A DNA stretch of 56,977 nt, taken from positions 1 through 56,977 of the forward strand of contig DATJTX010000007.1 of assembly GCA_035502855.1 (NCBI GenBank), given 5' to 3'. Shown here piece after piece: positions 1 through 56,977 of the stretch (position 1 is the first letter of the stretch; each line of letters opens with the position of its first letter). The DNA is from Candidatus Baltobacteraceae bacterium (GTDB taxonomy: Bacteria > Vulcanimicrobiota > Vulcanimicrobiia > Vulcanimicrobiales > Vulcanimicrobiaceae). The position numbers were made by a program, and so were the translations under genes. A model generated the notes under the pieces. It searched no databases and was not told the origin of the DNA. It saw only the letters and a program-made list of their open reading frames with translations.

Positions 1-10
1 GCGGTCATAA

Positions 11-116
11 CCCTTCGGGCAAGGGCATTTTCCGGTGCGGGTCTTCGTTGCATCCTCGGTCACAGAGCGCGTTGCTATGCTCCCTCGGATGCGCCTCGAT
101 TCGCACCGGAAAATGC
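11..116. repeat. Double hairpin with perfect 15-bp arms
   Basis: A short hairpin at 11-25 (CCCTT, loop CGGGC, AAGGG) abuts a larger one. The larger has perfect 15-nt inverted arms, GCATTTTCCGGTGCG at 25-39 and its reverse complement at 102-116. Inside it, GCATCC (about 51-56) faces GGATGC (about 87-92), which extends the potential fold. It lies just past the 3' end of the minus-strand JmjC gene. It could be a mobile-element end, a structured RNA or a transcript-end structure; I do not recognise the family. Confidence 0.5.
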
Positions 117-188
117 TCCTTGCGATCGGTACAGCGACTTCTTCAGAGCTTCCCCAGACCGAAACCGGGGAACTCGCTGTGCGGCTCG

Positions 189-1424
189 CTAGCCTTCGAT
201 GATCAGCAGGCCTTCGAGCACGAGCAGCTTGATCAGCAGCTCGCGATGTTCGGGAGAGAGTGCCGGGTCCATCTCCGCCGCGCTCGCCGGTCCGCGCTGC
301 AAACGCTCGAAGGCTGCTTTACAGATCGGCGGGAACGCGACGACCTTCCCGGCGATGAGCAGTTCGATCCCTTCACCGCGCGTTCGTACGACGTACGGGA
401 TCGTCTCGTCGATACGCACCCGCGTCGCCGGGGTGATCGCGAAGGTCTGCAGCGCTTGTGCGAAGGCGCCGTTCGCGTTCGGCCGCGTAAGGCGGAAGAG
501 CTCGTTGAGCGCGATGTCGAGCGCGACCCGCATACGCGGCGTCTCGAACGTCTGGGTGAGGCGCGACTCGAAGAACTGGCCCAGCCGCGTCGCCAGATCT
601 TCCTGCGCGAGCACCGCCGGCGGCAGCGCGTGCCGCAGCTCGACGTCTTGATCGCCCGCAATCCGCAGCGCGAGATCCAGTACGTCGGTGATGCGTACCG
701 GCGCGAGTGCAAAGGTGCAGTGGAGCGAGAGGCTCTGCGACGTCTTGGCTTCGTGCGGAAAGCCGCGCGGAATGTAGAGCGTGTCGCCGGCGCGCAGCCG
801 TACTTCGTCGAGGAGCTTGAGGCCCTCGACCTTCGTGCCGCTGTGGAAGGGCTGCGACTCGAGCGGAAGCTGAATGATCGGCTCGTAGATGCGCCAGGTC
901 TTCTCGCCCGCGATTTGGGCCGTCAGCGTGTCGTGCGTGTCGTGGTGGACCTCGAATCCTTGCGCGGCCGGCGGCGTGAAATACACGTTCGGCTGGGCAA
1001 ACGCCATGAGGTCACGCTGCAGGTGATTGCAAAAGCGCTGCAGCCGCGCGCTGAAGAGCGCCGCATCCTTGATAATGATGGTGTAGCCGTCGGCGAAGTA
1101 CGAGACGACCTTGCGGGCGTCGATCCAGCGGCGCGGGCCTTTGCCGGTGAGCCGCCAGCGCACGCTCGGGCGCTCGTAGGTGAAATCGTCCTCGGGAATC
1201 TCGGGGCTGCCGGCCTTGACCAGCGCGAAGTTCTCCGGCTCGCGCGCGCCGACGACCAGTGAGTCCTCGAGATCCGCAACGTTGTAAACATCGGCAAAGT
1301 AGGCCTCGTCGCCGCGCTCGACGTGGAGGGGCAGCTTCTCGAAGTGCCGGTCGAAGAATTCGGTGACGGTGCGCGGCGCGAGGACGAGCTCCAACGCGGG
1401 GCGGCTGATGAGCGCGGATTCCAC
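189..1424 (-). CDS. JmjC/cupin-fold 2-oxoglutarate oxygenase, ribosomal-oxygenase-like
   Basis: A 411-residue protein with a JmjC-type double-stranded beta helix. The iron ligands are visible as H160-x-D162 in FEVHHDTHD and a distal His224 in YIPRGFPHEA, the layout of the ROX/YcfD/MINA53 group of Fe(II)/2-oxoglutarate oxygenases. Those enzymes hydroxylate ribosomal proteins, and a winged-helix-like C-terminal region usually follows the cupin. The C-terminal 180 residues here are consistent with that but have no motif I can name. Ribosomal substrate is inferred from the family only. The ATG at 1424 gives a complete N-terminus. It is divergent from glutamine synthetase across about 50 bp. Confidence 0.75.
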   Translation of the reverse strand: MESALISRPALELVLAPRTVTEFFDRHFEKLPLHVERGDEAYFADVYNVADLEDSLVVGAREPENFALVKAGSPEIPEDDFTYERPSVRWRLTGKGPRRWIDARKVVSYFADGYTIIIKDAALFSARLQRFCNHLQRDLMAFAQPNVYFTPPAAQGFEVHHDTHDTLTAQIAGEKTWRIYEPIIQLPLESQPFHSGTKVEGLKLLDEVRLRAGDTLYIPRGFPHEAKTSQSLSLHCTFALAPVRITDVLDLALRIAGDQDVELRHALPPAVLAQEDLATRLGQFFESRLTQTFETPRMRVALDIALNELFRLTRPNANGAFAQALQTFAITPATRVRIDETIPYVVRTRGEGIELLIAGKVVAFPPICKAAFERLQRGPASAAEMDPALSPEHRELLIKLLVLEGLLIIEG

Positions 1425-1473
1425 TTCTGGTGATATCGACCGGCCCCGCGAAGGGGCTTAGCGCTTTAACCAA

Positions 1474-2934
1474 ATGGACAAAGGCAAGCCGGTCGGACTG
1501 TATAAATGGGCCGCCATGCGTGACTTCCTCGAACTTCCATACAGCGAACTCGAAGAGCTGAACCTGGCAGCCAAGGAGCAACACAGAAACCGGGTACCCC
1601 TCGACAAGATCCAGGCCGACCGGCTGAGCTACCTCGGCAAGGAGAGCCGTATCAAGGCCGTGACGGTCCTCTTCAGCGACCTCGAAGGCCGTTTGCACAT
1701 GCTCGACTACGACAAGAAGTTCTTGCTCAAGTCGTACGACAATCTGACCTTCGACGGCTCGTCGATCCGCGGTTTCACCGCGCAGCGCGAGAGCGACCTG
1801 CGCCTGGCGCTGGACTGGGGGGCGTTCTACTGGGCGCCCGCCGACGTGTTCGGCCCGGGCAAGATGCTGGTGTTCGGCGACGTGCTCAACCGCGACGGCA
1901 GCCCCTTCTCGGGCGATATCCGCGGCACGTTGAAGCGCCTCTCCGACGATGCCTACAGCAAGAACGGGTACACGCTCAACGCGGCCAATGAAATCGAAGG
2001 TTTCCTCTTCGACGGCATCGACGCGGAGCAAAATTTCTACGAGACCGAGAAATTCGACTACGTCAACACCGGCGGGTACTACAAATCACTGCCGGGCGAT
2101 CCTCTGCGCCGTTTCATCGATACGGTTGCCGAGGTGCAGCGCGCGATGGGATTCGAGAACGAAAAAGATCATCCCGAGGTCGCGCCCTCGCAGTTCGAGA
2201 TCAACTACAACTACGGCGAGGCGGTTTCGGCCGCCGACCGGATCGCGCTCTACAAATTGATCTGCCGGCAAGTCGCGACCGGCATGGGCATGACCGCAAG
2301 CTTCCTTCCCAAACCCGTCGTCGGCGTCAACGGCAGCGGCATGCATACCAACGTGTCGGTGAGCAAAGACGGCAAGAATCTGTTTTGGGATCCGAAGGGC
2401 GACGAGAACCTGAGTTCGCTCGCGCTTTCCTTCACCGATCGGATTTTGAGCGCCGGCGAAGACATCTGTTTGATGCTCAATTCCTCGGTGAACGCCTACC
2501 GGCGTCTCGATCCTCACTTCGAAGCGCCGAATCAAATCATGGCATCGGCGATCGATCGCGGCTCGATGGTGCGCTTTCCGATCGGCAACGAACGCAGCGT
2601 GCGCATCGAGGTGCGCTCGGTGGCGCCCGATGCAAACCCATACATGGTGATGCTGGCGGTCTTCAAGACCGGTCTCGAAGGCACGATCTCGAGTACGCCC
2701 AACCTGCGTCAGGCCAAGCGCTTTCTTCCCGACAACATCTACGACGCGCTGGCGGCATTCCGGAACTCGAAGTGGACGAGCGCGATGCTCGGTGATGACG
2801 TGAAGGAACGCTACGCGGAGTTGAAGCAAGTCGCAGCCGACCGCTGCCCGCGTTCGCTCGGCACCTACGTGAAGGCGCCGGAAGTGCAGTTCCACCACGA
2901 AGTCTACAACCAATATCTCTGGAATTTATTTTAG
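1474..2934 (+). CDS. glnA: Glutamine synthetase, type I family
   Basis: Condenses glutamate and ammonium to glutamine using ATP. The beta-Grasp segment ends at DGSS (94-97), followed by the catalytic NEIEGFLF strand, PSQFEINY, the GVNGSGMHTNVSV ATP loop and the FPIGNERSVRIEVR glutamate-binding loop. Length (486 aa) suits GSI-like proteins. The NLYDLPPEE adenylylation motif is absent; the corresponding region reads NIYDALAAFRNS, so adenylylation control is unlikely. A second in-frame ATG at 1516 is a possible start. Neither start has a clear Shine-Dalgarno. The ammonium transporter follows after 176 bp, forming an ammonium-assimilation block. Confidence 0.9.
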   Translation: MDKGKPVGLYKWAAMRDFLELPYSELEELNLAAKEQHRNRVPLDKIQADRLSYLGKESRIKAVTVLFSDLEGRLHMLDYDKKFLLKSYDNLTFDGSSIRGFTAQRESDLRLALDWGAFYWAPADVFGPGKMLVFGDVLNRDGSPFSGDIRGTLKRLSDDAYSKNGYTLNAANEIEGFLFDGIDAEQNFYETEKFDYVNTGGYYKSLPGDPLRRFIDTVAEVQRAMGFENEKDHPEVAPSQFEINYNYGEAVSAADRIALYKLICRQVATGMGMTASFLPKPVVGVNGSGMHTNVSVSKDGKNLFWDPKGDENLSSLALSFTDRILSAGEDICLMLNSSVNAYRRLDPHFEAPNQIMASAIDRGSMVRFPIGNERSVRIEVRSVAPDANPYMVMLAVFKTGLEGTISSTPNLRQAKRFLPDNIYDALAAFRNSKWTSAMLGDDVKERYAELKQVAADRCPRSLGTYVKAPEVQFHHEVYNQYLWNLF

Positions 2935-3110
2935 AGAAGGCCCGAAATAGCGCGCATTGTTTGTCATCCTGAGCGTCTTTAGCCCGTATCGTCGCTTTCT
3001 CGATCTGGCCTAAAATAGCGTTTCCGAGTTCACCGCCTGGATAATGCGCTGGCGGCCTTGCGCGGATACGATACTCCAATCTCTCACTCTTCGCGTTAAG
3101 GGGTTGGGTC

Positions 3111-4505
3111 GTGTTTGTATTAGCTGACGTAAATCCGTATCTCGAAGCCCCGAAATGGCTGAACTCCGGCGATACCGCGTGGCAGCTCACCGCCGCGACG
3201 TTCGTCGGACTGCAAAGCGTTCCGGGTCTCGCCATCCTCTACGCCGGACTCGTCAAGAAGAAGTGGGCGCTCAATTCGGCGGTCATGGTTTTCTACGCGT
3301 TTTCGGTCGTGCTGCTCTCGTGGACGCTGCTGAGCTACAACATGAGCTTCGGCAATCCGGCCAAACTCGGCCCGGGGATCCTTGCGGCGTTCATCGGCAT
3401 TCCGGGGCCCGCGCTCGGTCCGTTTTACGAGATCGGGCAGTCGGTCGTTCCGCTCGCGGCGAGCGGAATGCCGGCGCTGCACTTCCCCGGCTCCGCGATG
3501 ATCTACTTCCAGTTCGTCTTCGCGGCGATCACGCCGATCCTCATCGCGGGCTCGGTCTTCGGCCGCATGAACTTCAAAGCATGGATGCTCTTCGTTCCGC
3601 TTTGGAGCATCATCGTCTACTCGATCGGCGCGTTCGCGCTGTGGGGCGGCGGCTGGCTCGCACAACTCGGAGCGGTCGATTACTCGGGCGGTTACGTGAT
3701 TCATTTGGCGGCTGGCATCTCCGGCTTTACCGCTGCGGCCGTCGTCGGTCCGCGTCTGCTCGCCGATCAGCGTGATTTCGAGCCCAACAATCTGATCATG
3801 GCGTTCGCCGGCGCCGGCATACTCTGGCTCGGCTGGAACGGCTTCAACGGCGGCGACCCGTACTTCGCCAACGCCGATGCCGGTGCGGCGGTGCTCAACA
3901 CGAACATCGCGACCGCGACGGCACTGCTCGTGTGGCTGATTGCCGACATGTTCGCGACCGGCAAACCGAACGCGGTCTCGATGATCAACGGCATGATCGC
4001 GGGGCTCGTCGCGATCACGCCGTGCGCCGGTTACGTGAACGGGTACGGCGCGATCATGGTCGGTGTGGTCACGATCGTTCCTTGGCTCACGCTTCGCTAT
4101 CTCAGCCGTCTCTCGTTCTTCAAGAAGGTCGACGACACGTTCTCGGTTCTGCACACGCACGGCGTGGCGGGCCTGGTGGGCGGATTGATGGCCGGCCTCG
4201 TCGCCGATCCGAATATGATCGAGTACGTTGCCAACGCCGCGGCGGGCAAAAATGCCGCGACCGTTTCGGTTTCGGGTTGGCTCTACGGCGGCGGCCCGAC
4301 GCAGTTCGTGCATCAAGCCGAAGCGGCGGCGTTCATCATCGTCACCAACGTCATCGGCACGTTCGTGATCCTGAAGGTGATCAGTTTCATCGTGCCGCTA
4401 CGCGTTACCGAGGACCACATGGAAGCGGGCGATCTCGCCATCCACGGTGTCGACCCGATCCCGGGCATCGGCGTTCCGGCCGCGCCTGCGGGCTCGCGCG
4501 CATGA
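3111..4505 (+). CDS. amtB: Ammonium transporter Amt
   Basis: A 464-residue polytopic protein of the Amt/MEP/Rh family that moves ammonium across the inner membrane. The diagnostic DYSGGYVIHLAAG segment holds Asp190 and pore His198. The second pore histidine is His350 in LHTHGVAGLVGG, completing the twin-His pair. The start is GTG at 3111, preceded by an AAGGGG purine tract. The TGA stop overlaps the ATG of the downstream porin (ATGA), so the two should be translationally coupled. No glnK/PII gene is nearby. Confidence 0.93.
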   Translation: MFVLADVNPYLEAPKWLNSGDTAWQLTAATFVGLQSVPGLAILYAGLVKKKWALNSAVMVFYAFSVVLLSWTLLSYNMSFGNPAKLGPGILAAFIGIPGPALGPFYEIGQSVVPLAASGMPALHFPGSAMIYFQFVFAAITPILIAGSVFGRMNFKAWMLFVPLWSIIVYSIGAFALWGGGWLAQLGAVDYSGGYVIHLAAGISGFTAAAVVGPRLLADQRDFEPNNLIMAFAGAGILWLGWNGFNGGDPYFANADAGAAVLNTNIATATALLVWLIADMFATGKPNAVSMINGMIAGLVAITPCAGYVNGYGAIMVGVVTIVPWLTLRYLSRLSFFKKVDDTFSVLHTHGVAGLVGGLMAGLVADPNMIEYVANAAAGKNAATVSVSGWLYGGGPTQFVHQAEAAAFIIVTNVIGTFVILKVISFIVPLRVTEDHMEAGDLAIHGVDPIPGIGVPAAPAGSRA

Positions 4506-5701
4506 GGGTAGCAGCACTGGCGCTCGTGGCGGCCGTGGCCGCCGCGGGCGCTCTGGGGGCAGCGACGGCGGCGTCTGCACAGCAGACGCCGCCGCCTACT
4601 CCGGCGCCGACGCCGACCCCAACCGCAACCCCATACGCCTCCGGCGCGATCGGGGGCGACCTCATGATCGTGGGCATACAAACATACAACACCAATGTCA
4701 GCGGCGCGCTCGATACGCCGAACGGCGCCGACAAACAGGGACGCGACGACCTGAGCGACCTGCTCGTCAACGCGAGCGCGACATCGGGGTATTACAAGAT
4801 CTCCGCGACGGCCGGCGGGTACAACTTTCCGACCGTCGGCACCGCGATCAATTCGACGTTCAATAACTACAAGTCGCTCACCGATAACGCGACGTGCGCG
4901 AACACGAGTTGCTATTCGCTCGTTCCGCTGTGGCAAGCCGCCTACACCTCGCCCGATCAGCATCTCACGATCTACGGAGGACAGATCGGAACGCTGCTCG
5001 GCGCGGAGGGCGCGTTCACCTATCAAAACGTCGACATCGAGCGGGGACTGGGATGGGCGCTCGAGCCGGTGGTGAGCCGCGGCGTGCACGCCGGCTACAG
5101 CAATGGCCCATGGACGGTTGCCGCGGAATACAACGACGGCTTCTACAGCGGTTCGCTGCGCACGATCGAATACGAGGTCGCCTGGGCTCCCTCGAGTGCG
5201 ACCTCGCTTACCTTCGTCGGGATGAATCCGGGCGCGAACACGCCCGGCAATGCCACGTCTGCGATCGCAAACCAATCCGAGTACAATTTGATGTACTCGC
5301 GCGCCGCGGGGAAATGGCAATTCTCGCCGTACGCGCTCTGGGTGCGTTCGCCATCGTCCGCGGCCCTGGGATTCACGAGCGCGGAGTCGGACTACGCGCT
5401 CTCGCTGCTCGGTTCGTACACGTTCTCCAACGCCTTCCTGGTCGGATTTCGCATCGAAGACGCGGAGAACGAAGCGGCGACCAGTGATCTGAGCCCCAAC
5501 GCGTTCCTGTTGTACGGTCCGGGGAGCGGAGCGACGACGTTCACGCTCACTCCCACCCTGAAATTCGGCGGGTCCGGCATCCTCCGGGTCGAGTGGGCGC
5601 ATGCGAGCGTGCGCAACGGCATCGCTGGAACGATTTTTGGAACGGCGGGATCGCTCACGTCGCAAAACCGGATCGGTTTCGAGTTCGGCGCGAGCCACTA
5701 A
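4502..5701 (+). CDS. Outer-membrane beta-barrel porin, BBP2-like
   Basis: A 399-residue protein with an Ala-rich signal peptide ending near ASAQQ. A Pro/Thr linker (PPPTPAPTPTPTATP) follows, then a barrel of alternating aromatic/polar strands ending in ...RIGFEFGASH. The segment GGQIGTLLGAEGAFTYQN, with ERGL and GPWTVAAEYNDGFYSG, resembles the BBP2/OmpL-like porin family. Its start overlaps the amtB stop. That coupling suggests it is the outer-membrane entry route for ammonium or a nitrogenous solute; the substrate is inferred from context alone. Confidence 0.75.
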   Translation: MRVAALALVAAVAAAGALGAATAASAQQTPPPTPAPTPTPTATPYASGAIGGDLMIVGIQTYNTNVSGALDTPNGADKQGRDDLSDLLVNASATSGYYKISATAGGYNFPTVGTAINSTFNNYKSLTDNATCANTSCYSLVPLWQAAYTSPDQHLTIYGGQIGTLLGAEGAFTYQNVDIERGLGWALEPVVSRGVHAGYSNGPWTVAAEYNDGFYSGSLRTIEYEVAWAPSSATSLTFVGMNPGANTPGNATSAIANQSEYNLMYSRAAGKWQFSPYALWVRSPSSAALGFTSAESDYALSLLGSYTFSNAFLVGFRIEDAENEAATSDLSPNAFLLYGPGSGATTFTLTPTLKFGGSGILRVEWAHASVRNGIAGTIFGTAGSLTSQNRIGFEFGASH

Positions 5702-5725
5702 GGGAAGGAACGGAAGGCGCGGAAT

Positions 5726-5739
5726 CGAACATATGTTCG
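5726..5739. promoter_or_regulatory. LexA-type palindrome CGAACATATGTTCG
   Basis: A perfect 14-bp palindrome that fits the Bacillus/actinobacterial SOS-box pattern CGAAC-N4-GTTCG exactly. It lies 172 bp upstream of rpsR, in front of the rpsR-rplI-lon-dnaB operon. LexA control is inferred; no lexA gene is in the window. Confidence 0.5.
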
Positions 5740-5781
5740 TCGCAAAGGCACTAGAACGGGGCGGGAGGACGTGATAAGATC

Positions 5782-5843
5782 AGCCGTCCGGTCCACCCTG
5801 GAAGGGCCGGCAGTGGTTCGGGTTTAGCCCGAGTCACTTGGCT
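5782..5843 (+). ncRNA. Candidate three-way-junction leader RNA upstream of rpsR
   Basis: An outer helix AGCC (5782-5785) pairs with GGCT (5840-5843). Inside are two hairpins. The first has CCGG and CCCT closed by GGA with AGGG and CCGG, and a 4-nt bulge on its 5' side. The second is a continuous 10-bp helix, GTGGTTCGGG with CCCGAGTCAC, with two G-U pairs and a TTTAG loop. It sits about 70 nt before the rpsR start, so an autoregulatory S18 (S6:S18-type) leader is possible. I have not matched it to that published consensus. Confidence 0.4.
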
Positions 5844-5851
5844 AGAACGCC

Positions 5852-5875
5852 GTCATCCTGAGCTTGTCGAAGGGC
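5852..5875. repeat. Dispersed GTCATCCTGAGC repeat, short copy
   Basis: GTCATCCTGAGCTTGTCGAAGG, a truncated member of the palindromic intergenic repeat family also seen near 28.5, 28.8, 33.2, 42.4 and 56.3 kb. It lies between the candidate leader RNA and rpsR. Confidence 0.6.
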
Positions 5876-5910
5876 GGCGTTTCAACCACCTAGTCGAAAG
5901 GACAACATAC

Positions 5911-6159
5911 GTGGCCGCCACCAAGACGAAGCGCGCGGTGAAAGATCGCCGCCCGAAGCGCAAATCGTGTAATTTCTGCGCCGACAAGGCGATCGACATC
6001 AGTTATCGCGACGTGAACCGCCTCAAGAAATACGTTTCCGAGCGCGGTAAGATCGTTCCGCGGCGCATCTCCGGCAATTGCGCCAAGCATCAACGGTTGC
6101 TGACGACCGCGGTCAAGCGCGCGCGCGTCATCGCGTTTCTTCCTTACGTTTCCGAATAG
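5911..6159 (+). CDS. rpsR: 30S ribosomal protein S18
   Basis: An 82-residue basic protein. After the N-terminal extension come the family landmarks [29 protein letters not shown] (in part) and [14 protein letters not shown]18 binds S6 on the platform of the small subunit. The start is GTG at 5911 with AAAGGA seven bases upstream. It is followed after 16 bp by rplI. No rpsF or ssb lies upstream, unlike the common rpsF-ssb-rpsR order. C21 and C24 keep a partial CxxC zinc-ribbon remnant. Confidence 0.95.
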
Positions 6160-6175
6160 CCACGGGGTTCTCAAC

Positions 6176-6622
6176 ATGAAGGTCATTCTTCTGGGCGACG
6201 TCAAGGCGCTCGGAAAGAAGGGCGACGTGGTCGACGTCGCCGAGGGATACGCGCGCAATTTCCTCCTTCCGCGCAATCTTGCGTCGGAGGCGAACAAAGG
6301 CGCGCTCGCCGCGCACGCCGACCAAAAGCGCGCGCAGGAAAAGCGCGAGGCGCAGACGCTCGCGCAAGCCAAGGAACTCGCCAGCAAAATCGAGAGCATG
6401 CAGCTCGACGTCAAAGCCAAGGCCGGCGGCAACGGCAAGCTCTTCGGTGCCGTTACCAACGCCGACGTCGCACACGCGCTCGCCAAGGCACTCGAAGTCG
6501 ACGTCGACAAACACAAGATCGAGATCAAGAGCGCGATCAAGGCGCTCGGGTCCTATCCCGTGGAAATCAAACTCCATCGCAACGTGGTCGCCAAAGCGAC
6601 GATCAACGTCGTTTCCTCGTAG
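6176..6622 (+). CDS. rplI: 50S ribosomal protein L9
   Basis: A 148-residue protein of standard length. The N-terminal domain begins [21 protein letters not shown] and contains [13 protein letters not shown], the L9 signature. A long central helix rich in Ala, Lys and Glu and a C-terminal 23S-binding domain follow. It lies between rpsR and the Lon-family protease, an order shared with several Firmicutes. Confidence 0.96.
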
Positions 6623-6633
6623 GCCGGCGAATC

Positions 6634-8607
6634 GTGGCGGCCGGATCCGACGGCACCTATGCCTCGCGCCTGCGGCGCAAATACGGCGTTGAAGACGAGC
6701 TGAACCGCTACGTCTCGGCACTCTACGAGATGCTGGCCGGAGCGATCGGTCACGACAAGCTCGTGCTTCGTGCCGGAAAGGTGAGCGCACTGAAGATGAT
6801 GCGCTCGCAAAACCTTTCCGATCGTTTGTGCGCGCTCGGCCGACTGGTCTTCGAGGATCCGACGCTCGAACGAGCGACCACGCGCGCCCAACAGCGCAAG
6901 ACGATCGCCGAGATCGAAGAAGCGATGGCGGATCTGCTCGCGCAGAAGAGCGTGGGCGACGCGATCGATCGCAAGGTCTCCGAGAAGATGAACGCGCGTC
7001 ATCAGGAGTACCTCAACGATCTCAAACTCGAGGCGCTCCGCGAGGACGCCGGGCCCGAAACGCCGGCGACGCAGGCGAAACTCGAGGAACTCGAAGCGCT
7101 TTCGCAGCGCAGCCTCGCGGCATCGGCGTTGCAGCAACTGCGTCCGCAGCGCCTCGCCGAAATCATCGGACAAGAGAGCGCGATCAAAGCGCTGCTCGCA
7201 AAGATCAGCTCGCCCTACCCGCAACACGTCATTTTGTATGGACCGCCGGGCGTGGGCAAGACCACGGCCGCGCGGCTGGTGCTGGAACTCGCGAAAACGC
7301 GCGCGTACACACCGTTTGCGAAAGACGCGCCCTTTATCGAGACGAGCGGCACGACGCTGCGCTGGGATCCGCGCGAGACGACCAACCCGCTCTTGGGCAG
7401 CGTCCACGATCCGATCTATCAGGGCAGCCGGCGTGAGTTCGCCGAAGGCGGGGTCCCCGAGCCCAAGCTCGGGCTCGTGACGCGGGCGCATGGCGGCGTG
7501 CTCTTCATCGACGAAATCGGCGAGCTCGACCCGCTCTTGCAAACGCGTCTGCTCAAGGTCCTCGAAGACAAACGCGTTACCTTCGAGTCCTCGTACTACG
7601 ATAAATCCGCGCCGAACGTGCCGGCCTACGTCAGGCGCCTCTTCGAAGAGGGCGCTCCGGCGGATTTCGTGCTGATCGGCGCGACGACGCGCGATCCCGA
7701 GGAGATCGACCCGGCGGTCCGCTCGCGCGCGTCCGAAATCTTTTTTTCGCCGCTCACGCAGCACCAAGTCGTTTCGATCGTACAAGCCGCAATCAAGCGC
7801 CTCGGCGCCAAAGCCGCGCGCGGTGTGCCGCAACTGATCGCCTCGTACACGATCGAGGGACGCAAGGCGGTGCAGATCGTCGCCGACGCGTACAGCCAAG
7901 CGCTCTACCGCGTCGATCCGCGCAAGAACAACGCGCCGGTTATGTTGACCGAAGCCGACGTGCGCGTGGTCGTGCAAACTTCGCGTCTGGTGCCGCACAC
8001 ACTCGTCAAGGCGCGCGCGGCACGCGAGATCGGCAAGACGTTCGGCCTGGGCGTGCACAACTATCTAGGCAGCATCATCGAGATCGAAGCGGTCGCGTTC
8101 GCCGCAGCGCAGACCGGGAGAGGAACGATTCGCTTCAACGACACGGCCGGCTCGATGGCCAAGGATTCGGTCTTCAACGCGACCAGCGTACTGCGCGCGC
8201 AAACCGGTATCGACGTCGCCGATTTCGATCTGCACATCAATATCGTGGGCGGAGGGAATATCGACGGTCCCTCGGCGGGCTTGGCGATCTTCCTCGCGCT
8301 CTACTCCTCCACCACCAAGACGCCCCTGCCCCAAGATGCGGCAATTACCGGTGAGCTCTCGATTCAGGGCAAGATCCGCGCAGTGGGAGGCGTAGTGGAA
8401 AAACTCTACGCCGCACGTCAAGCAGGCATGCGTGCGATGCTCCTGCCGAAGGAGAACGCGCGCGAAGTCGACGTCGCACTCTCGGGAATCGAGATCCTTC
8501 CGGTCGCTACGGTGGATCAAGCACTGCGTGCACTTCGCGTCCACAAGATATCCACCCGTCGTTCGCAAGGTCGCTCACAAGCCGCGCGTCGCAAGACCCG
8601 GGCATGA
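6634..8607 (+). CDS. Lon-family ATP-dependent protease (LonC/LonB-like)
   Basis: A 657-residue cytosolic protease fusing an AAA+ module to a C-terminal Lon peptidase. Walker A is GPPGVGKT (203-210) and Walker B is GGVLFIDE (287-294). The catalytic dyad is Ser547 in DGPSAG and Lys590 in GGVVEK. The N-terminal 170 residues are helical and coiled-coil-like, not the canonical LAN substrate domain. There is no membrane segment, which distinguishes it from membrane LonB. The rplI-lon-dnaB order matches the LonC subfamily locus I recall from Firmicutes. Start is GTG at 6634, 11 bp after rplI. Confidence 0.85.
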   Translation: MAAGSDGTYASRLRRKYGVEDELNRYVSALYEMLAGAIGHDKLVLRAGKVSALKMMRSQNLSDRLCALGRLVFEDPTLERATTRAQQRKTIAEIEEAMADLLAQKSVGDAIDRKVSEKMNARHQEYLNDLKLEALREDAGPETPATQAKLEELEALSQRSLAASALQQLRPQRLAEIIGQESAIKALLAKISSPYPQHVILYGPPGVGKTTAARLVLELAKTRAYTPFAKDAPFIETSGTTLRWDPRETTNPLLGSVHDPIYQGSRREFAEGGVPEPKLGLVTRAHGGVLFIDEIGELDPLLQTRLLKVLEDKRVTFESSYYDKSAPNVPAYVRRLFEEGAPADFVLIGATTRDPEEIDPAVRSRASEIFFSPLTQHQVVSIVQAAIKRLGAKAARGVPQLIASYTIEGRKAVQIVADAYSQALYRVDPRKNNAPVMLTEADVRVVVQTSRLVPHTLVKARAAREIGKTFGLGVHNYLGSIIEIEAVAFAAAQTGRGTIRFNDTAGSMAKDSVFNATSVLRAQTGIDVADFDLHINIVGGGNIDGPSAGLAIFLALYSSTTKTPLPQDAAITGELSIQGKIRAVGGVVEKLYAARQAGMRAMLLPKENAREVDVALSGIEILPVATVDQALRALRVHKISTRRSQGRSQAARRKTRA

Positions 8608-8617
8608 GGAGTCCGCG

Positions 8618-10897
8618 TTGAGCGTTTCGCATCTGCATAGCGGGTCCATCGACCGCATTCCGCCGCACAATCTCGAGGCGGAGATGGCGCTCATCGGTTC
8701 GGTGCTGGTGGATCGCGAGATCATGGGCGTCGTGGGCGAGATCGTGCGCCCGGCGGATTTCTACGCGCACGTGCACGAAACGATCTTTGCCGCGCTCCAC
8801 GACTTGTTCTATCGCGGCGAACCGCTCGATAAGATCACCGTTGCCGAAGCGCTGCGCACCCGCGATCAGCTCGAGAAGGTCGGCGGCCTCTCGTACTTGA
8901 GCTCGCTGATGGACACGGTGCAGACCGCTGCGTCGGCGACGTATTATGCCAAGATCGTGCGCGAGAAGTCGACGCTGCGCGGCCTCATCCATGCGGGTAC
9001 GCAGATCACGCAGCTCGGCTACGAGGCCGAAGAGGACGTCGACGCGGCGCTCGATCAATCCGAGCAACTGGTTTATTCGCTCGGCGAGCGGCAAATGCAC
9101 GGAGACTTCGTCGCGGTGAACAGCCTGATGAAGGATGCGTTCGAGCACATCGACCGCCTCTTCCACGCGCGCGGCGACCGGACCGGTGTCACTTCGGGAT
9201 TCCGTGATATCGACAACATGACGACCGGTTTTCAAGCCGGCAACTTCGTCATCATCGCGGCGCGCCCCGGCATGGGCAAAACGTCGTTCGCACTCAACAT
9301 GGCCGTCGCCGCGGCGCGCGAAGCGAAGGAACCGGTTGCGTTCTTCTCGCTCGAGATGTCGAACAACGAGCTGATCCAACGCTTGATCTGCGCCGAAGCG
9401 CAGCTCTCGATGCACGATCTGCGGCGCGGGAATATCAAGAACAATCAGTGGGAAGAGATCTCGCGCGCGATGGGCAGCCTCAACGAATTGCCGATCTATC
9501 TCGACGATACCGGCGGCCTCTCGGTGACCGAAGTGCGCAGCCGCTGCCGGCGCTTGAAATCGACCAGCGGCTTGGGCGCGGTGTTCGTCGACTACCTGCA
9601 GCTCTTGCGTCCCGGCGTGCTCTCGAAGAATATGAATCGTAACGAAGAGCTCTCCGAAATCTGCCGCACGATGAAGGTGACGGCCAAGGATCTCGGCGTG
9701 CCGATCGTCGCGCTCGCGCAATTGAACCGCGGTGTCGAAACGCGCAACGACAAACGCCCGATGCTCGCAGATTTGAGAGATTGTCTCGATGGCGGTGCGC
9801 TGGTCACGAACGCGGATACGGGCGAACGAATTCCGGTTCGAGCAATCGTCGAGCAGCGGCTGCGATTCAACGTGTGGGCAGTCGACGACCAGTTGAAGCT
9901 GACTCGGAAACCCATCATTGACGCATGGAGCGTTGGCGAGCGTGAGGTCTTCCACGTTACCACGAGGAGTGGGCGCACTCTACGCTGCACGGCGGGGCAC
10001 CGTCTCCTCTCGCTGGACGGCTGGTCGGAGCTGCGCGACCTGCGTGTGGGCGACACGATTGCCGTGCCGCGTCGCTACGACGCTCCCGCGTGGCGCGGTC
10101 CGTCCATTTCCGAAGGCCGGGCACTGCTCCTCGGATGGCTGATCGGTGACGGACATCTCGGCGGAAGTGCGGCGTTGACGGTCTCTTCGATGGAAGAGGC
10201 GCAATATGCCGTAAAGCTTGCAGAGGACGAGTTCGGTATTCAACCATTCGTCAAGCCGGAGCGACCCGGCACGAGCGCTCAGCGTGCGCTAACGGACCGT
10301 GAGCACATCGTCGAGTTCATGGATCGGATCGGATTCCTGGGGGCAAAGCATGAGCGTGCCAACTCGCGGGTCGTTCGCGAGAAGCGCAGTGCCGCCGCGC
10401 ACGTCGACCGTATCCCACTGGCGGTGAACGACTGGGTAACGATGTTGCGCCGCGAGCGCGGGCTTTCACACGCCGCTCTGGGATGGCGAGATCAAGGAAA
10501 GCGCATGAGCCGTAGGACATCTGCGACGTTGGCGCAGTGGCTCGATGACCCGGCGCTCGAGGTCCTCTCACAGACCGACGTGATGTGGGACGAGATTTCG
10601 GCGGTCGAGTCGCTCGGCCCGGCGACCACATACGATATCACCGTCGGCACGTTGCACAACTTCTGCGTCGATGACATCGTAACCCATAATTCGGGCAGTC
10701 TTGAACAGGAATCGGATCTCGTCGCGTTTCTGTTTCGCGACGGTTATTACAATCCCGAAGTGCCCGAGCCCGACGTGACCGAATTCATCATCGCCAAGCA
10801 TCGCAACGGCCCGACCGGGATGGTCAAGCTGCGCTTCCAAAAAGAGTACACGTTGTTCGTCCCCTACGCGGACGAATCACATTTCCCGCCTCCCTGA
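8618..10897 (+). CDS. dnaB: Replicative DNA helicase DnaB with intein
   Basis: A 759-residue precursor; removing the 303-residue insert leaves a normal 456-residue DnaB. The N-terminal domain starts at RIPPHNLEAEMALIGSVL. Walker A is ARPGMGKT (215-222), then FSLEMS and the Walker B-like VFVDYLQLL. The intein interrupts the conserved ADLRD/SGSLEQESD motif. I start at TTG 8618 because GAGGAG lies six bases upstream and homology begins there. The frame stays open to an ATG at 8432, inside the protease gene, but that stretch looks non-coding in this frame. Confidence 0.93.
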   Translation: MSVSHLHSGSIDRIPPHNLEAEMALIGSVLVDREIMGVVGEIVRPADFYAHVHETIFAALHDLFYRGEPLDKITVAEALRTRDQLEKVGGLSYLSSLMDTVQTAASATYYAKIVREKSTLRGLIHAGTQITQLGYEAEEDVDAALDQSEQLVYSLGERQMHGDFVAVNSLMKDAFEHIDRLFHARGDRTGVTSGFRDIDNMTTGFQAGNFVIIAARPGMGKTSFALNMAVAAAREAKEPVAFFSLEMSNNELIQRLICAEAQLSMHDLRRGNIKNNQWEEISRAMGSLNELPIYLDDTGGLSVTEVRSRCRRLKSTSGLGAVFVDYLQLLRPGVLSKNMNRNEELSEICRTMKVTAKDLGVPIVALAQLNRGVETRNDKRPMLADLRDCLDGGALVTNADTGERIPVRAIVEQRLRFNVWAVDDQLKLTRKPIIDAWSVGEREVFHVTTRSGRTLRCTAGHRLLSLDGWSELRDLRVGDTIAVPRRYDAPAWRGPSISEGRALLLGWLIGDGHLGGSAALTVSSMEEAQYAVKLAEDEFGIQPFVKPERPGTSAQRALTDREHIVEFMDRIGFLGAKHERANSRVVREKRSAAAHVDRIPLAVNDWVTMLRRERGLSHAALGWRDQGKRMSRRTSATLAQWLDDPALEVLSQTDVMWDEISAVESLGPATTYDITVGTLHNFCVDDIVTHNSGSLEQESDLVAFLFRDGYYNPEVPEPDVTEFIIAKHRNGPTGMVKLRFQKEYTLFVPYADESHFPPP
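9782..10690 (+). other. DnaB intein with reduced LAGLIDADG endonuclease
   Basis: The splicing blocks are intact: nucleophile Cys389 (block A, CLDGGALVTNADTG), block B TAGH (458-461), block F TYDITVGTLHNFCVDDIV, penultimate His690, terminal Asn691 and +1 Ser692. One LAGLIDADG-like motif is visible, LLLGWLIGDGH (503-513). A typical dodecapeptide endonuclease has two such motifs and is longer. After DRIP, where the second motif normally follows, the chain goes directly to a helical stretch. The insertion lies two residues before the RESG|SIEQ position I recall for cyanobacterial DnaB inteins. Splicing looks competent, homing probably not. Confidence 0.92.
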
Positions 10898-10922
10898 TTT
10901 GCCTGGCTCTTCGTCAGCTCGC

Positions 10923-11327
10923 CTAAATTTCGCCGGGGCGCAAGAGGTCGAAGAATTCGGTGGCGGAGTCGCGCAGCACGTTGAGCAGGCGGCCGAAATG
11001 CGGCCGAACTTCCGAGGCGGAATTCACGCACAGTTCGACGGTGAAGAGCACGTCGCTCTCCTCTTGCCAAAGCGCGGTCTTGACGAATTTTTTTCGCACG
11101 TTGAGCGCGTTGGCCACGTCGATCGCCTGCGCCGGATCGACGCGCGGCGGTAACGCCCAACCGGAACCGATCATGATGAACGAGGGATCGTCGCGATACG
11201 AAACGACGAAATACCGGTCGCCCTCGCTCTTGAACGCGATGCGCCGCGCATCGTCGTCGTCATCGCGGGTGAAGAAGAGCCCTTCGTCGCGCAACGCCAG
11301 CTCGATCGCTCGCAGCGGATCGCTCAC
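10923..11327 (-). CDS. YbjN-like small protein, second of a pair
   Basis: A 134-residue protein beginning VSDPLRAIELALRDEG. It alternates strands and helices (FVVSYRDDPSFIMIGSGWALP, VALNVRKKFVKTALW-like) in the way of YbjN/PF10722 'sensory transduction regulator' proteins, whose fold resembles type III secretion chaperones. The function is unknown. Start is GTG at 11327, overlapping the stop of the upstream paralogue (GTGA). The frame is open further upstream, but that stretch overlaps the neighbour and has no family similarity. Confidence 0.6.
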   Translation of the reverse strand: MSDPLRAIELALRDEGLFFTRDDDDDARRIAFKSEGDRYFVVSYRDDPSFIMIGSGWALPPRVDPAQAIDVANALNVRKKFVKTALWQEESDVLFTVELCVNSASEVRPHFGRLLNVLRDSATEFFDLLRPGEI

Positions 11328-11794
11328 TGACCGTCGCCCATCATAAACGAATTGATGAATTTCTCGGCGGCGGCCTTGCTTTCGGTGCGGTCGACAATGT
11401 CCTCGACCGCCTGTGTTCCGGCATCGCGCAAGCGGGAGACCAAGATCCAAAACGCGTGCATCAGCTCCTGCGTCGATTCGGCTTCCTGATCGAGGGTGGC
11501 CACGAAGAGACTTCCATCGTGCGCGAGCGTGAAGGTTACGGTCGGGTGATCCTTGCGGGCGCGTTCGAGCGCTTCGGCGTTTTGGTCGGGTTCGCGCGCC
11601 CATTCGGGAATTTCGTAGGCGGTGGAAATGCTCAGCGTTCGTTCGTCGCCCTCGTTCGTCGTAACCGAAAAGACCTGTCCGCGTGTGCGGAAGAGCAGCT
11701 CGCTCGATCCGGTGTCCGGATCGATCGGGGTAGCGTCGACTTTGTGTCCCTCGCTTTCGATGAAGCGCTTTACCGTCTCACGGACGCTGAGCAT
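11324..11794 (-). CDS. YbjN-like small protein, first of a pair
   Basis: A 156-residue protein starting MLSVRETVKRFIESEGHKVD. A small beta domain (LLFRTRGQVFSVTTNEGDERTL), a helical segment with LEQEAESTQELMHAFWILV-like character and a charged tail follow. It resembles the downstream YbjN-like protein in order of elements, so the two are probably paralogues. Its start overlaps the end of the carbonic-anhydrase-like gene by 17 bp. The three minus-strand genes probably form one operon; a shared role is not evident. Confidence 0.55.
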   Translation of the reverse strand: MLSVRETVKRFIESEGHKVDATPIDPDTGSSELLFRTRGQVFSVTTNEGDERTLSISTAYEIPEWAREPDQNAEALERARKDHPTVTFTLAHDGSLFVATLDQEAESTQELMHAFWILVSRLRDAGTQAVEDIVDRTESKAAAEKFINSFMMGDGQ

Positions 11795-12299
11795 GGATTC
11801 CTTCGGCGATATAGGATCGCGAGAGATGCACGTATTCCTCCGCGGCGATCTCGATCCACTTGCTTGCTTCACCTTCGATGGGTTTCTTGACCTTTGCCGG
11901 AACGCCGGCGGCCAACACGTGATCCGGAATCTCGACCCGCTCGCCGACGACGCTGCCGGCGGCAATCAGCGATCCTTCGCCGATCACGCAGCCGTTGAGC
12001 AGCACGGCGTTGCTGCCGATCAAAGCGTGCCGCTTCACGTGACAGTCCTCCATAACGGCGCAGTGGCCGATGGTGACGTCGTCGTCGATCTGTGTCAGCG
12101 TCGTGACATGAAGAACGGCATTGTCTTGCACGGACGTGCGCGCGCCGACGCGAATCGGGCCATTGTCGCCCCGGAGCACGGCGCCAAACCAGATGCTCGA
12201 TTGCTCACCAACCTCTACGTCACCGATGAGGACGGCAGTGGGCGCCACGAACGCGCTGGGATGGATTCTGGGGGTTTTACCACGGTAGGTGATGATCAT
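11778..12299 (-). CDS. Gamma-carbonic-anhydrase-like hexapeptide-repeat protein
   Basis: A left-handed parallel beta-helix protein of about 173 residues with hexapeptide repeats (IGDVEVGEQSSIWFGAVLRGD). It follows the YrdA/PaaY/gamma-CA family. Candidate metal-binding histidines are in VQDNAVLHV and IGHCAVMEDCHV, corresponding to the three zinc/iron histidines of gamma-carbonic anhydrase. Many members lack CA activity, so the enzyme role is tentative. I start at ATG 12299 (MIITYRGKTPRIH), the usual family N-terminus. An upstream ATG at 12329 would overlap the divergent gene. Confidence 0.8.
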   Translation of the reverse strand: MIITYRGKTPRIHPSAFVAPTAVLIGDVEVGEQSSIWFGAVLRGDNGPIRVGARTSVQDNAVLHVTTLTQIDDDVTIGHCAVMEDCHVKRHALIGSNAVLLNGCVIGEGSLIAAGSVVGERVEIPDHVLAAGVPAKVKKPIEGEASKWIEIAAEEYVHLSRSYIAEGIHAQRP

Positions 12300-12317
12300 T
12301 GGTCGAAGTAGTACGCT

Positions 12318-12581
12318 ATGCATCGCCACAACACCCCGCTACGCGGCGTCAAAGCGACTCCCCGCCCGAAGCCGGACGAGCCCGGATACTCCGAGGTGAA
12401 CTACGCCTACGCGGGCCGCACGGGCCATATCCATGAAGTGGTCGAGATCGACGGCCGCCAATTGGCAAAGGTCGGGTTCGACGATCGTAAGATCGTTTAT
12501 TATTATCTGGAAGACTTGGAGCTCGATCGATCCGCGAAACGCGGAACGTTTCACGACGCCGGTTCGGAAAGCGGAGGATAG
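12318..12581 (+). CDS. Small conserved-looking beta-barrel protein, function unknown
   Basis: An 87-residue basic protein. Residues 32-75 (GRTGHIHEVVEIDGRQ, then KVGFDDRKIVYYYLEDLEL) have the periodicity of a small SH3-like barrel that ends in an acidic 'FDD...YYLEDLE' edge. I cannot name the family. It is divergent from the gamma-CA-like gene over 18 bp and sits 3 bp before the beta-propeller gene, so it is probably co-transcribed with it. Confidence 0.5.
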   Translation: MHRHNTPLRGVKATPRPKPDEPGYSEVNYAYAGRTGHIHEVVEIDGRQLAKVGFDDRKIVYYYLEDLELDRSAKRGTFHDAGSESGG

Positions 12582-12584
12582 ATT

Positions 12585-13493
12585 TTGCCCATCGTTGCGG
12601 TGACCCAGCCCGTTCCGGTCGATCCGGCCGGGGGATTCGATTATCTTGCCGTCGATAGCGAACGCGATCGCGTTTACGCTGCGCATCCGGGCGGAGGCGG
12701 CCTGCTGGTTGCCGACGGCGACACCGGAAATGTCATTGCGGTCATCCCGGTCGGACCGATGCATGGTCTTGCGATCGATCCTGCGACCGGGCATGTGTTC
12801 ACCGGAAACGGCGACTCGCGCAGCGTGAGCGAGGTCGATCCCGAATCGCAGCAGATCCTGCGCACGGCGATCGTCGACGGTCCGGTCGACGCGATCGCAT
12901 ACGATCCGCAGCTCGGCCGAATCTACGCTGACGAAGACGACGGCACGCGGATCTTCGTCGTCGACACGAAGACGTTCCGTCAGATCGCGGTGGTCAAGTT
13001 ACCCGGCCACAAGCCCGAGTACATCCAGGTCGATCCCGAAACGCACGACATTTACCAAAACATCGCGACCGACAACGAGATCGCGGTGATCGACCCCAAG
13101 ACGCTCAAGGTTACTCGGATTATTCCGACGCCGCAGATTCAGAACAACCATCCGCTTCAGTACGACGCCGAGCATCACCAATTGATCGTAGGGGGAGAGA
13201 ACAACGTTCTGGCGGTGTATGACCGTTCCGGCAAGTTGCTTCATCGGGTGAATCTTCCCGAGCACGTCGACCAATGTGCGTGGGAGCCGACACATCAGTG
13301 GTTGGCGTGTGCGGGCGGCGGAATCACGCTATATTCGTATGACGGGACGAGCGATCCGAAACTTCTCGACGATCAGAAGATCGCTCAAGGCGTGCATACG
13401 ACGGCGATCGATCCGCGAACGGGTACGATCTGGGTGGTGTGGAACGATCGAAGCACCAACGACGCTTTCATCCAGGGGTTCACCTACCGGTAA
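12585..13493 (+). CDS. YncE-like beta-propeller protein
   Basis: A 302-residue protein made of repeated blades with the pattern x-I-A-Y-D-P-...-G-R-I-Y-A-D and V-V-D-T-K-T, e.g. GLAIDPATGHVFTGNG, AIAYDPQLGRIYAD and YIQVDPETHDIYQN. This is the YVTN/YncE-type seven-bladed propeller layout. There is no signal peptide, so it may be cytosolic or the true start may differ. The start is TTG at 12585 with AGGA upstream. It converges on the flavoenzyme gene, with a 14-bp overlap of 3' ends. Confidence 0.7.
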   Translation: MPIVAVTQPVPVDPAGGFDYLAVDSERDRVYAAHPGGGGLLVADGDTGNVIAVIPVGPMHGLAIDPATGHVFTGNGDSRSVSEVDPESQQILRTAIVDGPVDAIAYDPQLGRIYADEDDGTRIFVVDTKTFRQIAVVKLPGHKPEYIQVDPETHDIYQNIATDNEIAVIDPKTLKVTRIIPTPQIQNNHPLQYDAEHHQLIVGGENNVLAVYDRSGKLLHRVNLPEHVDQCAWEPTHQWLACAGGGITLYSYDGTSDPKLLDDQKIAQGVHTTAIDPRTGTIWVVWNDRSTNDAFIQGFTYR

Positions 13494-14610
13494 AGCGCTC
13501 GAGCGCGAGAAACCGGGCGTCGAGCTTGGGCGCACCGTCGGCGATCGTCTGTGCGACGATCTCGCCGATAGCCGGTGCGAACTTGAAGCCGTGCCCCGAG
13601 AAGCCGCAAGCGACGACGATGTTTGCGAAGCCGGGAACGCGGCCGATCGCGAAGTGCGCGTCGGGCGTCATCGTGTACATACAGGCCTTCACGGAGCACA
13701 GCTCGCCGCCGGCGTCGGGAATCCACTTCGCAAGCGTCGTGCGCATGGCCCCGATTTCGCTTTCGTGTACGTCGCGATCGAGCCGATCGGCGTGCGAGCT
13801 CTCGCCATGACCGTGGAAGGCGATCTTGAGCCCGTCGCCGAGATCGGGTATTCCGTAGACCGGTGCGAGCAGATCGGCGCGTTCGAGGAAGAACGCCGGA
13901 ACGCGATCCGGTCCGCACGGTTCGGAACGCGGTGCGAACCAGTATTGCACGTTGCGTTGAACGGTGAGCGTCGCGCCGAGTTGCCCGAGCAGATCGCTCG
14001 TCCACGGGCCGGCGCACACCGCGACGTGCGCGGCCTCGACAGACTCGCCGCCCTCGAAGACGAGGCGGACGCCGCCGTCCGACGGTTCGAACGACCGCAC
14101 CCACGTACGCTCGTGGAGTTCGGCGCCGTATTTGCGTGCCATCCGCAGATGGGCTGCGATCGCCCGCTCGGGAAAGACGACGCCGGCGTACGGTTCGAGA
14201 ATCGCGACCTCGCCGTCGAGCGGACGCAGCAGCGGGAAGCGAGCACGCACTTGCGCGGCGTCGAGATGCTCGATTGGAATATCGAACGCGGCCGCGGCGC
14301 GGGCAACGCCGCGGATCGACGCCGCGTCGGGCTGCCCGATCATGAGCACGCCGAAGAGGTCGAGCAACGCGGTCAGCGTTTCGTCTTCGAGCTCGCGCCA
14401 GAGCGCGTACGCACGCTCCAGCAGCGGCACGTACGCCGGGTCTTCAAAGTAGGCTTTACGGATGATGCGCGTACGGCCGGCCGACGAACCGAGATCGTGC
14501 ACGAGCGTGAACTGCTCGAACCCCGCCACGCGCAGGCCGCGCCGCGCCAAGTGCGCGGCAACGGCGCTGCCCATCCCGCCCAAACCGATGACCGCGACAT
14601 CGTACTTCAT
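13480..14610 (-). CDS. FAD-dependent amino acid oxidase, sarcosine/N-methyltryptophan oxidase-like
   Basis: A 376-residue monomeric flavoenzyme. The N-terminal Rossmann motif is GLGGMG (9-14). The segment KACMYTMTPDAHFAIG carries the Cys that binds FAD covalently in monomeric sarcosine oxidase and SolA. Near the C-terminus, GFSGHGFKFAP is the family's flavin-proximal loop. It should oxidise an N-methyl amino acid to aldehyde or imine plus H2O2; the substrate cannot be read from sequence. I start at ATG 14610 (MKYDVAVIGLG) rather than the upstream ATG at 14637, for family length. Confidence 0.85.
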   Translation of the reverse strand: MKYDVAVIGLGGMGSAVAAHLARRGLRVAGFEQFTLVHDLGSSAGRTRIIRKAYFEDPAYVPLLERAYALWRELEDETLTALLDLFGVLMIGQPDAASIRGVARAAAAFDIPIEHLDAAQVRARFPLLRPLDGEVAILEPYAGVVFPERAIAAHLRMARKYGAELHERTWVRSFEPSDGGVRLVFEGGESVEAAHVAVCAGPWTSDLLGQLGATLTVQRNVQYWFAPRSEPCGPDRVPAFFLERADLLAPVYGIPDLGDGLKIAFHGHGESSHADRLDRDVHESEIGAMRTTLAKWIPDAGGELCSVKACMYTMTPDAHFAIGRVPGFANIVVACGFSGHGFKFAPAIGEIVAQTIADGAPKLDARFLALERFTGR

Positions 14611-14706
14611 GCAGGCGTCATTTCTGCGTGGGGACACGGCTACCGCCCCGATCGTGCAGGCAGGGGAGGCAGCCGAACCGCAGAACCAGGCTCCCCGGCC
14701 TTATTT

Positions 14707-14782
14707 GCCGACGTAGCTCAGTTGGTAGAGCAGACGATTCGTAATCGTCAGGTCAGCGGTTCAAGTCCGCTCGTCGGCTCCA
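14707..14782 (+). tRNA. tRNA-Thr (anticodon CGT)
   Basis: A full cloverleaf of 76 nt including an encoded CCA. The acceptor arm GCCGACG (14707-14713) pairs with CGTCGGC (14772-14778). The D-arm is GCTCAGTTGGTAGAGC. The anticodon stem GACGA/TCGTC closes the loop TTCGTAA, giving anticodon CGT (Thr, codon ACG). The T-arm contains GGTTCAAGTCC. The gene lies alone between the flavoenzyme and msrB. Confidence 0.97.
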
Positions 14783-14788
14783 TTCGCC

Positions 14789-15268
14789 TTACGCACGCGG
14801 AACGAAGTTCAACGCTAGACCGTCGATGCAGTAGCGCAAGTATTTCGGCGGCGGCCCATCATTGAAGATGTGGCCGAGGTGCCCGCCGCAGCGGCGGCAG
14901 TGCACTTCGGTGCGTTCCTCTCCGGGAAGATCGTAGTCGGCTTGCGTCAGCGTTCGCCCGGGCAGCACGCTCGTGAACGACGGCCAGCCGTCGCCGCTGT
15001 CGTACTTCATCTCCGACGTGAAGAGTTCTTGACTGCAGCCGGCGCAATTATAGACACCGGGACGGTGCTCGCCGATCAGCGGACTGGAAAACGCCGGCTC
15101 CGTTCCGTCCTCGCGCAGAATCACGTACCGATCGGAACCGAGGATGTCTTTCCACTCGGCATCGGTATGCGTCACCGGATACTTGGTTCCCGACGCGGCG
15201 CGCGCGAGCAACGGCACGAATGCGATCGCGCCGGCGAGACCCCCGAGAAAATGAGCGCGGCGCATCAT
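14789..15268 (-). CDS. msrB: Exported peptide-methionine (R)-S-oxide reductase MsrB
   Basis: A 159-residue MsrB. The structural zinc site is in [11 protein letters not shown] and [17 protein letters not shown]. The catalytic Cys147 is in [11 protein letters not shown]. The N-terminus [27 protein letters not shown]-type segment has twin arginines and a hydrophobic core, so a Tat or Sec signal and periplasmic location are likely. Its ATG overlaps the msrA stop (ATGA). It repairs methionine-R-sulfoxide in proteins. Confidence 0.93.
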
Positions 15269-15738
15269 GGTGCCACCTGACAAAGAGCACCGTTGCGCTC
15301 GAAATACCGCTGATGATAATTCTCCGCGCGAAAGAACATCGGAGCAGCAACTATTTGCGTTGCGATCTTTTTTCCGCGCGCGATCTCTTCGCGCTCGCGC
15401 GAGGCAGCGGCGGCCGCGGCCTGCTCGAGCGAATGCGTAAAAATTGCCGAGCGGTATTGGGTTCCGTAGTCCGGTCCTTGGCGATTGATCTGCGTCGGAT
15501 CGTGAATCTTCCAAAAGATGTCGAGCAGGTGCTCGTAGCTGACTTCGGACGGATCGAACCGGACCTCGACCGCTTCGGCGTGGCCGGTGCGATCGGTGCA
15601 GACCTCCCGATACGTTGGGTTTTGGGTGGAACCGCCGGTGTAGCCGGAGACCGCATCGATCACGCCGGGCACGCCCCGGAAGGCCGCTTCGACGCCCCAG
15701 AAGCAGCCGGCGGCAAAGGTTGCGATTTGGGTGCTCAT
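15265..15738 (-). CDS. msrA: Peptide-methionine (S)-S-oxide reductase MsrA
   Basis: A 157-residue MsrA with the catalytic GCFWG motif (Cys12), [13 protein letters not shown] and the [18 protein letters not shown] segment of the family. It reduces methionine-S-sulfoxide. No signal peptide is visible, so it should be cytosolic although it is coupled to an exported MsrB. A resolving Cys may be the one in GALCQVAP. It is divergent from the quinone oxidoreductase. Confidence 0.95.
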
Positions 15739-15786
15739 ACACCTGAAGAACGCCGCCAACGGCGGGGCGGATGCGTTGTAGACGAT

Positions 15787-16752
15787 ATGAAAGCGATACG
15801 CATTCCCGTCTTCGGCGGGCCCGAGGTTCTCCAACTCCAAGATCTGCCGACGCCTGCGCCGGGCCGCGGCGAGGCGCTCGTGCGCATGGCAGCGGCAGGC
15901 GTCAATTATCGCGACGTGTACGAACGTACCGGGCGCTACGGCGGCACGCCGCCGATCACGGCCGGCGCCGAAGGCGCCGGGACGGTCGAGGCGGTCGGAG
16001 ACGACGTGCGCGATGTTCGTGTCGGCGAACGCGTCGCGTTCACCAACGTGCTCGGCGCGTATGCGCAGTACGTCGTCGCGCCGGCGGATCGACTGATTCC
16101 GCTGCCCGAAGGACTGTCGATGATAGAGGGCGCGGCGTTTCCGCTGCAGGGGCTCACCGCGCAGTATTTGGTGCACGAGTACTATCACGTGACCCCGCAA
16201 ACAACCGTGCTGCTGCACGCGGCAGCGGGCGGGGTCGGGCTCTTGCTCGTGCAAATGCTCAAAACGATCGGCGCGCGTGTGATCGGGACGACGTCGACCG
16301 ACGAGAAGGCGGCGGTCGCGCGGGAGGCCGGCGCCGACGACGTGATCCTCTACACCCGCGAAAATTTTGTTGATGCGGTGAAAAAGCTCACCGAGGGAAG
16401 CGGAGTCGATTTGGTGCTCGACGGAGTGGGGAAGTCGACCTTTCCCGGCAGCCTCGAATCCGTGCGAACGCGTGGAACCGTCGTGCTCTATGGCTCGGCC
16501 AGCGGGCCGGCCGATCCGATCGGACCGAACAGCCTGCAAGCGCGCTCGCTTACCGTCGCGGGCGGGACGCTGCCCAACTTCATCGCAACACGCGAGGAAC
16601 TGCTGCGGCGTGCGCGCGACGTCCTGGGTGCGATCGCGAACGGGACGTTGACGCTGCGGATCGACCGCACGTTGCCGCTGGCGCAGGCCGCCGAGGCGCA
16701 CCGGTTGCTCGAATCGCGCGCGACCAGCGGGAAGCTCGTGCTCGTCATCTAG
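15787..16752 (+). CDS. qor: NADPH:quinone oxidoreductase, zinc-free MDR family
   Basis: A 321-residue medium-chain dehydrogenase/reductase. The GroES-like half holds [12 protein letters not shown]. The Rossmann half has the [12 protein letters not shown] nucleotide-binding loop followed by [10 protein letters not shown]. No zinc ligands are seen, as in quinone oxidoreductase 1/zeta-crystallin. It probably reduces quinones or reactive enones with NADPH. Its 3' end overlaps the convergent FMN enzyme by 8 bp. Confidence 0.88.
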
Positions 16753-17908
16753 CGCCGGCGGGTTCGACGATCACGTCGCGGCGCACGTCGCGCACGCTGG
16801 TCGTGCCGGTCAACGCCATCGAGATCGCAAGTTCGTTGCGCACGATCTCGATCGCGCGCGTGACTCCGTCTTGGCCGCCGGCTCCGAGGCCGTAGATGTA
16901 GGCGCGGCCGAGCAGCACCGAACGTGCCCCGAGCGCAAGCGCGCGCAGCACGTCCATCCCGGTGCGCACGCCGGAATCGAAGATCACGTCGACCTGATCG
17001 CCGACCGCGTCGACGACCGATTCGAGCACCGAGATCGTCGAGGGTGCGCCGTCGAGCTGACGCCCGCCGTGATTGGAAACGACGATGGCGCTGACGCCGG
17101 TGCTCGCGGCGATGCGAGCGTCCCGCGGATCGAGAATGCCTTTGATCACGATCCGCCCCGGCCACAGTGCGCGAATCCATTCGAGATCGCGCCAGTTGAG
17201 CGTCGGATCGAACTGTTGTGAAACCCAGGTCGCGAGCGAGGTGACGCTCTCCATCCCTTGGATGTGGCCGGCCAGATTGCCGAACGTTTTGCGTTTGCCG
17301 CGCAGGATGGAAAGGCCCCACGCCGGTTTGGTCGCGACGTCGAAGAGATTACCCAACGTGATTTCAGGCGGAACCGTCAGGCCGTTCTTCACGTCGCAGT
17401 GGCGCTGGCCGAGCACGGTTAGGTCCATCGTGACCATCAGCGCGCTGCACTTTGCCGCCACCGCGCGCGCGATGAGATCGCGCACGAAGCCGCGATCGCG
17501 CATCACGTAGAGCTGGAACCAGAACGGCTTCTCGACCGATTCGGCCACGTCTTCGATCGAATCGATCGACATCGTACTCAAGCAGAACGGAATTCCGGCC
17601 GCCTGCGCGGCGCGGCAGGCGAGGATCTCGCCGTCGCCGTGCTGCATGCCGCACAGACCGATCGGCGCGAAGGCGAACGGCAACGCCGCTTCCTCGCCGG
17701 CGATCGTGGTCGAGAGATTGCGCTCCCGCACGTCGATTCCGATGCGCTGGCGCAGGTGCAGCGCATCGAGGTCGGTACGATTCGAGCGCAGCGTCGATTG
17801 CGTGTACGAGCCGTGATCGCCGTACTGGAAGAACGCGCGCGGAACCCGGCGCTGCGCCATCGTGCGCAGGTCGTCGATCGAACAGGCTTTGCGCAGCCTT
17901 TCATTCAT
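16745..17908 (-). CDS. FMN-dependent alpha-hydroxy-acid dehydrogenase
   Basis: A 387-residue TIM-barrel flavoprotein of the lactate dehydrogenase/glycolate oxidase family. Landmarks are the N-terminal Tyr-containing [38 protein letters not shown], the catalytic [12 protein letters not shown] and the phosphate-binding [19 protein letters not shown] segment. It oxidises a 2-hydroxy acid such as lactate to the 2-oxo acid; donor and acceptor are not determinable. Start ATG at 17908 overlaps the stop of the carboxypeptidase gene (ATGA). Confidence 0.88.
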
Positions 17909-19218
17909 TCGAAGAACGACTCCAAGAACGTCGACTGAAACGCGTGGAGACGGTCCGCCGCGCCCGGGTCCTGGTCCATCCAATCGTTGATCATCAAGGC
18001 GAAGATCAGCGTTCCGTGCGGTGTCAGTAAATACCCCGCGAGCGTACGCGTATGATTGACCGTGCCGGTCTTGGCGATCACCGCTCCGGCGAGCGGCGGT
18101 GCGGTGAAGCGATGCGCGAGCGTTCCGCTCTTTCCTCCGACCGGCAGCGCCGCGAGCACGGCGGCGCGGTTGGGTCCGTTCCAATCGTGCGCGAGAACCG
18201 TAACCAGATCGCGCGCGCTGATGCGGTCGTAGGCGGAGAGCCCCGACCCGTCGACCAGCGTGGTCGTCGCCGGATCGACGCCGATCGAGCGCAGCCAGGC
18301 GCGCTCGCGGTCGAGCGCCGCGGCGCGCGTGGCGCCGAGCGCGTCGAGCAGCGATTCGGCGAGCAGATTGTTGCTCGGGGGCCACATTGCTTTCAAGAGA
18401 TCGGGCAACGGCGGCGAACGATGCACCCAGAGGTCGTGCGCCGCGGGCGCAGCCATGCCGAGGTGCGGCGCGTTCGCGAACGTAATGCCGGCGCGTGCCA
18501 ACGCATCGGCGGCAAGCCCCAGGGTTACCGCTGCCGGATCGAGCATCGACGCATCGATGTCGGCGTCGGTTTCGTCGGCCGGCAAACTGCCGGTCAGCAC
18601 GAGCGTATCGGGCGCGGTCCACGAAACGTGCAGCGCGGTCGTGTCGTCGCTGTGCGGCGGCCCGGTGGTCGCCTCGTTCACGATCGTAATCGCATTCGTC
18701 GCCGGCTCGGTCGAGATCGTCGGCGGCGCACCGGGCGCACCCGGGTGAAGCGCGACGTGCAGCGAGTTCTCGTCGATCGAGAGCGGGCTCGGCGGCGCTG
18801 CGTAATAATAGGGAAGATCGTCGATCTCCCAGCCGCCGGGATAGCGCGGCGCGTCGAGCGCGCCGTCATCGCCGACGAGCGCGTCGAAGTGCGTGGTTCC
18901 GGCCGTCGCTACGGCTTGCGCCCCTTGGTCGAGATCGCTCGAGCGCAGCAACGGATCGCCTCCCCCAACGAGAAAAAGTGAGGTTCCGTCGGTCGCGAGT
19001 TGTGTCGTAAAGCGAAAGTCGACACCGAGTTCGTCGAGTGCGGCTGAACCAACGACCAGCTTCAGCGTGGATGCCGGCATGACGGCCGCGTCGGGATCGC
19101 GGGAAAAAATCACCGCACCGTTTTTGGCTGAGATCACATATGCGCTGACCAGTGCACCGCGTAACGTCGGCGCCTCGAAAAGCGGGGAGGGGAGCAAAAG
19201 CGCGAGGAGCGAGAGCAT
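17905..19218 (-). CDS. dacB: D-alanyl-D-alanine carboxypeptidase, PBP4/S13 family
   Basis: A 437-residue exported serine hydrolase with a short hydrophobic N-terminus (MLSLLALLLPSPLF). The three penicillin-binding motifs are present: SxxK as S50-T-L-K53 in PASTLKL, SxN in PPSNNLLAE and KTG in IAKTGTVNH. A large insert lies between the first two motifs, as in S13 enzymes. It trims or cross-link-cleaves peptidoglycan in the periplasm. It is transcribed with the FMN enzyme but the two share no obvious pathway. Confidence 0.88.
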   Translation of the reverse strand: MLSLLALLLPSPLFEAPTLRGALVSAYVISAKNGAVIFSRDPDAAVMPASTLKLVVGSAALDELGVDFRFTTQLATDGTSLFLVGGGDPLLRSSDLDQGAQAVATAGTTHFDALVGDDGALDAPRYPGGWEIDDLPYYYAAPPSPLSIDENSLHVALHPGAPGAPPTISTEPATNAITIVNEATTGPPHSDDTTALHVSWTAPDTLVLTGSLPADETDADIDASMLDPAAVTLGLAADALARAGITFANAPHLGMAAPAAHDLWVHRSPPLPDLLKAMWPPSNNLLAESLLDALGATRAAALDRERAWLRSIGVDPATTTLVDGSGLSAYDRISARDLVTVLAHDWNGPNRAAVLAALPVGGKSGTLAHRFTAPPLAGAVIAKTGTVNHTRTLAGYLLTPHGTLIFALMINDWMDQDPGAADRLHAFQSTFLESFFE

Positions 19219-19283
19219 GAGCGCTCCATTCGCGCGCTACGAGAGCTTCCCCCATGTGCTGCCCGAACTGCGCAGTTGCTCGA

Positions 19284-19305
19284 CCGAGATATATCGGATA
19301 TACTC
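19284..19305. promoter_or_regulatory. Candidate vapBC operator/promoter
   Basis: CCGAGATATATCGG is a near-perfect palindrome immediately upstream of the vapB start, followed by GATATAC. Ribbon-helix-helix antitoxins usually bind such AT-rich palindromes to repress their own operon. The identity is inferred from position and symmetry. Confidence 0.4.
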
Positions 19306-19311
19306 AAGTCG

Positions 19312-19551
19312 ATGGCAAAGGTTCTCATCTCTCTCGACGAGCGGCTGCTGCGCCGCATCGATCGAATGGCGGCTGCACGCGGTCTTTCGCGAAGCGCGTA
19401 TATCGCGGAACTTGCAGAGCGGGACGCAACGCGTTCGTCAGGCGCCGCTCCTTCCGTGCGTGCGGCACTTCGCCGGCTCGATCGGCTCTTTGCGAGTAGT
19501 GCGCGCGGGGAATCGACCAAGATCGTTCGCGCCGAGCGCGACGGGCGATGA
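19312..19551 (+). CDS. vapB: Ribbon-helix-helix antitoxin (VapB-like)
   Basis: A 79-residue protein. The N-terminal strand KVLISLDERLLRRIDRMA followed by RGLSRSAYIAELAERD is a typical ribbon-helix-helix DNA-binding domain. The Arg/Ser-rich C-terminus would wrap the toxin. I start at ATG 19312 rather than the in-frame ATG at 19276, because the domain begins at MAKVLISL and the palindrome lies between. The stop overlaps the toxin start (ATGA). Confidence 0.8.
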   Translation: MAKVLISLDERLLRRIDRMAAARGLSRSAYIAELAERDATRSSGAAPSVRAALRRLDRLFASSARGESTKIVRAERDGR

Positions 19552-19970
19552 CGGAAGCCGTTCTCGACGCATCCGTCGTACTCAAATGGTTCCGTACTGA
19601 GGGCGAGCGCAACGCAAAACCAGCCGCAGCGTTGCGCGCGCAATTCGAGAGGGGTGAACTGCTGGTGTTGGCGCCGCCTCTTTTGGGCCTGGAGATCGTA
19701 AATGTAGCGGGGCGGAGCTGGAAGTTGGACGAGCGCGCGCTCGTAACGCTCGCAGAAGCGCTTGGAGAACTCGGAATCCAGTTTCGTGAGCCGGATCCAA
19801 CGCGCGTGGCAACGTGGACGGCTCGCGGTCTGACGTCGTACGACGCAGCCTACGTCGCCCTGGCGGAAGCCGAGGGCATTACCCTTATCAGCGACGACGA
19901 GTTGGTCTGCGCGAAGGCTGCGTGGACGGCGGTCCCGTTATCGAGCATTCGCGAGCGCGAATCGACGTGA
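19548..19970 (+). CDS. vapC: PIN-domain ribonuclease toxin (VapC-like)
   Basis: A 140-residue PIN-domain protein. The metal-binding acidic residues are Asp7 (LDASVVLKWF), Glu49 (GLEIVNVAGR), Asp99 (TSYDAAYVALAE) and Asp116/117 (LISDDELV). VapC toxins cleave tRNA or rRNA in a Mg-dependent way. It is coupled to the antitoxin upstream, and its TGA overlaps the GTG of the FkbM methyltransferase downstream. Confidence 0.88.
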   Translation: MTEAVLDASVVLKWFRTEGERNAKPAAALRAQFERGELLVLAPPLLGLEIVNVAGRSWKLDERALVTLAEALGELGIQFREPDPTRVATWTARGLTSYDAAYVALAEAEGITLISDDELVCAKAAWTAVPLSSIREREST

Positions 19971-20803
19971 GCGTCCGCGGCCTCGCAGGTGAACTCGTCG
20001 ATCGCCTTCAACGCATCGCGGCAAAGTCACCGCTTGCCGTGCGCTTTGCCGTCGCGCTGCGCAACCAGTGCCGGTGTGTGATCAAATATCATCTTGCCGA
20101 CAGTCCCGATGCGCTCGAAAGCGGGGAACGCTGGCTCGTGCTGCGCGTGGCGACGTTCGGCGAGCGATTCGTGGACGTCGGCGCCAACGTCGGCGACTGG
20201 CTCGGCATGGCGCGCGAGGCACGGGCAGGCCGGCCGTTCGCCGCGATCGCGTTCGAACCGTCGCGAAGTGCGTTTGCGGAACTGCAGCGCCGGTTCGGCG
20301 ACGACCCGCAGATCGCGCTGCACGATGTGGCGCTGGGCGCGGCGCCGGAATCGCGGCCGTTTTTCGAGGAGGAGAAGGCCGGCAAAGGCAGCTCGCTGGT
20401 CGCCGATTTCGTTCGTACCGCCGGGAGCAGGCGTACCATTACGATCAGCACGCTCGATGCAGCGCTGCGCGATGCTGGCTGGGATCGCGTGGACTTAGTG
20501 AAGATCGACGCGGAGGGCTACGATTTGCACGTGATGCGCGGCGCGCATGAGGCGATCGCCGCGCGCACGATCGCTGTGCTGCAATTCGAGTACAACCGGG
20601 CATGGCAGCTTGCGGGCGATACACTGCGCGGCGCGTATTACGTGCTCGAGGACGCGGGCTATCGCATCTTCGTGCTCAAGCGCGAGGGCCTCTACACGCT
20701 CGACTACCTTCGCTACGAAGAGTATTTCGAATATACGAACTTCGTTGCAATCGCACCCGGCCGTATGGCGATGTTCGAAGATTGCCTACGCGGGGTCATT
20801 TAG
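19967..20803 (+). CDS. FkbM-family SAM-dependent methyltransferase
   Basis: A 278-residue methyltransferase. The SAM-binding motif I is FVDVGANVGDW, then AFEPSRSAFAELQRRFGDD and the LVKIDAEGYDLHVMRGA motif typical of FkbM proteins. LQFEYNRAW follows near the C-terminus. FkbM enzymes O-methylate sugars, polyketides or other small molecules; the substrate is unknown. The start is GTG at 19967, overlapping the vapC stop, an unusual operon partner for a toxin-antitoxin pair. Confidence 0.85.
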   Translation: MSVRGLAGELVDRLQRIAAKSPLAVRFAVALRNQCRCVIKYHLADSPDALESGERWLVLRVATFGERFVDVGANVGDWLGMAREARAGRPFAAIAFEPSRSAFAELQRRFGDDPQIALHDVALGAAPESRPFFEEEKAGKGSSLVADFVRTAGSRRTITISTLDAALRDAGWDRVDLVKIDAEGYDLHVMRGAHEAIAARTIAVLQFEYNRAWQLAGDTLRGAYYVLEDAGYRIFVLKREGLYTLDYLRYEEYFEYTNFVAIAPGRMAMFEDCLRGVI

Positions 20804-21202
20804 GGAGGCAATACCACGAACTCGGGTGCCGCACGTGGATACCGTGCTCGCCGGCGATGCTTGGCATGGGCGAAATCGGTGCGAGGAACTCACAAGCAAC
20901 AAATAATTGCCTACCGCGGAATCCGTATGATCCGATAGGACTACGGAAATAGGGCCTCTTATCGATTGGGATCGGCGGATCTGGAAAAGCCTGCAACAAC
21001 CAGCAGATCGTTGGAGTTCCCGGAGTTAATGGCCAGGTGTATCAATACACACAGTTGGACTCCGCTTTAAATGAATTCCAAACCGCGTACGCCAATGCGG
21101 TCGCCGGAGGTCAGGCAGTCCCCCTCGCCTGGAGCAGCGCAGCGAATCCGGGCTCACCGCCACCATCGGACAATTATGCATCCACCAGCTACCAGTCGGG
21201 CA
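20804..21202. other. Intergenic stretch with a gene remnant
   Basis: About 400 bp between the methyltransferase and the first serpin-like gene. The first 150 bp show no gene. From 20953 a plus-strand frame without a convincing start runs to 21219. It encodes a Gly/Asn/Tyr-rich segment ending SYQSGNEYYA, resembling the tail of a secreted or pilin-like protein. It overlaps the serpin-like start by 17 bp. A decayed 3' fragment is the simplest reading. Confidence 0.4.
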
Positions 21203-22243
21203 ATGAGTATTACGCCTAGAGCTCTCATATTTTTGGTTCTGTTGGCGAGCGCGATTATCTGGCCCGCCCGATCCGAAGCTTGTCCGCCAAGCTCGGTGGC
21301 CAAGGCTACACCCGGGGAAGTAACTGCGCTCGTCCGCGAGATCAATGATCGGGGGTTCCACCAGATTGCACTGGCCGAAAGTCAATCGGGCGATCGGGAC
21401 ATCGTGGCTGCGCCATTCTCGACTTGGTATCTAGATCAGTTCCTCTCAACCGACTGGCATCAGCGGCGTGATTCGGTAGTCTCGACACTCCTCGAGGAGA
21501 TTACGAAGGGCCTAGATTTTGCCGCCAGTGTAGGCGCAAATCGAGCAACTACGAGCTTTACGCGGAAGGACGCGGATGAAGCGCGGCGGCTGTTGTGTGC
21601 GTCGACAGGCTGGACGCCCGACGGCGATTACGACCTAAGCGTGCTGCTTTCGATGCGTGGCGACATCGCGTTCGCAGCAGCGCCCCTCTCGGGTTTCGTG
21701 CGTTTGCCGTTCTTTAACGACGGCTCGGTATCGGGAATACGACTGGATTCCGATAATGGGAGTTCGCTCTTCTTGTTTTGGCCAAGTTCGAACGGCACGG
21801 CGGATCTCCTAAGCATCCTGAACCACGATCGCTGGGGGACGGTAACGGCCGGATTTCGCGAGGCGGACGTTTTCGTGGATACGCTTGCTTTCGAACGCAG
21901 AATAGAGGTCGAGCTTCGCCCCAATTCGCCTGACGGTTTCGATACCGCTGTTGCGCCGGGTACGTCGCCGTGGGACGCTCTTCCGACGAGTCTGGAACTT
22001 TCCGTTACCTCGCGCGGAGCGCAATTCCAAATCGACGAAGACCTTTATGGGAATTCGATAAAACCCAAGCGGGTCACCGTCGAGGGGCACACCTACCTCC
22101 AGATGCCGATGTTTCACTCCGCAACATCGGACCTTTCGGCGCCGATCGCCGCTTCGCAGCGATTCTCGTCGCTCCGTCCGGTGGTTTATGCCGTGGTAAA
22201 CCGCGCTACCGGGTGCATCCTGCTTATGGGTATCCACGAATGA
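21203..22243 (+). CDS. Secreted serpin-like protein 1 (divergent)
   Basis: A 346-residue protein with a signal peptide (MSITPRALIFLVLLASAIIW, mature near EACPPSS). The serpin-like landmarks are an early IVAAPFSTWYL (compare SPLS-type helix B), a central LSGFVRLPFF/SSLFLFWP strand pair, and the C-terminal FSSLRPVVYAVVNRATGCILLMG, resembling the serpin ...PF(L/I)F.I.d..TG.ILFMG ending. The hinge region reads DEDLYGNS and lacks the small-residue run of inhibitory serpins. It shares the LCA.T.W motif with the next gene. Length fits a serpin. The assignment is by eye and needs a profile search. Confidence 0.55.
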   Translation: MSITPRALIFLVLLASAIIWPARSEACPPSSVAKATPGEVTALVREINDRGFHQIALAESQSGDRDIVAAPFSTWYLDQFLSTDWHQRRDSVVSTLLEEITKGLDFAASVGANRATTSFTRKDADEARRLLCASTGWTPDGDYDLSVLLSMRGDIAFAAAPLSGFVRLPFFNDGSVSGIRLDSDNGSSLFLFWPSSNGTADLLSILNHDRWGTVTAGFREADVFVDTLAFERRIEVELRPNSPDGFDTAVAPGTSPWDALPTSLELSVTSRGAQFQIDEDLYGNSIKPKRVTVEGHTYLQMPMFHSATSDLSAPIAASQRFSSLRPVVYAVVNRATGCILLMGIHE

Positions 22244-23343
22244 ACGTGCGTGGAGGGGTTGCGCCTGTTCTGATTATCGCCCTTGCAACCTTTGCCCCGT
22301 CGTACGCCCGCGCAAGTTGCCCTCTGACGGAAGGCCACGGCGTCGCTAGCGATAAGGTGCGCGCGCTCGCCGACGAGATCAACGCGGCTGGCCTCGATTC
22401 CTTTGCAAAGAATAAAAAGACCAGGGACAGCGGCCTAAGCCCGCTCGTGTCGTGGTACCTGAATCGGTTCATAGGGTTTAATGCGGCGGAAATTCCCCTC
22501 GCTGAAGCATCTCTTTGGGCGCAGCTAACAAGTGGAGGGACGCCAATTGCCTTCTCGTCAGGCGTTTGGGCTGATCGCATCGGATCAAAATACGACACGG
22601 AAACGGCATCGTGGGTAGGAAAATATCTGTGTGCCCCAACGACATGGCGTACCTGGAATCCGACTCCCACGAGCATTGCGCCGCTCAAGCCTCTCATGAC
22701 CGCCTGGCTTCACGGACACTCGATTAACGGGGCGTTGTCGACAGATTACGGCTTTTGGAACGACTACGTGTTCAATGCACTTGCGGTCCTCTCCATCCAT
22801 GCGTCCTTCAGCTCACAGTTATTACCGTACGAACTGTTGTCAGTGCCTTATTATGATCATGATGGCGTCCATGCATTTCGGCTCGACGCAAACGATGGGT
22901 TTTCTTTATATATATTATGGGGTTCGACGGATGTACTTACGAGGCTCCGAGCTGAGCTTAATTTGAAGCTGTGGGAGGAAATCACCGATGGCTTCCACGT
23001 AGCCCAACTTTTGGTCGACGGTCTGGATCTCTCGCGCGAATATTCCGTGGAGGTCCATGCCGATCCGGGCGACGTGTTCGGCGCCGCAGTGTCTTCCAAT
23101 GCAACTGCGCGACATGCTATTTCTCAAGATGTTTATGTGGCTATTGATGGCGAAGGTATCCGGGTTATCGTGGGCGGAGCGTTGCACGCAGTCAATGAGC
23201 GAATGAGCCCAAATTTGGAGGTGCAGAGTGGCCCCATCATAATGGTACCGGCCTCTCAGCAGTTTTCCGCCGTTTCGCCGTTCATCTATGTCATTGAGGA
23301 CCGCGCGACGGGGATAATTCTATTGCTTGGTATCCACGCATGA
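22240..23343 (+). CDS. Secreted serpin-like protein 2 (divergent)
   Basis: A 367-residue protein, paralogous to the upstream gene and coupled by ATGA. A signal peptide ends near ARASC. Serpin-like landmarks appear in order: LSPLVSWYLNRF, VFNALAVLSIHASF (compare vNAlyFkg.W), LLSVPYYDHDG...FSLYILW, a hinge-position VYVAIDGEGIRVIVGG and the C-terminal FSAVSPFIYVIEDRATGIILLLG. The last matches the serpin signature with about one mismatch. The hinge lacks the Ala run, so a non-inhibitory role is likely. A conserved KYLCAPTTW and the N-terminal Cys could form a disulfide. Confidence 0.6.
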   Translation: MNVRGGVAPVLIIALATFAPSYARASCPLTEGHGVASDKVRALADEINAAGLDSFAKNKKTRDSGLSPLVSWYLNRFIGFNAAEIPLAEASLWAQLTSGGTPIAFSSGVWADRIGSKYDTETASWVGKYLCAPTTWRTWNPTPTSIAPLKPLMTAWLHGHSINGALSTDYGFWNDYVFNALAVLSIHASFSSQLLPYELLSVPYYDHDGVHAFRLDANDGFSLYILWGSTDVLTRLRAELNLKLWEEITDGFHVAQLLVDGLDLSREYSVEVHADPGDVFGAAVSSNATARHAISQDVYVAIDGEGIRVIVGGALHAVNERMSPNLEVQSGPIIMVPASQQFSAVSPFIYVIEDRATGIILLLGIHA

Positions 23344-23891
23344 GGTTTCGGCTGCCGCTAGTGCTCGTTTCGCTGCTCGCCTTAACATCATCCCCTTGTA
23401 TTTCGTCGGAGCCAAATGCCGGGCGATATGGGCGGGGGTCCCAAACCGTACAACCCGGCTCACTCCCACCCGCCGGAAATACGCCTAGGTACGGTATTGT
23501 CGTAGAAGAATCTCTTCTGCCGACGGCAGATTCAACGATAAGGATCATCCGTGCCATTGAATTTGGATGGGGAGGGCGGCACGGGTCTTCGTGCATTTAC
23601 TTCGAAGGTGGCGGTTCGCATGAGCAGAGTGATGCGACGTTCGCGCTTCTGTACACCAAGGGCGGTCGGCATGGCGAAGACCAGCTCAATGTACCGGGGC
23701 CTTTCAAGGTTCCGATGGTCGCATGGGGACAAGGACAACCGAATTGCACGCAGATTATCTATCAGGGGCCCTTTGTGGCGGCCGTAAGCGGTGTCGGGTT
23801 CGCCAACGGCACATACTGGCATGCCGTCCCGCTCATTCCGATAGAGAAGAGCAGTCAGCCCGCTGCGAACGTCCTACTCAAATCGGCCTAA
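23340..23891 (+). CDS. Secreted protein of unknown function, 5' part of a split gene
   Basis: A 183-residue protein with a signal peptide (MRFRLPLVLVSLLALTSS). A Gly-rich domain with IEFGWGGRHGSS and GFANGTYWHAVPL follows. I do not recognise the fold. The start overlaps the serpin-like 2 stop (ATGA), so it belongs to the same operon. The TAA stop at 23889-23891 is followed, three bases later and in the same frame, by the next open segment, which suggests one interrupted two-domain gene. Confidence 0.55.
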   Translation: MRFRLPLVLVSLLALTSSPCISSEPNAGRYGRGSQTVQPGSLPPAGNTPRYGIVVEESLLPTADSTIRIIRAIEFGWGGRHGSSCIYFEGGGSHEQSDATFALLYTKGGRHGEDQLNVPGPFKVPMVAWGQGQPNCTQIIYQGPFVAAVSGVGFANGTYWHAVPLIPIEKSSQPAANVLLKSA

Positions 23892-23894
23892 GCA

Positions 23895-24263
23895 TTGGCG
23901 GGCGTAGTGCCCGTCAATCCGTCGATGTCTGATCCTGCGAGAGCGAATCCCGTGCCCCTCTACGAATGCGAGGATGTGGTCAACAATGGTTCTCGGCCCA
24001 TCTCGGGCTTTCAGGTGCAATTCACGCATGGCTCGGCGGGCGGAGCCACTCTAGCCGTCGACACGATGAACGTGCGCACAACGCTGGAACCAGGTGCCGC
24101 ACTCGAAACCAGATGTTACGGATTCAGCGGCAGGACGAGCCCAGGCGTGTTTCATTATGCGAAGTTCTCTTCGCAAGGAACTCCGGACCAGACGCCCCCC
24201 ACGATCATATTCAAAGGCCAGAGGTCGACGCTATCGGCGGCCGTCACTGAGGTCTATTTTTAG
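23895..24263 (+). pseudogene. 3' part of the split secreted-protein gene
   Basis: An open segment of 122 codons in the same frame as the preceding gene, opening with TTG (or ATG at 23925) and lacking a signal peptide or clear ribosome site. The content is YECEDVVNNGSRPISGFQVQF, then FHYAKFSS and IIFKGQ: a beta-rich domain with two Cys, similar in texture to its upstream half. It is either a reinitiated separate protein or the C-terminal domain lost to a nonsense change. TAA excludes selenocysteine. Confidence 0.45.
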
Positions 24264-24292
24264 AAGTTTTCGCCGTGAGGCGTGAGCCCACG

Positions 24293-25477
24293 CTAGAGGG
24301 TTTCGCGGCTTGCCCACACTTGCGGTTCACCTTCGCCGACGGCGATGACCGGCGGGCGTGGAAAATAATTATAATTGCTCGACATGCTGTAGGTGTAGGC
24401 GCCGGTTGCGAGCATTGCGACGAGATCGCCGGCGCGCAGATCCTCGGGCAGCATCGCTTCGCCCAGTTCGTCGGCTTCGCACGAGCGGCCGCACACCATC
24501 GTCTGCGCGAGCGGTGAATCGATACGAAGCGCCTCGACATGATGATACGCACCATAGATCGCGGGACGCGGGTTATCGGCCATGCTCCCATCGATGATCG
24601 CGAAGCGCCGCTGGCCGAAGCGCTTCACCGCCATCACACGATAGAGTGATGTTCCCGCCGTGCCGATCAGCGCGCGGCCCGGCTCGATCTCCACCCGTAC
24701 GCCACTCGGAATGACGCGCGCCACTGCGTCGAGCACGCCCGCGATGTCGACCACTTCATCCGTAGCGCCGGGGTGCATCTGCACGCCGAAGCCGCCACCG
24801 ATGACCATTGTATCGGCCCGAGCGAATCCGGCGGAACGTGCGCGCTCCAGCACCGCCAGCAGCCGCTGCGCGTTCTCGACGTACGGCATCGCATCGTAAA
24901 CCTGCGAACCGATGTGCGCGTGCACGCCGCGTAGGCGCAGCGCCGGATTCGCGCGCAGCAGCTCGAGCGCCGCGTCCTCTTCGGTGGGCGCAAAACCGAA
25001 CTTGCTGCGGTCGCCGGCGGTGCGAACGAAGTCGTGGGTGTGCGCCTCGATGCCGGTATTGAAGCGAAGCAGCAGGTCGGCGCCGCGTCCGCGCGTCCGC
25101 GCGACGAGACGGCGCAATTCGTCCATGCCGTCCACCACGATGCGTCCAACCCGCCCGTCGAGCGCGGCATCGAGTTCCGCGTCAATTTTGCCCGCGCCGT
25201 GCAGGGTGAGGCGCGCGGCTTCGAAACCGCCGCGCTCCGCCACCGCCAGTTCGCCGATCGAACAAACGTCGATGCCGATCGGGCGCGGATGCAAATGGCG
25301 CACCAATCCGGGCAACAGCAGCGCCTTTCCCGCATACGAGATCGCGATGCCGTGCGGCGCCGCCGCGGCGAGCATCGCATCGAGCGCGCCGTCTAAGGCG
25401 CGCAGATCTATGACCACCAGCGGTGTGCCGAAGCGTTCGGCGAGCCCGTCCGCGCGCTCACCGCCGATCTCCATCAT
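24293..25477 (-). CDS. lysA: Diaminopimelate decarboxylase-like PLP enzyme
   Basis: A 394-residue fold-type III (alanine-racemase-type) decarboxylase. The PLP lysine is Lys51 in SYAGKALLLPG. HAHIGSQ, IGGGFGVQ, EPGRALIGTAGTS and the catalytic CGRSCEADEL segment follow, then GAYTYSMSSNYN. It should convert meso-diaminopimelate to lysine. A related ornithine/arginine-type specificity cannot be excluded, but the overall motif set is LysA-like. It overlaps the manA stop (ATGA at 25477). Confidence 0.85.
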   Translation of the reverse strand: MMEIGGERADGLAERFGTPLVVIDLRALDGALDAMLAAAAPHGIAISYAGKALLLPGLVRHLHPRPIGIDVCSIGELAVAERGGFEAARLTLHGAGKIDAELDAALDGRVGRIVVDGMDELRRLVARTRGRGADLLLRFNTGIEAHTHDFVRTAGDRSKFGFAPTEEDAALELLRANPALRLRGVHAHIGSQVYDAMPYVENAQRLLAVLERARSAGFARADTMVIGGGFGVQMHPGATDEVVDIAGVLDAVARVIPSGVRVEIEPGRALIGTAGTSLYRVMAVKRFGQRRFAIIDGSMADNPRPAIYGAYHHVEALRIDSPLAQTMVCGRSCEADELGEAMLPEDLRAGDLVAMLATGAYTYSMSSNYNYFPRPPVIAVGEGEPQVWASRETL

Positions 25478-26538
25478 GCGAACTGCGCCATGAAACGATC
25501 GATGCGGGCTTGTTCGATGCCGGCCGCCAGCAACCGCACCACCATCGCTTCGGTACGTTCGGGCGGCGCGACTAGCATGAACGGCGCTTCGCGGCCATCG
25601 ACCGCGGAGACCGTATACCACTGCGCCGCGGCCGGAACGACGGCGGTCTGATACGGATCGAGCGTCACCGCCACGTCGCCTGCTCGCAGCGTCATCGAAC
25701 GCTCCAGCGTCATCACGATCGCGGGGCGCGCGGCGCAATCGAGCGATGCGGGCTCGTCGGTCGCGACCACGCGCTCGACGGTGAAGTGCGCGCTCGCAAC
25801 CAGCGCCGTGTGGTCGAGGCCTTCGTAGTGATACGCAATCGTTTCCGCCGCACCGCGATCGCCGCGGTGATAATCCAAAACGTCCGCCGCTTTCTTGACG
25901 TTGAGTTCGCGCGGCTTGCCGTCGGCGCCGACGCGGTTCCAATCGAAAATCCGATAGGTCAAATCGCTCGCCTGTTGCGTTTCGAAGAGAATGACGCCGG
26001 CACCGATTGCATGCAGCGTTCCGGACGGCAGGTAGTACGTCTCGCCCGCTTTGACCGGAACGCGGCGCAGAATATCGCCCAGCGTGCCTTCTTTGACGCG
26101 GCGTTCATATTCCTGGCGCGTCGTATCTTGACTCCAGCCATAGACGAGCTCGGATCCCTCATTCGCCGAGAGAATGTACCAGCATTCGGTCTTCCCATTG
26201 TGCTGGTGCTCCACGCGCTGCGCGTACGCGTCATCGGGATGCACCTGCACCGAGAGCCAGTCGCGCGCGTCGATGATTTTCGTCAAGATCGGAAAGAGCT
26301 GATGCGGATCCAGATCGCCGAGCAACGTCGCGCCGAGCTGCGCGCGCAGGTCGGCGATGGTCTTGCCCGCCAGCGGACCGTTGCGCACGCGATTCTCGTC
26401 CCAGCATTCCCACGACTCGCCGATCTTCGCGTTGGGGTCGGCCTTCTTTTTGAAATGCTTGACCAAGGCGTCGCCGCCCCAGATCGCGGGGGTCTCCTTG
26501 GGCTCGATCGAATAGGGGTAAACCGAATCGTCGCTCAC
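25474..26538 (-). CDS. manA: Mannose-6-phosphate isomerase, class I
   Basis: A 354-residue cupin metalloenzyme interconverting mannose 6-phosphate and fructose 6-phosphate. The zinc ligands sit in LSVQVHPDDAYA, GKTECWYIL and LPSGTLHAIGAG, with the last in a downstream strand (DLTYRIFDWNRVG). Its first residues, including TPAIWGGDALVKHF, match the family start. It feeds GDP-mannose or fructose metabolism. It forms an operon with lysA, with no obvious pathway link. Confidence 0.92.
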   Translation of the reverse strand: MSDDSVYPYSIEPKETPAIWGGDALVKHFKKKADPNAKIGESWECWDENRVRNGPLAGKTIADLRAQLGATLLGDLDPHQLFPILTKIIDARDWLSVQVHPDDAYAQRVEHQHNGKTECWYILSANEGSELVYGWSQDTTRQEYERRVKEGTLGDILRRVPVKAGETYYLPSGTLHAIGAGVILFETQQASDLTYRIFDWNRVGADGKPRELNVKKAADVLDYHRGDRGAAETIAYHYEGLDHTALVASAHFTVERVVATDEPASLDCAARPAIVMTLERSMTLRAGDVAVTLDPYQTAVVPAAAQWYTVSAVDGREAPFMLVAPPERTEAMVVRLLAAGIEQARIDRFMAQFA

Positions 26539-26585
26539 TTAGGCTCCAATTTCATCCGACGCCGACGCTGCAGCGTTCTTGCAAT

Positions 26586-27053
26586 ATGTTCAAACTCTTT
26601 GCGCTCGTGCTCCTTGCCGCGACGTCCCTCCAACCGGTTCTCGCCGCCAAGGACTGGATCGGTACCCGCATCCGCGCAGCCGAACTCGCCGGCAAGGTCG
26701 TGATCCTCGACGTGTTTACAGTCGATTGCTACAATTGCCGCAACGTCGTACCCACGCTGCGCTCACTCTATGCGGCGGACCATGCGAAGGGACTCGATAT
26801 CATCGGGATTCACTCGCCGGAAACGCCGGCCGAGAAGCAGCGAGCGTACGTCGCGGAGAGTCTGCGGCAACAGGGCATCGTTTGGCCGGTCGCCGTCGAT
26901 AATGCGTTCGCGCTGTGGGACGCGTACGGCGTGAACGCCTGGCCGACGCAGCTCTTCTTCGACCGCCATGGCCGCTTACAGAAGGTCATCGTCGGCGACT
27001 CGCAAGACGACCTGGTGCGCTCGACCACGGAGCAGCTCCTCGGCGAGCGTTAG
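26586..27053 (+). CDS. Exported TlpA/thioredoxin-like protein
   Basis: A 155-residue thioredoxin-fold protein with a signal peptide (MFKLFALVLLAATSLQPVLA). The redox motif is CYNC in FTVDCYNCRNVVPTL, and the cis-Pro loop is AWPTQLFFD. The context resembles the thioredoxin domain of DipZ-type proteins. It probably reduces or oxidises disulfides in the periplasm. It lies 47 bp from the divergent manA and 42 bp before the folate fusion gene. Confidence 0.8.
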   Translation: MFKLFALVLLAATSLQPVLAAKDWIGTRIRAAELAGKVVILDVFTVDCYNCRNVVPTLRSLYAADHAKGLDIIGIHSPETPAEKQRAYVAESLRQQGIVWPVAVDNAFALWDAYGVNAWPTQLFFDRHGRLQKVIVGDSQDDLVRSTTEQLLGER

Positions 27054-27095
27054 GCAAGGGTTTAGAAGAGGCGCGCTCGCGTCGCCGAACATTCA

Positions 27096-28526
27096 GTGAC
27101 AGTGCACGTCTACATCGGAATCGGCTCCAACCTCGGCGATCGGCAAGCGAACATTCTCGCGGCGCTGCAGCGGCTGCGCGCCTACGCCCGCATCGGGCGC
27201 GTCTCGGCTTTCTATGAGGGCGAGCCGGCCGACGGCGCGGGCGGACCGGCCTTCCTCAACGTCGCGGCGCAGATCGACACCGAGCTCGATCGCGTCGCGT
27301 TCGAACGCGTCCTGCGCGAAGTGGAACTCGCGGTGGGCCGCATCTCGGATACGCGCTTGCAGGCACGCCCGATCGACATCGATCTGCTCGCCTTCGGCGA
27401 ATGGACGCATCCGCAGCTCGCGCAGCGTCCCTACAACGCGACGCCGCTGGCCGAGATCGCGCCGCAATTCGCGCAGTTTGCAAATCGAAACGGCAATAAT
27501 CTGCTGCGGCGCAAGACGCGCAGCCTCCATTTTCTCGCCAATCGCCAAGAAGAAGCGCCCGACGTACGCCTCTCCCTCAATCGCGTCGGCGTCTCGCACG
27601 TGCGCCGCATCGTGCAGCTCGAGATCGACGGCACGCCGCGCGTGTTCAACGGCGAGTTCACGATGGTCGCCGACCTTTCGCCCGACAAGGCCGGCGTGCA
27701 CATGTCGCGCTTCTCCGAGATTCTGGAAGAAGCGACGCTCGACGTGCTGGCCGCGTCGCCACAGCCTGCGCGTATCGAACGGTTGGTGGAAGCGATCGCG
27801 CGCGAGATCGTGCGCAGCCAGCGCGCGATTCGCGCCGACGTGCGGCTGCGCGCGGATTTCGGGCTCGAACGCTGGACGCCGGTTTCGGGCAAACGCGGCG
27901 AAGAGATCTACACGCTGGTCGGCATCGCGCACGCCGACGAAAGCGGCACGCGCCGCGTGGTAGGCGTCGAAGCCGAGGGTATGACCGCCTGTCCGTGCGC
28001 GCAGTCGATGGTGCGCGAGCATTCGCTGCACCAGTTGACGGAAGCCGGATTTTCCCAGGCTGACGCGCAGCGCGCTCTCGACGCGCTGCCGGTTGCGACG
28101 CACAACCAGCGCGGCCGCGGCGCGATTCTGCTCGGCGTCGATACCGAACACGCCGACAGCGTGCGGGCCGAGGATTTGGTCGAGATCGTCGAAAGCTCGA
28201 TGTCGAGTGAGACCTACGACCTGCTCAAGCGGCCGGACGAGTTCTTCATCGTCAACAAGGCGCACCAGAATCCGAAATTCGTCGAAGACGTCGTGCGCGG
28301 CATTCTCTCGCGCGCGCTCGACATGTACGCCGACCTCCCGGACGACACGTTCGTGTTCGCGAGCCAGGTCAATTACGAGTCGATCCACAAGCACGATGCA
28401 TTCGCCGAGGCATTCGGACTCTTCGGCGAATTCCGCGAAGAGCTGCAGACGGGCTCCTACGTCACAACCAAGACCGATCTCGCGTCTTGGCTAGGTACAC
28501 GCCCTTCGCCTGTTCTCTCGCCGTAG
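27096..28526 (+). CDS. HPPK-FolE2 fusion: folate pterin synthesis
   Basis: A 476-residue bifunctional protein. Residues 1-125 are 6-hydroxymethyl-7,8-dihydropterin pyrophosphokinase (FolK): YIGIGSNLGDR, FLNVAAQIDT and RPIDIDLLAFG with Asp94/Asp96 for Mg-ATP. Residues about 152-465 are GTP cyclohydrolase IB (FolE2/MptA): VGVSHVRRIV, FTMVADLSPDKAGVHMSRF, EGMTACPCAQ (metal-site Cys299 or Cys301) and VNYESIHKHDAFAE. It would do the first and a late pterin step in one chain; the dihydroneopterin aldolase is not here. The start is GTG at 27096. Confidence 0.9.
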   Translation: MTVHVYIGIGSNLGDRQANILAALQRLRAYARIGRVSAFYEGEPADGAGGPAFLNVAAQIDTELDRVAFERVLREVELAVGRISDTRLQARPIDIDLLAFGEWTHPQLAQRPYNATPLAEIAPQFAQFANRNGNNLLRRKTRSLHFLANRQEEAPDVRLSLNRVGVSHVRRIVQLEIDGTPRVFNGEFTMVADLSPDKAGVHMSRFSEILEEATLDVLAASPQPARIERLVEAIAREIVRSQRAIRADVRLRADFGLERWTPVSGKRGEEIYTLVGIAHADESGTRRVVGVEAEGMTACPCAQSMVREHSLHQLTEAGFSQADAQRALDALPVATHNQRGRGAILLGVDTEHADSVRAEDLVEIVESSMSSETYDLLKRPDEFFIVNKAHQNPKFVEDVVRGILSRALDMYADLPDDTFVFASQVNYESIHKHDAFAEAFGLFGEFREELQTGSYVTTKTDLASWLGTRPSPVLSP

Positions 28527-28531
28527 CCCTT

Positions 28532-28555
28532 GCCATCCCGAGCCCTTCGAAGGGT
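28532..28555. repeat. Dispersed CATCCCGAGC repeat, short copy
   Basis: GCCATCCCGAGCCCTTCGAAGG, a short version of the repeat family, immediately after the folate fusion gene. Confidence 0.55.
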
Positions 28556-28569
28556 GGCCGAGGTACCGT

Positions 28570-28770
28570 ATGTTCCGAACATTTTTTCTCATCGCCGTTC
28601 TCGTAGCCGTCAGCCCGTCACCGCACGCGACGAAATCGCCGGACACGTGCTTCGCGGTCGACTGCGGCTGCCGGCCGGTAACGCGGCACGTCGTCTGCTT
28701 TGCGAAGTCCAACGGCTGCCCCACGCCGGGCCGGGTAACGCCATTGCCGGTCTCGTCACGAACCCCGTGA
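28570..28770 (+). CDS. Possible small Cys-containing secreted peptide
   Basis: A 66-codon frame starting ATG with a hydrophobic N-terminus (MFRTFFLIAVLVAVSPSPHA) and five cysteines after it (CFAVDCGCRP, VVCF, GCPT). It sits between two repeat copies with no clear ribosome site. It may be a real exported peptide or a chance frame. Confidence 0.3.
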   Translation: MFRTFFLIAVLVAVSPSPHATKSPDTCFAVDCGCRPVTRHVVCFAKSNGCPTPGRVTPLPVSSRTP

Positions 28771-28805
28771 AAACGTATCGAGCTCGACGGTTAGCTGTGT
28801 CACCT

Positions 28806-28873
28806 CGTCCCTCGACTACGCTTCGCGGAGCCTGTCCTGAGCGAGCGCAGCGAGTCGAAGGGCTAGGGATGAC
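28806..28873. repeat. Dispersed palindromic repeat, long copy
   Basis: A long copy containing GTCCCTCGACTACGCTTCGC and GTCCTGAGCGAGCGCAGCG, ending in GTCGAAGGGCTAGGGATGAC. The two halves are complementary (GTCCCT...AGGGAT; CTCGACT...AGTCGAAG), so it can fold as a long hairpin. Confidence 0.75.
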
Positions 28874-28884
28874 AAGTAGCCGGC

Positions 28885-28924
28885 TTGACGCTATGTATCG
28901 GAATTCGATATAGTTGGTGCCAAC
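28885..28924 (+). promoter_or_regulatory. Promoter/operator of PadR-ADOP module 1
   Basis: A -35 TTGACG (28885-28890) and a -10 TATAGT (28909-28914) with an 18-bp spacer. The arms GTTGG/CCAAC (28913-28924, 2-bp centre) overlap the -10 box and are a plausible PadR operator. Confidence 0.5.
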
Positions 28925-28951
28925 ATAGTTCGCCGACGCGAGGTTACGCCG

Positions 28952-29299
28952 TTGCCGACCGAGGTCGATTCGCTCCTCCCGCTCAATCCGCGTGCCTTCT
29001 ACATTCTACTCTCGCTGGCCGAAGAAGAACGGCACGGCTACGCGATCGCCAGGGCGATCGAGACGATCACCGGCGGCACCGTACGGCTGACGCCTGGGAC
29101 GCTCTACCCGCTGATTCGCCAGCTACTCCTCGACGGTTGGATCATCGAACTCGGTGAGGACGCCCATGATCCGCGCCGCCGCCGCTACCGGCTCTCGGCG
29201 CTCGGCAGGCGTATCGCACAGGCGGAGGCGCGGCGGCTCGATGCGCTGGTGCGTGCGGCGCGCTCCTTCGATTTGCTGCCGGCGAGTTCGCGAGCGTGA
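28952..29299 (+). CDS. PadR-family transcriptional regulator 1
   Basis: A 115-residue winged-helix protein. The PadR pattern is clear: FYILLSLAEEERHGYAIARAIE, GTLYPLIRQLLLDGWI, DPRRRRYRLSALGRR, then a C-terminal dimerising helix. It should repress its own operon and respond to a ligand or stress. The start is TTG at 28952. The TGA stop overlaps the GTG of the ADOP permease, so regulator and permease are coupled. Confidence 0.88.
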   Translation: MPTEVDSLLPLNPRAFYILLSLAEEERHGYAIARAIETITGGTVRLTPGTLYPLIRQLLLDGWIIELGEDAHDPRRRRYRLSALGRRIAQAEARRLDALVRAARSFDLLPASSRA

Positions 29300-31896
29300 G
29301 TGTCATCGGCGTGCTGGCGCGCGCCGCGCTGCTTACCTATCCGGCCGACTTTCGCGCGCACTATCGCGACGAGATCCTCGCCGATATCGAAGCCGATCCC
29401 TCGCGCGCCCTCTCCCAACTCTTCGACCTGGTCGGAGGAGCCATCACGATGCGCGTTGACACGATTGCACGCGACGTCGCTTATGCCGTACGGCGCTTGC
29501 GCGGCGCACCGCTCTTCGTCGGCATCGTGGTGCTCACGTTCGCGCTCGGCATCGGTGCCAACGTCGCGGTTTTCAGCGTGCTCGATGCGGTCGTGCTCAA
29601 GCCGCTGCCGTTCGCCGATCCGTCTTCTTTGGCCGTGGTGACGTCGATCGACCCGCAGAAAGACGTCTTTACGGCGCTCTCGCCGCTCGACGCACAAGAC
29701 ATCATGACGCACTCACATGCGCTCGTGCAGGTCGCGGCCTCATTCTTCCGACAACCGACGCTGTTGCTCCACGGGAGGCCGTACGCGCTGGACGGATTGC
29801 AAGTCTCGTCGAACTATCTCTCGCTTCTGGGCGTGCGGCCGCGTCTTGGACGCGCTTTCACGGCAGCCGACGGCTCGGCGGGCGTACAGAGTGCGATCAT
29901 TTCCGATCAGGTGTGGCGCGAACGGTTCGGCGCGGATCCGCGCATCGTTGGACGCAGCATCACGCTCGATGGGGCGGCGTATCGCATCGTCGGCGTGCTG
30001 GCACCCGGACAACTCATAGCCGAGGGAGGAAGAATTCGCAGTGAAGACGTCCTCACCGTGCTGCCTGCGCATCCACCGGCGGCGCAGCGCGGCGAGCGCA
30101 TGGCCGGCGGTGTCGCTCGCCTCGCGCCGGGTGTGACACTGCAGCGCGCGAATGCCGAGCTCAAGATCGTTTCCGCGGATCTTGCGCGCCTGTATCCCGA
30201 CGATGACAAGGGTTGGTCGTTCTTCGTGCAGCCGCTGCGCACGCTCGCGCTCGGCCGCGCCGCCTCCTCGCTCTGGGTCGTCTTCGGTGCCGTCATTGGC
30301 ATTTTGCTCATTGCGTGTGCGAATGTCGGCAACATGCTCGCCGCGCGCTGGTCATCGCGCGATCGCGAACTCGCGGTGCGTCGCGCGCTGGGGGCGTCCT
30401 CGGGCCGCATCGCGGCGCAACTGCTGATCGAGACAGCCTTGCTTGCGACGCTCGGCGCCTGTTTCGGAATCGCGCTCGCATACGGTGCGCTGCACGGCCT
30501 CGCCGGTCTCGTGGAACACGCGCTTCCGCGTGCGGGGACGATCCGCATCGATGGAATGAGCCTACTCTATGCGCTGATCGTCGTTGTCGTAGCGACGTTT
30601 CTCGCCGGTCTTTCGCCCCTGCTCTCGCTTCGAGCAATGGATTTGCAATCAGTATTGAAGTCGGCCGGACGTGGCGGCGACGGTTCGCGCCGCCATCGGC
30701 TCCGCGCGGTGCTGGTCGTCCTCGAAGTAGCGCTCGCGATCGCGCTGGTAACGATCTCCGGCCTCGTGCTGCGTAGTTTTATCGCGGTGATCGACACTCC
30801 GCTGGGCGTCGATAGTGCCGGCGTCGTTGCCACCGCGCCGGTATCGCTGCCCTCGCTCGGCGCACTTTCGGCTCCGGCGGCCGGCAATACCAGCTTGCAA
30901 AACGACGTGCTGCACCGGCTGCAAGCGCTTCCCGGCGTGCAGTCCGCCGCGCTCGCGCTCACCTATCCCGTCGGCGACATGGAATTGGAGTCGCCGGCCA
31001 TCGTCTTCGGGCGCCCCTATCCGCACGGAAAGCCGCCGCTGGCACTGGCGAACGCGGTCACGGCTCAGTATTTCGAGGTCTTCGGCGTCCATCCGATCCT
31101 CGGGCGCGCGTTCACCGGAGCGGATACCGCAAATTCCGCTTCCGTTGCCATCGTGAGCCGCCGGTTCGACCAAGTCTATCTGCGGGGCATGAATCCGCTC
31201 GAGGCGCGCATCCAAATTCAAACCGGCCCGACGCAATTCCACTGGGCGCAGGTCGTCGGCGTCGTCCCCGACGAGCGCATCGGCGTCGGTGCGGATTCCG
31301 ATGCTGCCTCGCTCCTACCCGAGTATTACGCGCCGCTCGCGCAGCTTCCACAGCCCTTTTTCTCCGCGGTCGTGCGAGCCCCGCACCTCGATCCCCCGAT
31401 CGCGGGCCGGGAAGTCGACGGTGCGTTTGCGGCCGCGATGCCGCTGACGCCCGCACCAGCGACGTTCACGATTGTTCAGCGCATCGCGAACGACACGCAG
31501 GAGGCGCGCTTGACGACGATCTTACTTGGATCGCTCGCGGCGATCGCGTTGCTGCTTGCACTCTCGGGGATCTTCGGCGTGGTCTCGTTCTCGGTCACCC
31601 AGCGGTCGCGCGAGTTCGGCGTCCGCATGGCGCTCGGTGCGACGGCGCGATCGATCGTCGGCGACGTGCTCCGGCGCGCGCTGGCGACCACGGCGATCGG
31701 CATTGCGTTCGGCTTGATCATCACGGCCTTCGCCGCGCGCGCGATCGTATCGCAGCTCGGTGCCGTCTCACCGTTTGACCCCGCGACGTTCACGAGCGTG
31801 GTCGCGATGGTTTTTCTCGCTGCGCTGCTAGCCTCGCTCCAGCCGGCATGGCGCGCCATCCGCGTCGAGCCGGCCGAAGCGCTTCGCTACGAATGA
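29296..31896 (+). CDS. ADOP-family (duplicated MacB/FtsX-type) ABC permease 1
   Basis: An 866-residue permease of the acidobacterial duplicated orphan permease type. An N-terminal cytosolic segment (YPADFRAHYRDEILADIE) is followed by TM1 (FVGIVVLTFALGIGANVAVFSV), a MacB-like periplasmic domain (FEVFGVHPILGRAF repeated in two halves), an FtsX domain (SLWVVFGAVIGILLIACANVG...RELAVRRALGASSGRI) and a second FtsX domain near the C-terminus. No ATPase is encoded next to it, unlike module 2. It probably exports peptides, lipids or drugs, or does mechanotransmission. Confidence 0.85.
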   Translation: MSVIGVLARAALLTYPADFRAHYRDEILADIEADPSRALSQLFDLVGGAITMRVDTIARDVAYAVRRLRGAPLFVGIVVLTFALGIGANVAVFSVLDAVVLKPLPFADPSSLAVVTSIDPQKDVFTALSPLDAQDIMTHSHALVQVAASFFRQPTLLLHGRPYALDGLQVSSNYLSLLGVRPRLGRAFTAADGSAGVQSAIISDQVWRERFGADPRIVGRSITLDGAAYRIVGVLAPGQLIAEGGRIRSEDVLTVLPAHPPAAQRGERMAGGVARLAPGVTLQRANAELKIVSADLARLYPDDDKGWSFFVQPLRTLALGRAASSLWVVFGAVIGILLIACANVGNMLAARWSSRDRELAVRRALGASSGRIAAQLLIETALLATLGACFGIALAYGALHGLAGLVEHALPRAGTIRIDGMSLLYALIVVVVATFLAGLSPLLSLRAMDLQSVLKSAGRGGDGSRRHRLRAVLVVLEVALAIALVTISGLVLRSFIAVIDTPLGVDSAGVVATAPVSLPSLGALSAPAAGNTSLQNDVLHRLQALPGVQSAALALTYPVGDMELESPAIVFGRPYPHGKPPLALANAVTAQYFEVFGVHPILGRAFTGADTANSASVAIVSRRFDQVYLRGMNPLEARIQIQTGPTQFHWAQVVGVVPDERIGVGADSDAASLLPEYYAPLAQLPQPFFSAVVRAPHLDPPIAGREVDGAFAAAMPLTPAPATFTIVQRIANDTQEARLTTILLGSLAAIALLLALSGIFGVVSFSVTQRSREFGVRMALGATARSIVGDVLRRALATTAIGIAFGLIITAFAARAIVSQLGAVSPFDPATFTSVVAMVFLAALLASLQPAWRAIRVEPAEALRYE

Positions 31897-31901
31897 AGGA
31901 G

Positions 31902-33149
31902 CTACGCCGGTGCCGCTGCGAGCTGCGCACGAGCGATCAGCCGCGTGTAGCTCTTGCGATCGACGACGAGCAGCATCCCGCATAGGAAGATCAGCATGAA
32001 AACGACGGCGCTCCCGAAGGCGATGGGAAAGCCGAAGCTCGTCGCCAGCGCGGTGAGGATCAGCGAGTTGAAAGCGCCCATGATGTTCAGCACGCCGTTG
32101 TAGATGCTGTAGACGATACCCGTCGAGCCGGGATTAGGCGAGATGTCGACCACGTTGACGGCCCACGCCCCGACGGTCATGTTCATCAGGAGCTGCGCGA
32201 CGCCGATCAGGAGCGCGGTCGCGGCGGCGAAACCGGCGTGAGCGCTTGCGAGCGAGCAGAGGACGCAGACAATCATGCCCAGCATCGGCACGGTCGCTCC
32301 GATCCGGCGTGCCGTCAACCGATCGTAGCGCGCGACGAGCCGATCGTTGAACGGACCCGAGATCAAGAACCCGGCCAATCCCATGAACGCGCCGAGGCTC
32401 GCCCAGCCCGCGCTCTTCAAGATGCTCAAGTGGAAGGTGTAGTACATGTACGCCGGGACCCAGTTGATGAAGGTGAAGAGGATGTAACCGAACGTGATAT
32501 ACACGAGCAGCATGCCGATGCCTGAGCGGCTGAAGAAGACGTCGCGAATGCCCGGCCAATCGGGACGCTCGTGCTCCTGCGAACTATTTGCGGGCCGGTC
32601 GCGAACGAATACGAACCAAACCGGGACGATGGCGAGCCCGGCCAAGCCGAAGATGAAGAAGGTCCACTGCCAACCCAGCGTCACGAGGATCAAGCCGGCG
32701 AGCAGCGTTCCGACCGCCGGACCGAGATATTGTCCGGAGCCGGCGAGGGTGAACATCGTGGAACGTTCGTTCGGCAACGCCCAGGTTCGCGCGCATTTCG
32801 CGTTGATCGGCCAAATCGGTGCCTCACCGGCGCCCATCAATCCCCGGATCACGAACCATCCGGTCAGCGATCGAGCGAACGGCGTCAAGATCGTGAATGC
32901 CGACCACCAGGTGAGCAAGAGCGGCAAAGAACGACGCAATCCAAGTCTATCCGCGACCCAACCACCCGGAAAATTGAAGAGCGCGTAGATGATGGCCCAA
33001 GCGAACGAGATCGCCCCGATCTGGTCGAGCGTGAAGCCGAAACTCTGGCGAATCGCGGGAATCGCGACGTTGAAGTTCACGCGGTCCATGTAGTTTACGA
33101 ACACGCTCAGGAACATCAGACCAAAGACGACATAGCGGTGTCTGTTCAC
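31902..33149 (-). CDS. MFS transporter, anion:cation symporter (ACS)-like
   Basis: A 415-residue 12-TM transporter. NYMDRVNFNVAIPAIRQSFGF in TM1, GGWVADRLGLRRSL in the loop 2-3 motif and RGLMGAGEAPIWPINAKC in TM4 are typical of the ACS group (hexuronate, galactonate, phthalate or similar organic anions). The substrate is not deducible. It lies between the two PadR-ADOP modules and on the opposite strand, so it is probably separately regulated. Confidence 0.82.
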   Translation of the reverse strand: MNRHRYVVFGLMFLSVFVNYMDRVNFNVAIPAIRQSFGFTLDQIGAISFAWAIIYALFNFPGGWVADRLGLRRSLPLLLTWWSAFTILTPFARSLTGWFVIRGLMGAGEAPIWPINAKCARTWALPNERSTMFTLAGSGQYLGPAVGTLLAGLILVTLGWQWTFFIFGLAGLAIVPVWFVFVRDRPANSSQEHERPDWPGIRDVFFSRSGIGMLLVYITFGYILFTFINWVPAYMYYTFHLSILKSAGWASLGAFMGLAGFLISGPFNDRLVARYDRLTARRIGATVPMLGMIVCVLCSLASAHAGFAAATALLIGVAQLLMNMTVGAWAVNVVDISPNPGSTGIVYSIYNGVLNIMGAFNSLILTALATSFGFPIAFGSAVVFMLIFLCGMLLVVDRKSYTRLIARAQLAAAPA

Positions 33150-33193
33150 AACGCACCTCCGTTGCGTGTGGACTTACGCTCCGCCGTTACGTT

Positions 33194-33263
33194 TGTCATG
33201 CCGCAGCTCGTCCCGGCTGCGCTTCGCGGAGCTTGTTCCGAGCGAGCGTAGCGAGTCGAAGGA
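33194..33263. repeat. Dispersed palindromic repeat, long copy
   Basis: GTTTGTCATGCC, then GCTGCGCTTCGCGGAGCTTG and GCGAGCGTAGCGAGTCGAAGG. The same core occurs at 28.8 kb and 56.3 kb. It lies between the MFS transporter start and the second PadR promoter. Confidence 0.7.
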
Positions 33264-33265
33264 TC

Positions 33266-33309
33266 TTGACGTCTAGGTCCACCTTTGATATATCTATTAT
33301 GGATATAGG
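33266..33309 (+). promoter_or_regulatory. Promoter/operator of PadR-ADOP module 2
   Basis: A -35 TTGACG (33266-33271), a -10 near TATATC (33289-33294), and inverted arms ATATC (33290-33294) and GATAT (33302-33306) around a TATTATG centre. It resembles the module 1 promoter in its TTGACG box and overlapping symmetry. Confidence 0.45.
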
Positions 33310-33319
33310 AGTACCTGGA

Positions 33320-33679
33320 ATGGAACTACCTGCCGGCGATCCGCGTGCGCTCGTTCCACTCAGCTCGAGCGCGTTCTACATTCTGCTTGCTCTCGCGGCC
33401 GAGGAACGCCACGGCTATAGCATCGCCAAGGAAGTTGAGGACGCAACGAACGGCTCGGTGCACCTGGGCCCGGGCACGCTCTACCGTCTGATCAAGCAGA
33501 TGGTGACCGACGGCTGGATCGTGGAAGTCGATCGTGTCGACTCCGAAGATCCGCGCCGCCGCTATTATCGCCTCACCCCCTGGGGCCGGCGTATCGCACG
33601 CGCCGAAGCAGCGCGTCTGGCCGACGCGGTGCGCACCGCAATGGATCGGCGCCTGCTCTCCGCGAACGCGTTTGCGTGA
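33320..33679 (+). CDS. PadR-family transcriptional regulator 2
   Basis: A 119-residue winged-helix regulator closely similar to the regulator at 28.95 kb (FYILLALAAEERHGYSIAKEVE, GTLYRLIKQMVTDGWIVEV, DPRRRYYRLTPWGRRIARAE). I start at ATG 33320 because TAGGAG lies eight bases upstream. The TGA stop overlaps the ATG of the second ADOP permease (TGATG). Confidence 0.9.
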   Translation: MELPAGDPRALVPLSSSAFYILLALAAEERHGYSIAKEVEDATNGSVHLGPGTLYRLIKQMVTDGWIVEVDRVDSEDPRRRYYRLTPWGRRIARAEAARLADAVRTAMDRRLLSANAFA

Positions 33680-36249
33680 TGCGCACGCTGCTCCGCCTCG
33701 TTCTACTCCTTGCGCCGCGCGAGTTTCGCGATCACTATGGCGCGCAGATCGACGCGGCTGCGGATGAAGGCCTGCACGCGCGCGATCTCGTCGATCTCGC
33801 CCTCACCGGAATCCGTCTGCGCCTCGAGGACTTCTTGCGCGACGCCGCCTACGCGCTGCGCCGTCTGCGCGCGGCCCCGCTCTTCGTCGCGATCGTCGTC
33901 ATCACGTTCGCGCTCGGCATCGGCGCGAACGTCGCGGTCTTCAGCGTGCTCAACGCGGTCGTGCTCAAACCGCTGCCGTTCAAAGATCCGAATGGAATCG
34001 TCGTGATTTTCGATGGGGTTCGCGGCGGCGCCAAGGTGCCGGACAACCTCTCATTGGCCGACCCGCTCGACATGCGATCGGTACCAACGTTCGCGGCGAC
34101 GACCGCGCTGGCCGGCGACGGCGGAACGATGCTTGCCCGGAATACACCCTTCGCGGTCAGCGGTCTCGACGTGATTCCGGATTACTTCAACATCCTCGGC
34201 ATCACGGCAGAGCTCGGTCGCGTGCTCGAGCCCAGCGACGGCGATCCCGGGGTGCACGACATCGTGATTTCCGACGAGGTTTGGCGCTCGCATTTCAATG
34301 CCGACCCGAGCGTCATCGGTGAGACCGTGCGTCTCAACGGCGTCCCCGAGCGCATCGTTGGTGTGCTAAGAGCCGGTCAGCCCGCGCTCGATCCCAACGG
34401 CTCGCTGAGGTCGCAAGACTTCTACGCTGCGCTGCCCGAGCGCGCCACGTTCGCGGATCGTGAGGAACGCTACTTGGCTGGATTTGCGCGTCTGGTACCC
34501 GCGGCAAGTATCGCGAGCACGAACGCACAACTCGCGTTGCTCTCGACGCGGCTCCAGAAACTCTATCCGAAAATCGATCACGACCGCGTCTTCTCGATCG
34601 TGCCGGTACGCAGCGAGTTGCTCGGCAGCGCGGCGTCGGTACTGTGGATCATCTTCGCTGCGGTCGTGGGCATCTTGCTGATCGCATGCGCGAATGTCGG
34701 CAATCTGCTCGGCGCGCGCTGGTCGACGCGCGACCGGGAGCTCGCGGTGCGCAGCGCGCTCGGCGCGTCGGCGCGCCGGATCGGGACTCAGCTCCTGATC
34801 GAGGCCGGTGTTCTTGCGACGATCGGTGCGGCGGCCGGCGTGGCGCTCGCCTACGGTGCACTGCACGCGCTCGCCGGTCTTCTCGCAAACGCGCTGCCGC
34901 GCGCCTCGACCGTGCAGATCGACGGTGCCAGCCTGCTCTATGCAATCGGCGCAGTGATCGCGGCGACGCTGCTCGCAGGCGTCACACCGCTGCTCTCGCT
35001 TGCGAATCCCGACTTGCAGAGCGTGCTCAAGGCGGCCGGTCGTGGGGGTGACGCGTCGGCGCGTCATCGGCTGCGCTCGACGCTCGTCGTGCTCGAGATT
35101 GCGCTCGCGCTCGCGCTCGTCGTTGTCTCGGGCCTGACCGTGCGTAGTTTCATCAATCTGGTCAGCACCCCGCTCGGGATTCGCCCAAACGGGGTGATCA
35201 CCAGTGGGCTGACGATGCTGCCGGAGAAGAACCTCGGCACGCTCGCCGCGCGCGCGGCAATGCAGCGCGACCTACTCGCGCGACTGCAAGCGCTCCCCGG
35301 CGTACGCGCCGCCGCCTTGACGGCGCAGTACCCTTTGGGACCGGTGAGCAACCGCAGTAACGCGCCGGTTTTTGGGCGTACATATCCGATTGGAAGCGAA
35401 CCGCACGCAACGGCAAACAACGTCACGCCGGACTACTTCCGCGTGCTAGGGATTCCGCTGTTGCGCGGACGTGTCTTCGATTCCGATGACACGATGGGCT
35501 CTGCGCCGGTCGCCATCGTTAATGAGGCCTTCGCGCAGCGCTATTTGCAAGGTATGAATCCCATTGGCGTGCGCATCCTAAGCCAAGGTTGGAACGATAC
35601 ACCGACGAACTGGGCGAGCGTCGTCGGCGTTGTCGGTGACGAGCGCGACAAGATCGCGCAACCACCCTTTCCCGAGTTCTTCGTTCCGATGGCTCAAGGG
35701 CCGACGGCATATACCTGCGCGCTCGTCTACGCGCCGGACGTCGACGCCGCGGTGATCGCACGCGAGATGAAGGGCGCGTTTGCCGGCGCTCTGCCAACCG
35801 TACAACCTCCCGGCATGTATACAGTCGCTCAGCTCGTAGCAGACCACACCGCGCAAGAACGCTTCGCCACGATTCTCCTGGTAACGCTGGCCGTCATCGC
35901 GCTCGTGCTGGCCCTCTCCGGCATCTTCGGCGTGGTCTCGTTCTCGGTCACGCAGCGTTCGCGCGAATTCGGCGTACGCATCGCCCACGGCGCGACGACC
36001 CGCAACATCGTTGCCGATGTGCTGCGCCGCACGCTGGCGACGACCGCGCTCGGCGCGGCAATCGGCCTGGTTATCGCGGCGGTCGCGGCGCGCGCGATCG
36101 CATCGCAACTCGGCACCGTCTCCCCGTTCGATCCGATCACGTTCACGACGGTCATCGTCATGATCTTCCTCTCGGCCCTGCTGGCCTCGCTGCACCCGGC
36201 GCTGCGCGCCACGCGCATTCAACCCGTCGAGGCGCTGCGATACGAATGA
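33676..36249 (+). CDS. ADOP-family ABC permease 2
   Basis: An 857-residue paralogue of the 29.3-kb permease, with the same layout: N-terminal FRDHYGAQIDAAADEG, TM1 AIVVITFALGIGANVAVFSVL, two MacB-like periplasmic halves and two FtsX domains (RELAVRSALGASARRI; FSVTQRSREFGVRIAHGATTRN). It starts at GTG 33676 or ATG 33679. It is coupled to PadR 2 upstream and to the membrane-fusion protein downstream, so this module has adaptor and ATPase partners. Confidence 0.87.
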   Translation: MMRTLLRLVLLLAPREFRDHYGAQIDAAADEGLHARDLVDLALTGIRLRLEDFLRDAAYALRRLRAAPLFVAIVVITFALGIGANVAVFSVLNAVVLKPLPFKDPNGIVVIFDGVRGGAKVPDNLSLADPLDMRSVPTFAATTALAGDGGTMLARNTPFAVSGLDVIPDYFNILGITAELGRVLEPSDGDPGVHDIVISDEVWRSHFNADPSVIGETVRLNGVPERIVGVLRAGQPALDPNGSLRSQDFYAALPERATFADREERYLAGFARLVPAASIASTNAQLALLSTRLQKLYPKIDHDRVFSIVPVRSELLGSAASVLWIIFAAVVGILLIACANVGNLLGARWSTRDRELAVRSALGASARRIGTQLLIEAGVLATIGAAAGVALAYGALHALAGLLANALPRASTVQIDGASLLYAIGAVIAATLLAGVTPLLSLANPDLQSVLKAAGRGGDASARHRLRSTLVVLEIALALALVVVSGLTVRSFINLVSTPLGIRPNGVITSGLTMLPEKNLGTLAARAAMQRDLLARLQALPGVRAAALTAQYPLGPVSNRSNAPVFGRTYPIGSEPHATANNVTPDYFRVLGIPLLRGRVFDSDDTMGSAPVAIVNEAFAQRYLQGMNPIGVRILSQGWNDTPTNWASVVGVVGDERDKIAQPPFPEFFVPMAQGPTAYTCALVYAPDVDAAVIAREMKGAFAGALPTVQPPGMYTVAQLVADHTAQERFATILLVTLAVIALVLALSGIFGVVSFSVTQRSREFGVRIAHGATTRNIVADVLRRTLATTALGAAIGLVIAAVAARAIASQLGTVSPFDPITFTTVIVMIFLSALLASLHPALRATRIQPVEALRYE

Positions 36250-37523
36250 GACGCTTTGCCGCCAACGAGATGGACGTCGTCCGCGCGAAGCCGCGCGGGC
36301 TCTCGCGCGGCGCGATCGTCGCCCTCGCGATCGCGCTGCTCGCCGCGGCCGCCGTCGCTGCTCTGTTCTCGCTGACGCGCACCGGCGGCGGCGTTGCCGT
36401 CGACCGGGCAAGCCTGGTTACCGACGTCGTGCAGCGCGGTACGCTGCAGCGATCGATCTCGGCCTCGGGCGCGCTGGCGCCGCAAGAGGTGCACGTCGTA
36501 TCCGCCGTGCAGCCCGGTGTGATCGAGAGCGTCTTCGTCAAACCCGGAGCGTACGTGAGCGCGCAAACGGCGATCGCGCGGCTGAGCAATCCCGATCTCG
36601 ATGCCGGCGTCGTCAGCGCGCGTTCGGCGGTCGACGTGGCGCGCGCCGATCTCGTCAGCGCGCAGCAGCAGGCGAAGGCCGCGGCCCTCGCACAGCGTTC
36701 GGCGTACACCTCGGCGCAAGCACAAGCCGCGATGGACCGAGCGAACGTCGTGGGAGATGCCGAGCTCCATCGCGAGGGTTTCATCGCCGGGCAAACCTAC
36801 CTGATCGCGAAGATCAAGGCCTCGCAATCGGCATCGCAGCTCGGCGTCGCGCACGCGCAGATCGGCGTCAACGCGGCCGAACAAGCGGCCAAGGTCGCGG
36901 CGGCACGGGCCGAGCTCGATCAGGCGCTCGCGCAATTGCAAGCAAAGGAAGCCGAAGTCGACGCATTGATCGTGCGCGCACATTCGGACGGCATCGTGCA
37001 GTCGGTCGCGGTCGATCCCGGCGCACGCGTCGACGTCGGAACCGAACTCGCGCGCGTTGCCGACCAGCGCGCGCTCAAAGCCGTGCTGCAGGTTCCCGAA
37101 GGTCAGGTGCATTCGGTGAACATCGGGATGCCGGTGCAGATCGATACCGGCAACGGAATCGTGACCGGAAGCGTGGCGCGGATCGCGCCCTCCGCGCAAG
37201 AAGGCAGCGTCGCCGTCGACGTGAGCTTCACCGGCCAACTGCCGCCCGGTGCGCGCCCGGATCTCAACGTCGACGGAACGATCGACCTGCAGACGCTGCG
37301 CAACGTGCTCTCGGTCGCCCGTCCGGCCGGCGCCGCCGACGACACGACGATCGCTCTCTACGAACTCGATTCGCGCGGCACGCAAGCGCATCTGGTTCAC
37401 GTTCGCCTCGGCGTCGGTTCGACCGATCGCATCGAGGTGCTCTCCGGCCTGAGCGCCGGCGACACGGTCATCGTCTCCGACACCTCGGCATACGGCGGTG
37501 CGCCGATGCTCGCGCTCCATTAG
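36246..37523 (+). CDS. HlyD/MacA-type membrane-fusion protein
   Basis: A 425-residue periplasmic adaptor with one N-terminal TM (IVALAIALLAAAAVAALF). A lipoyl half-motif (VVSAVQPGVIESVFVKPGAYV) is followed by a long Ala/Gln-rich alpha-hairpin (residues about 120-230), then the second lipoyl half (IVRAHSDGIVQSVAVDPG) and a beta-barrel domain. It bridges the ADOP permease to an outer-membrane partner not encoded here. The start overlaps the permease stop. Confidence 0.87.
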   Translation: MRRFAANEMDVVRAKPRGLSRGAIVALAIALLAAAAVAALFSLTRTGGGVAVDRASLVTDVVQRGTLQRSISASGALAPQEVHVVSAVQPGVIESVFVKPGAYVSAQTAIARLSNPDLDAGVVSARSAVDVARADLVSAQQQAKAAALAQRSAYTSAQAQAAMDRANVVGDAELHREGFIAGQTYLIAKIKASQSASQLGVAHAQIGVNAAEQAAKVAAARAELDQALAQLQAKEAEVDALIVRAHSDGIVQSVAVDPGARVDVGTELARVADQRALKAVLQVPEGQVHSVNIGMPVQIDTGNGIVTGSVARIAPSAQEGSVAVDVSFTGQLPPGARPDLNVDGTIDLQTLRNVLSVARPAGAADDTTIALYELDSRGTQAHLVHVRLGVGSTDRIEVLSGLSAGDTVIVSDTSAYGGAPMLALH

Positions 37524-37534
37524 AAGGGGAATCC

Positions 37535-38223
<689 letters not shown>

Positions 38224-38227
<4 letters not shown>

Positions 38228-38877
38228 TAGAGCGAACGCGATGCCGGCTCGAGGCGCAGATGCTCCGCCGGCCCATCGCCGAATGCCTGCCGCCAGGCCT
38301 CGATCTGCTTCGCATTCCGAGCGCGTCCGATAGCGACGAAGGCGTGTTCGCCGCTCCGTACCGGCAACCGGAAATCATTGGCCGCCGCTTCGGTCACGAA
38401 GTAGGCAACACGCTCGGCGGCCTCACGAAGTTTCGGCAATACCTCATCCTCGAAGCTGCGAACGTACGCCGTATCCGCGGCGCCCGGCAGCATCGCTATG
38501 CTGAGGGCGGCGAACCTCATGTGCTCGCCTCCCTGCGCGCGCGTGAGCCCCGACACGTCGAAACCGCTCTTCTCGCGCGCGGGACGCAGTAACAATACAT
38601 TATCGGAATCGAGCAGCGTCGCGTTGGCAGCATCCCGATTCGAAAGCCACGCGTGCGAACGATCGTAGAATGCCTCGAGCGCCTCGCGGCGCGAACGCAT
38701 GTCCGGAAACTCGCGAAACCACAGGTACGTATCGGGGTCACCGGCAACGCGGTAGTGCCCGATCACCCGCATGCCGCAAGCCTCCTGCGATTCGATGAAC
38801 GCACGTTCGAAAAGCTCGATCAGCTCGTCGCGGCGTCCGGGACGCATGAGGTAACGCCGCAACTCGACGACACTCAC
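38224..38877 (-). CDS. NIPSNAP-like dimeric alpha/beta-barrel protein
   Basis: A 217-residue protein with two ferredoxin-like repeats. The first is VELRRYLMRPGRRDELIELFERAF with FREFPDMRSRREALEAFY; the second ends in AIGRARNAKQIEAWRQAFG. This is the NIPSNAP pattern. Family members have unclear roles, some degradative. The start is GTG at 38877, overlapping the stop of the DUF1579-like gene (GTGA). Confidence 0.75.
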
Positions 38878-39356
38878 GCTCGCGTGAACTCCATGATCCA
38901 ATTCAGCTCCCAGCTCGCTCCGTCGTCGATGGAGAAGTGTTGCTCCCAGCGGCAGTGGTCGGCATCGAGCGGCGTCCAACGGTACCGGCTGATGATCGGC
39001 CGGCCATCGAATACGTCGCGCGCAAAGAACTCACCGATCCCGCGTTCGTCGAAGGTGCCGACGTTGGGCGTCGTCACGAGCCCACCGTCCGACGTGCCCC
39101 AATAGATGCTCCACTCACCGGTAGCCCGATCGTGGAAGCGGATCGCGCTGCCTTCGATGGGTCCGAGCGGACTTTGCGCAATGGCCTCTTCCACGTTCCC
39201 TTTGCCGCCCCAGAGCGGCCACTGCCGCGAGGTCCCTTCGAACTCGTACCAGTCGTCGTTACCGCGTAGTGGATGGCGCAGCCGCCGGTGCCGCACGATC
39301 CAGTCGCCGAATACAAAATCGAAATCACGGCTTGAGTCGCGGCGCGTCGCTTCCAT
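38874..39356 (-). CDS. DUF1579-like beta-rich protein
   Basis: A 160-residue protein. DFDFVFGDWIVRHRRL at the N-terminus and the strand series EGSAIRFHDRATGEWSIYWGTSDG suggest a lipocalin-like barrel of the DUF1579 type. The function is unknown. It lies six bases after the GlxA-like regulator in the same operon. Confidence 0.55.
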   Translation of the reverse strand: MEATRRDSSRDFDFVFGDWIVRHRRLRHPLRGNDDWYEFEGTSRQWPLWGGKGNVEEAIAQSPLGPIEGSAIRFHDRATGEWSIYWGTSDGGLVTTPNVGTFDERGIGEFFARDVFDGRPIISRYRWTPLDADHCRWEQHFSIDDGASWELNWIMEFTRA

Positions 39357-39362
39357 AATTAT

Positions 39363-40307
39363 CTATCGCTCCCGTGAAGGTGAATTGGCGAAGTGCGTGC
39401 GCCAGAGGCGGCGCAGTTGGCGCGCGTCGGCGAAGCCGCACCGTTCGGCAACCGAGCCGATCGAGAGCGTCCGATCGCGAAGCAGCGTGCGCGCCTGCTC
39501 GAGCCGCAACGTCGTGGCGTACGCTTTGACGCTGCTCCCGGTCGCGGCACGAAACTGCCGCGTCAGCGTGCGTTCGCTGACACCCGCGATCGCGGCGAGC
39601 GAGGAAAGCGTGAACGGAGCGCCCGCGTGTTCGACCAGCCAGTCTTGGACGAGATGCACTTCGCGACTCGTATGGTCGCGCAAAGCGAAGTACGGGCTGA
39701 GCTGTTCGTGATGGCCGGGACGGCGCGCCGTGACGACCATTTCGCGGGCGGCGGCCGCCGCGACGCGCGAACTGCAGTCGCGTTCGACGAGCGCGAGCGC
39801 GAGATCGACACCCGAGGCGATCCCCGCGCTGGTCGCGACCCGGCCGTCGAAGACGTAGAGCCGGTTGGCTTCCACTTGAGCGCGCGGGAATGCACGCTGT
39901 AGTTCATCGACGCGCTTCCAATGCGTCGTGGCCTTTCGGCCATCCAAGAGTCCGGCTGCCGCGAGCGCGAAGGCGCCGACGCACACCGAGCTCATCACCG
40001 CTCCCGCGTCATATGCGGAGCGCAACCAGCGGACCAAAGGCCGGATCGAGCGCGCGCGTGCGAGCACGTCACGGCGCAACGACGCACTGCCGGGGACGAT
40101 GACGAGATCATCCGCCCCTACATCGTCCGGCAGGCGCTCTAAGTCGCATAGCGCAAGCAGTTGCGCCGAATCGACGCGTGCCGATTGCGCGGCGAATACC
40201 AGGCGGTATGGCGCGCCGGCGGCAGCAGCCTCGTGAAAGACCTGCACCGGTCCGGCGAGATCGAAGAGTTCGACGCCGGCCGGAACGACGAAGATGACGC
40301 GTTTCAC
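39363..40307 (-). CDS. GlxA-like AraC-family transcriptional regulator
   Basis: A 314-residue regulator. Its N-terminal DJ-1/PfpI-like domain (residues 1-185) has VVPAGVELFDLAGPVQVF and VCVGAFALAAAGLLDGRKATTHW. The C-terminal AraC domain has FTLSSLAAIAGVSERTLTRQFRAATG and SIGSVAERCGFADARQLRRLWRTHF as its two helix-turn-helix motifs. The elbow Cys is in SSVCVGAF. The start is GTG at 40307, overlapping the hydrolase stop. It probably regulates this operon. Confidence 0.9.
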   Translation of the reverse strand: MKRVIFVVPAGVELFDLAGPVQVFHEAAAAGAPYRLVFAAQSARVDSAQLLALCDLERLPDDVGADDLVIVPGSASLRRDVLARARSIRPLVRWLRSAYDAGAVMSSVCVGAFALAAAGLLDGRKATTHWKRVDELQRAFPRAQVEANRLYVFDGRVATSAGIASGVDLALALVERDCSSRVAAAAAREMVVTARRPGHHEQLSPYFALRDHTSREVHLVQDWLVEHAGAPFTLSSLAAIAGVSERTLTRQFRAATGSSVKAYATTLRLEQARTLLRDRTLSIGSVAERCGFADARQLRRLWRTHFANSPSRER

Positions 40308-40891
40308 GCGATCGCGCGCACGCCGGTTTCGGCTAGCGCCTCGTCGACGGTGCAAATCCGCGCGAAACGGCGGCGCAGCGCATACTCGGTGCGCTCGACG
40401 ACCGCGTCGGTTCCCAACTCCTCACCGCCCGATTGGAGCAGTCTCGGAATCGGAAACGTGAGCGTCGCCTCGGTCACGAAGTCGACCTCGAAGCCGAGGT
40501 CGGCGGCGACGCGCGCGGTGGTCTCGCAACATTGCTCGGTTTGAATGCCGGAGATCGTCACGCGGCCGACTCCCATGCGCACGAGGCGTTGCGACAGATT
40601 CGTAGTCGTGAAGCAGTTACGCGAGGTCTTGTGAAGGATCGCCTCGTCAGGCCGTGGTGTAAGGAAATCCATCAGCCGGTAGTGCGGGCTCGAAACCGAG
40701 AAGTGTTCGTCGCAGTCGCCGTGAAGGAAGTAAAAAATCGGAGCATCGGCGGAGCGGAAAGCTGCGATCAGCCGCGTGACGTTCGACTCGAAAGCCGGGT
40801 TATTGCGATGCTCCCAGCGCGGAAGCGCCTTGAATGAATCTTGGATGTCGATTACCAGCAGCGCATTGCGAGGGCGGTCTGAAGCGGCCAT
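40304..40891 (-). CDS. Isochorismatase-like cysteine hydrolase
   Basis: A 195-residue alpha/beta hydrolase. The catalytic triad is Asp15 (LLVIDIQ), Lys88 (ILHKTSRN) and Cys121 (GIQTEQCCETTA). Such enzymes cleave amides, nicotinamide or isochorismate-type substrates; the substrate here is unknown. It is the promoter-proximal gene of a four-gene minus-strand operon that includes its probable regulator. Confidence 0.88.
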   Translation of the reverse strand: MAASDRPRNALLVIDIQDSFKALPRWEHRNNPAFESNVTRLIAAFRSADAPIFYFLHGDCDEHFSVSSPHYRLMDFLTPRPDEAILHKTSRNCFTTTNLSQRLVRMGVGRVTISGIQTEQCCETTARVAADLGFEVDFVTEATLTFPIPRLLQSGGEELGTDAVVERTEYALRRRFARICTVDEALAETGVRAIA

Positions 40892-41062
40892 GGGTTGGGG
40901 TTCTCCTTTCCCCCATCATAGACCGTCATTCCAGCGCCGGCGAGGCTTGCGCCGGACCGCGAGCGGACAAATCCGGCCAAAATATCCTCAGATCTTGCAC
41001 CCATTCGAAATACGAGACGGTCACGGCAGGCCAACGCACCCCTGGTCTCCGATAGAACGAGA

Positions 41063-42409
41063 ATGAATTTGGGCGAGCCGCTCGTCCGGGGCGTCGGATT
41101 GCGCGGCGCTTTGGCGGTCAACGTCATCTCGATGATCGGGATCGGGCCGCTCATCACGATCCCGCTGGTACTGGGCTCGCTGCACGGCCCGCTCTCGCTC
41201 GTGGCGTGGCTGCTCGGCGCGCTGCTGGCGCTGTGCGATGGACTCGTGTGGGCGGAGCTCGGTTCGGCATATCCGCGCTCCGGCGGAACGTACGGATACC
41301 TGCTCGAGATTTTCGGGCCGTTGCGGATCGGACGGTTGCTGGCGTTCCTGTTCGTCTGGGAAACGATTTTCATCATTCCCCTCACGCTTGCGAGCGGCTA
41401 CATCGGCTTTGCAAACTACGCAGGATATCTGGTCCCATCGCTGGGTTCATCGCCGCTCGCGCTCAAACTGGTGGCGGCCGCGGTCGGCGTGATCACGATT
41501 TTCGCGCTTTATCGCGGCATCAAAACGATCGAGCGGGTGAGCGTGCTGCTCTGGGGCGTCGCCGTCTTGACCCTGCTCGCCGTCATCGCCGCCGCGTTCG
41601 CGCACTGGTCGGCGCATCTCGCGTTCGCATTTCGTTCGGCGCCCTCGATGTGGGGCGGTCTGCGAGCCGGGCTCGGGCCGGCGCTGGTGGTCGCGATGTA
41701 TGACTACATCGGGTACAACCAGGCAAATACCATCGCCGGCGAGGTCGTCGAACCGCAGCGGACGCTCCCGCGCTCGATCGTCGGAGCGATCCTCCTGGTC
41801 GGAGCGCTCTACATTGCGATGCAGATCGGCGTACTCGGCGCAATCCCGTGGCAACGGTACGTTCCGCTCGCCGACGGATCGCTGCCGCCGCTTGGCCAGC
41901 ACCTCGCGTCGGCGGTCGTGGAGCGCGCCTTTGGTCCGGCCGCAGGCATTTTCGTCACGATTCTGATCCTCATCACCGCCTTCGCCTCGGTCTACGGTCT
42001 GCTGCTCGGCAGCTCGCGAATTCCCTACGCCGCTGCGCTCGACGGATTGTTTCTTCGCCCCTTCGCGCATCTGCACGAGCGCCACCGTTTTCCGGATGTT
42101 TCGCTCGTCGTCATGGGAGCGATCGCCCTGATCGCGTCGTTCTTCACGCTCGATCAGGTCATCAGCGCGCTGATCGCCGCCATCGTGCTGGTGCAATCGG
42201 TCGCGCAAATCGTCGCGCTCTTCGTGATGCGCGCGCAAGGAGTGCGCGCGCCGTACCGGATGTGGCTTTACCCGTTGCCGGCGATCGTCGCGCTCGCGGC
42301 ATGGGTCTACGTTTTCTGCAGCGCGGGCAGTTCGGCGATCGTTTTTGGTCTGGTCAGCATTGCCGCGGGTGCGGTGGTCTACGTCGCTACCCGGCGAGCG
42401 GCGCCGTAG
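41063..42409 (+). CDS. APC-superfamily amino acid permease
   Basis: A 448-residue, 12-TM inner-membrane transporter. The TM1 unwound segment is SMIGIGPLITIPLVLG, then AELGSAYPRSGGTYGYL, typical of amino acid/polyamine permeases (APC). The substrate is not determinable. A strong hairpin with a T-run follows the stop. Confidence 0.85.
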   Translation: MNLGEPLVRGVGLRGALAVNVISMIGIGPLITIPLVLGSLHGPLSLVAWLLGALLALCDGLVWAELGSAYPRSGGTYGYLLEIFGPLRIGRLLAFLFVWETIFIIPLTLASGYIGFANYAGYLVPSLGSSPLALKLVAAAVGVITIFALYRGIKTIERVSVLLWGVAVLTLLAVIAAAFAHWSAHLAFAFRSAPSMWGGLRAGLGPALVVAMYDYIGYNQANTIAGEVVEPQRTLPRSIVGAILLVGALYIAMQIGVLGAIPWQRYVPLADGSLPPLGQHLASAVVERAFGPAAGIFVTILILITAFASVYGLLLGSSRIPYAAALDGLFLRPFAHLHERHRFPDVSLVVMGAIALIASFFTLDQVISALIAAIVLVQSVAQIVALFVMRAQGVRAPYRMWLYPLPAIVALAAWVYVFCSAGSSAIVFGLVSIAAGAVVYVATRRAAP

Positions 42410-42412
42410 CGT

Positions 42413-42432
42413 TGTCATCCCGAGCCCTTCGA
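42413..42432. repeat. Dispersed GTCATCCCGAGC repeat, short copy
   Basis: TGTCATCCCGAGCCCTTCGA just after the permease stop, a short copy of the intergenic family. Confidence 0.5.
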
Positions 42433-42436
42433 GGAA

Positions 42437-42480
42437 GCGCATAGCGCGGCGGCAAAAATCGCCGCGCTATGCGCGTTTTT
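42437..42480 (+). terminator. Perfect 15-bp hairpin plus T-run
   Basis: GCGCATAGCGCGGCG (42437-42451) and its perfect reverse complement (42460-42474) flank an 8-nt loop, followed by GTTTTT. It has the form of an intrinsic terminator for the permease gene. The GNAT start codon (42469) lies inside its 3' arm. Confidence 0.75.
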
Positions 42481-42897
42481 CTCGCCGAGAGCGTGGAGCA
42501 GCTCGCCCGGTTTCACGATCTCGTCGCGGAGTATGAGGCGAGCCTGCCGCTCGATCTGCGCCACGACGGCCTCGAACCCGGCATGACGGCGTTCGTCGCC
42601 GAAATCGACGGCGAACCGTGCGGATGTGTCGCGCTTGCCGAGTCCGACGCATCGACCGGCGAAGTCAAGCGCCTTTTCGTAAAGCCGGAGTTTCGCGGGT
42701 ATGGCGCCGCGCGTGCGCTGCTTGCCGCACTCCTCGAACGCTCGCGCGAACGCGGCTACGCGCGAATCGTCCTCGATACGCACCGCGAACGCCTCGCGGC
42801 AGCGTATACGCTCTATCGCTCCCTCGGCTTCGCGGAATGCGAGCCGTGCGGGGGCGCTTCGTACGCGTGCCCGACCTTCATGGAGCTGCGGCTGTAG
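42469..42897 (+). CDS. GNAT-family N-acetyltransferase
   Basis: A 142-residue acetyltransferase with the acetyl-CoA-binding motif KRLFVKPEFRGYGAARALLAALLERSRERGY and the IVLDTH strand with the FAECEP... tail. The acceptor substrate is unknown. The first Met (MRVFLAES) is at 42469, inside a terminator hairpin, so translation may depend on how the RNA folds or the true start may be later. Its 3' end overlaps the convergent protease gene by 20 bp. Confidence 0.85.
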   Translation: MRVFLAESVEQLARFHDLVAEYEASLPLDLRHDGLEPGMTAFVAEIDGEPCGCVALAESDASTGEVKRLFVKPEFRGYGAARALLAALLERSRERGYARIVLDTHRERLAAAYTLYRSLGFAECEPCGGASYACPTFMELRL

Positions 42898-44080
42898 ACG
42901 GTTCGGCAGACTCGAGGGCGCCGATGCGTTTTCCCAAACTGGGATGCGAGGCAAAGAGAAACTCGTACCACGGGGGCAGCTCCTCTTCGGCTAAATTTTG
43001 ATCGCGTAACCGCCGAAACGCGGCGATGCCGTCGCGGGGTGCGCCGGTGACGTCGACGGCGAATCGATCCGCAGCCCATTCGCGTGAGCGCGAGAACGCG
43101 TTGACCGCTGGGCGAGCGGCGAGCATCCCGATACCGAGCCATGCCGCGATGCGCAACAGGCGGATGCTCTCATCGGTATCGTCGCGGCGAAGACCGATCG
43201 CCGTGAGGCCGAGCAGACCGGCGGTGAGCGCTTCGGCCAGCGCGATCATACGCCAGGTGTCGCGCGAAACGTAGTGGCCAAGTTCGTGCGCGACCACGAA
43301 TTCGATTTCGCGCGGCTCGAATGCGTCGACCAGCGTATCGCCCAGAACGATGCGATGGGTGGAGCCGATCCCGGCCACGAAGGCGTTGGCTTTCTTCGTT
43401 TGCCGGCTCATGTCCATCCGTAAGATGTCGGCGTCGCCGACGCCGAAGCGCGCGGCGAGCGCGCGCAACCGTCGCTCGAGCGGTCCCTGCAGCGGCTCGA
43501 AACGGTTGAACAGCGGTAGAATATAGACCGGCACGATCAGGTTGGCCAGCACGAAGAGCGGGAACATCCCGATCGCGGCAACCAGCGGCCAGGTGCGGCG
43601 GAAGCGGCGCAGCGCGATGCCGCCCAACATCGCAAGGCCGCTCATCACAACGATCATGAGTGCACTGCTCTTGGCCAAGTCGCTCAGAAAAGCACGCTCG
43701 GATTGGTCGGTCAACCCGTACCGTCGTTCGATCTCGTAGTCTTCGACGATCGAAACCGGCAATTCGAGAAGGCTCGAGCCGATGCCGACGACCGCAACGA
43801 ATGCTCCGGGCCGCAGCCAGCGCGGGAGCGGTTCGAACGCGCGCGCGATGCGAGGCGCGAGCGGTCCGTAGGCAAACGCTACGCTCGAGAGTGTCGAGCG
43901 TATGGCGCCGGCCACGGCAAGCGCTCGGCGCGCTTTGCCGTAGGCAGCAGAATCATGCGAGGGTTTACGCGGTGCGGTGTCACGACGCGCGAGCGCCTGC
44001 ACCGTGCGGATCGCGACGTAACCAGCGCCCATTCCGGCAAGCAGGCCCAAGCAAAATTTTCGCGCGTTCATGCGCGTCAT
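42878..44080 (-). CDS. M48-family (Ste24-like) membrane metalloprotease
   Basis: A 400-residue zinc peptidase. The zinc motif HELGH is at residues 265-269 and the downstream ligand/Asp motif is SREWAADRFA. Upstream TM segments and the VEDYEIERRYGLTDQS motif are the CAAX-protease/Ste24 signature. It cleaves proteins at the membrane. I start at ATG 44080 (MTRMNARKF). The reading frame stays open upstream, but into repeat-rich DNA. Confidence 0.87.
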   Translation of the reverse strand: MTRMNARKFCLGLLAGMGAGYVAIRTVQALARRDTAPRKPSHDSAAYGKARRALAVAGAIRSTLSSVAFAYGPLAPRIARAFEPLPRWLRPGAFVAVVGIGSSLLELPVSIVEDYEIERRYGLTDQSERAFLSDLAKSSALMIVVMSGLAMLGGIALRRFRRTWPLVAAIGMFPLFVLANLIVPVYILPLFNRFEPLQGPLERRLRALAARFGVGDADILRMDMSRQTKKANAFVAGIGSTHRIVLGDTLVDAFEPREIEFVVAHELGHYVSRDTWRMIALAEALTAGLLGLTAIGLRRDDTDESIRLLRIAAWLGIGMLAARPAVNAFSRSREWAADRFAVDVTGAPRDGIAAFRRLRDQNLAEEELPPWYEFLFASHPSLGKRIGALESAEPSTAAAP

Positions 44081-44099
44081 AGCTTGCCCAAATGAGTGA

Positions 44100-44127
44100 A
44101 GGGTCCCCGCCGATTTGCGGAGACCCT
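44100..44127. terminator. Hairpin between protease and TonB receptor genes
   Basis: AGGGTC-C-CCGC ... GCGG-A-GACCCT forms a long hairpin beyond the receptor's 3' end. On the minus strand it is followed by TTCACTC rather than a clean T-run, so its role as a terminator is uncertain. Confidence 0.4.
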
Positions 44128-44140
44128 TCGTGCCTCGACT

Positions 44141-44245
44141 GGCCGCACGATGCGGCCGCCCGGCCGAACCGTCTAGCCGCACGATGCGGCTGAAGGTTCG
44201 GAGCACAGGATGTGCACCCGGCCGAAGGCCGGCCGAACCGTCTAG
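44141..44245. repeat. Paired direct repeats at the receptor 3' end
   Basis: GCCGCACGATGCGGC occurs at 44142-44156 and 44176-44190; each copy is itself a hairpin. GGCCGAACCGTCTAG occurs at 44162-44176 and 44231-44245, the latter spanning the receptor stop codon. Probably a duplicated transcript-end module. Confidence 0.55.
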
Positions 44246-47200
44246 AGTTTGATCCTAAAGTCGAGGTAGGCGTTGAACGGCAGCGAACCGACGATCGGCG
44301 TGTAGCCGTACGCGGTCTGTGCCTGCGCCAACTCGCCGCCGGTTGCGGTGAGCGGAGCCACGTTGCCGACCGGTGCACCGTACTCCTCCGCGGTCGACGA
44401 GCCGTAGCCGCAAATCGCCCGCGAGGGAAGTCCGTAAGCACTAGTTGTCCACGGAGCCTTCGTGCCGCCGGCGCAGATATCAAAGATATTTGCAAGCGTC
44501 AGCACTGCGGTGATCCGCGGGGTGAGATCGTACGACAACTGCGTGCTCAGCGTGTATCGGGACGGAGTGATGAACGCACCCATGTTGTCGAATTTACCGG
44601 TTGAGATGTCGGGGATATACAGCGTGTCCGTACAGCTCGCCGGGTTGGCTGCATTCCCGTAGCCGCCGGCCGAGCCGTAGTAGACCGAGCCGATGGGGAA
44701 TGTGCTCGCGGTGCTGCAACTCGAGGGGTCGTACCCGGTCTCGGCCAGCGGGTAGCCGTAACGATTGCCGGCGCTGAATTGCAGCGCGGGCGTGATCGCC
44801 CACTTGTCGTGCTTGTAGTTCAGCACGATCGTGGCCACGTACGGCGTGACGAAGGACGAATAGTCCCCTGCAGCCGGCGTGAACGGGAACAGGCTATACG
44901 GCCAATAGTCCGCACCGGTGCTGAAGAGCGCCTGCGGCGATGCGTTCCAGTATGGGTTGGCGACATCCGCAGCGGTGCAAGCCGACGCCGGACTGGCCGC
45001 GGTGATGCCGGGGCCGTAGCACGGCTGCACCGCGGCGCCGCTCGGTGTGGTCGGTGTTCCCGAGCCGCAAAGCGATTTCGACGCCGTGCCCGTTGCGCAC
45101 GCCGACGTCATCGCGTTGTAGGCCTGGATGTTGTCGTTGATCGCGGTCAGAACCGACGAACCCGAGGTCAGGTTGCTATAATTCACGTACGCATTGGTGT
45201 AGGTGAATGCGAGCAATCCCGAGAGGCCGTTTCGTGAGAAGTCACCTTTCTGCAAGTCGAACTCGAAGCCCCGATTCGTTTGCGCGCCGATGTTCAAACC
45301 CGAGACGAAGCCGGTGGTGACGTTGAGGAAGAACTCCTGGATCTGGTCTTGTGTCTTGCGATAGAAAGGCGTGATCTTCATCGACCAGTCCGTTCCTTTG
45401 AACTGGTGCTCCCACGACAGGTCGTAGTTGTTGGAGACTTCGGGAGCGATCGGATAGGTCGGGCTCGTGCGGCCGTAGCCGAAAAACGTCGGCCCGAGAT
45501 AATCCGGCAGATCCTGCTGTAGCGTGTCGTACTCTTCGAACGCCGTCGTCGGCGCTTGATCGTACCGGCCGTAGCTGGCTCGGATCACGTTGAGCGGGTT
45601 GAGCGTGTACGTAAGCCCAACGCGCGGCTGCCACACTTCGAATGTGTTGGTAACGGGGTCGTTCGTAAGTGTTGCCGGGACATAACCGGTGCCGAACGGC
45701 GCTCCCTCGACCGCCGTGTTGGTGCACCCTCCATTGCTCGCGTTGACGGCGGTCGTCACCACCGGAAGCGGAACCGCTGCGCTACCCGGCGACGCCGTGT
45801 TGTAACACATCTCGTTGTTCCAGGCATTGAACCAGAAGTTACGCGCACCGCCGGCCGTACTATTCGGGACGAATCCGAAGTCGTCGAACCGGACGCCGAC
45901 GTTGAAATGCAGCTTATCGGTCGGATCCCAATTATCGGTGATCGCGCCCGAGTAGAATTGCGGCGTGACGTCGTTGTATTCGCCGTCGTAGCCGTTCTCG
46001 GTGGCGAGCCATTCGCACGGCGCGCCGCCGCAGGTTCCGGTGATCGGGGCGAAGGCTGCCGCTCCACCGGTGGCCGCCGCACCGACGGTGACGTTACCCG
46101 GGGCGTAGCCCTGTATCGTGCTGCAGCCGGTGGGTGTTCCATTCGGCATGTAGCAGATCCCCGAGTCGGGATCCGCCGAGCTCACCAGCGTTGCCATCTG
46201 CATGCCGTTGCTCTCGAACCCCGTGTACGAGTTGGTGCGTTCGGAGCTCGCCGTCGTGTACGAGCCTTGTACTTGCAGCAAGTTCTCAGGGTTGAGCTGA
46301 TCGGCAAACTCCGCGCTGAAGCCGCGCGTGTGCGAGCTGACCTGATAGTCGGCCGGAATCGAGTACTGATCGACTCCCGTCTCCAGATAGTACGCGACAC
46401 CGTCCGGACCGTAGTTGAGCCAGTTGGAGTAGTCGGTGTAGCCGTACATGCGCAGATAGGCATTGGAACCGAAGTTCTTCTGATATTGCACTTTGATGAT
46501 GGCATCGTTGATCTGCTCGTCATCGCGGTTGTTGACTGGCAAGGTCGACCCTTGCGCGTCGGGCCACGTATACGGCGAGATTTGGCTGCTGATGTTCGCC
46601 GGATTGATCGCGGTATTCAGCCCGCCGGTGTAAACGTTGCCCGACAGATACGGAATCGAGGTGCCGATTCCGAGCGCCGGGTTGCTGAAGAGATTGCCGA
46701 AGTCGGTAATCGCGTTCGAGAGATATTCATCGATTGACGAAGTCTCGTAGAGCGCTTGGATGTCGTCACGGCCGCCGTCGTGTTTGTGCGGAATGCCGAA
46801 ATGGAAATTCAGCACCGTATCGCGGTCGTACAGCGTGGTCGGAAAGACGTCCGCTGAGAAAGGCGAGTTCACGAAGCCGGGCGTTACCACACCGTCGGCT
46901 GGGTTGCCGGTCGTGAAGACACTCTGACCCGGCATCCAGGTCCCGTTCACGTAACACGACGGCAGACTCGCCGTCGGCGCAGCCGGGCACGGCGTAAAGA
47001 CGGAGCCGTACGCGTTGCTGATCGACGCGCCGTCGAATTGATCGTAGACGCGCGTGTCCTGGTTGTATCCGCCGAGACCAACGTAATATGAGAAGAGCCG
47101 GTCCGGCGAGGCGCCTCCTACCTCCACGTTTGCTTTGTGATAAAACGTTGGGAAGCCGACGCCCAGATCGGACGAGGCGTAGCCGGGATACGTGCCGGTC

Positions 47201-47943
47201 TTGATCACCTGGTTGATGTATCCCGCCAGACCTTGACCTTGCGCATCGGCCGGCGCAGCGCCGGTATAGACCTGCACTTCCTGTTGACCGAGCGAGGTTG
47301 CCGTATTCGATGGATAGGTATCGAACGAGCGGTTGACCGGAACGCCGTCGACTTCGTAGCCGACTTGATCGAAGTCACCGCCGCGAATATAGACGGTCTG
47401 GAACCAGCCCATTTGGCCGACCGGCACGTAGGCGCCGGGCATCGTCGCGATCGCCGAATAGGCGTTGTCGAGACCGCCCCCGCCGCCCAGGCCGGTAACT
47501 TTGGCACTGGTCGCCGCATTTACCGAGTACACGTCGGAGGTCGTGCCCGCTCTGATGAGTGCGCCCGGTGCCGTCGAAACGGTCGTCGCGATGATCTTGA
47601 GCCGTGGTTTCATCGTAAAGGCGAGCGTCTGCGTTTGGTCGGCAAAGACCGTGATGCCCGCGATCGAGATAGGATCGTAATCTGCTTTTTCGAGCGACAC
47701 CGTATATGTATCCGGTGCCAGCGAGAGGAACACGAAGTGTCCCGAGGCGTCGGTGGTGGTAGTGGCAATTTGCGACGCCGAGGTAGCCTTGACGGCCGCA
47801 CCCGCTATCGGTTTGCCACTCGTGTCGTTTACCGTCCCGCTCAAGCCGCCGGTTGTTCCCGCCAGTACCCATGTTCCCTGGCAGAAAAATGCGACGGCCA
47901 TAGCGAGTCCCACCACAGAACGCCGTAGCGTTGAGCGTTTCAT
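44242..47943 (-). CDS. TonB-dependent receptor with CarboxypepD_reg-like domain
   Basis: A 1233-residue outer-membrane receptor. A signal peptide (VVGLAMAVAFFCQGTWVLA) precedes a carboxypeptidase-regulatory-like Ig domain (residues about 33-112). A plug domain follows with VYIRGGDFDQVGYEVDGVPVNRSFDTYP and a barrel to the end (NAYLDFRIKL). No clear TonB box is visible before the plug. It takes up a bulky nutrient in an energy-dependent way; the ligand is unknown. Similar receptors are common in Acidobacteria-like lineages. Confidence 0.88.
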   Translation of the reverse strand: MKRSTLRRSVVGLAMAVAFFCQGTWVLAGTTGGLSGTVNDTSGKPIAGAAVKATSASQIATTTTDASGHFVFLSLAPDTYTVSLEKADYDPISIAGITVFADQTQTLAFTMKPRLKIIATTVSTAPGALIRAGTTSDVYSVNAATSAKVTGLGGGGGLDNAYSAIATMPGAYVPVGQMGWFQTVYIRGGDFDQVGYEVDGVPVNRSFDTYPSNTATSLGQQEVQVYTGAAPADAQGQGLAGYINQVIKTGTYPGYASSDLGVGFPTFYHKANVEVGGASPDRLFSYYVGLGGYNQDTRVYDQFDGASISNAYGSVFTPCPAAPTASLPSCYVNGTWMPGQSVFTTGNPADGVVTPGFVNSPFSADVFPTTLYDRDTVLNFHFGIPHKHDGGRDDIQALYETSSIDEYLSNAITDFGNLFSNPALGIGTSIPYLSGNVYTGGLNTAINPANISSQISPYTWPDAQGSTLPVNNRDDEQINDAIIKVQYQKNFGSNAYLRMYGYTDYSNWLNYGPDGVAYYLETGVDQYSIPADYQVSSHTRGFSAEFADQLNPENLLQVQGSYTTASSERTNSYTGFESNGMQMATLVSSADPDSGICYMPNGTPTGCSTIQGYAPGNVTVGAAATGGAAAFAPITGTCGGAPCEWLATENGYDGEYNDVTPQFYSGAITDNWDPTDKLHFNVGVRFDDFGFVPNSTAGGARNFWFNAWNNEMCYNTASPGSAAVPLPVVTTAVNASNGGCTNTAVEGAPFGTGYVPATLTNDPVTNTFEVWQPRVGLTYTLNPLNVIRASYGRYDQAPTTAFEEYDTLQQDLPDYLGPTFFGYGRTSPTYPIAPEVSNNYDLSWEHQFKGTDWSMKITPFYRKTQDQIQEFFLNVTTGFVSGLNIGAQTNRGFEFDLQKGDFSRNGLSGLLAFTYTNAYVNYSNLTSGSSVLTAINDNIQAYNAMTSACATGTASKSLCGSGTPTTPSGAAVQPCYGPGITAASPASACTAADVANPYWNASPQALFSTGADYWPYSLFPFTPAAGDYSSFVTPYVATIVLNYKHDKWAITPALQFSAGNRYGYPLAETGYDPSSCSTASTFPIGSVYYGSAGGYGNAANPASCTDTLYIPDISTGKFDNMGAFITPSRYTLSTQLSYDLTPRITAVLTLANIFDICAGGTKAPWTTSAYGLPSRAICGYGSSTAEEYGAPVGNVAPLTATGGELAQAQTAYGYTPIVGSLPFNAYLDFRIKL

Positions 47944-48121
47944 GCGTTGGTTTTCCTCATTTCTGGTGTCCTAAAGAAGTATGCGAAAACACGCGGCACG
48001 CGGCCGCGCAACATCGCGCCTCAAGCATGGCACAGGAGTAGCTCAGCATGCATAACGCGAAACAACACGCACGTTAGATCGTGTCAAGCGCAACGACGGT
48101 AAAGATGGGACGATAGTGTCG

Positions 48122-49177
48122 ATGCAAATTGTACGTTCATGCGTGGCGCTCTGTGCTATCTTCGCGCTCTGCGCGCTCGCCGAAGGCTCCACGATGCCCT
48201 CGTTCGACGGCGGCAGCGCCTGGTTCGACAGCCCGCCGCTGCAACCGAGCGCTCTGCGCGGCAAGGTCGTGCTCGTCGATTTCTGGGAATACACGTGCTT
48301 GAATTGTCTGCGCACGCTGCCGTATCTGCGGGAGTGGTACAAGCGCTATCACGACGACGGCTTCACGATCGTCGGCGTGCAGTCTCCCGAATTCGATTTC
48401 TCGGGGCAACCCAAAAATGTCGAAGAGGGGGCCAAGCAGCTTGGCATTACCTGGCCGGTGATCGTGGATCCCAATCACACGATCTGGTCCCGCTACGGCG
48501 TTGAGGTGTGGCCGACCGAAATGCTCTTCGACCAGCAGGGCCGGCTCGTCGACGTGAATACCGGCGAGGGCAACTACCAATTGACCGAATCGAAGATTCA
48601 GGCGCTGCTGCGCGCGGGAAACCCGAGCCTCGCGCTGCCGCCGCTGATGGCGCTCCTGCCGCAAGACAACTACGATAAACCCGGCGCGGTGTGTTATCCG
48701 ATGACCCCGGAGATTTTGACCGGGCGTGCGCCGATTGCCGACGCGCCGTCGTTCGGGAATCCCGCGACCGATCTCGACTACGCCGATCGCGGCGGCAATC
48801 ACCGTGACGGCGCGGTCTATCTCGACGGCTACTGGCACGCGAATCCCGAGGGCGTCTTTTTTGGCGGCGGGGGTGGTTACTTCGAGCTGGAGTACCACGC
48901 GATACAGGTGTCGGTCGTGATGTCGCCGGGGCGCGGTCCTTCACGCGTCGACGTGAGCGAAGACGGTGCCCCCGTGCCGCGCGAGGACGCCGGAGCGGAC
49001 CTGCAATACGACGCGAGCGGAAAGTCGTACGTGCTGGTCGATGCTCCCCGTGCGTACGATCTGATCATGAACAAGAACTTCGGACACCACGACCTGCGTC
49101 TGTCACCACAGGGCTACGACGTCGGTATTTACGATATCGCGTTCGAGTCGTGCGAGGTGCCCGGCGCAGCCAAGTGA
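48122..49177 (+). CDS. Exported thioredoxin-like protein, DipZ-like C-terminus
   Basis: A 351-residue protein. A signal peptide (MQIVRSCVALCAIFALCAL) is followed by a thioredoxin fold with redox motif CLNC in DFWEYTCLNCLRTLPYL and cis-Pro in VWPTEMLF. The C-terminal half (GYDVGIYDIAFE; LDGYWHANPEGV) is the beta-rich domain seen after the thioredoxin module in DipZ proteins. It is probably a periplasmic disulfide reductase or sensor. A GTG at 48116 is an alternative start. Confidence 0.82.
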   Translation: MQIVRSCVALCAIFALCALAEGSTMPSFDGGSAWFDSPPLQPSALRGKVVLVDFWEYTCLNCLRTLPYLREWYKRYHDDGFTIVGVQSPEFDFSGQPKNVEEGAKQLGITWPVIVDPNHTIWSRYGVEVWPTEMLFDQQGRLVDVNTGEGNYQLTESKIQALLRAGNPSLALPPLMALLPQDNYDKPGAVCYPMTPEILTGRAPIADAPSFGNPATDLDYADRGGNHRDGAVYLDGYWHANPEGVFFGGGGGYFELEYHAIQVSVVMSPGRGPSRVDVSEDGAPVPREDAGADLQYDASGKSYVLVDAPRAYDLIMNKNFGHHDLRLSPQGYDVGIYDIAFESCEVPGAAK

Positions 49178-50544
49178 AGCGCGCGGCAGCGCGCACACAG
49201 CGACATGCGAAAAAATTCGTTCAATTCGCTCGAACGTAACGGCTCCGCACAGCGATCGCAAAGCGGCGGCCGTCCACGTTCGATCGTGCGTATCAGGTCT
49301 GCATGCGTCCGCCGCAGCGGGGCATAGAGCGGATCGATCGCGGCAATGAACAGCGCCGGCTCGCGCGTCATGAGGGCGCGCTGCAGCAATTCTGCCGCGG
49401 TCTCGTTGTGCCCTAACGCGAGATGCACGGCGCTGAGCGAGATCTCCGCCGGCATCGGTGAGCGCTCGAGCAACGCGATCGCATCGCGCGCTTGCGCGCG
49501 ATCCCCACGCCGGGCGGCGATGATTCCACGCGTCGCCGCGACGCGCGTTGCCATGTCCGGGCCGCTGATGCGCTCGAGCCGGCGCAGAGCGAGGTCATAG
49601 GTTTCCAGCATCGTGCACGAACACGCATCATAGAAGATCGCCGGCGTGTGTTCGGGATCGAGGGTGAGCGCGTTTTCGAAATAGCGGCGCGCCTCGTCGT
49701 ACCGGCCCGCGATATAGAGCGCTATCCCGAGCTGCGAGGTCGCGTTCGGTGAAGCGGGCCGTGCGCTCACGGCCAAGTCGGCTTGGGTCAGCGCCGCGTC
49801 GAAATCTTGGCGGGCGAGGCGCTCCCAAAGGGCAGCGCTGTGCGCGGCGGGCAACTGCGGACCGAGCACCAGCGCATGCTCGACCGCGCTGCGCGTCTGT
49901 TCGCGATTCGCACCGAAAAAGAGCAGCAGCGTTGCCAGCGCGGCGAACGCGTCGGCCGAAGAAGGATCGTCTTCGATGACGGTGGCGAGCGTGCACTTTG
50001 CGAGCCAATAGGCTCGGTACGGTTCGTAGAAGAGCCGGATGCCGGCGGCAATATAGGCCTTGGCAAGCATGATGCGGGCCGCAAGATAGTCGGGGTCGCG
50101 CTCGCAGATACGCTCGAAGAGCCCGATGGCCTGGATGATTGCGCCCTCGGTCCGGCGGCGAAACTTCGAGACCGCTTGCTGGAAGAGCGGAAATTCGGCG
50201 CGCTGGAAATCGGGCGACTGATTTGTTGCTTCGATCGGCGAACCACCGGTGAACTGCAAACCGATGCCGGGCACGGTGCGAATGAACTCGCGGTCGCCTC
50301 CGTGCTGCGAGAGCGTCTGCCGCAAGCGATAGACGGTTTGGGTCAGCGCGGCGTCGCTCGCCGCGGCGCCTCGCCAGAGCCGCTCGATGATCTCGTCTTT
50401 GGAGATGGTCCTCGGGCGCTGCAGGGCGAGGAACGCGAGGAGTTCGGCTTCCTTGGGCTTGAGCATCACGGGCGAACCGGCATGCCACAGCTGCTGCTCG
50501 GGCATGCTCAGCACGAACGGGCCGAAAAGAATCTCACTCAACAC
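49129..50544 (-). CDS. Winged-helix/TPR transcriptional regulator with C-terminal zinc site
   Basis: A 471-residue regulator. Residues 1-100 form an OmpR-type winged helix (LKPKEAELLAFLALQRPRTISKDEIIERLW, then LTQTVYRLRQTL). A TPR-like helical array follows (for example YDEARRYFENALTLDPEH). The C-terminus has CDRC...CARC, a likely zinc knuckle. SARP/CadC-like regulators have this winged-helix plus helical arrangement. It is divergent from the TauE/SafE fusion gene over 35 bp and may regulate it. The 3' end overlaps the DipZ-like gene by 49 bp. Confidence 0.82.
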   Translation of the reverse strand: MLSEILFGPFVLSMPEQQLWHAGSPVMLKPKEAELLAFLALQRPRTISKDEIIERLWRGAAASDAALTQTVYRLRQTLSQHGGDREFIRTVPGIGLQFTGGSPIEATNQSPDFQRAEFPLFQQAVSKFRRRTEGAIIQAIGLFERICERDPDYLAARIMLAKAYIAAGIRLFYEPYRAYWLAKCTLATVIEDDPSSADAFAALATLLLFFGANREQTRSAVEHALVLGPQLPAAHSAALWERLARQDFDAALTQADLAVSARPASPNATSQLGIALYIAGRYDEARRYFENALTLDPEHTPAIFYDACSCTMLETYDLALRRLERISGPDMATRVAATRGIIAARRGDRAQARDAIALLERSPMPAEISLSAVHLALGHNETAAELLQRALMTREPALFIAAIDPLYAPLRRTHADLIRTIERGRPPLCDRCAEPLRSSELNEFFRMSLCARCRALHLAAPGTSHDSNAIS

Positions 50545-50579
50545 CAGACTCTACGAACGATGCCGCGAACGTGTGACCC

Positions 50580-51617
50580 ATGCTGAGCATTGCCGTCTAT
50601 TTTCTCTGCGGCCTCGTCTTTGGTTATGTCGGTGGTCTCTTCGGTATCGGAGGTGGACTCATCGGTATTCCGGTGCTCGGGGTCTTCTTCGGATATTCGG
50701 AACAGGCGGCGCAGGGAACGGCGATGGTGATGATCGTGCCGAACGTCCTGCTCGGACTGTGGAACTACTTCCACAAAGTTGGATTCGACGTGCGTTTGGC
50801 GGTCACGCTCGCGGTTTCGGCCGTACCGTGTACCTACGTCGCGGCCCACTTCGCGACCACGATGCCGAGCGGGCTCTTGCGAATGGCCTTCGCGATTTTC
50901 ATCGCAGCCATTGCGGCGCAGATGGCGTGGCGCACCTTTGGTCCCCAGCGAGCCGTAGCCAAACACCATTACCCCTGGCCGCTGGCGGCGCTGATCGGAG
51001 CGGTCGGTGGAACGTTCTCAGGATTGTTCGGCGTCGGCGGCGCGATCTTCGCCGTGCCGATGATGTCGATGTTCTTCGGGTTGAGCCAAGTCGTCGCTCA
51101 AGGGATGGGCCTCGCGCTGGTTGCTCCGGGGACCGTGGTGAGCATCGTGACCTATGGTTTTGCGCGCGACGTTGCGTGGATTCCAGGAATCGCCCTTGCC
51201 CTCGGCGGAGCAATCGCGGTGCCTCACGGTGTCAATTTGGCCAAGCGGTTGCCCGAACGGGTTTTGCGAGCACTCTTCATCGCGCTGATGCTCGCCGCCG
51301 CGTTCGGTTTGGCGGTGCGCTCCTCGGCCCGGGCCGCGACCCTGTTTGCGCCCTCGGGCATTCTCGCCGCTCCGGCGAAGTACGAGCGCAAGAACGTCAC
51401 CGTGATCGGCATCGTGGAGGACGTCACGGTTCGAGCGATCCCGGGCGGCGTGGTTTCGCAGTTTGCGCTCTGCGACAGCCGCTGCATCAACGTGGTCGAG
51501 TTCACCCGGCCTTCGTTCGCACCGGGGCAGTCGCTCACCGTTGCCGGGACGTTCCATACGATCTTTTCCAACGGCATCATTCAAGCGCGCAACGTTATCA
51601 TCGTCTCTAATCCATAA
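50580..51617 (+). CDS. TauE/SafE (TSUP) permease fused to OB-fold-like domain
   Basis: A 345-residue membrane protein. Residues 1-248 are a TSUP transporter with the duplicated GGLFGIGGGLIGIPVL and GTFSGLFGVGGAIFAVP motifs. TSUP members carry sulfite, sulfonates or organosulfur anions. Residues about 256-342 are a soluble OB-fold-like domain with LCDSRCINVVEF, a Cys298-x3-Cys302 pair. The same domain is encoded alone by the next gene, nine bases downstream. I do not know a family with this fusion. Its side of the membrane is probably periplasmic, by analogy with the secreted partner. Confidence 0.82.
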   Translation: MLSIAVYFLCGLVFGYVGGLFGIGGGLIGIPVLGVFFGYSEQAAQGTAMVMIVPNVLLGLWNYFHKVGFDVRLAVTLAVSAVPCTYVAAHFATTMPSGLLRMAFAIFIAAIAAQMAWRTFGPQRAVAKHHYPWPLAALIGAVGGTFSGLFGVGGAIFAVPMMSMFFGLSQVVAQGMGLALVAPGTVVSIVTYGFARDVAWIPGIALALGGAIAVPHGVNLAKRLPERVLRALFIALMLAAAFGLAVRSSARAATLFAPSGILAAPAKYERKNVTVIGIVEDVTVRAIPGGVVSQFALCDSRCINVVEFTRPSFAPGQSLTVAGTFHTIFSNGIIQARNVIIVSNP

Positions 51618-51626
51618 GAGGTACCC

Positions 51627-51989
51627 ATGAAACACTTTTTCGCCCTCGCGGCCGTGCTCGCGATCTCGGCCGGCGTTGCATGTGCGGACACGGCGCTCGC
51701 ACCTTCAGCCGTCGTCGCCGGGGCGTCGACGTACGACCGCCAGAGCGTCACCGTCACCGGGACCGTCAAGAACGTGCAGACCAAGCAAGGCCCGCGCGGT
51801 ACGATCACGCAGTATCAACTCTGCGATGCGCAGTGCGTCAACGTCGTGCAGTTCGGAAGCGCCACGGTGAGCGAGGGGCAAACGCAAACGATCACCGGCC
51901 GCTTCCGCGCCTCGGTCGATCGCGGCCCGATGCACGCGCAGAACGTGATCATGGTGATGCCGGCCGGGGGCTGGCACCACCCGCACTGA
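51627..51989 (+). CDS. Secreted OB-fold-like protein with CxxxC motif
   Basis: A 120-residue exported protein: signal peptide MKHFFALAAVLAISAGVACA, then an 86-residue domain paralogous to the C-terminus of the preceding permease. Shared features are VTVTGTVKNV (partner VTVIGIVEDV), the YQLCDAQCVNVVQF motif with Cys66/Cys70, and AQNVIMV. The tail is GGWHHPH. The Cys pair could carry sulfur, form a disulfide or bind metal; no function is established. Confidence 0.75.
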   Translation: MKHFFALAAVLAISAGVACADTALAPSAVVAGASTYDRQSVTVTGTVKNVQTKQGPRGTITQYQLCDAQCVNVVQFGSATVSEGQTQTITGRFRASVDRGPMHAQNVIMVMPAGGWHHPH

Positions 51990-52013
51990 CACGATTCAAT
52001 CGGCGGTTAACTA

Positions 52014-52601
52014 TCAGGATATAGAATCGGACGCAGGGGCTATCACTGCGTCCGAAGTGTCACTCACAACACTTCGCCGAGTATGGCTCATCGTGCGGTC
52101 CTTGTCATCACGGAGTCTAACACCATGCGCGAGGAGTTTGGGTGAGGCCAACCAGATCAGACGGCCGGTCAGCGGCGAACCGCCGCGGACGTCGACCGCG
52201 GCGACGCTCCCTTTCTTTAAGTCGAGATCGGCGCCGCCGATCAGCAGGCTGATCACCTCGCTCATCGACGGCTCGTGACCCACGAGCATGATCGCGTCGA
52301 CGTCATGATGGTCATCGAGCAATCTCGCCAGCCGCTCCAGCGAAAACTCGGTATCGACCCGCTCGTCCTCGACGAGTGCGTCGTGCAAGCGCAGTTCCTT
52401 GGCGACGATCTCGGCGGTTTGACGCGCGCGCACGAGCGGGCTGGTGACGATGACGTCGAGTACGAGCTTTAGTTCGCGCAGCGATTGTGCTTCGCGTGCG
52501 ATGCGCTTTCGCCCGTCCGGCGTGAGCGGCCGGTCGAAGTCGGAACCCTGCCACGTCTCGCGATCGCCGGCCGGACCGTGGCGCAGAAAATAAAGGATCA
52601 C
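52014..52601 (-). CDS. sixA: SixA-like phosphohistidine phosphatase
   Basis: A 195-residue histidine phosphatase. The RHG motif is residues 7-9 (LYFLRHGPAG), and the second catalytic region is VGHEPSMSEV. The basic ARQT loop is also present. It may dephosphorylate phosphohistidine signalling proteins, or other phosphoesters. The start is GTG at 52601, overlapping the stop of the upstream gene; the ATG at 52664 gives a non-homologous extension. Confidence 0.82.
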   Translation of the reverse strand: MILYFLRHGPAGDRETWQGSDFDRPLTPDGRKRIAREAQSLRELKLVLDVIVTSPLVRARQTAEIVAKELRLHDALVEDERVDTEFSLERLARLLDDHHDVDAIMLVGHEPSMSEVISLLIGGADLDLKKGSVAAVDVRGGSPLTGRLIWLASPKLLAHGVRLRDDKDRTMSHTRRSVVSDTSDAVIAPASDSIS

Positions 52602-53374
52602 ATTTTCCCGAAGAACGAGCCGATAGCAAAGTAGATGTCGCGCGTTTCGTCGCCGCGGGGGCATACGAGGTGAAGGACGTCGTACGGATGACCCTCGTAA
52701 TTCGCGAGCGCTTGCGAGGCTTCTCGAAATGCATCGCCATTCTTGTTGCAGCGCAGCGTGAGAAGATACATCTCCTCGTCCATTGCGCCGCTGAACTCGT
52801 CGGTTGCGCCGTCGAGCAAGGCATCGGCGAACGAGGTGCCGCCGTGCGTCGCCGGCGCAGAAGCGCGCGGGAGCCCGTCGAAGGCATCCTTCGGTGCCGC
52901 AAAGGCGATGGAATCGACGAGATCGTTGCGAAACGCGTAGGTCCAGGTCGCACCGCTCGGGTCGCTGTAAGTGAGCGTCGGACGCTGCCGTGCGTCGATC
53001 GTTTGCCGTCCCGGTCCTCGCTTCCCGACCACTTCGCTCAAGTGCATTCCGAGCGTGATGCCGAGCGGATCGGCTAACGCCGATGCCGGAATCGACGGGC
53101 GCGCGAAGACCGGGCGCGCGAGCTGCATACTTACGACGTACCCGCGGTGAAAACCGACGTAAAACGCGGCTCTCCCCTCATCGAGCGCGTAAGCGATGAA
53201 ATTGTCGCCGTCGGCTAACTGCGCGACAAACCCGGCTTCACCGAATCGTGCATAGACGTTTGCTTGCGTCTCGCCCAGCGTTATACCGAGCCATTGGGTC
53301 TGCTGCGGCGACGATGATGGCTGAGGTGCCGCGGCCAAGAGCAGTGCGAGGGAAGCGCCGGCCAACGCTCTCAT
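52598..53374 (-). CDS. Exported protein of unknown function
   Basis: A 258-residue protein with an Ala/Leu-rich signal peptide (MRALAGASLALLLAAAPQ). Two repeats of ITLG..(Q/H)..V...FG/RG occur (WLGITLGETQANVYARFGE; PLGITLGMHLSEVVGKRG), a pattern seen in small SmpA/OmlA-like domains. No function is apparent. It is coupled to the Mrp-like gene upstream (ATGA) and to sixA downstream (GTGA). Confidence 0.65.
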   Translation of the reverse strand: MRALAGASLALLLAAAPQPSSSPQQTQWLGITLGETQANVYARFGEAGFVAQLADGDNFIAYALDEGRAAFYVGFHRGYVVSMQLARPVFARPSIPASALADPLGITLGMHLSEVVGKRGPGRQTIDARQRPTLTYSDPSGATWTYAFRNDLVDSIAFAAPKDAFDGLPRASAPATHGGTSFADALLDGATDEFSGAMDEEMYLLTLRCNKNGDAFREASQALANYEGHPYDVLHLVCPRGDETRDIYFAIGSFFGKM

Positions 53375-54465
53375 ACCAACGAGATGGTCTCTTTGGGTTT
53401 GGGATGCGCGAGCAACGATTCGAGCAGCGCCGCGGCGAGTTGGTCGCAGACGGGGTCGTCGATCTCTTCGACGCGTCCCTCGTCCGCCAGTGCGGCCTTG
53501 CGCGGATCGATCGGAATGCGCGCGAAGACCGGCGCATGCGCCAGCTCCGCGACGCGATCGGCGTACGAAGGCCCGAAGACCTCGTAGCGCTCGCCGGTAT
53601 CCGGAGCCGTAAAGTACGACATGTTCTCGACGACGCCGAGAATCGGTTTCTTGAGCTGGTGCACCAGGTTCGCGGCTTTGCGCACGATCATCGTCGCCAG
53701 CGCCTGCGGCATCGTCACCAGCACGACGCCGTCGACCGAGAGCGATTGCAGAACCGTCAGCGGAGCGTCCGAGGTTCCCGGCGGCAGATCGATCAGCAGT
53801 ACGTCGAGGTCGCTCCAGAGCACCTGTTCGTAGAACTGGCGGATCACGCCGGAGAGAATTGGTCCGCGCCAGATCATCGCAGTGTCTTCTTTGTCGGTGA
53901 GCAGATTCGAACTGACCACTTCGATCGCGCTGCGCGAAACGGCGGGCACCATCAACGGCTGCGGATTGCCTTGCGCCGTTTTCGGCGCGTTGGGATCAGC
54001 TTCGATCGCAAGCGGCGTGTGCAAACCGAAAAGTTTCGGAATCGACGGTCCGGTGATGTCGGCATCGAGAATGCCGACCGCGAGATGTTTGCGGCGTAGT
54101 CCGAGCGCGAGCAGCGCGGTGACGAGTGACTTTCCGACGCCGCCCTTGCCCGACATAACGGGTATGACGTGCGCGATCTTGGCGCGGCCGGTGAAGGCGC
54201 CGGGCGCGCGGCGCGCCGGCGTGCGATCTTCGTTTGAAATCAGCGGAACGAAACCCGAGAGCCGCGCTTGCGTGAGCGCGGCGACGATCGGCTCGACGCG
54301 CAGTCCGTGCGCCTTCGCGCCTTGCTCCACCGTCTCGTATTTGCTTACGCCGCAGCCGGCGCAGCCCAGACCGAACTGACTCAGCACATCGGCCGCGATG
54401 GGCAGGGCGGCGACCAGCTCCTTGATGTTGCTCTGCGGGGTGATCTGAATCTCTAGGTGCGGCAC
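53371..54465 (-). CDS. Mrp/NBP35-type Fe-S carrier ATPase with N-terminal DUF1858 domain
   Basis: A 364-residue cytosolic P-loop protein. Residues 1-70 are a DUF1858-like domain with GCAGCGVSKYETVEQGAKAHG (Cys35/Cys38). Residues about 98-355 are the Mrp ATPase with deviant Walker A SGKGGVGKS (105-113) and LIDLPPGTSD. The usual C-terminal cluster-binding CPHC is replaced by TAPDTG in NMSYFTAPDTGERYEVFG. The N-terminal Cys pair may substitute for it. It is expected to help load Fe-S clusters. Confidence 0.87.
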   Translation of the reverse strand: MPHLEIQITPQSNIKELVAALPIAADVLSQFGLGCAGCGVSKYETVEQGAKAHGLRVEPIVAALTQARLSGFVPLISNEDRTPARRAPGAFTGRAKIAHVIPVMSGKGGVGKSLVTALLALGLRRKHLAVGILDADITGPSIPKLFGLHTPLAIEADPNAPKTAQGNPQPLMVPAVSRSAIEVVSSNLLTDKEDTAMIWRGPILSGVIRQFYEQVLWSDLDVLLIDLPPGTSDAPLTVLQSLSVDGVVLVTMPQALATMIVRKAANLVHQLKKPILGVVENMSYFTAPDTGERYEVFGPSYADRVAELAHAPVFARIPIDPRKAALADEGRVEEIDDPVCDQLAAALLESLLAHPKPKETISLV

Positions 54466-54486
54466 AATCTCCCTATTCGGCGAAAC

Positions 54487-54512
54487 AAAAAAGGCGCCCC
54501 CGCAGGGGCGCC
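54487..54512 (-). terminator. Intrinsic terminator of the zinc-ribbon gene
   Basis: A perfect 8-bp GC stem (GGCGCCCC/GGGGCGCC) with a 4-nt loop, followed on the minus strand by six Ts (54487-54492). It lies about 30 bp beyond the zinc-ribbon stop. Confidence 0.85.
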
Positions 54513-54543
54513 TCTAAAGGCGCGCGGCTAGCCCGCGCTATCT

Positions 54544-54846
54544 TCAGCGGTAGCCGGCGTGGCGCGACGTGAAGCAGCTCCGGCAGTACACGGGCTTGTC
54601 GGTACGCGGCTGGAACGGCACTTCGGCCGGCCCTCCACACTGACTGCACGTTGCATGGAACATCTCACGGCGGCCGTAGCCGGCGCCGGCGGTTTGCGGC
54701 TGGCGCGCTTTTCGCACCGCCCGGCAATCCGCACAGCGGCTGGGCTTATTGGTAAAGCCCTTCATCGCGAAGAATTCTTGCTCGCCGGTCGTGAACGCGA
54801 ACGGGCGTCCGCAGTCGATACAGCTGAGCGTTTCATCTCTATACAT
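54544..54846 (-). CDS. Double zinc-ribbon protein
   Basis: A 100-residue protein with four CxxC pairs (C9/C12, C38/C41, C67/C70, C88/C91), giving two treble-clef/ribbon zinc sites. The first half (DETLSCIDCGRPFAFTTGEQEFF, KGFTNKPSRCADC) is the 'probable zinc-ribbon' family often annotated in environmental bacteria. The second half follows the CxxC-x17-CxxC pattern. It may bind nucleic acid or a protein partner. It ends at an intrinsic terminator. Confidence 0.8.
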   Translation of the reverse strand: MYRDETLSCIDCGRPFAFTTGEQEFFAMKGFTNKPSRCADCRAVRKARQPQTAGAGYGRREMFHATCSQCGGPAEVPFQPRTDKPVYCRSCFTSRHAGYR

Positions 54847-54967
54847 GAACGAGTCTCCTAACTCTGGATTTGTCCTGGGGTTCGAGACTCGTTAGTACAC
54901 TGTAGAAAAGGTGGGACCGCGGAATTCGAAAACCTGTAACGCTACCCCTAACCGTAGGAGGGCCCAA

Positions 54968-56275
54968 ATGGTTGCACCCGGCGGCGCCGCAGTGAACATG
55001 CAGACCGGACTGAGCCGAACCGTTCAACGCGCGCACGCGGTCCTGGCCGGCGGCTGCGATTCGCCGGTGCGTTCGGGTTGGGCCGTCGGCGGCCCGATGT
55101 TCGTGCAGGCAGGCGCGCGGGGCGCGCACGCGTTTGATGAAGAGGGGCGGCGGTACGTCGATTACGTCATGGCCTATGGCCCGCTGCTCTTCGGCCACAC
55201 GCACCCTGCGCTGGTGACGGGGCTCGATGCGATCGCGCAGGACGGCTTCGTCTGGGGCGCGACGCATCCGGAAGAGATACGGCTCGCCGAACGAATCCGC
55301 GGCCATCTTCCTTCGATGCAGCGGATGCGCTTCGTGACCACCGGAACCGAGGCGGTGATGAGCGCGATCCGCGTCGCGCGCGCCTTCACCCAACGCTCGC
55401 TCGTGCTGAAGTTTGCCGGCAACTATCACGGTCACTCGGACTTCGCGCTGCTCGATGCCGGCGCGTCGGCGCACACGCCGGATGCACGGGCGAGCGGTAT
55501 CCCCGAAGGCGTGATGCGCGACGTCGTCGTCGCGCGCTACAACGATCTCGCCGACGTCGATCGCTTTCTGGCCGGACGTGAGCACGAACTGGCGGCGATC
55601 ATCGTGGAACCGGTCGTCGGGAACATGGGTTACGTCACGCCGGTTGCCGGGTTTTTGGAAGGGCTGCGCGAGCGCACGGCGCGTTACGGCGCGCTGCTGA
55701 TTTTTGACGAAGTGATCACCTGGCTGCGATTAGGATTGGGCGGCGCGCAGGCGCGCGCCGGCATCGAGCCGGACATGACGATCGTCGGCAAGATCATGGG
55801 CGGCGGCGCGCCGATCGCGGCCTTCGGCGGCCGCGAAGACGTGATGGCCGTGCTCGCGCCGATCGGTGCGACGTTCACCGGCGGCACGCATGGCGGCAAT
55901 CCATTCTGCGTCGCGATGGCGCACCGGGTGCTGGATCTGCTCGAAGCGCATCCCGAGTATTACGACCACATGCGCGGCCTCGCGGAAGCACTCGCCGGCG
56001 GCATTCGCGCGATCTTTTCCGGTCTCGGTCTCCCGTATGCCGTGGTGCAGCACGAGTCGATCGTCGATTTCAAATTCCGCCCGGGACCGCCGAATCGGAA
56101 CTACGACGACGCGCTCGCCGCGGATGCGAAGAGGTACGCCGGCTACTGGCATGCGATGTTCGATCGCGGAATTTTGCTCCCGCCGAGCCAGAACGAAGTG
56201 ATGTTCGTCTCGACCGCCCACAGCGTTGCGGATATCGACGAAACGATCGAGGCAATCCGCTCGGCCTTGCATTGA
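54968..56275 (+). CDS. hemL: Glutamate-1-semialdehyde 2,1-aminomutase-like enzyme
   Basis: A 435-residue class III PLP aminotransferase of typical GSAM length. GGCDSPVRSGWAVGGPMF, DEEGRRYVDYV, the TTGTEAVMSAIRVARAFT loop, NYHGHSD, FDEVITW and the Lys in GKIMGGGAPIAAFGG follow the HemL order. In haem biosynthesis HemL makes 5-aminolevulinate. Some divergence (GTHGGNPFC versus GT.SGNP) leaves room for a related aminotransferase. The ATG at 54968 has AGGAGG six bases upstream. Confidence 0.82.
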   Translation: MVAPGGAAVNMQTGLSRTVQRAHAVLAGGCDSPVRSGWAVGGPMFVQAGARGAHAFDEEGRRYVDYVMAYGPLLFGHTHPALVTGLDAIAQDGFVWGATHPEEIRLAERIRGHLPSMQRMRFVTTGTEAVMSAIRVARAFTQRSLVLKFAGNYHGHSDFALLDAGASAHTPDARASGIPEGVMRDVVVARYNDLADVDRFLAGREHELAAIIVEPVVGNMGYVTPVAGFLEGLRERTARYGALLIFDEVITWLRLGLGGAQARAGIEPDMTIVGKIMGGGAPIAAFGGREDVMAVLAPIGATFTGGTHGGNPFCVAMAHRVLDLLEAHPEYYDHMRGLAEALAGGIRAIFSGLGLPYAVVQHESIVDFKFRPGPPNRNYDDALAADAKRYAGYWHAMFDRGILLPPSQNEVMFVSTAHSVADIDETIEAIRSALH

Positions 56276-56281
56276 GCTTGT

Positions 56282-56406
56282 CGAGGGGCTTTGTCATTCC
56301 GAGCCCCTCGACTCGCGGAGCTCGCTCAGGACAAGCTCCGCGAAGCGGAGTCGAGGGACTGCTGCACTTGTCATCCCGAGCGGAGCGCAGCGTAGTCGAG
56401 GGACCG
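56282..56406. repeat. Dispersed palindromic repeat, two units
   Basis: Two head-to-tail copies: GTCATTCCGAGC at 56293 with GCGGAGCTCGCTCAGG and GCTCCGCGAAGCGGAGTCGAGG, then GTCATCCCGAGC at 56370 with GGAGCGCAGCGTAGTCGAGG. The surrounding 56276-56571 stretch has no gene. The copies lie between hemL and tnpB. Confidence 0.8.
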
Positions 56407-56571
56407 CGAAAGCCATTCTTCCCTTGGAGCGCCAGGACGGCGTGTAACCGCCTGCACGAGCGCAGTGAGTTGTGATGGTAAGGCGTAGCCGTGAAGCCAC
56501 GAACGGGCCGAACCTGCAACCGAGGTGACTGCCAGGCGTATGGCATTGATAGTCGCTAGACTCGAGGAAGC

Positions 56572-56977
56572 GTGAAACGCATCGAACGCGTGCGGCTGTA
56601 TCCCACGTTCCGTCAGGCGGAGCGCCTTCGCTTTGCGCTGGACGTCACGCGGGAACTGTACAACGCGCTGCTCCAAGAGCGTCGCGACGCATACCGTCTG
56701 CGTAAGGTGAAGATTTCTGCCAGGATGCAATACGCGGAAATCACGGCACTGCGCAAGCCGATCGACCGTCTTGACGGCCGCCTTGCGGCAGTCTACCGGG
56801 AATGCGAAGACGCCGTACTGCATCGCCTCGACCTGGCGATGCAGGCGTTCTTCCGACGCATCGAGCGAAGCAAGACCCCGGGCTTTCCGCGCTTCAAGCC
56901 GGCGGCCCGCTGGAAGCAGCTGGCATTTCCACACGGCAATCGCGCGCTCACGTTCGATGCGGTGCAACGCTCGGTGA
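56572..56977 (+). CDS. tnpB: TnpB (IS200/IS605-type), truncated by window edge
   Basis: 135 codons open to the window edge from GTG 56572. The N-terminus VKRIERVRLYPTFRQAERLRFALD followed by TRELYNALLQERRDAYR, then CEDAVLHRLDLAMQAFFRRI, SKTPGFPRFK and the WKQLAFPHGN region matches TnpB OrfB N-terminal domains. TnpB is an RNA-guided nuclease encoded in IS200/IS605-type elements; its RuvC part and guide RNA lie beyond the window. No tnpA is seen before it. Confidence 0.85.
   Translation, partial: MKRIERVRLYPTFRQAERLRFALDVTRELYNALLQERRDAYRLRKVKISARMQYAEITALRKPIDRLDGRLAAVYRECEDAVLHRLDLAMQAFFRRIERSKTPGFPRFKPAARWKQLAFPHGNRALTFDAVQRSV

Follow-up and report, generated by a model that had tools for sequence, protein, structure and literature searches.

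TSUP (TauE/SafE) permeases are poorly characterised. Their predicted substrates are sulfur-based molecules (PMC5840216). BacA, which has the re-entrant plan predicted for the permease considered here, has both of its termini in the periplasm (PMC5852022). Among OB-fold proteins, the described systems closest to our locus are CcmE and the Klebsiella lipoprotein KPN03535. Here we describe a TSUP permease gene that continues in frame into an OB-fold domain with a CxxxC motif (OB1) and is followed by a stand-alone, exported paralogue of that domain (OB2). The window, by which we mean the whole stretch of DNA analysed (56,977 nucleotides), is one contig of a 3.33-Mb genome that is 96.6% complete. 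The features of the locus are as follows.

49129..50544, minus strand: divergent winged-helix (Trans_reg_C) and TPR regulator with a CxxC...CxxC tail (Pfam, synteny)
50545..50579, no strand: 35-bp spacer between the regulator and the fusion gene (ORF coordinates)
50580..51617, plus strand: fusion gene of 345 aa, TSUP (TauE/SafE) permease with a C-terminal OB-fold CxxxC domain (ORF, Pfam, AF2)
50580..51329, plus strand: TSUP part, aa ~1-250 (PF01925, model helices, loop charges, fold match)
51324..51330, plus strand: fusion junction (blastn against the sister-species TSUP and OB loci, L064 and L033)
51339..51614, plus strand: fused OB-fold domain OB1, with Cys298 and Cys302 (alignment, family profile, AF2)
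51471..51485, plus strand: LCDSRC Cys pair of OB1 in the beta2-beta3 turn, TGC codons at 51471-51473 and 51483-51485 (sequence, model)
51627..51989, plus strand: stand-alone exported OB paralogue OB2, 120 aa, mature from about 51687 (ORF, AF2, family profile)
51627..51686, plus strand: OB2 signal peptide with a possible weak lipobox, GVAC (by eye, relatives)
51822..51836, plus strand: LCDAQC Cys pair of OB2, Cys codons at 51822-51824 and 51834-51836 (sequence)

A reading of the locus made from the sequence alone had proposed a TSUP permease fused to an OB-fold CxxxC domain, and the gene is built in this way. One stop-free frame in the ORF listing (50580-51617) spans both parts, and the Pfam TauE profile PF01925 matches the permease as a whole domain over aa 7-242 (E=2.2e-43; 149 bits against a curated cut-off of 32.6). 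The AF2 model of the entire chain has a mean pLDDT of 92 and gives OB1 five long strands, at 272-287, 290-298, 302-307, 318-330, and 335-342, that form an OB barrel. OB2 is modeled as the same five-stranded barrel with a mean pLDDT of 85, and its top PDB matches are generic OB-fold proteins (best Foldseek E, 1.9e-3).

The same reading had held that the permease tail aligns along its length with the mature small protein encoded downstream. OB1 and mature OB2 were found to align end to end without gaps, with 35 of 89 residues identical (39%; E=1e-26) and a local score of 192, compared to a maximum of 42 over 1000 shuffles. The landmarks VTV.G.V, LCD..C.NVV.F, and NVI.V are found in both. With both window copies and the sister-species orthologue left out of its construction, a family profile scored OB1 and OB2 at 85.7 and 103.1 bits, while the best of 2000 shuffles scored 12.7. 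Both domains carry the profile match and Cys pair of the family described below, and each is preceded by an export element, which for OB1 is a transmembrane helix and for OB2 a signal peptide. The latter was read by eye as MKHFFALAAVLAISAGVACA followed by DTALA, and its possible GVAC lipobox lines up with the clear lipoboxes of relatives. A recent tandem duplication as the source of the two copies was rejected, since OB1 groups with the OB protein of the sister species (100/100). The highest identity of OB2, 52%, is to a protein of another genus. A third, more divergent paralogue is kept in both genomes of the genus (L043:3460-3804 in this genome and L129:5174-5518 in the other). OB2 ends in GGWHHPH (51960-51986), and a PHQGGWHG insert occurs in one relative (L044 5398-5829); these stretches look like Cu-binding octarepeats and are not conserved in the family.

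The position of OB1 relative to the membrane depends on the topology of the permease. In the model, the permease consists of a re-entrant helix pair plus three transmembrane helices, twice over. Mean net charges over 12 homologues are +2.7, +2.4, and +2.2 for the loops at aa 67-71, 120-134, and 223-226 and between about -1.7 and +0.8 for the remaining loops. The best PDB fold match of the permease model is BacA/UppP (6fmt/5oon), with a Foldseek probability of 1.00 and a TM score of 0.62 by target length. Because the alternation of loop charges fits the BacA plan, the C terminus of the permease is predicted to lie outside, in the periplasm; the export signals carried by the stand-alone OB proteins agree with this. 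One fixed and one mobile extracytoplasmic OB domain had been proposed for this locus; given the helix pattern, the loop charges, the BacA-like fold, and the signal peptide of OB2, a tethered and a mobile periplasmic OB protein are therefore well supported as a prediction.

OB-family members and C-terminal fusions to TSUPs were surveyed across this phylum, and named genomes were scanned with an OB pattern. OB domains occur in 48 of the 149 Eremiobacterota genomes searched (about 68 matches), including 42 of the 99 genomes of the same family. Genes in relatives were called with a simple hexamer-based caller, and export signals were recognised by eye; of the members read in this way, nearly all are small and carry either a signal peptide or a lipobox. 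The scan of named genomes used a narrow degenerate pattern that reaches close relatives only. It returned only Eremiobacterota records, and every named relative recovered is a metagenome-assembled genome of Candidatus Eremiobacterota (Vulcanimicrobiota). No relatives were found by plasmid tblastn or in a scan of viral contigs, and searching PDB sequences with the family profile yielded only chance hits (neurotrophins) plus a sub-threshold match to 3f1z. Because its sub-threshold Pfam matches scatter over tRNA_anti-like, CcmE, and DUF5818, the family is effectively unannotated. As judged from these sequences, the OB proteins form a family of small exported or lipid-anchored proteins that is, so far, lineage-restricted.

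The conservation of the two cysteines, on which the proposed chemistry of the domain had hung, is firm. The pair is present, as C-x3-C or C-x4-C, in 47 of 49 distinct OB frames, and the two exceptions belong to other families within the phylum. In an alignment of 35 sequences, each of the 33 same-family members has two cysteines and no more, and the 2 distant ones have none, so that the pair is, in the sequences aligned, kept or lost as a unit. The only other near-invariant positions are Gly, Leu, Val, and aromatic residues, and no conserved His, Met, or further Cys ligand is present in the 33 sequences. This genome encodes a VKOR-type disulfide-forming enzyme; a DsbA-like Thioredoxin_4 protein was not found in it. 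We infer that the Cys pair is most likely a disulfide that staples the beta2-beta3 hairpin.

The origin of the fusion can be followed by comparison with the sister species, in a genus sampled by two genomes, of which the sister genome is 74% complete. There, the two halves are separate genes. The TSUP orthologue (73% identical) is a 252-aa gene on another contig that ends right past the last helix; every one of the 11 TSUP homologues read out from the phylum besides the fused one stops just past its own. The OB1 orthologue (74% identity over 92 columns; paired with OB1 at 100/100 in the tree) is a stand-alone protein of 105 aa with its own short signal peptide. By blastn, DNA homology to the sister TSUP stops at 51324, and homology to the sister OB gene begins at 51329 in the same frame, leaving a gap of about 4 bp; the latter point falls inside the sister OB signal peptide. 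Only 1 of the about 68 OB copies in the phylum is fused. A fusion could fit only in frames longer than about 330 aa, and the three other OB matches in long frames (424, 524, and 479 aa) contain no TSUP. Both halves are under purifying selection like their neighbors (dN about 0.19-0.21 and dS above 1.4 against the sister genome, a comparison that includes pre-fusion time). That separate genes are ancestral is indicated mainly by one sister genome (74% complete) and by the unfused outgroup TSUPs, and the fusion, observed in a single assembly, looks young from these comparisons. An assembly chimera or sequencing error would account for a fusion seen in one genome whose genes are separate in the sister genome, but it is highly improbable, since the join is in frame precisely where both homologies end, lies in a single contig of a 96.6% complete assembly, and has flanks (the regulator; SixA/ParA) still syntenic with the sister locus.

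The regulator had been described as a divergently encoded winged-helix/TPR protein with its own zinc knuckle, 35 bp away, which agrees with its Trans_reg_C match (2.6e-15), its Pfam TPR matches, its CxxC...CxxC tail, and the spacer at 50545-50579. The OB gene of the sister species adjoins the orthologous divergent regulator across a 71-bp spacer and is followed downstream by the same genes for a SixA-like phosphatase and a NUBPL-type ParA ATPase. By this gene order, the regulator belongs to the OB gene and not to the TSUP gene, and the fusion has placed the permease beside it. A PEP-mutase gene takes the position of OB2 in the sister genome, where the second OB gene is missing from the locus. 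The sister TSUP gene adjoins a TonB-type receptor gene, with a redoxin homologue near. The TSUP gene and the carboxypeptidase-regulatory/TonB-type receptor gene are convergent there (L064:3360-7879), and the same convergent pair is found in another family of the class (L073:4440-8682); in the window, a TonB-type receptor gene (44242-47943) is still within 3 kb. At 48116-49177, the window also encodes an exported, thioredoxin-like protein that carries a CLNC motif and, C-terminally, a Thioredoxin_10 domain; the 3' end of its gene shares 49 bp with the regulator gene. Elsewhere in the phylum, one OB gene (L046:2789-5474) is convergent with an MFS transporter gene, which follows arsenate-reductase-like and aquaporin-like genes (by eye).

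These data probably reflect the move of a permease gene to a site beside an OB gene, with in-frame fusion inside the OB signal peptide and export and tethering of OB1 by the last permease helix. The TSUP gene would have been inserted into the spacer between the divergent regulator and the exported OB gene. We infer that the last transmembrane helix, running from inside to outside, took over the export function of the lost signal peptide, and it would also anchor OB1 at the periplasmic face. OB1 would then be a small periplasmic binding domain placed at the mouth of an organosulfur- or sulfite-type permease, while OB2, the more distant paralogue just downstream, would remain free or lipid-anchored.

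The sequence-only reading had gone further and taken the two genes for a sulfur or redox module. As a conserved module, this is not supported: in the sister species the OB and TSUP genes lie apart, the regulator stays with the OB gene, a second OB gene is missing from the locus, and no TSUP was found near any other OB locus examined. Since, of the species sampled, this one alone pairs a TSUP with an OB domain, a conserved sulfur module is not backed by genomic context. A sulfur-handling role, in which the OB domain binds sulfite, thiosulfate, or an organosulfonate, or carries a Cys-persulfide or S-sulfonate to the permease with OB2 as a mobile carrier, would suit the predicted substrates of the permease family (PMC5840216), the invariant Cys pair, the adjacent and co-directional fusion and OB2 genes, and the exported redoxin nearby, a homologue of which is also near the sister TSUP. 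It is nonetheless unlikely, given that dozens of genomes carry OB genes that have no TSUP nearby and an equally invariant Cys pair. About six TSUP loci but just three OB copies, one of them fused, are present in this genome; the OB domain is absent from the three other TSUPs that were read, and only 50580-51617 is known to carry one. No sulfur-metabolism genes were recognised beside OB loci. Its more specific form, in which the domain acts together with the TSUP as a periplasmic persulfide/S-sulfonate carrier or for substrate capture, is very unlikely; if true, it would give a TSUP a dedicated tethered periplasmic partner and a mobile copy. Because no conserved OB-TSUP link occurs elsewhere, the case for functional coupling comes solely from the fusion.

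Fusion as a secretion route only was also considered. The fusion point falls within the ancestral signal peptide, where an AxA-like site is retained, and KRLPERVLR, the hydrophobic helix, and RSSARA together resemble a signal sequence, so that signal peptidase might still cut the remnant c-region between SARA and ATLF and free OB1. We regard such release as unlikely, because the c-region is Arg-rich and the last helix (226-254 in the model) is long for a signal peptide.

A direct part for the two cysteines in sulfur or metal chemistry is possible, supported by their conservation only. A site for Cu(I), As(III), or Zn(II) in a periplasmic metal-binding or metal-stress protein would place the two invariant cysteines, which sit in a turn, as ligands, and it could draw on the GGWHHPH tail of OB2, the PHQGGWHG insert of one relative, and the OB gene that adjoins MFS transporter and arsenate-reductase-like genes. 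This is quite unlikely, however, since the 33 sequences hold no further conserved His, Met, or Cys ligand, the His tails are not conserved, and the neighbors of OB genes vary between lineages. A plain disulfide fits at least as well, because there are exactly two cysteines, no other conserved ligand, and a VKOR in the genome. The most economical reading is a periplasmic OB protein, stapled by a disulfide, of which one copy is tethered and another, beside it, is mobile.

This locus offers a clean natural example in which the last helix of a permease appears to replace the signal peptide of its partner, with both unfused orthologues present in a sister species. The analysis also defines a family of exported CxxxC OB proteins, unannotated and so far lineage-restricted, and the fused periplasmic domain provides a handle for testing the substrate and orientation of a TSUP.

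With CcmE (PF03100; 1sr3, 1j6q, 8ce8), the OB model shares a five-stranded, periplasm-exposed OB barrel, fold matches, and weak profile hits below the cut-off; the OB family differs in having a CxxxC turn and in lacking the C-terminal haem-binding His motif. Assignment of OB1 and OB2 to CcmE was rejected: they score 18.1 and 19.4 bits (21.0 and 19.1 in the whole-genome search) against a cut-off of 24.6, they have no conserved His, and OB1 stops at the last strand. The whole-genome profile search found no CcmE above the cut-off. PF12869 (tRNA_anti-like) and DUF5818 are likewise sub-threshold Pfam neighbors. KPN03535 (PDB 3f1z) is similarly small, with a signal peptide/lipobox and an OB fold, and is among the best fold matches, but its sequence match to the OB family is not significant (E 0.38), and the part of its description consulted mentions no Cys pair. 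On the membrane side, the predicted permease fold shares with BacA/UppP (5oon, 6fmt) the re-entrant pair plus three transmembrane helices, twice, a resemblance limited to the membrane part of the fusion protein; the likeness of TSUP and BacA folds may mean that a permease family and a lipid phosphatase are deeply related. With TSUP/TauE-SafE proteins (PF01925, TC 2.A.102), the window protein shares the two-repeat architecture and the FGxGGG motifs at the re-entrant pairs, and it differs from the 11 other homologues read out in its phylum in carrying a C-terminal OB domain that is predicted to be periplasmic.
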